Part shown: one piece after another, positions 1-39,301 of the stretch
Layout: the number at the start of each line of letters is the position of its first letter
How positions within the stretch are numbered: position 1 is the stretch's first letter
Position numbers and translations under genes: made by a program
NCBI GenBank assembly: GCA_024405455.1
Contig: JAKSOT010000010.1
Coordinates: 1 to 39,301, forward strand
Direction: 5' to 3'
Source of the DNA: Akkermansia sp.
GTDB taxonomy: Bacteria > Verrucomicrobiota > Verrucomicrobiia > Verrucomicrobiales > Akkermansiaceae
DNA: 39,301 nucleotides
Notes under the pieces: generated by a model
Database searches by the model: none
The model's input: only the letters and a program-made list of their open reading frames with translations
Told to the model about the DNA's origin: nothing

Positions 1-2525
1 TGCAGGGCGGCACGCTGCACATCGGCAACAAGGGCGCGCTCGGCACGGGAGCCGTCACGCTCGGCGGCGGCACGCTGGAGATTGCCGCCGGCGGCTTCGC
101 CAACACCATCACCGCATCCGGCACCAGCAGCATCACCGTGACGAACGGCAACACGCTCACCCTCGCCAAGGCACTCTCCAACGGCGGCACGCTCACGCTG
201 AAGGGCACGTACGACGCCTCCGCGCTCACACTCAGCGACGGCGAGACCACGCATGTGGACGTGAACGGCATGACCGGGGCAAGCGGGTTTGCCAAGACCG
301 GCGGGCGCAGCGTCACCATTGTGAACGGCGGCACCACCAAGAACGGCGGCACCACCATCACCCACAGCGGGCTGAAGAGCGGCGAGAAGCTCACGCTCGG
401 CACAGACGGCAAGGCCACCACCGGCGACGGCACGGTGGACCGCACCACCTACCTGCTGACGGGGACGGACAGCGCGAGCGTGAGCGCCATCACGAAGGCG
501 GCGGGCGGCGAGCTGAAGAACATCGATGTTCAGGGCGGCACGCTGGTGATGGATGCGGCCACGGACAAGCTGACGGTTGCCGGAGGCACGCTGGATATCC
601 AGGAGGGCCTGGCCAGCAGCGTCACGCTGGCCGAAACCTGCAACCTTACCAAGACCGGGGCGGGCACGCTCACCATCGCGAAGGCAAGCGCGGCGGGCAG
701 CGGCTCCATCACCCTGAAGGAAGGCACGCTCAACCTCAACGGCAAGGACATCTCCTCCAAGGACGTGAACGTGACCGGAGCCGCCGCGCTGACGTCCGAC
801 GGCGGCACGGTGAAGGCGCTCACGCTGGCAACGGCGGGAGGCGCGGATGGCAGGAACGGCGAGCTGCTGTACGCCGAGGAGCTGAAGCTCACGGGCAGCC
901 TCAATACGGCGGGGCTCACGCTCACCAAGGGCAACATCACCGGCGGCAGCATCACCGCCTCCGGGGCATCCACCGTGCAGCAGGGCTACATCGGCACCGG
1001 CATCACTGGCACCACGCTCACCAAGACCGGAGACAAGCGCGTGGAGCTGGGCGGCAAGAACAAGTTCACCGGCGGCGTGACCGTGCAGCAAGGCGCGCTC
1101 GCCCTGCTGGAGAAGAGCGGCATGGAAGCCAACGTCACCGTGAACGGCGGGGCCTCCCTGTTCACCGCCATTACGGTGAACGGCGACATCACGCTGCAGA
1201 AAGGCGCCATCATGCGCCTGCGCCCGGACGCCTCCTACACGCTCAACGGCCACGCCATGACTGCGAACGCGGGTGCGGACTTCTACGGCGACCTCAAGAC
1301 GGCGACCGGCTCCACGCTCACCCTGGGGCTGGCCACCAGCGCGGGTGATGCGTTCAAGGTGCACGGCGACCTGGCGATTGCGGGCGGCAGCCTGGGCTAC
1401 ACCGGCAGCATCTCGCAGGGCACGGCCTACACGCTCGTCACCGCCACGGGCAGCATCACCAACAGCTCCGGCAAGACGCTCAACGAGCTCTTCGACCTGG
1501 CAACCGGCACCTACACCATCAGCAACACCGGAACCGCCATCACCCTGCAGAAGAGCGGTGTCAAGTCCGTTGCGCTGGAGCGCATGGCGAGCGGCACCGT
1601 CCCCGCCATGGGCGGAGAGATAGTGGAAGCCCCCGTCACGGAAACGCTGGCGGCTGGCGTGGCAGACGCCCTGGTGCAGGCTGACTGGGGTGTAGTGAAC
1701 GCGCAGCACGCCTTCACAGGCACGCTCAACGGGCGCCACCAGAGCCTGCGCGCACTGGGCACGGGTCGCACGGCGGTGTGGGCGAACGCCATTGGCTCGC
1801 ACACGCGCCAGAGTTCCGCGCACGGGCATGCGGGGTCCGACAACACCCTGTACGGCGCCGCGCTGGGCGTGGAGTTCAACGCCGGGGCGCACGGGGCGGC
1901 GGGCGTGGCCATCGGCCACACCTGGGACCGCGTGAACACCTTCGGCATGAGCCGCGTGAAGCAGGACACCCAGCACGCGGGCGCGTTCGGCCGCGCGAGG
2001 GTGTTCTCCCGCGGTGCCAACAGCCTGTGGCTGGAGGCCGCCGCCGGATACGGCAAGACGGACTCCCGCGGCACGCTGGGACACTCCCGCGAGCGCTGGA
2101 CGCAGAACAGCGGCACGCTGACCGTACACGCCAACGATGTGATGTACATCAGCGAGACCACCGCGCTGAACTACTTCGGCGGCCTGGAGTACACGGCCAC
2201 GGACAGCGGCAGCATCGACGACGTGCGCACGGGTTCCGTGCAGAACCTGCGCGGTGAAATCGGCGCAGGCGTCACGCACGCCATCGGCCACGGCACGGTG
2301 TTTGCGGAAGCGGCACTGACGGGCGACATGGTGCGGCACAACCCGACGGCGGGCGTGGACATGCGGCGCAGCGGGGCGAACCCGGGCCGCATCGGTGCCA
2401 GCATCACCGTGGGCGGCGCCTACGCCATCACGGACCATTGGAGCGTGAACGCCACCTACTCCTTCGAGGGCGCGAAGCACAACAACAGCCACAACGCGGG
2501 AATCGGCGCCACCCTCCGCTTCTGA
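1..2525 (+). CDS. Autotransporter adhesin, 5' end outside window
   Basis: The frame is open from base 3 and runs in from the left edge, so the true start and signal peptide are missing; the GTG at 138 is only an internal codon. About the first 1,500 bases encode a low-complexity Gly/Thr/Leu-rich passenger with repeated GGTL, LTLT and NGGT strings, typical of a parallel beta-helix. From about base 1770 to the stop (about 250 residues) is a type V autotransporter beta-barrel: alternating aromatic/Gly strands, GVAIGHTWD, an AAAGYGKTDS stretch, and the C-terminal aromatic residue (ends IGATLRF) recognised by the BAM machinery. Expected role: the barrel inserts in the outer membrane and displays the passenger at the surface. 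The passenger's ligand cannot be told. A lipoprotein gene follows 40 bases downstream in the same direction. Confidence 0.88.
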   Translation, partial: QGGTLHIGNKGALGTGAVTLGGGTLEIAAGGFANTITASGTSSITVTNGNTLTLAKALSNGGTLTLKGTYDASALTLSDGETTHVDVNGMTGASGFAKTGGRSVTIVNGGTTKNGGTTITHSGLKSGEKLTLGTDGKATTGDGTVDRTTYLLTGTDSASVSAITKAAGGELKNIDVQGGTLVMDAATDKLTVAGGTLDIQEGLASSVTLAETCNLTKTGAGTLTIAKASAAGSGSITLKEGTLNLNGKDISSKDVNVTGAAALTSDGGTVKALTLATAGGADGRNGELLYAEELKLTGSLNTAGLTLTKGNITGGSITASGASTVQQGYIGTGITGTTLTKTGDKRVELGGKNKFTGGVTVQQGALALLEKSGMEANVTVNGGASLFTAITVNGDITLQKGAIMRLRPDASYTLNGHAMTANAGADFYGDLKTATGSTLTLGLATSAGDAFKVHGDLAIAGGSLGYTGSISQGTAYTLVTATGSITNSSGKTLNELFDLATGTYTISNTGTAITLQKSGVKSVALERMASGTVPAMGGEIVEAPVTETLAAGVADALVQADWGVVNAQHAFTGTLNGRHQSLRALGTGRTAVWANAIGSHTRQSSAHGHAGSDNTLYGAALGVEFNAGAHGAAGVAIGHTWDRVNTFGMSRVKQDTQHAGAFGRARVFSRGANSLWLEAAAGYGKTDSRGTLGHSRERWTQNSGTLTVHANDVMYISETTALNYFGGLEYTATDSGSIDDVRTGSVQNLRGEIGAGVTHAIGHGTVFAEAALTGDMVRHNPTAGVDMRRSGANPGRIGASITVGGAYAITDHWSVNATYSFEGAKHNNSHNAGIGATLRF

Positions 2526-2565
2526 TTTGAGTTCAACCTGAAACCATAGAAAGGATTTACACAAT

Positions 2566-3066
2566 ATGAAGACATCCCACATCATCAAGCTGCTGGCAGG
2601 CATCACCATCGCCACCACCCTCTGCGCCTGCGGAGGAGGAGGAGGAGGAGGAGGAGGAGGCTCGTCCGACCCCGGCTGGAACCGCCACCCCGGCTCCACG
2701 GATCCCAAGACGGAATCCGACGACCCGGACCAGCTGCTGAAAGGTCGCTCGCTGGAGCTGCAGGGGGCGGAGACGAGTTACAGCTTCGTGTTCGACGAGA
2801 GCGGTGTCTGCACCGTGACGCGCACCAACAACGGCAGCCCCGTGCAAGGCACGCTCACCTACACCTACGAGCCGCTCACGGGAGGCAAGAGCGCCAACGC
2901 CGTGTTCAACATCACCTACGGCGAGGAATGGGAGGGCCTGCAGGGCGAGAGGGAGACCCTGGGCGCGGAGTTCACCTTCGGCAGCGCCACCCAGGCATCC
3001 TGCTCCCTCAAGGTGAACAACAAGCCCGTGGGCGAGGTTCCCGCCACTTTCAGGATGCTGGATTGA
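2566..3066 (+). CDS. Small lipoprotein with ten-glycine linker
   Basis: This 166-residue protein begins with a short Lys-containing n-region and a hydrophobic stretch ending in a lipobox (TLCAC, acylated Cys at residue 23). Directly after the Cys come ten glycines and two serines, a flexible tether typical of surface or periplasmic lipoproteins. The remainder is a small charged, Thr-rich domain (residues about 50-166) that I do not recognise; one Cys each lies in VCTVTR and SCSLKV, possibly a disulfide. The start is supported by an AAAGGA Shine-Dalgarno at about 2550-2555. It follows the autotransporter by 40 bases with no obvious terminator between, so co-transcription is likely. Function unknown. 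Confidence 0.8.
   Translation: MKTSHIIKLLAGITIATTLCACGGGGGGGGGGSSDPGWNRHPGSTDPKTESDDPDQLLKGRSLELQGAETSYSFVFDESGVCTVTRTNNGSPVQGTLTYTYEPLTGGKSANAVFNITYGEEWEGLQGERETLGAEFTFGSATQASCSLKVNNKPVGEVPATFRMLD
2632..2661 (+). repeat. (GGA)9 GGC microsatellite in lipoprotein gene
   Basis: Nine exact GGA triplets followed by GGC encode the ten-glycine linker after the lipid-anchored Cys. Being a triplet array, slippage would change linker length without shifting frame. Confidence 0.9.
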
Positions 3067-3094
3067 CCCGCAACACCCGGATTTAACACATCCT

Positions 3095-3161
3095 AAATCC
3101 CCAATCCTAAATCCCAAATCCTCAATTAGACGCAGGATTTGGGATTTTGGATTGGGGATTT
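3095..3161. repeat. 28-bp inverted repeat between convergent genes
   Basis: Left arm 3095-3122 and right arm 3134-3161 are reverse complements over 28 bases with one mismatch, separated by an 11-base loop. Each arm is built of AATCC-type units (AAATCCCC, AATCCTAA, ATCCCAAA), and a further AGATTTGGGATTTG copy follows the right arm. It lies between the convergent lipoprotein and folP genes and would form a very stable RNA hairpin in either transcript. There is no clear T-run, so terminator or mRNA-end protection is an inference. Confidence 0.8.
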
Positions 3162-3191
3162 AAGATTTGGGATTTGTGGGTCGGCAAGCCT

Positions 3192-3205
3192 TGTGTGTAC
3201 ACACA
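3192..3205. repeat. 14-bp perfect palindrome TGTGTGTACACACA
   Basis: Perfect dyad in the 3' intergenic region downstream of folP. It could be a protein-binding site, but no promoter is visible beside it; the function is unknown. Confidence 0.5.
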
Positions 3206-3256
3206 TGACGTTGCAGAGAGAACGAGGTTGAAGAAAGCGGGCACACGCGGGATAGG

Positions 3257-4078
3257 TCACGCGCGATGCAAAGCTTGACAGAGAGCCTGAACATCATGCA
3301 CGCGGTGGATATCCGCACCGTGAGCGGCAGCCAGCAGGCTGGCGGCCACCGTGGATTGGGGGTCGAAGCGATTGCCGAAATAGTCTTTCAGAAAACGTTT
3401 GCGGGAGAGGGCGCTCATGAGCGGGAGATTGCGGACGCGCAGCTCCTCCAGATGCTCCAGCAGCGCCATGTTGTGGGCGGCTGTCTTACCGAAGCTCAAA
3501 CCGAAACCGGGGTCCAGGCAGATGCGCTGCGGGTCGATTCCGGCCTGTTCCGCGGCTTGCACGCGCTCTTGGAAGAAGGCGCGCACCTGCGACACGACGT
3601 CGGTGTATTGCGGGTTGTCCTGCATGGTGGCGGGCTCACCCTGCATGTGCATGAGGACGATGCCGCAACCGCTCTGCGCGCACAGCTCCAGCATGCCGGG
3701 GGCGCGCAGGCCCGTGATGTCGTTCACGATGTCCGCGCCGGCATCCAGCGCGGCGCGGGCCACCTCCGCATGGCGGGTGTCGATGGACAGGCGGATGCCC
3801 GGCAGCTCGCGGCGGATGGCGCACAGCACGGGCAGCACGCGCGCGGCTTCCTCTGCTGGCGGCACCTCCTGCGCGCCGGGGCGTGTGGACTCGCCGCCCA
3901 CGTCGATGACATCGGCCCCCTGCTCTGCCAGCGCCACGGCATGGGCGAGCGCGGCGGCGGGGGCGGCATGCGCGCCGCCGTCGGAGAATGAATCCGGGGT
4001 GACGTTGAGGATGCCCATGATTGCCCCTTGCTGCGGGAGTTCCCAGGGCGAGCCGCCCATCTGCCAAATGCGCGCCAT
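3257..4078 (-). CDS. folP: Dihydropteroate synthase
   Basis: FolP condenses 6-hydroxymethyl-dihydropterin pyrophosphate with p-aminobenzoate to give dihydropteroate in folate synthesis; it is cytosolic and the sulfonamide target. The 273-residue length fits the family. Visible signatures in order are MGILNVTPDSFSDGG (first loop, pterin and pABA binding), DVGGESTRPGA, LSIDTRHAEVA with DIVNDITGL, DPGFGLSFGKT, SALSRKRFL (Lys and Arg of the pterin site) and the terminal HRVHDV. Its start lies 6 bases after the stop of the unknown gene 4085-4717, so the two are probably one transcript. It ends facing a convergent lipoprotein gene across a repeat-rich spacer. Confidence 0.97.
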   Translation of the reverse strand: MARIWQMGGSPWELPQQGAIMGILNVTPDSFSDGGAHAAPAAALAHAVALAEQGADVIDVGGESTRPGAQEVPPAEEAARVLPVLCAIRRELPGIRLSIDTRHAEVARAALDAGADIVNDITGLRAPGMLELCAQSGCGIVLMHMQGEPATMQDNPQYTDVVSQVRAFFQERVQAAEQAGIDPQRICLDPGFGLSFGKTAAHNMALLEHLEELRVRNLPLMSALSRKRFLKDYFGNRFDPQSTVAASLLAAAHGADIHRVHDVQALCQALHRA

Positions 4079-4084
4079 AAGGTG

Positions 4085-4717
4085 TTAGAAGCGGTAGAGG
4101 CCCATATCCTGATAGGCGTGTTTAAGTTCATGCATCATGCGAAGGGTGAGCATGTGGCCCGGCTTGGCACCGTACAAGCGCATCAGCAGGCGGTGAAAAA
4201 GATCCGGCTTGTACACCTCTCGGATGGAGACGATATCCTCAATGGGCTTGCCGTAGCGTTCCGCGAACAACCGCAGCAGCGTGCGGAACAGGTCCGCCGA
4301 GCCCACCTGCGCGTAGTAGTGGCGCGCCGTGCCGTCACGGAATTTGACGTAGGCTATGCGCCAGCTCGGCTCCTTCCCCGGCTTGCGGTATGGCTTTTCC
4401 TCCGCCGGGGCATCAGAGAAGGCAAACACGTTGCCGTCCGTGTACACGCCGTTCACGTGTTTCATGGATTGCAGCATGGCGGGGTCTCCCTCTGCGAGGT
4501 CGCTCATCTCCACGATACCCGTCTGCAGCGTGTCAGCCAGGTTTTCCACGAGGCTGCGGTAGGTGGCGCTGGTATCCGCGAAGGCGCAGCACAACACGTA
4601 GGCCCCGTAGTTCTCTTTCCTTCGGCCGCCCATAAAAGTGAACAGAAGGTCCTGCTTCCCCATGTTGCGGAAGCACACGTTAGACACGTACAGACGCACT
4701 CTCCTGCCACTCTCCAT
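4085..4717 (-). CDS. Conserved-looking protein of unknown function
   Basis: This 210-residue protein has no signal peptide or membrane segment and matches no family I recognise. It starts with VRLYVSNVCFRNMGKQDLLF and contains a GGRRKENYGAYVLCC stretch, an acidic middle (VEMSDLAEGDPAML), a KFRDGTARHYYAQVG segment and a basic His-rich C-terminus (MLTLRMMHELKHAYQD). MMHELKH loosely recalls a metal-binding HExxH but is not one. An open frame continues upstream to 5128, but that part is antisense to the HAD gene and is rejected. The ATG at 4717 is preceded by a promoter whose -10 ends 7 bases away. The stop is 6 bases before folP, suggesting an operon. Confidence 0.75.
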   Translation of the reverse strand: MESGRRVRLYVSNVCFRNMGKQDLLFTFMGGRRKENYGAYVLCCAFADTSATYRSLVENLADTLQTGIVEMSDLAEGDPAMLQSMKHVNGVYTDGNVFAFSDAPAEEKPYRKPGKEPSWRIAYVKFRDGTARHYYAQVGSADLFRTLLRLFAERYGKPIEDIVSIREVYKPDLFHRLLMRLYGAKPGHMLTLRMMHELKHAYQDMGLYRF

Positions 4718-4724
4718 GGCTTCT

Positions 4725-4753
4725 CTCTTACCCCATGCCGCGGGCGGTGTCAA
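4725..4753 (-). promoter_or_regulatory. Promoter of the unknown gene and folP
   Basis: Consensus -35 TTGACA (4748-4753), 17-bp spacer, -10 TAAGAG (4725-4730). The -10 ends 7 bases before the ATG at 4717, so transcription would begin at or next to the start codon. Confidence 0.55.
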
Positions 4754-4784
4754 TGAGAATCGCCTAACAATTAGACGGGGCGGG

Positions 4785-5447
4785 TCAATCCAGCAGGGCC
4801 TGCTCCAGGGCCTCCACGGAGCCGTAGACGGGCAGCCCGCTCTCCATGAGGTCGCGCACCTTGGAATAGCCCCAGGCCACCAGCATGCACGGGCATTCGG
4901 CGTTGCATGAGGTGCGGGCGTCGTACATGGAATCGCCCACCAGGGTGAGGTCCGCGGCGGTGATGCCCCAAAGCTGCGCGATATGGTGGATGGCGGCGGG
5001 GTCCGGCTTGCGGGGGAACTCACCCGTGAACCCCTGGATGGGGTTGAAGGGGATGGTGGGGAAAAGCGTTTGCACCATGGGGAGGGTGACATCGTGCGGC
5101 TTGTTGGAGAGCACGGCCATCTTGGCACCCTCCGCGGCCAGGCGGTGCAGCATGATGGAGAGGCCGGGGTACACGCGGGTCATGGCACCCTGCCAGCAGT
5201 TGGGGTATTCCTTGCGGAAGCCGTTGTGCACGGCCTCCAGCAGGTCGGCGGGGGCATCCGCGGCATCGGCGTATCCAATGGCGGCGGCACAGAGGTTGGC
5301 GGCGCCGCGGCCGATCATGAGGCGCACCTCGTGCTGCGGGTGGGTGGGCAGGCCGAGCTTCTCCAGCGAGCGGTTGAGCGCCTGCGCGATACCCGGCAGG
5401 GAGTGCACCAGCGTGCCGTCCAAATCAAAGACCAGGTGGCGTTTCAT
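4785..5447 (-). CDS. gph: HAD phosphatase, phosphoglycolate-phosphatase type
   Basis: This 220-residue HAD-superfamily hydrolase shows all four motifs: FDLDGTL (residues 7-13, nucleophile and acid/base Asp), LSNKP (motif II, Ser/Thr), the motif III Lys in FPRKPDP and VGDSMYDA (motif IV Asp pair). The alpha-helical cap between motifs I and II is of the subclass I type found in Gph, whose members hydrolyse 2-phosphoglycolate or other small phosphoesters. The exact substrate cannot be fixed from sequence; pyrophosphatase PpaX is an alternative. Its ATG shares one base with the lpxA stop (TGATG), so translation is probably coupled to lpxA. Confidence 0.85.
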   Translation of the reverse strand: MKRHLVFDLDGTLVHSLPGIAQALNRSLEKLGLPTHPQHEVRLMIGRGAANLCAAAIGYADAADAPADLLEAVHNGFRKEYPNCWQGAMTRVYPGLSIMLHRLAAEGAKMAVLSNKPHDVTLPMVQTLFPTIPFNPIQGFTGEFPRKPDPAAIHHIAQLWGITAADLTLVGDSMYDARTSCNAECPCMLVAWGYSKVRDLMESGLPVYGSVEALEQALLD

Positions 5448-6229
5448 CAGTGTATGAAGCCGCGTTCGGACGATTGCAGGAAGTCCACCAGGTGGCGCAC
5501 GTGGGGATTGTTGCCGTACTGCTCGTCTGCGTTGACGATGGCCAGCTCCTCCTGGAGGTTGCCGCCCTTGTTGAGGAAGAGTTTCTTGTAGGCGAACTTG
5601 AGGGCGCGGATATCCTCATCGGAGAACCCTCGGCGCTGGAGGCCGATGGTGTTGATGGCGCGCACCACGGCGGGTGAGCCCTCGATGATGGTGTAGGGCG
5701 GCACGTCCATGGGCACGCGGGCGCAGCCGCCCACCATGGCGTGCGCGCCCACGCGCACAAACTGGTGCAGCGCGGCGAAACCGCTCACAATCGCCCAGTC
5801 GCCGATATGGCAGTGCCCGGCGATTCCGGCGTAGCCGGAGATGATGCAGTGGTCGCCCACCACGCACTCGTGGCCGCAGTGGCTGTTGATGAGGAAATTG
5901 TTGTGGGAGCCGATAACCGTCTTGGTCTCCGGGGTGGTGGAGCGGTTGATGTTGCAGTTCTCGCGGAAGGTGTTGTGGTCGCCCACCTCCAGGTAGGTGG
6001 GCTCGCCCTTGTACTTGAGGTCCTGCGACTGAAGGCCGATGACCGCGAACGGGTAGAACACGTTGCCCTCACCGAAGGTGGAGGGGCCGCCCAGCACCAC
6101 ATGGCTGTGCAGGACGCACCCGCGCCCCAGGCGCACATGCGGCCCCACCACACAGTAGGGCCCCACCTTCACGTCCTCCGCCAGCTCCGCACTGGGGTCG
6201 ATGATTGCCGTGGGATGAATCTCTGCCAT
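5447..6229 (-). CDS. lpxA: UDP-N-acetylglucosamine acyltransferase LpxA
   Basis: LpxA transfers a 3-hydroxyacyl chain from ACP to the 3-OH of UDP-GlcNAc, the first step of lipid A synthesis, in the cytosol. The 260-residue length is standard. The protein is a run of left-handed beta-helix hexapeptides starting at IHPTAIIDPSAEL, with the catalytic region NSHCGHECVVG (His120 corresponds to the general-base His125 of E. coli) and the family mark LHQFVRVG at residues 154-160, followed by a helical C-terminal domain. No fabZ, lpxD or lpxB neighbours are present. The start at 6229 is set by a promoter whose -10 ends 6 bases upstream. Confidence 0.97.
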   Translation of the reverse strand: MAEIHPTAIIDPSAELAEDVKVGPYCVVGPHVRLGRGCVLHSHVVLGGPSTFGEGNVFYPFAVIGLQSQDLKYKGEPTYLEVGDHNTFRENCNINRSTTPETKTVIGSHNNFLINSHCGHECVVGDHCIISGYAGIAGHCHIGDWAIVSGFAALHQFVRVGAHAMVGGCARVPMDVPPYTIIEGSPAVVRAINTIGLQRRGFSDEDIRALKFAYKKLFLNKGGNLQEELAIVNADEQYGNNPHVRHLVDFLQSSERGFIH

Positions 6230-6235
6230 GCGCGT

Positions 6236-6264
6236 ATTCTACGCCCCGCCCTGTGTGGAATCAA
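6236..6264 (-). promoter_or_regulatory. lpxA promoter, leaderless spacing
   Basis: -35 TTGATT (6259-6264), 17-bp spacer, -10 TAGAAT (6236-6241). Only 6 bases separate the -10 from the lpxA ATG, so the mRNA should start at the AUG. Confidence 0.7.
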
Positions 6265-6394
6265 GGAAAAAAAGGAGGTGGGGAGTTGGGCGGCTGTCAG
6301 ACGCGGGACTGGCGGGAAGCGCCGTAGGATAATACAATGCCGCGCCGCGCCACCGGCCGGGAGAAAACCGTTTCTGAATGATGCGGAGACCTAC

Positions 6395-6566
6395 AGTATC
6401 CCTAATGCTTATATAGTTTGTTAGCCGAGATTTCGTGATGAAATCAAGGGTTCCGTGCTTGCTGTTGAAGTTTCGATTCTCTTTGCTATAGTTTTGTTGT
6501 GCGCGGTTTCCGCCACAGTATCAACCGTTAGCGGGCCTGCGCATCTCCTACAGCATTAGGGAAACT
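6395..6566. repeat. 15-bp inverted repeat flanking a promoter
   Basis: Left arm 6395-6409 (agtatccctaatgct) and right arm 6552-6566 (agcattagggaaact) are reverse complements at 14 of 15 positions and bound 142 bases. The segment between them contains the best promoter for the tyrosine recombinase that starts 16 bases beyond the right arm. The arrangement resembles an invertible DNA switch or paired recombinase/regulator sites; which one is not decided by sequence. Confidence 0.75.
6465..6492 (+). promoter_or_regulatory. Probable recombinase promoter inside inverted repeat
   Basis: TTGAAG (6465-6470), 16-bp spacer, TATAGT (6487-6492), pointing toward the recombinase ATG at 6583 with a leader of about 85 bases. 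Confidence 0.5.
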
Positions 6567-6582
6567 TAAAGCTAACAGTAAT

Positions 6583-7566
6583 ATGGAAGACCAAACTGCA
6601 AAAGAATTGTTGGAAGAGCTGCCGCTCACCTCTGTCGATGCCGCGCGCATCGTTTTGGAAACCACAGAAATGCTGTCCGCCCGCACGGCGGGGCTGGACC
6701 GCATGGAAGCGCTGCAGCTCCTGCGGCGCGTCATGCGCCTGGGAGCCACGGCCTTGAGCCATGAGGAAAACACGGTCTGCTTTGCACAGGCGGGGTGGGA
6801 AAGCATTGCGGCGCGCGCGGGGCGGCGTCCCACCACACGGCGTGACCTGCGGCACTACATGCGCCGTTTCCTGCGGTACAAGGGCGTGGCGGAGCGGCCC
6901 TTGCGCGACATGAGCACCAAGGAGTGCACCAAACTGCTGCAGGAAACCTGCGGGAGCTGCTCAAGCACATACCGCAAGGGGCGGATGATCCTGCACAGCA
7001 TCTTTGAGTACGGCATCCGCCAGGAATGGTGCGATTCCAACCCCGTGGCGCGCATCAAGGCCCCCACGGAGGAGGAGAAGACCATCCAGCCGCTCACACT
7101 GGAGGAGGTGAGGCGCCTGGAGGAGACCGCGCAAAAGCCGGAACACCGCGCCATGCGCCTTTCACTCAAGCTCATGCTCTACTGCGGCGTGAGACCCACC
7201 GAGGTGTCGCGCCTGAAGCCGGAGAAGGACATCGACTGGAAGGGGCGTGAGCTCATCATCCGTCCGCAGACGAGCAAGACGGGCGGCGGGCGCGTGATAC
7301 CGCTGCGCAAGGTGGCGCGGCTGGGGGAGCAGGACCGCCTGATACCCGGCAACTGGCTGAAGCGGTGGCGGCAGCTGCGGCAGGAGGCGGGCTTCACGGA
7401 CTGGCGGGCGGACGCGTGCCGGCACACGTTTGCGAGCTACCACGCGCGGCATTTCCGCAACCTGCCGGCGCTGCAGCTGGAGATGGGGCATTCGGACTCC
7501 AGCCTGCTGCAGACGCGCTACGTGACGGCGTTCCTGGACAACAAGGCAGACAGCTTCTGGAAGTAG
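6583..7566 (+). CDS. Tyrosine recombinase (phage-type integrase)
   Basis: This 327-residue protein has a helical N-terminal part (1-80), a SAM-like core-binding domain (about 85-160, RRDLRHYMRRFLRYKG) and a C-terminal catalytic domain. Catalytic residues visible are the first Arg in CGVRPTEVSRLK, the beta-hairpin Lys in TSKTGGGRVIPL, the second Arg in DACRHTFASYH, His in EMGHSD and the nucleophile Tyr in TRYV. The usual His three residues before the second Arg is Asp here. No prophage, cargo or att duplication is visible around it, so it is a lone recombinase. It converges on dciA with 6 bases between stops. No Shine-Dalgarno is apparent. Cutting sites are unknown; the upstream inverted repeat is the nearest candidate. 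Confidence 0.9.
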   Translation: MEDQTAKELLEELPLTSVDAARIVLETTEMLSARTAGLDRMEALQLLRRVMRLGATALSHEENTVCFAQAGWESIAARAGRRPTTRRDLRHYMRRFLRYKGVAERPLRDMSTKECTKLLQETCGSCSSTYRKGRMILHSIFEYGIRQEWCDSNPVARIKAPTEEEKTIQPLTLEEVRRLEETAQKPEHRAMRLSLKLMLYCGVRPTEVSRLKPEKDIDWKGRELIIRPQTSKTGGGRVIPLRKVARLGEQDRLIPGNWLKRWRQLRQEAGFTDWRADACRHTFASYHARHFRNLPALQLEMGHSDSSLLQTRYVTAFLDNKADSFWK

Positions 7567-7572
7567 CGCCGC

Positions 7573-8055
7573 CTACTGCACGAATTTGACGGAGCGCACA
7601 CAGTCCTCGCCCAATTCGGCGTTGAGGGCCTGGATGAGCTTAGGCTTGATGCGGTTGAGCTCAAAGCGGACGATGGGGTGGTTCACCCACACGCGGGCGG
7701 TGCGGCGGGATACGGACTGCAGCTCCGTACACGAGGCGAGGGAATCCCCCACCGCTCGCTTCCACACGCCAGCCAGGATTTCCGGCGCCACGGCCTCATG
7801 GTCCAGGTGCAGCCCCTCCAGCACCTCGCCCAGCAGCGATTCCATGCTGCGCATGTTGGCGGTCACGGAAAGCTGCGGGGTCACGCCGTAGAAATCCGCC
7901 AGCGCCTGGTCGCGCGCCACTTGGGAGGAGCTGCGGACGCGCTCGGCGCGCACGGTGCCGTCCTCCATCTCCACCAGGCGGAAACGCGGCGCGCTGCACC
8001 CGCGCTTGGAGGTGCGGGCGGGTGCCTTGCTTGCCTTTTTGCGGGGAACGGCCAT
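7573..8055 (-). CDS. dciA: DUF721 protein, DciA-like helicase loader
   Basis: The 160-residue protein has a basic, disordered N-terminus (KKASKAPARTSKRG), a linker, and a C-terminal DUF721 fold: ILAGVWKRAVGDSLASCTEL, SVSRRTARVWVNHPIVRFELN, and a final INALNAELG-like helix/strand. DciA is the ancestral loader or operator of replicative helicase DnaB in bacteria lacking DnaC/DnaI; members bind DNA through a KH-like fold. No replication gene is adjacent. The start codon lies two bases beyond the T-run of a strong terminator hairpin, leaving no room for a normal leader, which makes its expression unusual. The symbol rests on domain similarity. Confidence 0.75.
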   Translation of the reverse strand: MAVPRKKASKAPARTSKRGCSAPRFRLVEMEDGTVRAERVRSSSQVARDQALADFYGVTPQLSVTANMRSMESLLGEVLEGLHLDHEAVAPEILAGVWKRAVGDSLASCTELQSVSRRTARVWVNHPIVRFELNRIKPKLIQALNAELGEDCVRSVKFVQ

Positions 8056-8057
8056 GG

Positions 8058-8095
8058 AAAAAATGCAACCCGGAGGTGGTGCCGCCGGGTTGCAT
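8058..8095 (-). terminator. Intrinsic terminator abutting the dciA start
   Basis: An 11-bp perfect stem (8063-8073 with 8085-8095, atgcaacccgg/ccgggttgcat), an 11-base loop, and on the minus strand a run of six T (8063-8058). It lies after the ferredoxin gene, and the dciA ATG follows the T-run after two bases. It should end ferredoxin transcripts and could act as an attenuator for dciA. Confidence 0.8.
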
Positions 8096-8122
8096 GGGTT
8101 GGAGAAAATTCAGACGGGGAGA

Positions 8123-8356
8123 TTACTCGCCGTCGTCGCCGATGGCCTGCACGGGGCAGCCCTCCAGGGCCTCGCGGCAAAGGGCCACCTCTGCGTCCGT
8201 CTCCGGCTGGCGGCACACGTAGGACACGCCCTCGTCGTCGTCGCGCTTGTAGAAATCCGGTGCGGTCTCGCGGCACAGGTCGCAGTCGATGCAGTTGCTG
8301 TCCACGTAAAACTTGCCGGGCACATTCTTCTCGTTCTTTTCGTCTACTTCAGCCAT
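8123..8356 (-). CDS. Single-cluster 4Fe-4S ferredoxin
   Basis: This 77-residue ferredoxin carries CIDCDLC (Cys-x2-Cys-x2-Cys) near residues 22-28 and a distal GCPVQAI Cys, the four ligands of one [4Fe-4S] cluster, as in Thermotoga-type monocluster ferredoxins. A further Cys pair (VCRQP and LCREA) corresponds to the disulfide or lost-cluster positions of that family. The acidic composition suits an electron carrier docking to basic partners. The ATG at 8356 is chosen over an upstream one at 8413 because the upstream extension would overlap the promoter. It is followed by a strong terminator, so it is probably monocistronic. The redox partner is not evident. Confidence 0.88.
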   Translation of the reverse strand: MAEVDEKNEKNVPGKFYVDSNCIDCDLCRETAPDFYKRDDDEGVSYVCRQPETDAEVALCREALEGCPVQAIGDDGE

Positions 8357-8384
8357 TTTGGTGTGATAACGGGTTGGAAGCCCC

Positions 8385-8413
8385 CTTTTACTCCCCTTTT
8401 TGGCAAAATGCAA
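8385..8413 (-). promoter_or_regulatory. Ferredoxin promoter
   Basis: TTGCAT (8408-8413), 17-bp spacer, TAAAAG (8385-8390), 28 bases before the ATG. It is divergent from the promoter for the 8458 gene. Confidence 0.45.
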
Positions 8414-8422
8414 TCTTTTTTA

Positions 8423-8451
8423 TTGCCAGCGGGGGTGTTTCGCGGCACAAT
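8423..8451 (+). promoter_or_regulatory. Promoter of the one-TM protein and lnt
   Basis: TTGCCA (8423-8428), 17-bp spacer, CACAAT (8446-8451); the ATG is 6 bases downstream. An AGGAG sits at 8452-8456 but is too close to the ATG to act as a Shine-Dalgarno. Confidence 0.5.
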
Positions 8452-8457
8452 AGGAGC

Positions 8458-9075
8458 ATGCCGGACACTGACACAGAAGAGACGCCATACGTTTCCCGCA
8501 CGCAGCAGAGGAAGATTGACTTCATGAACCACCTGGGTCGTGGCGCCGGATTTGTGGTGCTGTTGCTGGCAGTGGTATTTGTGGTGTGGTTTGCGTTCAA
8601 CGTGCCGGGGCATCCCTGGCGGCAAAACGATGCCAAGCTGCCGTGGCAAGGCGAGGGCGTGATAGTGGAGGAGGCGCGGGTGCAGTGGAACTCCACCAAG
8701 GGCGACGAGCGCCTGGAGCTGCGCGCCCTGCTCTACCCCACGGTGCACATCAAGCTGGGCAACTGCACCGGCAGCGGCTACCTGCACGCCGTCTTCAAGG
8801 ACCCTGCGGGCCACCAGGTGGGCAACATCTGCCGCATCCCGTACCGCGACGGGCAGTTCATCGAGACCAACGAGCTGACCGTCCAGGCGGCGGGCAAGGA
8901 AGCCACCTGCTACATTGAGACGGGCATCCAGGACAAGGACTCCTACATATTGCACAAGATGAACGTGGACGAGCCGCTGTGGCGCGTGGAGATCCGCAAC
9001 GAGCCGAACGGCAAGTACGAGCATGAGGTGCTGGGGCACAAGAGCATCCCGGCGGTGGACTTTCCCGGCTTATGA
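8458..9075 (+). CDS. One-TM protein of unknown function upstream of lnt
   Basis: A 205-residue protein with a cytoplasmic N-terminus (basic TQQRK), one hydrophobic helix at residues 29-48, and an exported domain of about 150 residues. That domain has three Cys (103, 125, 151), a run of beta-strand-like segments (LELRALLYPTVHIKLGNC, GYLHAVFKDP) and an EPLWRVEIRNEPNG stretch. I do not recognise the family. An open frame extends upstream to 7678, but that part is antisense to ferredoxin and dciA and is rejected. The stop overlaps the lnt start by four bases (ATGA), so the protein is made together with Lnt and may act at the same periplasmic face. Confidence 0.75.
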   Translation: MPDTDTEETPYVSRTQQRKIDFMNHLGRGAGFVVLLLAVVFVVWFAFNVPGHPWRQNDAKLPWQGEGVIVEEARVQWNSTKGDERLELRALLYPTVHIKLGNCTGSGYLHAVFKDPAGHQVGNICRIPYRDGQFIETNELTVQAAGKEATCYIETGIQDKDSYILHKMNVDEPLWRVEIRNEPNGKYEHEVLGHKSIPAVDFPGL

Positions 9076-10964
9076 GCGGTGAAGCGGCAGCCGCCCCCGC
9101 ATGCACGCAAGGCCGGAGCAAGCGGCGGCTTTCCCTGGATTGGCTGTGGGCGCTGCTGAGCGGCGCGTTCATGGCGCTGGCGTACCCGCCGTATGACATC
9201 GGGAGCCTGGTGTGGGTGGGGCTGCTGCCTCTGCTCACGGTGCTGTGGTGCAGGAGCGCGGGATTTTGGCGCGGGTTCCGGCTGGGTTGGCTGTACGGCA
9301 TGGGCTGGTACAGCGTGAGCTTTTGGTGGATTCACAACGTGGGCGAGGTGTGGGGCATTCCCCTGCCCGTGTTCCTGGGCACGGCGTTCGTACCGCTCAT
9401 GGCGGTGTACTCCTGCCTGCCCGCGCTATGGGGCGGTGTGGCCAACACGTGGCTGCGCCCCTGCTCCGCCGAGCCGCCGCAGGTGGACGGCCTGCCGCAG
9501 GAGGAACGCAGGAAAGCCTGGGGCGAATGGGCCTCGCGCGACACCCTGTGCACGCTGCGTTGCGCGCTGGGGCTGGGCGCGCTGTGGGTGTGCATCGAAT
9601 GGCTGCGTGCCAGCGGCACGCTGGGCTTCAGCTGGTGCAGCCTGGGAACCGCGCTGTACGATGGGCTCTCCATGGTGCAGTGGGCGGAGTTTGTGGGCAC
9701 GAGCGCGCTGGCGTTCATCCCGGTGTTCACGTCTGTGGTGCTGTGGTGCGCGCTGCGGCGCGCGGTGCTTCACTTCAAGGGCTGCGGGGTGGGCTGCCGC
9801 CCGTGGGATTTCTACGGAGCGGTGGCGGTGCTGATGGTTTTGTTCTCCGGCGGTCTGTACCTTTCCCGCCAGTATTCGCCACAGGTGATGATGCAGCGGC
9901 CGGAGGTGCTGCAGCTGCCCGTGGCCGCCGTGCAAATCAACCTGGACCAGAACGAGCGCATGGCGGACGGCAGCGTGCAGCCCCACCTCTACGGCGTGTA
10001 CCTGCGCGCCACCAAGTGCGCGTTCGACCAGATTCAGAAAGACACCATGCAGCGCGCCGTGGAGCACCCGGATTTGGCGTTCACCCAGCAGCTGCCCGTG
10101 TGGGTGGTGTGGCCGGAAAGCGCACTGGGATGTCCCTTCCTGCGGGATGCGGACACGCGCGCCATCATCCCGGACCGCTACACGCAGGAGGTGCTGATGG
10201 GCGGGGACGGCCTGCCCAAGGTGCGCCAGCTGGTGCGCGAGATGGGCGGGCAGGATTTCGTGCTCTTCACCGGGGTGGACGAATACCTTTGCCGCACCGC
10301 GGATGACGGCACGCTCGCGCCCGCGGGCATGCTCAACTCCATGGCCGTGATGCCCGGCGGGCAGGACACCGCGCTCACCGCCTCCAAGCAGCATCTCATG
10401 CCCTTCGGCGAGTACATCCCGCTCGTGGATTCCATCGGCTGGATCGGAAAAGCCTTCTCCGCCATCACCGGCACCCAGGTGGGCGACGGCATCATCCCCG
10501 GCGAGGGCAGCGAGCCCCTGCGTGTCCCCGTGCCGGGAACGGACGAGACGGTGGACGCCATCCCCGCCATCTGCTATGAGGACACCGTCTCCCCACAGGT
10601 GGCCAAATTCGTGCGCCCCGGCCCGCAGGTTATCGTCAACGGCAGCAACGACGCCTGGTTCCGTGAGTCCGCGTGCGGAGAGCAGCAGGCCCGCGCCGCC
10701 GCCTTCCGCTGCATTGAGCTGCGCCGCCCCATGGTGCGCGCCGCCAACATGGGTGTCACCTGCGCCATTGCGCCCAACGGCGCCTTCATCCACGCCCTCC
10801 GCAAGGGTGATGGCGACCCGCACCTGGACGGCTTCAGCTACGCCGTGCTACCCGTGGACCGGGAGGCGGGTGTGACGCTGTACGCGGCGTGGGGAGACTG
10901 GGCGGTATTACTGTGCCTGCTGCTGGCGCTGGCAACAAGCGCGCCCGCTTGGAAGCGAGCCTAA
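9072..10964 (+). CDS. lnt: Apolipoprotein N-acyltransferase
   Basis: Lnt adds the third acyl chain to the N-terminal Cys of lipoproteins at the periplasmic side of the inner membrane. The protein has an N-terminal block of membrane helices (about residues 22-265) and a C-terminal nitrilase-fold domain. The catalytic triad is visible: Glu349 in VVWPESALG, Lys439 in TASKQHLMPFGEYIP and Cys501 in AICYEDTVS; AAFRCIELRRPMVRAANMG is also typical. At 630 residues it is about 120 longer than E. coli Lnt; part of the extra is a hydrophilic loop at about 130-155. The start overlaps the upstream one-TM gene. Substrate lipoproteins in this window include the proteins at 2566, 20393 and 37733. Confidence 0.95.
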   Translation: MSGEAAAAPACTQGRSKRRLSLDWLWALLSGAFMALAYPPYDIGSLVWVGLLPLLTVLWCRSAGFWRGFRLGWLYGMGWYSVSFWWIHNVGEVWGIPLPVFLGTAFVPLMAVYSCLPALWGGVANTWLRPCSAEPPQVDGLPQEERRKAWGEWASRDTLCTLRCALGLGALWVCIEWLRASGTLGFSWCSLGTALYDGLSMVQWAEFVGTSALAFIPVFTSVVLWCALRRAVLHFKGCGVGCRPWDFYGAVAVLMVLFSGGLYLSRQYSPQVMMQRPEVLQLPVAAVQINLDQNERMADGSVQPHLYGVYLRATKCAFDQIQKDTMQRAVEHPDLAFTQQLPVWVVWPESALGCPFLRDADTRAIIPDRYTQEVLMGGDGLPKVRQLVREMGGQDFVLFTGVDEYLCRTADDGTLAPAGMLNSMAVMPGGQDTALTASKQHLMPFGEYIPLVDSIGWIGKAFSAITGTQVGDGIIPGEGSEPLRVPVPGTDETVDAIPAICYEDTVSPQVAKFVRPGPQVIVNGSNDAWFRESACGEQQARAAAFRCIELRRPMVRAANMGVTCAIAPNGAFIHALRKGDGDPHLDGFSYAVLPVDREAGVTLYAAWGDWAVLLCLLLALATSAPAWKRA

Positions 10965-10986
10965 TTGGCTGCGGACAAGTAAGGGA

Positions 10987-11101
10987 ATTAGGATTAGGAT
11001 TAGGATTAGGATTAGGAACGCTCTTCACGCAGCGCGAAATTTCCACACACAACGCGTGCGCCTCTATCCCTCTTAATCCTAATCTTAATCCTAATCTTAA
11101 T
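10987..11101. repeat. TTAGGA array and inverted partner, lnt/UXS junction
   Basis: Five exact TTAGGA copies (10988-11017) are followed after about 55 bases by an inverted array of alternating CTTAAT/CCTAAT units (11072-11102). Arms 10987-11016 and 11072-11101 pair over 30 bases; the three mismatches are G opposite T in the plus-strand RNA, so an lnt transcript would form a continuous stem with G-U wobbles. It sits between convergent genes and directly touches the UXS stop codon. Confidence 0.8.
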
Positions 11102-11103
11102 CT

Positions 11104-12051
11104 CTACTTGCCAATCTTCTCGCGGAAGTACGCAATGGTGCGGTCCAGGCCCTCGCGCAGCGGGATGGTGGGCGCCCAGCCCAGCTCCTTGCCCGCCAGC
11201 GTGATGTCGGGTCGGCGCTGCGTCGGGTCGTCGGACGGCAGCGGGCGGGTCACCAGCTTGCTCTGCGTGGGGATTTTCTCCAGCACAATCTCCGCGAGCT
11301 GGCGGATGGTGAACTCGCCGGGGTTGCCCAGGTTCACCGGGCCCGTGAAGCCCTGCTCGTTCTCCATCATGCGCACCATGCCCTCGATGAGGTCGTCCAC
11401 GTACTGGAAGGAGCGCGTCTGCTGGCCCTCGCCGTAGATGGTGATGTCCTCTCCGCGCAAGGCCTGGCAGATGAAGTTGGAGACCACGCGGCCGTCCTCC
11501 GGGTTCATCATGGGGCCGTAGGTGTTGAAGATGCGGATGACGCGGATGTCCACGCCCTCGTGGCGGTGGTAGTCGAACATGAGGCTTTCTGCGCAGCGCT
11601 TGCCCTCGTCGTAGCATGCGCGGATGCCGATGGGGTTGACGTTGCCGCGGTAGCCCTCCACCTGCGGGTGCACCTGCGGCTCGCCGTACACCTCGGACGT
11701 GGAGCTCTGCAGGATGCGCGCGCCGTTCTTCTTGGCCAGCTCCAACATGTTGAGCACACCCAGCACGCAGGTCTTGGTGGTGAAGATGGAGCGGTTGCCC
11801 TGGTAGAAGGGCGGGGATGCCGGGCACGCCAGGTTGTAGATGCGGTCCAGCTTCTCCGGGCAGTCGTACGGCTCTATCACATCATGCTCCACAAAGGTGA
11901 AGCGCGGGTTGTCCATCAAGTCCTGCACGTTCTCCAGGGAGCCCGTGTAGTTGTTGTCCAGGCAAATCACGCGCTCGCCGTCCGCTATCAGGCGGTGGCA
12001 CAGGTTGGAACCCACAAAGCCGCTGCCTCCGGTGACCAGTATCGTCTTCAT
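11104..12051 (-). CDS. UDP-glucuronate decarboxylase (UDP-xylose synthase)
   Basis: A 315-residue extended short-chain dehydrogenase. The NAD-binding GGSGFVG is at residues 8-14, the catalytic SSTSEVYG at 116-123 and the Tyr-x3-Lys pair at Tyr147/Lys151 (ACYDEGK). The sequence CPASPPFYQ and the segment [24 protein letters not shown] are characteristic of UXS, which oxidises and decarboxylates UDP-glucuronate to UDP-xylose for glycans. A 4-keto intermediate producer or dTDP-glucose dehydratase is less likely. No UDP-glucose dehydrogenase or glycosyltransferase is adjacent. It has its own promoter and converges on lnt. Confidence 0.9.
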
Positions 12052-12057
12052 GCCGCT

Positions 12058-12085
12058 ATTCTACCCCATTCCCCGCCGTGTTCAA
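12058..12085 (-). promoter_or_regulatory. UXS promoter, leaderless spacing
   Basis: TTGAAC (12080-12085), 16-bp spacer, TAGAAT (12058-12063); 6 bases to the ATG at 12051. Confidence 0.65.
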
Positions 12086-12200
12086 GCACAAACTGGCGGG
12101 CAGCGCGCAGATATTTCCCCTGCTGGCTGTCTTTGTGCTGGACAACGCCCCGCGCGTGTGGTTGAATATTTGCAACCTCATTTTCAAACAGATAGCAACA

Positions 12201-12698
12201 ATGAAGTCCTACACCATCTTCCAGAAGTCCGACGACGAAACCGTGAACGAGTTCCTGACGTGGATGCGCAACCAGGAGCGCGGCGTGTACCGCGCCGCCC
12301 TGCGCGAACTGAGCGCCCTCAAGAAGCTGCGCCCGCAGTTCATGCAGCAGAAGCCCGTGGAGGAGCAGTTCGCGTGGCTGCGCAAGATGCTCTGCTGGAT
12401 GCCTGCGGAAACCATTTCCGACCACCTGCTGCAGGTGTGGCTCATCCGCAAGCACGAGCACATGCTGGTGGCCTTCATTGAGAAGCTCGGCATCCAGCAC
12501 AACGGCCACGGCGTGGTGGACGAGCTGCCGGAGAAGCTTGACCCGGAGCAGCTGAAGGTGGCGGTGGACGAGCTGTTCGCCAACAACCCCGCCGGCGCCG
12601 CCTCCGTGTACCTGCACATGTTCCAGAACCAGACCGAGGAAGGCTGGCCGGAGCTGCAGGATATCCTTGACAACGACCCCCGCGTGACCCTCAAGTGA
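12201..12698 (+). CDS. Helical protein of unknown function
   Basis: A soluble, helix-rich 165-residue protein, starting KSYTIFQKSDDETVNEFLTWM, with many Leu/Glu/Lys/Gln, two Trp-Leu-Arg-Lys-like segments (FAWLRKMLCWMP) and an acidic C-terminal part (LDPEQLKVAVDELFANNP, EEGWPELQDIL). There is no signal peptide and I do not recognise the family. The frame is open upstream to 12078, but the ATG at 12201 is preferred because the extension would run into the UXS promoter region. Spacing to tadA is 28 bases, so it probably heads the tadA-ybeY cluster. A weak TTGCAA/GATAGC pair with 15-bp spacing precedes it. Confidence 0.75.
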   Translation: MKSYTIFQKSDDETVNEFLTWMRNQERGVYRAALRELSALKKLRPQFMQQKPVEEQFAWLRKMLCWMPAETISDHLLQVWLIRKHEHMLVAFIEKLGIQHNGHGVVDELPEKLDPEQLKVAVDELFANNPAGAASVYLHMFQNQTEEGWPELQDILDNDPRVTLK

Positions 12699-12726
12699 GG
12701 CGCGCGGGCGTGTTCCCTGCCCACCC

Positions 12727-13248
12727 TTGACGGAGGACGAACAATTCATGCAGCTGGCGATGCGCGAGGCGGAAAAGGCCCGCGCCGCCGATGAGGTGCC
12801 CTGCGGCTGCGTGATTGTGAAGGACGGCCGCGTGATTGCGCGCGGCTGGAACCAGGTGGAGGCCCTGAAGGACGCCACCGCGCACGCGGAGATGCTGGCC
12901 CTCACCGCCGCCCAGGCCGCCGTGGGCGATTGGCGGCTGGACGGCTGCACCGTGTACGTCACCAAGGAGCCCTGCCCCATGTGCGCGGGCGCGCTGGTGC
13001 ACTGCCGCCCGCAGCGCGTGGTGTTCGGCATACCGGATCCCAAGGGCGGCGCGTGCGGCGGCTGGATTAACCTTTTGGATTCCAACCCGCCTCTCAACCA
13101 CAAGTGCGAGTGCGTTCCCGGCGTGCTGGCGGATGCCTGCCTGGAGCAGTTCCAGTCCTTCTTCCGTGCCGCGCGCGCAGAGGCCAAACAGCGCAAGCTC
13201 GCGGAACGTGAAAACACCACCGACTCCCATGGCGACACCGCGGATTGA
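12727..13248 (+). CDS. tadA: tRNA-specific adenosine deaminase
   Basis: TadA deaminates A34 to inosine in tRNA-Arg(ACG), allowing it to read CGU, CGC and CGA. The zinc deaminase motifs are TAHAEM (His53, Glu55) and TKEPCPMCAGAL (Cys83, Cys86), and FGIPDPKGGACG is the TadA-type loop. Start choice: TTG at 12727 gives TEDEQFM, which matches the N-terminus of Bacillus TadA (MTQDELYM), whereas ATG at 12748 has a good GGAGG at 12732-12736 but removes part of helix 1. I favour TTG on homology but the ATG is possible. A C-terminal basic tail extends past the fold. Its last 20 bases overlap ybeY. Confidence 0.93.
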   Translation: MTEDEQFMQLAMREAEKARAADEVPCGCVIVKDGRVIARGWNQVEALKDATAHAEMLALTAAQAAVGDWRLDGCTVYVTKEPCPMCAGALVHCRPQRVVFGIPDPKGGACGGWINLLDSNPPLNHKCECVPGVLADACLEQFQSFFRAARAEAKQRKLAERENTTDSHGDTAD

Positions 13249-13681
13249 GGTCTACCTCCACGCCGAACGCGCGTGGGTGACGGATGAGCTGGCGGAGGCA
13301 TACGCCGCCGCGCTCAACCGCATGCTTCCGGAGCTGCTGGCGCAGCCGCAGGGGCCGGACCACACGCTCTCCGGGCTGCAGGAGGTGGAAATATCCATTG
13401 TGGACGACGAGGCGATAGCCGCCGTGCACGCGGAATTCCTGAACGACCCCACCCCCACGGATGCCATCACCTTCCCCTACGGCGAAATCTTGGTGAGCTG
13501 CGACACCGCGCTGCGCTACGCCACGGAACACACCCTCTCCCCAAAGGAGGAGCTTTTCCGCTACGTGGTACACGGCCTGGTGCACCTCCACGGCCACCGC
13601 GACTACGAGCCCGCCGACCGCGAGGCCATGTTCGCCGTGCAGGAACCGCTGGTGGCAAAGTATTGCCCCACCGACATTTGA
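13229..13681 (+). CDS. ybeY: Endoribonuclease YbeY
   Basis: YbeY is a single-strand RNase that matures 16S rRNA 3' ends and takes part in 70S quality control. Visible are the family strand EVEISIVDDEAIAAVHAEFLNDPTPTDAITFPYGEILVS and the metal motif HGLVHLHGHRDY. The first two zinc His of H-x3-H-x5-H are present, while the third position is Asp (HRD), as I recall from Bacteroidetes YbeY. Length (150) is normal. The ATG at 13229 lies inside the tadA reading frame, giving a 20-base overlap and likely translational coupling; an upstream extension to 13133 is the tadA frame shadow. Confidence 0.92.
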   Translation: MATPRIEVYLHAERAWVTDELAEAYAAALNRMLPELLAQPQGPDHTLSGLQEVEISIVDDEAIAAVHAEFLNDPTPTDAITFPYGEILVSCDTALRYATEHTLSPKEELFRYVVHGLVHLHGHRDYEPADREAMFAVQEPLVAKYCPTDI

Positions 13682-13706
13682 CGTGCGGGGTGCGCGGTGG
13701 TAGAAT
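13678..13706 (+). promoter_or_regulatory. Promoter of the YkuD-like gene
   Basis: TTGACG (13678-13683, overlapping the ybeY stop), 17-bp spacer, TAGAAT (13701-13706) preceded by TGG (extended -10). The ATG at 13714 is 7 bases beyond. Confidence 0.7.
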
Positions 13707-13713
13707 GGCGGGC

Positions 13714-14457
13714 ATGAAGAAGATTTTTGCACTGGTGGCGGCGGTTCTGGGGTGCATGGTTGCGGAGGCGCAGGTGCCCGCGGGCTGCACGCAGGCCATC
13801 GTGGGCATCACGGAGGGCTGGAACTCGTCGCAGGCCCAGGTTTCCCTGGTGGAGAAGAACGGCAGCGGCCAATGGGTGCGCGTGATGGGTCCCTTCCCCG
13901 CACGCCTCGGCCGCAACGGCACCGCCTGGGGGCTGGGCATCCACGCCAACCCGCGCGGCGCCACGCTCAAGAAGGAGGGCGACGGCCGCTCGCCCGCGGG
14001 CGTGTTCGCCATCGGCGGGCTCTGGACCACCACCAAGACGCCCGTGAAGCACGACCGCGCGCTGCCGGAGGTGCATGTGGGCCCGAACGACCTGTGGGTG
14101 ACGGACCTGAACATGCCGCAATACTACAACCGCTACATCCGCCTGGACCACCCCGCCGCCACGGCGTGGGAGCTGCATGAGCAGATGAAGCAGACCGACT
14201 ACCCGCACAGCATCAAGATGCTCATCTGCCACAACACGGCCGGCACGCCGGGGCGCCCCGTGCTCGGCGGCGGGTCGTCCATCTTCTTCCACATCTGGCG
14301 CGACAACGGCGCCGCCCCCACCGCCGGCTGCACCACCCTGCAGGAGCAGAACCTGCGCGCCATCATCGCACGCCTGAGCGTGGCGAGGCACCCGGTGTAC
14401 GTGCTGCTGCCGCGCGCGGAATACGTGCGTCTCAGGGCATCCTGGCGGCTACCCTAA
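13714..14457 (+). CDS. Secreted YkuD-type L,D-transpeptidase-like protein
   Basis: A 247-residue exported protein: the signal peptide KKIFALVAAVLGCMVAEA is followed by a likely signal peptidase I site (AEA-Q at 19/20); a lipobox at VLGC is less likely. The body fits the YkuD fold (COG3786-like): GIHANPRGATLKKEGDGRSPAGVFAIG is the substrate-entry strand region, SSIFFHIWR carries the conserved His193 and PTAGCTTLQ the catalytic Cys206. Such enzymes cross-link peptidoglycan through meso-DAP or anchor proteins to it. The substrate is inferred from fold only. The gene has its own strong promoter, and its stop is followed by a short ATTTACAATT repeat. Confidence 0.85.
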   Translation: MKKIFALVAAVLGCMVAEAQVPAGCTQAIVGITEGWNSSQAQVSLVEKNGSGQWVRVMGPFPARLGRNGTAWGLGIHANPRGATLKKEGDGRSPAGVFAIGGLWTTTKTPVKHDRALPEVHVGPNDLWVTDLNMPQYYNRYIRLDHPAATAWELHEQMKQTDYPHSIKMLICHNTAGTPGRPVLGGGSSIFFHIWRDNGAAPTAGCTTLQEQNLRAIIARLSVARHPVYVLLPRAEYVRLRASWRLP

Positions 14458-14491
14458 GGATTTACAATTTACAATTGACGATTTACAATTT
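14458..14491 (+). repeat. ATTTACAATT repeat element, copy 1
   Basis: The sequence after the YkuD-like stop contains two ATTTACAATT words around CGATTTACAATT; bases 14467-14491 (25 bases) recur exactly, in inverted orientation, at 27834-27858. Confidence 0.85.
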
Positions 14492-14556
14492 TTGAATAGA
14501 GCCGCGCCGTCCGGCGCGGGGGCATAAGGGCGGGAGAGGCGTGACACGGTTTGCGC

Positions 14557-14585
14557 TTGCGTGCGCGCGCGAAGACGGGTAGAAT
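14557..14585 (+). promoter_or_regulatory. glnS promoter
   Basis: TTGCGT (14557-14562), 17-bp spacer, TAGAAT (14580-14585); the ATG at 14593 is 7 bases beyond the -10. Confidence 0.6.
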
Positions 14586-14592
14586 GCCGCGC

Positions 14593-16269
14593 ATGAGCAA
14601 CGAGGAAAAGAAAGACTTCATCCGCGAGTGGATAGCGGCGGATATGGAGGAGAAGCACTACGAGGCCCCCATCACGCGCTTCCCGCCGGAGCCCAACGGG
14701 TATCTGCACATCGGCCACGCAAAGGCCATCTGCCTGGATTTCGGCATTGCGAAGGAATACGCGCACCGCGGGGCGGTGTGCCACCTGCGGTTCGACGACA
14801 CCAACCCGTGCAAGGAGGACGTGGAGTTCGTGAAGTCCATCCAGGAGGACATCCACTGGCTGGGGTTCGACTGGGGGGAGCACCTGTACTGGGCATCCAA
14901 CATCTTTGACTTCTACTACGACTGCGCCGTGGACCTCATCAAGCAGGGGCTGGCGTACGTGGACGAGCAGGACCGCGAGACCATGCGCCTGCAGAAGGGC
15001 GACCTCACGCACCCCGGCACGCCCTCGCCGTACCGCGACCGCTCCGTGGAGGAGAACCTGGCGCGCTTCCAGGACATGAAGGACGGCAAGTTCGAGGAGG
15101 GCGCCGCCGTGCTGCGCGCCAAGATCGACCTGGCCAGCAGCAACATGAACATGCGCGACCCCGTCATCTACCGCATCTCCTACGACCATCACCACAATAC
15201 GGGCGACAAGTGGTGCATCTACCCGATGTACGACTTCGCGCACCCGCTGGAGGACGCGTACGAGCACGTGACGCATTCCCTGTGCACGCTGGAGTTCGAG
15301 AACCACCGCCCGCTGTACGACTGGGTCATCGACCACTGCAAGGTGCCCGCCCGCCCGCAGCAGCGCGAGTTCTCCCGCCTCAACATCACCTACACCGTCA
15401 TGAGCAAGCGCAAGCTGCGCCAGATGGTGGAGGAGGGCTTTGTGGCCGGGTGGGACGACCCGCGCATGCCCACCATCTGCGGCATGCGCCGCCGCGGCTA
15501 CCCCGCCAAGGCCATTGTGGATTTCTGCGAGGGCGTGGGCATCACCAAGTTCAACGGCAACACCGATGTGGCGCGCCTGGAGAACGCCGTGCGCGCCGAG
15601 CTCAACACCAACGCCGAGCGACGCATGGCCGTCCTCAAGCCCCTCAAGCTCGTCCTCACCAACGTGCCGGACGACTTCGAGGAGGAGGTGGAGGTGGTCA
15701 TCAACCCGGAGAAGCCGGAGCTGGGCAGCCGCAAGGTCACCCTCACCAAGGAGGTGTGGATTGAGCGGGACGACTTCATGGTGGAGCCGCCCAAGAAGTA
15801 CAAGCGCCTTTCCCCCGGCGCCTGCGTGCGCCTGCGCGGTGCCTACTGCATGATCTGCCAGGGCTACGCCGCGGAGGACGACGGCACCGTGTCCGAGGTG
15901 CGCGCGGAAATCATCCCCGGCACCGTGGGGGCCAACCCGCCCGAGGGCATCAAGTGCAAGGGCGCCATCCATTGGGTGTCCGCCAAGCACGGCGTGAAGG
16001 CGGAGGTGCGCCTGTACGACCGCCTGTTCAAGGACGAGGCGCCGGACGCGAACCCGGAGGGCTTCCTGGCGTCGCTGAACGGGGATTCGCTCACCACCAT
16101 CACGGATGCGGTGGTGGAGCCGGCGCTGGCAGCCGCCGCGCCGGAGTTCCTCTGCCAGTTCGAGCGCCTGGGCTACTTTGTGGCGGACCGCTACGACCAC
16201 TCGCCGGAGCACCCCGTCTTCAACCGCTCCGTCGGCCTGCGCGATTCCTGGGCAAAAAGCCAACAGTAA
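14593..16269 (+). CDS. glnS: Glutaminyl-tRNA synthetase
   Basis: GlnRS (558 residues) charges tRNA-Gln directly. The class I signature PPEPNGYLHIGHAKA is at 31-45 (HIGH at 39-42) and the KMSKS-like VMSKR near residue 270. RFDDTNPCKED, DKWCIYPMYDFAHPLED and ITKFNGNTDVARLENAVR distinguish GlnRS from GluRS. The C-terminal beta-barrel anticodon domain (about 340-558) is complete. Possessing GlnRS is typical of Gammaproteobacteria, Bacteroidetes, Deinococci and Verrucomicrobiota-type lineages, which supports the taxonomic guess. ATG 14593 was chosen over 14551 because the promoter lies immediately upstream. The ribBA start is 6 bases after the stop, so one transcript is likely. Confidence 0.97.
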   Translation: MSNEEKKDFIREWIAADMEEKHYEAPITRFPPEPNGYLHIGHAKAICLDFGIAKEYAHRGAVCHLRFDDTNPCKEDVEFVKSIQEDIHWLGFDWGEHLYWASNIFDFYYDCAVDLIKQGLAYVDEQDRETMRLQKGDLTHPGTPSPYRDRSVEENLARFQDMKDGKFEEGAAVLRAKIDLASSNMNMRDPVIYRISYDHHHNTGDKWCIYPMYDFAHPLEDAYEHVTHSLCTLEFENHRPLYDWVIDHCKVPARPQQREFSRLNITYTVMSKRKLRQMVEEGFVAGWDDPRMPTICGMRRRGYPAKAIVDFCEGVGITKFNGNTDVARLENAVRAELNTNAERRMAVLKPLKLVLTNVPDDFEEEVEVVINPEKPELGSRKVTLTKEVWIERDDFMVEPPKKYKRLSPGACVRLRGAYCMICQGYAAEDDGTVSEVRAEIIPGTVGANPPEGIKCKGAIHWVSAKHGVKAEVRLYDRLFKDEAPDANPEGFLASLNGDSLTTITDAVVEPALAAAAPEFLCQFERLGYFVADRYDHSPEHPVFNRSVGLRDSWAKSQQ

Positions 16270-16275
16270 GCAACC

Positions 16276-17637
16276 ATGGGCACCGTTGAATTCCCCGCCA
16301 GGGACGGCGCGTTCGACATGAACGACTTCATCAACCGCTGCGATGCCGCCGTGAGCGGGCAGGACACCACCCCCCTGCCCCAAGACGAACCCGCACCCGC
16401 CGTGGAGCCCGCGGGCGAAATTCCCGTGGCGGACGGGCCAGACCCCATCGTGTACTCCCCGCTGGAGGAAGTGGTGGAGGAGCTGCGGCTCGGCAGGCTC
16501 ATCCTGGTGACGGACGACCCGAGCCGCGAGAACGAGGCGGACCTCATCTGCGCGGGTCAGTTCGCCACGCCGCAGAACATCAACTTCATGGCCACGCACG
16601 CCCGCGGGCTCATCTGCGTGCCCATGGCGCCGGAGCGCGTGGACGCCATCGGCCTGCCCATGCAGACCCAGCACAACACGGAGAAGCTGCACACAGCCTT
16701 CACCGTGAGCGTGGACGCCAAGGAGGGCACCACCACCGGCATCAGCGCCTTTGAACGTTCCATCACCACCATGAAGCTGGCGGACCCCGCCGCCGCGCTG
16801 GCGGATTTCGTGCAGCCCGGCCACAGCTTCCCGCTGCGCGCCCGAGAGGGCGGCGTGCTCCGCCGCGCCGGACACACGGAAGCCACCGTGGACCTCATGC
16901 GCATCGCCAACCTGCAACCCGTGGGCGTGTGCTGCGAAATCATGAAGGAGGACGGCACCATGGCGCGCCTCGGCGAGCTGGGGAGCTTCCAGAAGAAGTT
17001 TGCATTGAAAGCGTGCTCGCTCGCGCAAATCATCGCGTACCGCCAGCGCACGGAAACGCTCATCGAGCGGGACGAGGTGGTGAAGCTGCCCACCGCATAC
17101 GGCGATTTCATGTGCCACTCCTACCGCTCCAAGGTGGACGGCCAGACCCACCTGGCGCTTGTGCACGGGGAAATCGACCCGGAGAAGCCCGTGCTCTGCC
17201 GCGTGCACAGCGAGTGCCTCACCGGCGATGTATTCGGCAGCCGCCGCTGCGATTGCGGCGACCAGCTGCACCGCGCCATGGAGCGCGTGGCCAAGGAAGG
17301 CGGCGTCATCCTCTACCTCCGTCAGGAGGGCCGCGGCATCGGCCTCGCCGCCAAGCTCCACGCCTACAAGCTCCAGGAACAGGGGCTGGACACCGTGGAC
17401 GCCAACATCAAGCTCGGCTTCGCGCCGGACCTGCGGGACTACGGCGTGGGCGCGCAAATCCTGCGCGACCTCGGCGTGCGGCACCTGCGCCTGCTCACCA
17501 ACAACCCGCGCAAGATTGTGGGCCTCTCCGGCCACGGGCTAGATGTGGTGGAGCACCTGCCCATCTCCATCCCCCCCAACGAGGACAACGCACGCTACCT
17601 GGAAACCAAGCGCGACCGCATGGGACACATGAGTTAA
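16276..17637 (+). CDS. ribBA: Bifunctional DHBP synthase / GTP cyclohydrolase II
   Basis: RibBA supplies both precursors of riboflavin: DHBP synthase makes 3,4-dihydroxy-2-butanone 4-phosphate and GTP cyclohydrolase II opens GTP. The RibB half (about 55-255) shows TDDPSRENEADLICAG, the NFMATHARGLICVPM acid pocket and HTEATVDL. The RibA half shows RVHSECLTGDVFGSRRCDCG with its three zinc Cys, LRQEGRGIGL and LTNNPRK. The protein is 453 residues with a Pro/Glu/Asp-rich N-terminal extension of about 55, which looks disordered. A second Met at residue 15 is an alternative start. It lies between glnS and ftsH; a small GC hairpin without T-run follows. Confidence 0.97.
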   Translation: MGTVEFPARDGAFDMNDFINRCDAAVSGQDTTPLPQDEPAPAVEPAGEIPVADGPDPIVYSPLEEVVEELRLGRLILVTDDPSRENEADLICAGQFATPQNINFMATHARGLICVPMAPERVDAIGLPMQTQHNTEKLHTAFTVSVDAKEGTTTGISAFERSITTMKLADPAAALADFVQPGHSFPLRAREGGVLRRAGHTEATVDLMRIANLQPVGVCCEIMKEDGTMARLGELGSFQKKFALKACSLAQIIAYRQRTETLIERDEVVKLPTAYGDFMCHSYRSKVDGQTHLALVHGEIDPEKPVLCRVHSECLTGDVFGSRRCDCGDQLHRAMERVAKEGGVILYLRQEGRGIGLAAKLHAYKLQEQGLDTVDANIKLGFAPDLRDYGVGAQILRDLGVRHLRLLTNNPRKIVGLSGHGLDVVEHLPISIPPNEDNARYLETKRDRMGHMS

Positions 17638-17642
17638 CTCCC

Positions 17643-17659
17643 GCCCCGCATGACGGGGC
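17643..17659 (+). terminator. Short GC hairpin after ribBA
   Basis: GCCCCG (17643-17648), 5-base loop, CGGGGC (17654-17659). There is no T-run, so this is at best a weak terminator or pause before ftsH; a TACAAT -10-like box at 17699-17704 precedes the ftsH start. Confidence 0.3.
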
Positions 17660-17717
17660 ATGTCTGGAAAAGGCATTCCTTGCCAGGGAAAACCGCGCTA
17701 CAATCAGCTTAAAGAAA

Positions 17718-19993
<2,276 letters not shown>

Positions 19994-19997
<4 letters not shown>

Positions 19998-20335
19998 CCA
20001 GCCAAGAACTCGCCATCGCCTGCGCCAAGGCGGCAGACAACGCCAAGGCTTCCGACATCGCCGTGTACGACCTCCGCGGCACCTCCAGCATCACGGACTT
20101 CGCCATCGTCTGCACCGCAACCTCCGTTCCCCACCTCCGCGCCGTCCTGCGCGACGTGGACAAGGACATCAACGAGCAGCACGGCCTGAACCCCACCTAC
20201 GCCGAACGCACCCCCAACGCCCTCTGGTCCGTGCTGGACTACATCGACGTCATGGTCCACGTCATGGCCGCCGAGGTGCGCGACTTCTACAACCTCGAAC
20301 AGTTTTGGAAAGAGGAAAACCGCGTGGAATGGTGA
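19994..20335 (+). CDS. rsfS: Ribosomal silencing factor RsfS
   Basis: RsfS (Iojap family, DUF143) binds uL14 and blocks subunit joining when nutrients are scarce. The 113-residue protein shows the family pattern: KASDIAVYDLRGTSSITDFAIVCTATS, a central helix, and DYIDVMVHVMAAEVRDFYNLEQFW. Its ATG overlaps the ftsH stop (ATGA), so it is probably translated by coupling from ftsH. In many bacteria rsfS sits with nadD; that neighbour is missing here. Confidence 0.95.
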
Positions 20336-20342
20336 GCGCTAA

Positions 20343-20373
20343 TTAGGATTCCTGATTAGGATTAGGATTAGGA
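20343..20373. repeat. TTAGGA repeats between rsfS and NlpC gene
   Basis: Four TTAGGA copies (20343-20348, and three in tandem at 20356-20373) lie in the 57-base spacer of convergent genes. It is the same hexamer and orientation as 10988-11017. The first copy plus TTCCTGATT can fold into a small hairpin. Confidence 0.8.
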
Positions 20374-20392
20374 AATTCTGCGCGGGTGGTGA

Positions 20393-21109
20393 TTACTCGC
20401 GGATGCGGAGGTAGCGGTAGGGGCGGTACCCCTCGTCCAGGAAGTGCTGCGTGTCCACGCTCTTGTAGGCGCACTTCCATTCCGGCACGCCGCCGGATTC
20501 AACGATGACCATGTGCCGGTGGTCCGCTTCCTCCCAGCGCAGGAACAGCCACACATGCACCCCCGGCAGCAGCATGATGTCGCCCGGCTGCAGCTCGTCC
20601 ACGCCGGCCAGCGGGCGGCACAGCGCGGCCAGCTCGCGCGTGGAGTACGGGCGCTCCAACCGCCAGCAGCGGGAAACGAAGCCGCTGCAGTCGATGCCCG
20701 CCGCATAGCGGCTCACCGCATCGTCGCCCCCGGCTATCTTGGTTGGTGAGGCGTAGTCGCCGGCGTACACGGTGGCATCGTTGTGCAGGCGGTGCAGGAA
20801 CTCCTTGGGCGTATCGAACCCGCCCCACTTGTAGGGCATGCCCGTGTTGCCGCCCAGGGTCCACCAGAAGCGCCAGTCCATGTCGTCGTGCGCGGCATCC
20901 GGGGTATCCACGCGCAGCCCTTGCGGGTCGTTGCCGTGCATGCGCATGCGGCGCTCGCCGTTCCAGCGCAGCGTGGCGTAGGCATCCGCTATCTGCTGCA
21001 CCTCCGCGCGTGTCACGCCGCGCGCCGGCGGCAGGATGTCCGCCGCCACCTCCGGCGGCACGGAACACCCCGCCAGCAATAGCACCGCGGCTGCCAACAA
21101 AAACCTCAT
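20393..21109 (-). CDS. NlpC/P60 family cell-wall hydrolase lipoprotein
   Basis: The 238-residue protein starts with a lipoprotein signal (lipobox LLAGC, Cys15). The C-terminal NlpC/P60 papain-like domain has the catalytic Cys141 in GIDCSGFVSRCW, the His185 region in GDIMLLPGVHVWLF and a third polar residue probably in the HMVIVESGG strand. These enzymes cut gamma-D-Glu-DAP or other stem-peptide bonds in peptidoglycan. The usual YKWGG (residues 93-97) is separated from the Cys by about 44 residues, longer than in typical members. It converges on rsfS across TTAGGA repeats. No clear promoter was found upstream. Confidence 0.88.
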   Translation of the reverse strand: MRFLLAAAVLLLAGCSVPPEVAADILPPARGVTRAEVQQIADAYATLRWNGERRMRMHGNDPQGLRVDTPDAAHDDMDWRFWWTLGGNTGMPYKWGGFDTPKEFLHRLHNDATVYAGDYASPTKIAGGDDAVSRYAAGIDCSGFVSRCWRLERPYSTRELAALCRPLAGVDELQPGDIMLLPGVHVWLFLRWEEADHRHMVIVESGGVPEWKCAYKSVDTQHFLDEGYRPYRYLRIRE

Positions 21110-21337
21110 GCACCTATGCTACCCACCCCGCCCCGCCTTGGCAAGAAAAATGCCGCCAGGGTGCGTGTGTTCCACAAGTGTCCCAAAGAATTCTTTACGG
21201 CTACGCAAGACGTTGATGTTCTCGAATATGGATAATTTTCGCAAAAATCGAAGCCCTCCTCCATTGCATGGCAGCAGAAGAACGCTCGGAGAGGGGCCGT
21301 TTCATCCACGCATAATCTCATTTTAGCAAATTTCGGC
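21110..21337. other. Intergenic region between NlpC and abiE genes
   Basis: This 228-base divergent spacer becomes AT-richer from about 21180 toward the abiE pair. I find no RNA gene, convincing promoter or repeat in it. Confidence 0.4.
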
Positions 21338-22015
21338 TTGTATTACTCTGCAAAATATGATATTCCTAAATGCGCCATGGCAGAGGCAATGATACAGGAA
21401 CTGGGTTCGCGGCCCGTGACTAGCGCGCAGCTGTACAGCTGCATGCGCGGCTATAATGCGCCGCCCGCGCATGTGGCTGTGCTGAAGCGGCGCGGGGAGG
21501 TGGTACCGCTGCGGCGCGGGCTGTACGTGTGCCGCCGGGAAGGGACTTTGCTCTCGGAGGGGCTGATAGCGAACCAAATCGTCACGCCGTCGTACATATC
21601 GTACGAGACCGCCTTGTCATGGCACGGCATCATCCCGGAACGGGTGGCCGTGGTGCGTTCCGCCTGCATGGCGCGCTCCAAGGAATTCCGGAACGCCACC
21701 GGGCGATACACCTACACGCAGGTTGCACCGGGATATTTCGAGCTGGGACAAACAATGCAGGGGAAAGGCGCGGATGCATACGTGATGGCGCGCCCCGAAA
21801 AGGCGCTGTGCGACCTCATCCTGTCCACACCGAGGCTGCGGTTGCAGTCGCCGCGTGCGGCGCGCACCTATGCAGAATATTACCTACGGGTAGATATGGA
21901 TGAGCTGGCGGGCTGGGATGCCGACCTCATCCACGCCTGCGCGCTGGCAGCCAACAAGAAGAACAAGGACCTATTGCACTTGGAAAGGATGATACGCGAT
22001 GAACAACGTGATTGA
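21338..22015 (+). CDS. abiEi: AbiEi-type antitoxin of a type IV TA system
   Basis: Up to 225 residues: an N-terminal winged-helix part (IQELGSRPVTSAQLYSCMRGYNAPPAHVAVLKRRGEVVPLRRGLYV, a typical AbiEi DNA-binding start) followed by the AbiEi C-terminal region with TPSYISYETALSWHGIIPE and ARPEKALCDLIL. AbiEi represses its own operon and counteracts AbiEii. The start is uncertain: TTG at 21338 gives the longest form, while ATG at 21377 (MAEAMIQEL) or 21389 would begin just before the winged helix; no Shine-Dalgarno marks any of them. It overlaps abiEii by 17 bases. Third codon positions are visibly richer in A/T than in neighbours, suggesting transfer. Confidence 0.82.
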   Translation: MYYSAKYDIPKCAMAEAMIQELGSRPVTSAQLYSCMRGYNAPPAHVAVLKRRGEVVPLRRGLYVCRREGTLLSEGLIANQIVTPSYISYETALSWHGIIPERVAVVRSACMARSKEFRNATGRYTYTQVAPGYFELGQTMQGKGADAYVMARPEKALCDLILSTPRLRLQSPRAARTYAEYYLRVDMDELAGWDADLIHACALAANKKNKDLLHLERMIRDEQRD

Positions 22016-22838
22016 GCAAATGCTCTCCCGGTACGAGATAGGGAGCGTGCAAAAGGAAATCGACGCCCTGCGGGAAATCGTGCAGCAAATAGCGCTGGCT
22101 GGGCTGGCGCGAGCGGGGTTCTTTGAGAAAGCCGCCTTCTACGGCGGCACGTGCCTGCGCATTTTCCACGGGTTGCCGCGCTTCTCGGAAGACATGGACT
22201 TCTCCCTGCTGGAGGCGGACGAGGCCTTCAGCCTGGAAGCCTATTTCCCCGCTATCGTGGAGGAATTCGCCCTGCTCGGGCAGAGTGTCACCATCACGCA
22301 AAAGCTGAAGTCACACCAATCCGACATCCGCTCCGCCTTCCTGAAGAGCGAGACCGCCCAATACGACCTGCAACTGGAACGCGGGCGCGCCATCAAGATC
22401 AAGATTGAGGTGGACACCACGCCGCCGCTCAACTTCGGCACCGAATGGCACGAGCTGGATTTGCCCCGACCGTTCCATGCCCGCTGCGTCTCCCTGCCCT
22501 GTCTCTTTGCGGGCAAGCTGAGCGCGCTGATCTACAGGGCCTGGCAGCACAGGGTCAAGGGGCGCGACTGGTATGATTTCGAGTGGTACGTGAACAAGGG
22601 CGTTCCCATGGACTTCACACATTTTGTGGAACGTGCCTGCGAGGGCGGCAAGGAGGAGCGCGACGCCATGACACCCGAACTCATGATGCAACGTCTGCGC
22701 GCGCGTATCACGTCCGCCAACGTCCAAGATGTCAAAACGGACGTTGTCAACTTTATCGACGACCCCGCATCCCTGCAACACTGGAGCACCGACTACTTTT
22801 TGTCCCTTGCGGAGAAAATGGCGATTGTCGCGCAGTAG
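21999..22838 (+). CDS. abiEii: AbiEii/AbiGii-family nucleotidyltransferase toxin
   Basis: A 279-residue nucleotidyltransferase-fold toxin. The catalytic motif is FYGGTCLRIFHG (Gly49-Gly50), followed by RFSEDMDFSLL with Asp65 and Asp67 as the metal-binding pair. KIKIEVDT supplies the third acidic residue, and the C-terminal GKLSALIYRAWQHRVKGRDWYDFEWY is the conserved Lys/Arg-Asp block of AbiEii. Members inhibit growth and abort phage infection, some by adding nucleotides to tRNA or other RNAs; the target here is not known. Together with the upstream gene it forms a complete type IV pair. It ends 12 bases from the convergent symporter gene. Confidence 0.87.
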   Translation: MNNVIEQMLSRYEIGSVQKEIDALREIVQQIALAGLARAGFFEKAAFYGGTCLRIFHGLPRFSEDMDFSLLEADEAFSLEAYFPAIVEEFALLGQSVTITQKLKSHQSDIRSAFLKSETAQYDLQLERGRAIKIKIEVDTTPPLNFGTEWHELDLPRPFHARCVSLPCLFAGKLSALIYRAWQHRVKGRDWYDFEWYVNKGVPMDFTHFVERACEGGKEERDAMTPELMMQRLRARITSANVQDVKTDVVNFIDDPASLQHWSTDYFLSLAEKMAIVAQ

Positions 22839-22850
22839 TTTTGCGTGGGG

Positions 22851-24422
22851 TTATTTGGAACGGAAGGCGGCGCCGACGAGGAAGGTGACGGCGGTACCGA
22901 TAGTGACGCGCCAGGGGAAGGCGATGGGGGGAAGGATGCCGTAGCGGCCGAGGAGTTCCAGGGCGATGACGGCGGCGAAACCGGCGAGCATGGCGAGGAC
23001 GTTGCCGAGGTCGTTGCCGCGCGATTTGGTGAGCATGCCGAGCAGGAAAATGCCGAGCAGGGAGCCGTAGGTGTAGCCGAAGATGCCGAGCGCAATCGGC
23101 AGGATGCGCACGGTGGGCTCCATCACGCTGTACCAGGCGGTAACCGCGCCCACGGCTATCAGCAGCACCGCGAATCCCACGGTGAGCAGGCGCACGGCGC
23201 GCAGCATCTGGGCGTCGGTGGCGTCGGGGTGGAAGACGTCGCGGTACCAGTCGCGCGTGGCGGTGGTGGCGAGTGCGTTGAGTGCGGTGGAGAGGGAGCC
23301 CATGGCGGTGGCGAGCAGGGCTGCCACCAGCAGGCCGCGCACGCCCGCGGGCAGGTAGTGGATGATGAAGTAGGGGAAAATCTCAATCTGCTTTTCCGGC
23401 GGTGCGATTCCGTTCACGGCGAAGTACACGAACAGCAGCATGCCGCAGGAGAGGAACACCAGCACAATCGGCATGTCCAGGATGCCGGAGAGGATGACGG
23501 CGCGCGTGCCGGTCTTGCTGTCGCGCGCGGCGAGCATGCGCTGCACCATGTCCTGGTCGGTTCCGTGTGTGGCCATGGTGAGGAAGGTGGCGCCGAGGAA
23601 CGCGCTCCAGAGGGTGTACTCCGAGCCGAGGATGTTCTTCACGTCGGCAATGAACCCCTGCCCCGTCACGCCCCAGTCGAACACTTTGCCGGGCTGCAGG
23701 TGCTCCACCTTGCAGGGGTTGTAGTCGGTGTTGCCGAGGGTGGCGCAGATGGTGTTCCAGGCGTCGCCCCAGGAGCCGCCGCCCTTGATGCTGAAGAGTA
23801 GGATGCCGATGGTGGTGAAGACGGCGATGAAGAGGATGGAGGCCTGGAGCACATCGGTCCACACCACGGCCTTGAGTCCGCCCAGCGTGGTGTACACGGC
23901 GGTGGCGACGGTGATGAGGGTGAGCGCGCCGATGTAGATGACGACGGTCTCCGTGGGCGTTGCGGATTCCCGCCCCACCAGAAACATGTACGCCAGCACC
24001 AGCAGGATACCCGCGAAGAACAGGCGCGTGCCGCTCGCCAGCACGCGGCTGATGAGGAAGGTGACGCTCGCCCAGCGCCGCGTGGTCACGCCGAACCGCT
24101 TCTCCAGGTACTCGTAGATGGACACCACCTTGTACTGATAGTACGGCTTGAGGAAGAGCTTGCCGACCACGATGCGGCCCAGCAGGGTGCCGATGCCGAG
24201 CTGCACGTAGGTGAAGTTGCGCAGGGCGAAGCCCTCGCCCGGCGTGCCGAGGAAGGTGGCGGCGCTGATCTCCGCGGCAATGATGGAGGCCAGGATGGCC
24301 CACCACGGCAGGCTGCGGTTGCCCAGCGCGTAGCTCTCCAGGCTGTCCTGCCGGCGCCCCACGTACAGCCCGATGCCGAAGATGGCGCAGAAGTACGCGG
24401 CTATGACAGCAATGTCCAGCAT
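22851..24422 (-). CDS. Sodium:solute symporter (SSS family)
   Basis: A 523-residue inner-membrane transporter with about 13 hydrophobic helices, starting LDIAVIAAYFCAIFGIGLYVGRR. SSS/SLC5 hallmarks: YALGNRSLPWWAILASIIAAEISAATFLGTPGEGF (TM1-TM2 sodium-site region), VVSIYEYLEKRFG, YTTLGGLKAVVWTDVLQ and GTDQDMVQRMLAARD, the last being the signature around TM7-8. It imports a small solute with Na+; sugars, sialic acid, nucleobases or carboxylates are all possible and the sequence does not decide. It lies 33 bases after pyrG in the same direction, probably co-transcribed. Confidence 0.93.
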   Translation of the reverse strand: MLDIAVIAAYFCAIFGIGLYVGRRQDSLESYALGNRSLPWWAILASIIAAEISAATFLGTPGEGFALRNFTYVQLGIGTLLGRIVVGKLFLKPYYQYKVVSIYEYLEKRFGVTTRRWASVTFLISRVLASGTRLFFAGILLVLAYMFLVGRESATPTETVVIYIGALTLITVATAVYTTLGGLKAVVWTDVLQASILFIAVFTTIGILLFSIKGGGSWGDAWNTICATLGNTDYNPCKVEHLQPGKVFDWGVTGQGFIADVKNILGSEYTLWSAFLGATFLTMATHGTDQDMVQRMLAARDSKTGTRAVILSGILDMPIVLVFLSCGMLLFVYFAVNGIAPPEKQIEIFPYFIIHYLPAGVRGLLVAALLATAMGSLSTALNALATTATRDWYRDVFHPDATDAQMLRAVRLLTVGFAVLLIAVGAVTAWYSVMEPTVRILPIALGIFGYTYGSLLGIFLLGMLTKSRGNDLGNVLAMLAGFAAVIALELLGRYGILPPIAFPWRVTIGTAVTFLVGAAFRSK

Positions 24423-24455
24423 GGCGGGAACGCGGGCGGCGTGCGGGGGGCTGCG

Positions 24456-26122
<1,667 letters not shown>

Positions 26123-26214
26123 GCTTTTCACGGCGAGCGAGTGCCGGATTTGACGGTTTTCAGCAGGAAACACGCATTTTTATCCATTGAGCAGCAACAA
26201 ATTGAAGAATTTCC

Positions 26215-26243
26215 TTGCCAGAGGGCGGAATGGCGGCTAGACT
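26215..26243 (+). promoter_or_regulatory. Promoter of the ROK-like regulator
   Basis: TTGCCA (26215-26220), 17-bp spacer, TAGACT (26238-26243); the ATG at 26266 is 22 bases beyond. The AT-rich stretch 26243-26265 (tttattaaccctgtttacaa) could hold an autoregulatory operator. Confidence 0.55.
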
Positions 26244-26265
26244 TTATTAACCCTGTTTACAAAAT

Positions 26266-27153
26266 ATGCCGAACGCAGAGGAAAGGATACGACGTCTGCT
26301 GCGGGCCGGGGAGGCGGTGACACGCCCTGCCCTGGCGCGCGCTGCGGGCGTGAGCGTGGTGCTGGCGGGCCGCATCGTGGCGCGCCTGGTGGCGCGCGGC
26401 GAGGTGGAGGAGGCAGGCTGCGTGCCGTCGGGCGGGGGACGTCCCGTGATGCAGTACCGCGTGGCGGCGGGGTACGGGCGGCTGGTGCATTTCCGCGTGG
26501 AGCGCGCGGGGCACGTGCTGCGCGGCGGCGCGGTGGTCACCGACATGCGGGGCGAGCCGCTGCACCGCAGCCGCGAGATGAGTTTCGCCATGCTGCATGC
26601 GGAAAGCCTGGACGACTGGCTGGACGCGAACGCGCGGCGCGGGGGCGCGCCGCTGCGGGGCATCACGCTGAGCCTGCCGGAAACTCTGCCGCCGTGCGGG
26701 CTGGAGGAACACCTTGCGCACCGCTACGGCTGCCCCGTGCGGCGCATCAACGCCGCGCTCGCGCTCGCCATGCGGGAAACGCGTGACGACACGCTGGTGC
26801 TCTACCTGCCGCGCGGGGGCGTGCCGCAGGGGGCGCACAGGCGGCGCGGCGGCATCGTGCCGTGCGGCCAGCTGCACCTGCTGCCCGTGCAGGTGCCGTG
26901 GGAGGAGATGGACTACGGGGACGCCACGCTGGTGGTGGAAACGGTGTCGCGCCTGGTGATGCTGCTCACGTGCACGCTGTCGCCGCGGCGCGTGGCGCTG
27001 TACGCAGACTTCTGGAGCGGCAAGCTCACCACGCGCATCCGCTACAACTGCTCCGCCAAGCTGGAGCGCTGTCCCGCCCCGCCATCCCTGCACTTCCGCC
27101 CCCTGCCGGAGGAAGGCATGGAGGCCATCTTGGCGCGCACCGCAGCCAGGTGA
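26266..27153 (+). CDS. ROK-type transcriptional regulator, degenerate kinase domain
   Basis: The N-terminal 65 residues form a winged helix-turn-helix like NagC/XylR regulators: RIRRLLRAGEAVTRPALARAAGVSVVLAGRIVARLVARGEVEE then GGGRPVMQYRV. The rest is a shortened, degenerate ROK domain: in GCPVRRINAALALAMRET the usual ND-A-N catalytic Asp region reads IN-A-A, and no ROK zinc Cys cluster is seen. Length is 295 against about 380 for full ROK repressors. It probably binds DNA and perhaps a sugar, with no kinase activity. It overlaps the Sel1 gene by GTGA. The nearby NahK gene makes an amino-sugar signal thinkable, but this is only proximity. Confidence 0.65.
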   Translation: MPNAEERIRRLLRAGEAVTRPALARAAGVSVVLAGRIVARLVARGEVEEAGCVPSGGGRPVMQYRVAAGYGRLVHFRVERAGHVLRGGAVVTDMRGEPLHRSREMSFAMLHAESLDDWLDANARRGGAPLRGITLSLPETLPPCGLEEHLAHRYGCPVRRINAALALAMRETRDDTLVLYLPRGGVPQGAHRRRGGIVPCGQLHLLPVQVPWEEMDYGDATLVVETVSRLVMLLTCTLSPRRVALYADFWSGKLTTRIRYNCSAKLERCPAPPSLHFRPLPEEGMEAILARTAAR

Positions 27154-27842
27154 TTTACAACACGGCCGACAGCGGTAAGGGCGACCCCGAGTCCGAATGG
27201 AAACTGGGTGGGCTGATGCTCATGATCTTCACCTACGCCAACGGCGACGATGACGCGCTGGAGCTGGAGAACTTCTGGTTCCAAAAGGCGGCGGAGGACG
27301 GCTGTCCCTACGCCATGCTCGATTTGGCCATGAGGCTCAACGGCGTCAAGGAGCTGACGGAAGAGAAACGTGTCGAGCTGGCCCGCAAGGGCGTGCAGCT
27401 CATCCAGGCCAAGACCGAGAAAAACGAGCAGGACGCCCGCTACCTAAGCTCATGCTATGCAAACGGCTACGGTGTGGAGAAAAACCTCGATACCGCATAC
27501 AAGTGGTATGTGCAGTTCATCGAGAAGGCAGAACCATCCCCGGAGCGCCGAAAGACCGCCATCGAGCGCTGGCGCGCCTCCTACAACCTGCCCCCGCTGG
27601 CGGTGGACAAACCGCGAAGCGTGTTTGCCCCGAAGGGGCGAGGTGCCGTGAGGCGGCACCGTATCAAGGCTTGCACCTCCCGCAGGCCTCGGCGTATCTT
27701 TCGCGAAGACGGAAGCAAGGGCGCAAACGTACAAGCCCCTGCGCCTTTCAGCCTGCCTCGGCGTAGCCTTGGCGAAGACGGGCGCAGGGGCTCGCAAAAT
27801 CACGCGGCGCAGCCGCCTAACTTTCCAAATTGCAAATTGTAA
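27150..27842 (+). CDS. Sel1-repeat protein with repeat-derived C-terminus
   Basis: It starts at GTG 27150, overlapping the regulator's stop (GTGA). Residues about 10-145 contain Sel1/TPR-like helical repeats (ENFWFQKAAEDGCPYAMLDLAMRL; DARYLSSCYANGYGVEKNLDTAYKWYVQFIEKA), a protein-interaction scaffold. There is no signal peptide. The last 80 residues are Arg/Pro/Gly-rich and are translated from a mosaic of intergenic hairpin repeats; the stop codon itself lies in an ATTTACAATT element. The original stop may have been lost, so this could be a recently extended or decaying gene. Function unknown; the coupled translation suggests a link with the regulator. Confidence 0.65.
   Translation: MIYNTADSGKGDPESEWKLGGLMLMIFTYANGDDDALELENFWFQKAAEDGCPYAMLDLAMRLNGVKELTEEKRVELARKGVQLIQAKTEKNEQDARYLSSCYANGYGVEKNLDTAYKWYVQFIEKAEPSPERRKTAIERWRASYNLPPLAVDKPRSVFAPKGRGAVRRHRIKACTSRRPRRIFREDGSKGANVQAPAPFSLPRRSLGEDGRRGSQNHAAQPPNFPNCKL
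27627..27792 (+). repeat. Mosaic of hairpin repeats within the Sel1 gene 3' end
   Basis: Successive elements: GCCCC/GGGGC hairpin (27627-27639); GGTGCCG/CGGCACC hairpin (27642-27660); a 27-bp direct repeat (27686-27712 and 27755-27781, 24 of 27 identical, both ending GCGAAGACGG); and a 12-bp inverted repeat (27734-27745 with 27781-27792) enclosing the second copy. GCGAAGACGG also occurs near 14570 and 31530. Confidence 0.75.
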
Positions 27843-27858
27843 ATCGTCAATTGTAAAT
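27834..27858 (-). repeat. ATTTACAATT repeat element, copy 2
   Basis: Exact inverted copy of 14467-14491. It contains the Sel1 stop codon and touches the stop of the convergent NahK gene. Confidence 0.85.
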
Positions 27859-28949
27859 CAATATTGTTGCACCACCTTCATCATGGCGTCCATCTGCTGT
27901 TCGATGGATTCCACGAGGGCCATCTGGGTGCGTGTGCGGTCCAGGTTGTGCTCCGGGCGGTGAATCTTGAAGTAGGTGTCGCCCTCCAGGTAATCGGTGA
28001 GGAAGCGCATGCCGCACTCCATGGTGAGGAGCTTGCCGGAGAACGGCAGCAGCTCCTTCTCCAGCGGGGTGAGGAAGGTTGCGGCCTCGCAGTATCCCTT
28101 GGCCAGGGCCTCGAAGTACTCCATGCGCATGGTGACCAGCGAGATGTCCTTCTCATCCTCCGCGGCGGGGGAGGTGGAGGTGCGGATCATGTCGCCGAAG
28201 TCATACAGGGAGGAGCCGGGCATGGTGGTGTCCAGGTCAATCACGCAGATACCCTCGCCGGTGACGTCGTCGAGCATGACGTTGTTGAGCTTGGTATCGT
28301 TGTGGGTGACGCGCATGGGGAGCTCTCCGCTCTTGAGGTAGTTGACCACCTTGTGGCAGTCGGCCTCGCGGGAGAGGTACCAGTCGATTTCCTTCTGCAC
28401 GGAAGCGGCGCGGCCGAGGGGGTCGGCGGCGATGGCCTTCTGGAAGGTCTCAAAGCGCTTGGTGGTGTTGTGGAAATCGGGGATGGTCTCGAAGAGGGGC
28501 TCGCCGGGGAGGTTGGCGCCGAGCTTCTGGAAGTTGCCGAAGGCGCGTGCGACCTCGATGCACTGGCCGGGGTTCTCGATCATGTCGTAGGTGCGTGCGC
28601 GCTCAATGCAGAGGTAGACGCGCCACACGTTGCCCTCCGCATCCTGCGCGTAGGGCTTGCCGTCGTTGGCGGGGATGAGGGTGAGGGTGCGGCGGTAGGC
28701 CTCCTTGCAGCCCTCCTCGTGCAGCACGCGCAGGGCCTCGTCCGTGACGCGCTTGACGTTTTCCATGAGCGGGATGGGCTGGCGGAAGACGTTGCTGTTG
28801 ACGCGCTGCAGGATGTAGTTGACGCGCAGGCCGGCTTGGTCGGTCTCGATGCGGAAGGTGTCGTTGATGTGGCCGGAGCCGTAGGGGCCGCCGCAGACGT
28901 AGTCCGCGCGGAGGTCGAACATGCCGGCGATTGCTTTCAAATCGTACAT
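27858..28949 (-). CDS. N-acetylhexosamine 1-kinase (NahK-like)
   Basis: A 363-residue aminoglycoside-phosphotransferase-fold kinase strongly resembling bifidobacterial NahK/LnpB along its length: GGPYGSGHINDTF, YILQRVNSNVFRQPIPLMENV, GRAASVQKEIDWYLS, RVTHNDTKLNNVMLDD (catalytic Asp and Asn), VIDLDTTMPGSSLYDFGD (metal Asp), ELLPFSGKLLTMECGMRFLTDYLEGDTYF and the EHNLDRTRTQ end. NahK phosphorylates GlcNAc or GalNAc at C1. The ATG at 28949 is chosen because an upstream extension to 29144 overlaps the nucleotidyltransferase antisense frames and lacks similarity. It follows that gene by 20 bases, so the two form an operon for amino-sugar salvage. Confidence 0.9.
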   Translation of the reverse strand: MYDLKAIAGMFDLRADYVCGGPYGSGHINDTFRIETDQAGLRVNYILQRVNSNVFRQPIPLMENVKRVTDEALRVLHEEGCKEAYRRTLTLIPANDGKPYAQDAEGNVWRVYLCIERARTYDMIENPGQCIEVARAFGNFQKLGANLPGEPLFETIPDFHNTTKRFETFQKAIAADPLGRAASVQKEIDWYLSREADCHKVVNYLKSGELPMRVTHNDTKLNNVMLDDVTGEGICVIDLDTTMPGSSLYDFGDMIRTSTSPAAEDEKDISLVTMRMEYFEALAKGYCEAATFLTPLEKELLPFSGKLLTMECGMRFLTDYLEGDTYFKIHRPEHNLDRTRTQMALVESIEQQMDAMMKVVQQY

Positions 28950-28969
28950 GGCGGTGGGGAGGTGCGGGG

Positions 28970-29878
28970 TTAGCCGAGCTTGGCGGGGTAGACGCCCTGC
29001 TCCACGAGCTTGGCGATGCTGTCCACCACGGCGGGCTTGTCGCTGGGGTAGGTGACGCCGAGCCAGTTGGCGGTGGTCTTGATGACGCGGCAGTCGGCCT
29101 TGCCGTTGTGGATGAGCTCGTCCACCACGGTGGGGATGTAGCACTCGCTCTTGAGCTCGGAGCCGCGCTCCGCGATGAACTTGGCGAAGTGCTCTTTAAT
29201 CTGGCCGATGAAGGAGGCGGGGAACACCCAGAAGTTCATGGAGACGAGCTCCTCCGGGTCCACCACCTTGCGCTCGCCGCTCAGGCTGTCGCCGCGGCAC
29301 ACGCCGTCGTCCTCGCGCATGATCTTGGTGTATTCCTCCACGCTGTCCAGGTGGCCGTCCTTGATGCCGCAGATGCCGCGGTTCACGTCGCCGTGGTCGG
29401 AGAGGGTGTTCTTGAGCGGGTAGCCGATCATGCCGTAGTGCTCCTTGCCGTCGGCGGCGGGAGCGGAGGTGAGGAACTCGGCGGCCTTGGCGAAGGCGTC
29501 AGCGCCGTAGAAGTCGTCCGCGTTCACCACGCCGAAGGGCTCGTGCACCACGTTGCGGGCGGCCAGCAGGGCGTGCGCCGTGCCCCACGGCTTCACGCGG
29601 CCCTCCGGCACGCTGTATCCCTCGGGCAAATCATCGAGGCACTGGAAGGCGTAGTCCACTTCAATCTTGCCTGCGAAACGGGAGCCGACCTGGCTCTTGA
29701 AGGCCTCCTCAAAATCCTTTCGGATGATGAAAACGACCTTGCCGAAACCGGCGCGGATGGCGTCGTAGACGGAATAATCGAGGATGACTTCACCGTTGGG
29801 ACCCATGGGGTCCAGCTGCTTGAGGCCGCCGTAGCGGCTTCCCATACCTGCTGCGAGAACAAGGAGTGTAGGTTTCAT
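28970..29878 (-). CDS. Sugar-phosphate nucleotidyltransferase
   Basis: The 302-residue protein begins with the nucleotidyltransferase signature KPTLLVLAAGMGSRYGGLKQLDPMG (nucleotide-binding loop and Lys), then RKDFEEAF, a WGTAHALLAARNVV segment and the metal/sugar motif VVNADDFYG. Such enzymes join a sugar 1-phosphate to NTP. Next to a NahK-type kinase, the most natural reaction is GlcNAc-1-P or GalNAc-1-P plus UTP to UDP-HexNAc; the specificity is inferred from context. The start at 29878 is preferred over 29944 since the extension would cover the promoter. It is the first gene of the operon. Confidence 0.85.
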   Translation of the reverse strand: MKPTLLVLAAGMGSRYGGLKQLDPMGPNGEVILDYSVYDAIRAGFGKVVFIIRKDFEEAFKSQVGSRFAGKIEVDYAFQCLDDLPEGYSVPEGRVKPWGTAHALLAARNVVHEPFGVVNADDFYGADAFAKAAEFLTSAPAADGKEHYGMIGYPLKNTLSDHGDVNRGICGIKDGHLDSVEEYTKIMREDDGVCRGDSLSGERKVVDPEELVSMNFWVFPASFIGQIKEHFAKFIAERGSELKSECYIPTVVDELIHNGKADCRVIKTTANWLGVTYPSDKPAVVDSIAKLVEQGVYPAKLG

Positions 29879-29912
29879 AATGCTAAGCTGCGTACATACG
29901 TTGTACGAGTTC

Positions 29913-29940
29913 ATTCTACCACCCGCCAGCGCGGAATCAA
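29913..29940 (-). promoter_or_regulatory. Promoter of the nucleotidyltransferase-NahK operon
   Basis: TTGATT (29935-29940), 16-bp spacer, TAGAAT preceded by TGG (29913-29918). The leader of about 28-34 bases contains a CGTAC/GTACG dyad (29891-29907) that might be an operator or hairpin. Confidence 0.6.
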
Positions 29941-30015
29941 GCAAAAATCATTGTTTTCCGCGCGAGACGAGCGGCACATGCGCCGCGGCTGATTTGGCTG
30001 TACAAAAGGCGGTGG

Positions 30016-31527
30016 ATGTGGTTGAATTCCCCTGTGAGCACGGGAGACGGCAGGGAGGGCAAGATTCGCTCGGTGATACTCAAGGGCGAGCTGGGGGGAA
30101 AGTTGGCCGGGCTGAGCCTGCCGCGCCAAATCGTCACCATTGCCCTGTGGCCGCTGCTGGAGCAGGTCATGGGCTTCATCTGCTCCTGCAACACCGTCAT
30201 CCTCTCCAACCACCTGGGTACCACGCAGGAGCAGACCACGCAGATAGCGGCGGGCATCGGCGTGACCTCGTACGTGATGTGGCTGGGGTTCCTGATGCAG
30301 GGATCCGTGGCCATGGGCGCCACGGCCATCGTGAGCCGCATGACAGGCGCGCGCAGGTTCGTGGAGGCCAACAACGCCGCCAACCAATCCGCCACCATGG
30401 GCCTGCTGGCCGGCATCGCCTCCGCCCTGCTGATGTACTTCTCCACCAACTACCTGGTGGTGCACTTCATGAACCTGTCCAGCTACGCGCAGGATGTGGC
30501 GCTGCGGTTCATGGACATCGCGTGCTGGTCCGCCATCTTCTCCGGTGTGATTTTTGCGGTGAACGCGGCGCTGCGCGGCGCGGGCGACACGCGCACGCCG
30601 TTCTACTTCATGGTGACGATGAACGGCCTGCAGGTGGCGTTCAGCCTGGTGCTCATCAAGTGTTTCGGGATGGACATCGAGGGTCTGGCGTGGGGGATGA
30701 TTTCCGCGATGGCGGCAACGGCGGCGTTCCTGGTGGGGCTGCTGGTGCGGCGCACCATGCGCATGAAACGCAGCATGGAGGGCCACGATGACTTGGACGC
30801 CTACGCGCGCTCGGTGAGCGCCACGTTCGTGCCGCCCATCTTCCTGCGCCTGCACTCGCTGTTCCCGCAATGGGACATGATCTACCGCATCGTGTGCATC
30901 GGCTTTCCGCAAGCCATCGAGGTGTGCGGCGTGTGGCTGGTGCAGGTGTACATTATGCGCATCATCTCCTCTCTGGGGGATGCCAGCGTGGGCGCGCACA
31001 ACATCGCCGTGAAAATCGAGTCCCTGAGCTTCCTGCCGGGCTTTGCGGTGGGCATAGCCAGCGCCACGCTGGTGGGGCAGTACCTGGGCGCGCGCAACCC
31101 ACGCATGGCCGTGGCCACAATATGGAAATGCACGTGGTACGCGCTGCTGTTCATGGGCGGCATGGGCGTGGTGTTCTACCTGTTCCCGGAGCTGTTCATC
31201 TACCCGTTTGCGGCGGATTCGCAGGCGCTGGTGGACGCGGCGCGGCCGGTGGTGCAGCTGTTCCTGATAGCGGAGCCGGTGTACGCCACCATGATGCTGT
31301 TCAAGACGAGCCTGCGCGGGGCGGGCGACACGCGGCGGGTGATGTACGTGACCTACACGTGCATGGGCGTGTTCCGCGGACTGGTGATTTTCCTGTGGAG
31401 CCGCTACTGGCCGGAGCACATCTCCCTGGTGGGCATCTGGAGCCTGTTTGTGCTGGACATGTCCGTGCAGTCCGTCATCCTGTACCGCATGGTCAAGGGG
31501 ATGAAATGGACCCGGCGCAAAGTGTAG
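30016..31527 (+). CDS. MATE family efflux transporter
   Basis: A 503-residue inner-membrane protein with about 12 helices arranged as two pseudo-repeats. MATE marks are LPRQIVTIALWPLLEQVMGF, QGSVAMGATAIVSRMTGARR, NAALRGAGDTRTPFYFMV in the first half, mirrored by GFAVGIASATLVGQYLGARNP and TSLRGAGDTRRVMYVTY in the second. MATE pumps export drugs or metabolites with H+ or Na+. The substrate is not indicated. A TACAAA box (30001-30006) lies 9 bases before the ATG without a clear -35. It is followed by a GACGGGC/GCCCGTC dyad (31534-31563) and then the rplI terminator. Confidence 0.92.
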   Translation: MWLNSPVSTGDGREGKIRSVILKGELGGKLAGLSLPRQIVTIALWPLLEQVMGFICSCNTVILSNHLGTTQEQTTQIAAGIGVTSYVMWLGFLMQGSVAMGATAIVSRMTGARRFVEANNAANQSATMGLLAGIASALLMYFSTNYLVVHFMNLSSYAQDVALRFMDIACWSAIFSGVIFAVNAALRGAGDTRTPFYFMVTMNGLQVAFSLVLIKCFGMDIEGLAWGMISAMAATAAFLVGLLVRRTMRMKRSMEGHDDLDAYARSVSATFVPPIFLRLHSLFPQWDMIYRIVCIGFPQAIEVCGVWLVQVYIMRIISSLGDASVGAHNIAVKIESLSFLPGFAVGIASATLVGQYLGARNPRMAVATIWKCTWYALLFMGGMGVVFYLFPELFIYPFAADSQALVDAARPVVQLFLIAEPVYATMMLFKTSLRGAGDTRRVMYVTYTCMGVFRGLVIFLWSRYWPEHISLVGIWSLFVLDMSVQSVILYRMVKGMKWTRRKV

Positions 31528-31533
31528 CGCGAA

Positions 31534-31563
31534 GACGGGCCCACGGGCCCACAGCCGCCCGTC
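31534..31563 (+). repeat. GACGGGC/GCCCGTC inverted repeat after MATE gene
   Basis: A 7-bp inverted repeat with a 16-base interior containing a duplicated GGGCCCAC. It shares the GCGAAGACGG word with the repeats near 27700 and 14570. No T-run, so termination is uncertain. Confidence 0.4.
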
Positions 31564-31593
31564 ACGGCACGCCTCCCCGCACCGGCACAGCGC

Positions 31594-31629
31594 AAAAAAA
31601 AGCAGGACCGCCTTTGCGGGCGGTCCTGC
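31594..31629 (-). terminator. Intrinsic terminator of rplI
   Basis: An 11-bp perfect stem (31602-31612 with 31619-31629, gcaggaccgcc/ggcggtcctgc), a 6-base loop and, on the minus strand, eight T (31601-31594). It lies 26 bases after the rplI stop. Confidence 0.92.
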
Positions 31630-31654
31630 GGGTTGGTGAAATGTTGAACGGGGC

Positions 31655-32191
31655 TTAGGCCTCTGCGGGAGCTTCCTCCGCAGGAGCGGGAGCTTCCTCC
31701 ACGGGGGCTTCCTCCTTCTTGGGGGCCTCGGCCACCTCGCCCTTGACGTCCAGGGAGACCTTGATGGTGGCGGTGACCTCCGGGTGGAGCTTGGCGGGAA
31801 TCTCGTACACGCCGGACTTCTTGAGGGGCTTCTCCAGGTCGATGCTGTGGCGGTCGATCTCGATGCCGAGCTTGGCCAGGCCCTCCGCAATCTGCTGATT
31901 GGTGATGGCGCCGAACACCTTGCCGTTCTCGCCGGCCTCCAGGACGAGGTCCACGGTGACCTCCGCAATCTTGGCGGCAATCTCCTTGAAGTTGGCGAGC
32001 TCTGCGGCCTCGCGCTCGGCACGCTTCCTCTGGAGCATGTTGATGAAACGCTGGTTGGCGGGAGTGGCCTCAAACGCGAGCCCTTGGGGGATCAGGTAGT
32101 TGCGGCCGTAGCCAGCCTTCACGGTAACGAGGTCGGCTTCACAGCCCAGACCTGCAATCTTCGTAGCGAGAATAACTTTCATGTTAGCCAT
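31655..32191 (-). CDS. rplI: Ribosomal protein bL9
   Basis: bL9 binds 23S rRNA and extends from the ribosome surface. The N-terminal domain KVILATKIAGLGCEADLVTVKAGYGRNYLIPQGLAFEAT and the connecting helix (FINMLQRKRAEREAAELANFKEIA) match the family; the C-terminal domain follows (GKVFGAITNQQIAEGLAKLGIEIDRHSIDL). The 178-residue length exceeds the usual about 150 because of an Ala/Glu/Pro tail (KKEEAPVEEAPAPAEEAPAEA) of about 27 residues. The ATG at 32191 gives MANMKVIL; 32182 gives MKVIL. A long open frame upstream to 33247 is antisense to the MATE-ATPase gene and is rejected. It is monocistronic, not next to rpsF/rpsR. Confidence 0.95.
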   Translation of the reverse strand: MANMKVILATKIAGLGCEADLVTVKAGYGRNYLIPQGLAFEATPANQRFINMLQRKRAEREAAELANFKEIAAKIAEVTVDLVLEAGENGKVFGAITNQQIAEGLAKLGIEIDRHSIDLEKPLKKSGVYEIPAKLHPEVTATIKVSLDVKGEVAEAPKKEEAPVEEAPAPAEEAPAEA

Positions 32192-32219
32192 AGTCAGTAT
32201 ATTCGGGTTAGGTGGCGGA

Positions 32220-32248
32220 AAGGTACACCGTGCGCGCCGCCTTGTCAA
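32220..32248 (-). promoter_or_regulatory. rplI promoter
   Basis: Consensus TTGACA (32243-32248), 17-bp spacer, TACCTT (32220-32225), leader about 28 bases. Confidence 0.5.
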
Positions 32249-32301
32249 GCAAAACTTGCGCCGCACACATAAAAAAACGCTCGCGCGGGGGCGGTGGGGT
32301 G

Positions 32302-32310
32302 TGGTAGGAT
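32302..32310 (+). promoter_or_regulatory. Extended -10 of the MATE-ATPase gene
   Basis: TGGTAGGAT, an extended -10 without a recognisable -35, ending 10 bases before the ATG at 32321. It resembles the TGGTAGAAT boxes at 13698 and 29913. Confidence 0.4.
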
Positions 32311-32320
32311 AGGCGCGGAC

Positions 32321-34036
32321 ATGACGGGACTGCGTTCTCAATTTTGCGGCGTGATAATGGGCAAACTGCTGGTCACCGCCACATTCCAGCGGCTGGCCGA
32401 GCTTGTGGTGGCCATGACGGGCATGGTGGCGGCCGCCCAGTTCTACGAGGAGGACGGCATTTCCGTCATCAACCTCACGCTGCCCGTGCTGGCGCTCGGC
32501 CTGCTGCTCAGCGTGCTGAACGCCACGGGGGCGGGCTACCGCTACTCCTACGAGCTGGGGCGGTGCAACGAGACGGAGGCGTACCGCCAATACGGCCAGG
32601 CCGTGATTTTCTCCGTGGTGTCGGGCCTGGCGCTGGCGCTGGTGTGCTATCTTGGGCGGGATGCGTACTACACGTTCATGGGGGTGTCCGACAAGCTGTA
32701 CCCACTGTTCTACGAGTATTGGCCGTACCTGTTGCTGCTGCTGGTGGTGGACCCGCCGCTCACGCTGCTGCAGACGATTGTCTACAACGACGGCGACTCG
32801 CGCACGTGCAGCGTGGCGATTGTGGTGCAGCTGGCGGGCAACCTCGTCCTGCCGTACTGGTTCGGCAGTATGATGGGGATGGGCGGCATCGGCCTGGGCG
32901 TGGCGTGCAGCAGCCTGCTGGCCCTGCTGGTGTGCCTGCTGCATTTCGTGCGCCCCGGCAACTCCATCCACTTCCGTTGGCACTTCAAGTGGCGGGACTT
33001 CATCTACAACTCGCGCTACAGCTTGGACGACGCGCTGCCCCTGCTCTACTCCGGCCTGTTCTCCCTCATCCTGACCAAGTTCATCATCGGCATGTACGGG
33101 GAGGCCTACCTGCCGGTGCTCACCGTGGTCATCTTCCTGGTGGAGATGTGCCTGCTCACCGATGCCATCGGCCAGGCCGCGCTGCCGCTGGTGAGCGTAT
33201 ACCGCGGAGAGGGCAACAGCGCAGGCATCCGCAAGACCATGCGCCAAGCCGCTTGCTGGGCCGTGGCGGAGGGCCTGCTGGGCGCCGCCATCCTGTTTTT
33301 CGGGGCGGAGCGGCTGCCGGGGGCAGTCAACATAGACGAGCCCGCCCTATGCGCCCAGGTGGTGACGGCGGCACGCATCCTCACGCCCATTCCGCTGGCG
33401 TACTCCCTGCTCTTCCTGTACGCCTCCTACTACTTGATGATCGAGCGCGTGAAGCTCAGTTTGGGGATTCTGCTGGTACGCGACCTGGTGTTCAGCCTGG
33501 CGCTGCCTGTTGCGTGCGGGGCGTGGCTGGGCCTTGAGGGAGTGTGGCTGGGCGTGGCGCTGGCCCCCATTGTCACCCTGGTGCTGGCGGCGGGCTACGT
33601 GCTGGTGCGGCACGGGCGCGGGAAGTTTCCCCTGCTGCTTGAGCGCGAGGGGCTCACCCAGCTCTCCCGCGACATCGTGCTCAACGTGGACAACATCTTC
33701 ACCCTGCAGCGGCACGTGGAGGAATTCCTGAAACTCCACCATGCGGGCACGGAGACCAAATTCAAGGTCATGATGCTGGTGGAGGAGCTCTACATGCTCA
33801 CCCTGGAGAAGAACCCCGGGCGCCGCATCGTGGCGGAATGCACCATCTTCGCCGGGAAGGAAATCACCTTCGTCTCGCGCGACACCGGCATCATCTTCGA
33901 CATCACCGATTCCGACTGCCCCGTCTCCTCCTTCCGCAGCTTCGTCGTCTCCAGCATGATGGAGCAGCACACCCTCCGCCACTACCAGCTCACCACCAGC
34001 TTCAACCGCCAGGTCTTCAAATTCCCGGTCGCGTGA
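32321..34036 (+). CDS. MATE-like membrane protein fused to a kinase-like ATPase domain
   Basis: A 571-residue protein. Residues about 1-435 form a divergent MATE-type transporter with about 12 helices (TFQRLAELVVAMTGMVAAAQFYEEDGISVINLTLPVLALGLLLSVLN; ELGRCNETEAYRQYGQ; DAIGQAALPLVSVYRGEGN). Residues 445-571 are soluble and look like a small histidine-kinase/anti-sigma-type ATPase fold: an N-box-like helix FKVMMLVEELYMLTLEKN (Glu488/489), SRDTGIIFDITD (Asp521, Gly523 as a G1 box) and a final strand FNRQVFKF. The usual G2 glycines are missing, so nucleotide binding may be weak. This suggests transport or flipping controlled by, or coupled to, a regulatory domain. The start is ATG 32321; an upstream Met at 32294 lies before the -10. 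Confidence 0.75.
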   Translation: MTGLRSQFCGVIMGKLLVTATFQRLAELVVAMTGMVAAAQFYEEDGISVINLTLPVLALGLLLSVLNATGAGYRYSYELGRCNETEAYRQYGQAVIFSVVSGLALALVCYLGRDAYYTFMGVSDKLYPLFYEYWPYLLLLLVVDPPLTLLQTIVYNDGDSRTCSVAIVVQLAGNLVLPYWFGSMMGMGGIGLGVACSSLLALLVCLLHFVRPGNSIHFRWHFKWRDFIYNSRYSLDDALPLLYSGLFSLILTKFIIGMYGEAYLPVLTVVIFLVEMCLLTDAIGQAALPLVSVYRGEGNSAGIRKTMRQAACWAVAEGLLGAAILFFGAERLPGAVNIDEPALCAQVVTAARILTPIPLAYSLLFLYASYYLMIERVKLSLGILLVRDLVFSLALPVACGAWLGLEGVWLGVALAPIVTLVLAAGYVLVRHGRGKFPLLLEREGLTQLSRDIVLNVDNIFTLQRHVEEFLKLHHAGTETKFKVMMLVEELYMLTLEKNPGRRIVAECTIFAGKEITFVSRDTGIIFDITDSDCPVSSFRSFVVSSMMEQHTLRHYQLTTSFNRQVFKFPVA

Positions 34037-34056
34037 GTCGGCCAAAAATGTTCATG

Positions 34057-34085
34057 TTGAAATTGGGGGCGGTTGGTGGTACAAT
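34057..34085 (+). promoter_or_regulatory. Promoter of the efflux operon
   Basis: TTGAAA (34057-34062), 17-bp spacer, TACAAT preceded by TGG (34080-34085). It gives a leader of about 75-100 bases, the longest of the well-defined promoters here after the recombinase's. Confidence 0.75.
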
Positions 34086-34165
34086 GGGCGGCGGACGGGC
34101 GCGCGCGTGTAGATATGCGCGGGCGCGCTGCGTTCCAGTCTGTAAGTGGCGGGTGAGCCGCCGCA

Positions 34166-35629
34166 GTGAACTTAATCTCTCATAGACTCGTGAAAAAGGT
34201 TGTTAAATGGATAGTCGTAGCGCTGCTCGTGATAGGGGCGGTGGTGTTTTGGATGAACCGCGACGGCGGGGACGCCGATGCTCCCAACTTCCGCACCGCG
34301 CCCGTGGTGAAGGGTGACTTTGTGAGCAAGGTGCAGGCCACCGGCACGCTGGAGCCCAGCGAATTGGTTGACGTGGGCGCCCAGGTGACCGGGGAAATCA
34401 AGGAGTTCGGCACGGACACGGAGGGACGCCGCATCGACTACGGCAGCGAGGTGAAGGCCGGCCAGCTTCTGGCTCGCATCGACGACACCATCGTGGAGCT
34501 GAACATCCAGCGCGCGGAGGCCAGCGTGGAGCAGGCCAAGGCGCAAATCCTCAATTCCAACGCCAGCGTGGAGCAGGCCAAGGCCAGCATCTCGCAAGCC
34601 AAGGCCAACAAGAACAAGGCCGACCGCGACCTGGAGCGCGCCAAGAAGCTGGGCGTGGGCGACGCCCTCTCCCAGATGAGCTACGACCAGTACGTGACCG
34701 CCGCGGAAACCACCGCCGCCAACCTGGAGAGCGCCACCGCGCAGCTGGAGACCGCCAAGGCGCAGCAGGCCAGCGCGCAGGCCCAGCTGCTCAGCGCGCA
34801 GGCCCAGCTGAAGAGCGAGCTGCGCAACCGCGACTACACGCACATCTCCTCCCCCGTGGACGGCACCATCGTGGTGCGCCAGGTGAACGTGGGGCAGACC
34901 GTGGTGAGCAACATGAGCGCCTCCACCCTGTTCCTGGTGGCGCGCGACCTTTCCAAGATGCAGATTTGGGCGAGCGTGAACGAGGCGGACATAGCGAAGG
35001 TGCACCCGGGCCAGCTGGTGCGCTTCACCGTGGACGCCCGCCCGCACGAGGACTACACCGGAACGGTGAACAAGATCCGCCCGAACGCCACCATGAGCTC
35101 CAACGTGGTCACCTACATCGTGGAAATCGACATCGACAACCCGGAGCGCAAGCTGCTGCCCTACATGAGCGCCAACGCCGATTTCATTGTGCAGGAGGTG
35201 AAAGACGCCCTGCTGGTGCCCGACGCCGCGTTCGACTTCCATCCCGCGCCCAAGATGCTCGACCCGCAGTTTGCCGGAAAGAAGCCCGATGCGGCACCCG
35301 CCGAGGACGGTCCCGTGACCCTGTGGCGCAAGACGGACGAGCACCACGTGGCTCCCGTGCGCGTCATCCGCGGCGACAGCGACGGCACGCGCAGCATCGT
35401 CACCCTGCCAGAGGGCGAGACGCTGGAGCCCGGCACGGAGCTGGTGACCGGCATTGAAATCATCATCCCGGAAGGCGCGGGCATGGCCGGAGGCCCCGGC
35501 GCGAACGGCGGCCAGGGCGGCAACCTCTTCCGCCCGAAGATGCCGGAGCGTCCCAAGCGCGGCGCGGGCGGCGTGGAGGCCAAGCCCGGCCAGGAAGTCA
35601 AGCGCCAGAACCGCGGCCCCCACTTCTAA
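34166..35629 (+). CDS. MacA-type periplasmic adaptor of a tripartite ABC pump
   Basis: A membrane-fusion protein of up to 487 residues. There is one N-terminal helix (KKVVKWIVVALLVIGAVVFW), a lipoyl half (ATGTLEPSELVDVGAQVTGEIKE), a long alpha-helical hairpin rich in Ala/Gln/Lys (about 115-215, with repeated ASVEQAKA), the second lipoyl half (SSPVDGTIVVRQVNVGQTV), a beta-barrel and a Gly/Pro-rich C-terminal tail that most MacA proteins lack. It links the inner-membrane ABC transporter to the TolC-type protein. Start: GTG at 34166, or GTG at 34190 which gives the cleaner KKVVKW beginning; no Shine-Dalgarno decides. First gene of a four-gene operon. Confidence 0.9.
   Translation: MNLISHRLVKKVVKWIVVALLVIGAVVFWMNRDGGDADAPNFRTAPVVKGDFVSKVQATGTLEPSELVDVGAQVTGEIKEFGTDTEGRRIDYGSEVKAGQLLARIDDTIVELNIQRAEASVEQAKAQILNSNASVEQAKASISQAKANKNKADRDLERAKKLGVGDALSQMSYDQYVTAAETTAANLESATAQLETAKAQQASAQAQLLSAQAQLKSELRNRDYTHISSPVDGTIVVRQVNVGQTVVSNMSASTLFLVARDLSKMQIWASVNEADIAKVHPGQLVRFTVDARPHEDYTGTVNKIRPNATMSSNVVTYIVEIDIDNPERKLLPYMSANADFIVQEVKDALLVPDAAFDFHPAPKMLDPQFAGKKPDAAPAEDGPVTLWRKTDEHHVAPVRVIRGDSDGTRSIVTLPEGETLEPGTELVTGIEIIIPEGAGMAGGPGANGGQGGNLFRPKMPERPKRGAGGVEAKPGQEVKRQNRGPHF
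34520..34584 (+). repeat. 23-bp direct repeat in the adaptor gene
   Basis: Bases 34520-34542 and 34562-34584 are identical, 42 bases apart (14 codons), encoding the ASVEQAKA repeats of the helical hairpin. Confidence 0.8.
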
Positions 35630-35647
35630 CCCCGACCCCCACGCACC

Positions 35648-36351
<704 letters not shown>

Positions 36352-36355
<4 letters not shown>

Positions 36356-37716
36356 AACCCTGGGTACTGTTCACAACCTGTATGCGCGCGCTGGTGCGCA
36401 ACCCCATGCGCGCGGTGCTCACCATCCTGGGTATCGTCATCGGCATTGCCGCCGTGGTGGCCATCCGCGAAATCGGCGAGGGCTCCAAGGAGCAAATCTC
36501 CACCCAGGTGGCCTCCCTCGGCGCGGATGTCGTCAACGTCTGGGGCGCTTCCGTCAACACCACCGGCGTGAACTCCGGCAAGGGCGGCCGCGCCTCCCTC
36601 TACCCGGAGGACGCCGCGGCCATCCTGCGCGAATGCAAGGAGACCGTGCTGATGGCCTCTCCCATGGTCCGCGCGGGCGGCCAGGTGATTGTGGGCAACA
36701 AGAACTGGAGCCCGGGTTCCATGGTGGGCGGCAACGAGGACTACCCCAAAATCGAGGGCTGGACCGTGGTCAACGGCCGCAGCTTCACCAAGGAGCAGGT
36801 GGACAACTCCGCGCGCGTCTGCCTCATCGGCATGACCATCGCCAAGGAGCTCTTTGCAGGCAAGGACCCCGTGGGCCAGGAAATCCGCATCAAGGACGTG
36901 GTGTTCACCGTCATCGGCGTGCTCGGTGAAAAGGGCGCGGACATGGGCAACGACAAGGACGACACCATCATCATGCCCTGGACGAGCATCCGCACGCGCC
37001 TGATGGGGGCGTCGCGCGAGGCGGCCATCATGCGCGGCGGCGCGTCCAACGCCAGCAAGCCCTCCGCCACCAGCACCTACTCCACCTCCGCCGTGAACTT
37101 CTATGCGGGAACCGAGCTGCAGCCCTACACCGGCGCACCCCACCCCCTGCGCACCCGCACGGTGGACAACCTCATCATCAAGATCAAGGACAAGGAGAAC
37201 GCCAAGCCCGCCATGGAGCAAATCACGCAGGTGCTGCGCCGCGAGCACAACCTGCAGCCCGGCGTGCTGGACGACTTCGAGATGTTCGACCGCGGCCAGA
37301 TTTCCAGCATGGTGACGAGCATATCCGACACCATGACCACGCTGCTGATGGCGGTGGCGTTCATCTCGCTGGTGGTGGGCGGCGTGGGCATCATGAACAT
37401 CATGCTCGTGTCCGTCACGGAGCGCACGCGCGAAATCGGCCTGCGCATGGCCGTGGGCGCGCGCCCGCGCGACATCATGCAGCAGTTTCTGCTGGAATCC
37501 GTGCTGCTGTGCCTGGTGGGCGGTATCCTGGGCATCATCCTGGGCCACGGCGCCTCCAGCATCATCAGCGCGCAGGCGGGGTGGCCCATCGCCACCTCGT
37601 ACGCCGCCATGGCGCTGGCCGTGTCCGTGGCCGCGTTCATCGGCATCGTCTTCGGCTGGTACCCCGCCTACAAGGCATCCAAGCTGGATCCCATCGACGC
37701 CCTCCACCACGAATAA
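36352..37716 (+). CDS. MacB-type ABC permease (FtsX family)
   Basis: A 454-residue permease with an N-terminal helix (MRAVLTILGIVIGIAAVVAI, about 19-38), a large periplasmic MacB core domain (about 45-310, with a Ser/Thr/Gly-rich stretch around 230-245), and three C-terminal helices of the FtsX domain (about 325-445), including SLVVGGVGIMNIMLVSVTERTREIGLRMAVGARPRDI and the end YPAYKASKLDPIDAL. This is the standard MacB topology without the ATPase domain. It works with the upstream ATPase and adaptor and the downstream outer-membrane factor. Export of peptides, macrolide-like compounds or siderophores is usual for the family; the substrate here is unknown. Confidence 0.94.
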
Positions 37717-37732
37717 TTTTTTCACAGCAAGC

Positions 37733-39097
37733 ATGAAAGCGCATCTTCTACCGGCAATGACCGCCCTGCTCCTGGCCTCCTGCGCCGTGGGGCCGGACTT
37801 CAAGGGGGCAAGCTTCGAGGGGCTGCCAGAAACCTGGCTCAGCGCCCTGCCCCCCGCCACAGACGAACACCAGCTGGAATCCTGGTGGCAAGCCTTCGGC
37901 GACCCCCAGCTCACCGCGCTCATCGAGGCCGGGTTCGCCGCCAACCACGACATCATCAACGCCGCGCTCAACATCGCCCGCGCGGAATCCAGTCTGCGCG
38001 CCATGAAGGCGGACCTCTTCCCGTACGTGTCCGGCAACTTCGGCGGCAGCAACTCCGGCTCGTACGACACCCGCACCAGCCACGGCCGCTGGAACGGCGG
38101 GCTCTCCGCATCCTGGACGCCGGACATCTGGGGCGGCACGCGCCGCGAGGTGGAGGCGGCCTACGCCGCGCTCGGCTCCGCCAAGGCAGCGGCAGCCGCC
38201 ACGCGCACCGCGCTGGCATCCAGCATCGCCGTCATCTACTTCCAATGGATATCCGCGCAGGAGAGCCTGCGCATCGCCAAGGAGCAGCTGGCCTACCAAG
38301 AGCGCACGTACGCCGCCACCGCATCCAGGCACAGCGCCGGGTTCGATTCCTCGCTGGATTTGGCGGAGGCCACCTCCACCATCGCCTCCACCCGCAGCCA
38401 GATTCCCGTGTACGAGGCCAACATCAAGACCTGCGAGAACACGCTGGCAACCTACCTGGCCACCACCGCGGACCACATCAAGCTCACCATGCCCCCGCCG
38501 GAGGTGTACAACCGCATCCCCACCGTGCCCACCGGGCTGCCGAGCGACCTGCTGCGCCGCCGCCCGGACATCATAGCCGCGGAGCACAACCTGCACCAGG
38601 CGTGCGCCCGCGTGGGCGTGAGCGTGGCCAACCTCTTCCCGCGCCTCTCGCTCACCGGCAGCACCAGCACCTCCTCCGGCTCGGACTTCTCCCACTTCTG
38701 GCAGAACGCCACCTGGAGCCTCGGCGCCAGCGTGAGCCAGCAGCTCCTCAACCGCGTGGCCCTGCGCGAAAGCGTCAAACAGGCGGAAATCTCCCAGCTC
38801 ACCTCCCTGCACACGTACGACAAGACTGTGCTGGCGGCCTTTGCGGAGGTGGAGACCTGCCTCATCGACTACGCGCGCTACACCAGCCAGCTGCCGCAGA
38901 TTGAGGCCGCCAACGCCGCCAACAAGCTCTCCGCCGAGCTGTCGCAGCGCCGCCACATCGCCGGCGAGTCCGACTTCCTCAACGTGGCCTCCGCGGAACG
39001 CGCCTGGCTCGCTTCCGAGCTCAACATCATCTCCGCGCGCCAGAACATCCGCATCACCCTCGCGCGCCTCTGCACCGCCCTCGGCGGCGGTTGGTGA
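37733..39097 (+). CDS. TolC-type outer membrane factor lipoprotein (NodT family)
   Basis: A 454-residue protein with a lipoprotein signal (lipobox LLASC, Cys17) and the OEP/NodT beginning AVGPDFKG. Two OEP repeats follow: WWQAFGDPQLTALIEAGFAANHDIINAALNIARAESSLRAMKADLFPYVS and LPSDLLRRRPDIIAAEHNLHQACARVGVSVANLFPRLSLTGS, each with coiled-coil helices and barrel strands. It forms the trimeric outer-membrane channel of the pump. It starts 16 bases after the permease, the last gene of the operon. No terminator is evident downstream. Confidence 0.94.
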   Translation: MKAHLLPAMTALLLASCAVGPDFKGASFEGLPETWLSALPPATDEHQLESWWQAFGDPQLTALIEAGFAANHDIINAALNIARAESSLRAMKADLFPYVSGNFGGSNSGSYDTRTSHGRWNGGLSASWTPDIWGGTRREVEAAYAALGSAKAAAAATRTALASSIAVIYFQWISAQESLRIAKEQLAYQERTYAATASRHSAGFDSSLDLAEATSTIASTRSQIPVYEANIKTCENTLATYLATTADHIKLTMPPPEVYNRIPTVPTGLPSDLLRRRPDIIAAEHNLHQACARVGVSVANLFPRLSLTGSTSTSSGSDFSHFWQNATWSLGASVSQQLLNRVALRESVKQAEISQLTSLHTYDKTVLAAFAEVETCLIDYARYTSQLPQIEAANAANKLSAELSQRRHIAGESDFLNVASAERAWLASELNIISARQNIRITLARLCTALGGGW

Positions 39098-39301
39098 GCG
39101 CGCCATCCGCAACCCAAGGAACCCGCGCAGGAAGAAAAAGGCTGACAACCGACGGCGGGTGCGCTCCACGAGAGCATGGAGGCGCTGGGGGCGGACGACT
39201 CGCTCATGCTGCACCCGCAAGCGCTACTTCGCCATCCTGCGCTGGTTGTGCCGCGGCACGTACCAATGGATCGACGGCAGGAAGAAGACCTGCGCCACCA
39301 T
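39098..39301. other. Right-edge region after the efflux operon
   Basis: About 125 bases follow the last operon gene without a recognisable coding signal, promoter or terminator. The final 78 bases may be the 3' end of a minus-strand gene (next entry). Confidence 0.4.
39224..39301 (-). CDS. Possible 3' end of a minus-strand gene
   Basis: Reading leftward from the window edge, 25 codons end at a TAG (39226-39224) with almost every third position G or C, giving QVFFLPSIHWYVPRHNQRRMAK. The aromatic and basic composition looks protein-like, but the piece is too short to assign. The opposite strand in another frame is equally GC3-rich, so the call is tentative. Confidence 0.25.
   Translation of the reverse strand: MVAQVFFLPSIHWYVPRHNQRRMAK

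Follow-up and report, generated by a model that had tools for sequence, protein, structure and literature searches.

The window, that is the whole stretch of 39,301 nucleotides of DNA from a gut Akkermansia sp. that was analysed, contains at 32321..34036 (+ strand) a gene encoding a 571 aa protein in which a MATE membrane domain is fused to an RsbW-like domain, as judged from the open reading frame, Pfam searches and a structure model. The MATE-fold membrane domain comprises residues 1-440 (32321..33640, +). The protein matched Pfam MatE at 3.3e-14 (53.3 bits, with a curated cut-off of 24.9), a MatE match was obtained for all 14 rows of alignment A1, and the MATE fold was found across the whole membrane domain. 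The C-terminal domain (CTD), residues 445-571 (33653..34033, +), is RsbW/SpoIIAB-like according to structure models and fold searches, with the element order b-a-a-b-b-a-b-b. A Pfam ANK_LRRK2 match of the window protein (0.035; 4 of the 14 rows, best value 0.0095) was below the cut-off and was taken as chance.

Other transport genes lie near it. An ordinary MATE gene (30016-31527, +) located 0.8 kb upstream of the fusion is aligned with Asn in the position of the TM1 aspartate and forms a very long branch. On the downstream side, 34166-39097 (+) encodes a MacA-MacB-TolC-like set consisting of an HlyD-type protein, an ABC ATPase, a MacB-type permease and an OEP outer-membrane protein. This set adjoins the fusion in genomes G000 and G001, and in G003 the fusion lies approximately 11 kb from the HlyD gene, on the other strand; rplI adjoins the fusion in G000 and G003 and was not found by the fusion in G001. 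As neither neighbour is constant, both were dropped as candidate partners of the fusion. Far from these genes, at 2634-2660, eight overlapping AGGAGG matches follow each other in a short low-complexity run.

Among 59 relative genomes, full-length copies of the fusion were found in the window's own genome and in two others of the same genus (3 of 37 genus members). When 387 genomes of the phylum were searched, eight besides the window's own carried near-full-length copies (E < 1e-130); these belong to two other families of the same phylum, designated f43 and f42 after the labels of the search tool. In family f43, 45 of 114 genomes were positive, with 54 places at E <= 1e-60. One of the relative searches was limited to candidates of 0.55-1.75 times the query length, a range that excludes stand-alone RsbW proteins. 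Of the in-frame stops flagged in relatives, the two inspected (L074 and L078) turned out to be the ordinary stop at the gene end. In a tree of 83 rows, calculated with a quick method and containing several long branches, the 12 Akkermansia-type sequences formed one group with a support of 100. The nearest rows outside this group were P0011-P0013 and five f43 copies, a placement that allows for an old transfer as well as for loss.

A fold search with the whole fusion protein returned MATE-type rows only, therefore the CTD was modelled alone. With this predicted structure the top ranks in Foldseek and VIA were occupied by RsbW/SpoIIAB-type anti-sigma factors; sensor kinases were weaker structural matches, with Z values approximately 5 to 6 below those of the anti-sigma factors. 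In the model of the fusion protein about 15 residues separate the end of a helix at residue 431 from the strand at residue 447, a stretch too short to accommodate a pair of dimerisation helices before the CTD, and the dimerisation and phosphoacceptor helices of sensor histidine kinases are absent from this place in the model. Model confidence was lowest at the lid and the last helix of the CTD (block means of 69-72 in one model and 53-67 in the other). In profile searches no HATPase_c_2 match was obtained with the window protein, matches of fused relatives were below the cut-off in P0012 and P0016 and above it in L083, and the CTD profile gave two chance matches only (E 0.89 and 1.8) against PDB sequences. 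On the basis of the models, the CTD is predicted to fold like RsbW and SpoIIAB. The original prediction had placed a MATE-type protein and a GHKL-fold domain of the anti-sigma or sensor-kinase ATPase type in one chain. The joining of the two domains was borne out and the same architecture, whose conservation was to be checked, is present in relatives; of the two fold types the anti-sigma one agrees with the fold searches, and the sensor-kinase one was contradicted by the fold ranks and by the lack of space for a helix pair. Of the searches proposed for the C-terminal residues, that by structure supported the assignment, and that with the HATPase_c_2 profile did not do so for the window protein.

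To characterize the ATP-binding motifs, an alignment was made of 55 MATE-fused tails, 25 RsbW-like domains that occur separately and eight sequences from a second group of fused proteins. The 55 rows comprise 46 of the 57 fused-type ORFs in the fetched loci, the window protein and eight relatives; the 11 ORFs left out had weaker CTD scores (L156, L157, L081, L082, L154, two in L155, and L158-L161). Since the profile used to collect the separate domains had itself been started from intact ones, decayed separate copies may be missing from this set. The N-box helix (residues 486-498, 33776..33814, +; LVEELYMLTLEKN) keeps E489 and has L493 at the position of the Asn. The segment VEELYMLTLEKN, which had attracted attention earlier, is this helix, and its last Asn (N498) is different from the N-box Asn, whose place is taken by L493. 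The G1 box, RDTG (residues 520-523, 33878..33889, +), retains the Asp and the first Gly, and the shortened lid with the lost G2 box follows at residues 527-539 (33899..33937, +), where S537 and R539 occupy the two Gly positions.

The second N-box Glu and the G1 Asp were kept in all aligned rows (55 + 8 + 25), and E489, D521 and G523, positions within the nucleotide site of intact members, were kept in 55 of 55 fused copies. The N-box Asn was present in 25/25 separate domains, in 0/55 fused tails and in 0/8 members of the second fused group. Both G2 glycines were found in 25/25 separate domains and in 0/55 fused tails, and the second fused group keeps one of them in 8/8 sequences. The lid stretch (for the ATP lid see PMC10120452) is 10 residues long in 55/55 fused tails, against 19 in the second group and 20-21 in 25/25 separate domains. 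The absence of the N-box Asn and the G2 glycines, which had been noted for the window protein, was thus confirmed in every fused copy compared; the loss, shared by all 55, is a family trait and not a mutation of the window copy. For three Akkermansia copies dN was lower than dS in both parts (ratios of 0.36 to 0.57 for the MATE part and 0.34 to 0.55 for the tail), and in a comparison with nine relatives the tail was each time (9 of 9) the better conserved of the two parts; the CTD therefore looks selected. Taking its motif sequences together, the CTD is predicted to be catalytically dead.

In the membrane domain, G34 (32420..32422, +) is aligned with D40 of DinF-BH, the TM1 aspartate that is essential for transport in ion-coupled exporters of the DinF/NorM type, and the window protein was not assigned to these exporters. 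Gly was found at this place in 12 of 12 Akkermansia-clade copies (Asp in 0/12); the aspartate was kept in 43 of 55 f43 and f42 copies and in all four of P0011-P0014. According to PMC4866600, the D40A variant of DinF-BH was inactive and mutation of D41 in NorM-NG abolished drug transport. With Gly replacing this essential residue, the Akkermansia-clade copies may not be ion-coupled pumps, ion-coupled transport having possibly been lost in them. The place of D184 of DinF-BH (P178) is non-acidic in all fused rows, and is uninformative because it is non-acidic also in eight of nine ordinary MATE proteins compared.

The genes beside the f43 relatives were surveyed in all 54 places, of which 45 have the full tail. 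Linkage was counted for these 45 genes (CTD score > 50), the other nine were counted apart and the single f42 gene (L073) was outside the count. On the same strand and within 3.5 kb, a STAS gene was found by 30, a SpoIIE gene by 23, either of them by 34 and both by 19 of the 45 fused genes; a separate RsbW-like domain and a solute-binding protein were each found by 23/45. If at least 3 kb of downstream sequence was available, STAS was present in 28 of 34 cases. All 108 partner matches in the f43 stretches were on the strand of the fused gene. Two layouts dominate: in one, the fusion is followed by a solute-binding protein, a SpoIIE protein with an RsbW-like domain and a STAS protein, in the other STAS comes directly after the fusion, at times accompanied by a separate gene for an RsbW-like protein. 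Within 200 bp downstream of the fusion, the partner that came first was a solute-binding protein in 21, STAS in 12 and neither in 12 of the 45. Pfam matches in such clusters were clear: STAS at 5.1e-15 in L079; SpoIIE (8.6e-52) with HATPase_c_2 (3.2e-17), and SBP_bac_3 (7e-26), in L077; HATPase_c_2 (2.2e-18) and STAS (1.3e-17) in L120. In many f43 genomes the STAS protein encoded with the fusion has the conserved Ser loop. In L077 the gene of the family 3 solute-binding protein (L077:8467-9171) overlaps the stop codon of the fusion and precedes SpoIIE, and the presence of a solute-binding gene in this and other clusters is hinting at a small-molecule input.

STAS genes are rare in these bacteria: 12 of the fusion-bearing f43 genomes, approximately 40.6 Mb in total (from rounded sizes), contain 25 STAS matches. 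Spread evenly, these would give about 0.005 STAS within 3.5 kb of one fused gene, and STAS proximity was observed in 10 of the 12 genomes, a figure which is not a formal probability because the 12 genomes are related; in the other two (G473 and G222) no STAS was found within 3.5 kb of the fused gene. Neither STAS nor SpoIIE was found within 3.5 kb of 11 of the 45 genes. For six of these 11 the sequence extends more than 3 kb downstream, and in one of the six, L129, STAS and SpoIIE both lie 5-6 kb upstream. The f42 copy had no partner gene in 6 kb downstream, and among the nine f43 copies with a more decayed CTD one has a nearby partner. A second, separate case of linkage is L083, where a SpoIIE gene (1.2e-47) comes directly after the fused gene of the P0016 group.

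In the three Akkermansia carriers examined, no partner-switching gene was found near the fusion. Family searches of the window's contig gave no STAS, SpoIIE or other HATPase_c_2 match, in agreement with the earlier remark that nothing relevant lies next to the gene, and the available flanks of the fusion in the two other Akkermansia carriers (L039 and L040) had no STAS, SpoIIE, solute-binding or separate RsbW-like match. The window's genome, which is 93.5% complete, does encode such proteins elsewhere. Contig C26 has an intact stand-alone RsbW-like protein (L041:1232-1630, +; HATPase_c_2 3.7e-22) with the N-box Asn present, which is a possible candidate for the partner kinase. STAS is represented by two small proteins (C45 and C49) and by matches in longer frames (C70 and C74), SpoIIE by two clear proteins, one with Cache and HAMP and one with PAS domains, and by a weak third match (C100). 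A putative circuit acting in trans is thus possible in Akkermansia.

We consider it likely, with a probability of roughly 0.55, that the dead RsbW-like CTD is a docking site, and that a phosphorylation-controlled STAS protein would switch the MATE part on or off. The SpoIIE phosphatase, in many clusters encoded beside a solute-binding protein gene, would dephosphorylate the STAS protein, and an intact RsbW-like domain would rephosphorylate it. In its unphosphorylated form the STAS protein would bind to the dead CTD and so change the state of the membrane part. This would amount to partner switching whose target is a transporter in place of a sigma factor; in Akkermansia, where no adjacent partner gene was found, the partners would act in trans. 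Since in many relatives the fusion gene stands beside the genes of a phosphorylation switch, this switch likely controls the transporter directly and not a gene-reading factor. The original prediction envisaged phosphorylation or sequestration of a partner. Phosphorylation by the CTD is unlikely, the N-box Asn, full lid and G2 box being missing in all 55 copies compared; sequestration or docking agrees with the presence of STAS, SpoIIE and intact RsbW-like genes next to many relatives of the fusion. With somewhat less than even odds, we propose more generally that a MATE transporter is the output of partner switching without a sigma factor, the dead RsbW domain capturing SpoIIE-dephosphorylated STAS and thereby gating transport, and that in Akkermansia a pseudo-transporter joined to a pseudo-kinase, with key catalytic residues lost in both halves, would be a receptor in the same circuit.

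The main rival of docking-controlled transport is that the protein is a transceptor: the MATE part would act mainly as a receptor, and ligand binding would make the dead RsbW domain capture or release STAS, or pair with an intact RsbW-like protein, so that the signal would run from the membrane to the switch. Such a role would suit the solute-binding protein genes that are so often the first downstream partner, and CbrA, in which a transporter domain is joined to a kinase, is a studied precedent. The lost TM1 aspartate favours this explanation for Akkermansia, where ion-coupled transport may be gone, but most f43 and f42 copies keep the residue, and in the SpoIIE protein of L077 the phosphatase domain is preceded by some 350 residues that could be the sensor instead. 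We regard the transceptor explanation as rather unlikely.

Less probable still is a nucleotide sensor, in which the CTD would bind ATP or ADP without hydrolysis and gate the MATE part by energy charge. The invariant E489, D521 and G523 speak for it, but the N-box Asn, the full lid and both G2 glycines, all present in the 25 separate domains, are lost from every fused copy. A purely structural role of the CTD, as a dimerisation or stability module without signalling, would be in line with its lost motif residues and with the fact that RsbW-type proteins dimerise, but it would leave the same-strand linkage with STAS and SpoIIE unexplained, and we think it improbable. The sensor-histidine-kinase-like ATPase module, as the domain had been phrased originally, shares the GHKL fold and has the weaker structural matches to sensor kinases in its favour, but the Z gap in favour of anti-sigma factors, the short 431-447 connection and the degenerate boxes make it very improbable, and it was rejected.

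The known targets of partner switching are sigma factors for the most part, plus a small number of others, and the usual description of MATE pumps is that of secondary transporters that lack this kind of regulation. The arrangement found here resembles the RsbU-RsbV-RsbW and SpoIIE-SpoIIAA-SpoIIAB systems in that clusters of many f43 genomes combine the fusion with SpoIIE, STAS and an intact RsbW-like domain, and in the predicted RsbW fold of the CTD; it differs in that the fusion has a degenerate RsbW domain on a MATE protein, whereas the known systems have a free kinase holding a sigma factor. With NorM and DinF exporters it shares the fold and Pfam MatE, but no such fused tail is present in the solved MATE chains matched, and the TM1 Asp of NorM/DinF is lost in the Akkermansia clade. 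CbrA, whose histidine-kinase domain belongs to the GHKL superfamily, has an SLC5 and not a MATE transporter and is an active histidine kinase with a response regulator; the common feature is the presence of transporter and histidine-kinase domains in one protein. Canonical partner switching ends in a sigma factor (PMC8256260). SiaC-SiaD of Pseudomonas aeruginosa is a case with another target, which is an enzyme, and the abstract on it mentions no fused kinase-fold domain for the SiaABCD target. The STAS protein MlaB is bound to a transporter component, and is needed for the stability and function of the MlaFEDB ABC transporter, but it binds the ABC ATPase subunit, and the abstract on it mentions no RsbW-like domain or phosphatase. 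Among the papers listed in searches of open-access literature, none was found that deals with the fusion of a MATE protein to a GHKL domain or gives MATE proteins a part in partner switching.

The MATE-RsbW fusion is real. It represents a variant form of MATE proteins and, with a regulatory step that is a proposed one, of partner switching. If the proposal is true, a conserved fusion clustered with switch genes would mean direct phosphorylation control of a membrane transporter. The fusion would be a clean system for studying docking on a dead kinase domain, and it brings the targets of the STAS and SpoIIE proteins in these bacteria within reach of experiment.

Two further features were seen in the f43 loci. 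The fusion-STAS pair of L079 is directly followed by genes for two proteins of the xanthine/uracil-permease type, which are extended at the N-terminus by about 100 residues (L079:3125-6506). Longer MATE fusions of approximately 760-770 aa, with a more decayed RsbW-like part, are present at L081:5612-7909 and L082:5571-7853, with similar frames in L155, L159 and L160; the extra C-terminal stretch of the L081 protein has a sub-threshold similarity to GNAT acetyltransferases (PF00583, E 0.018).
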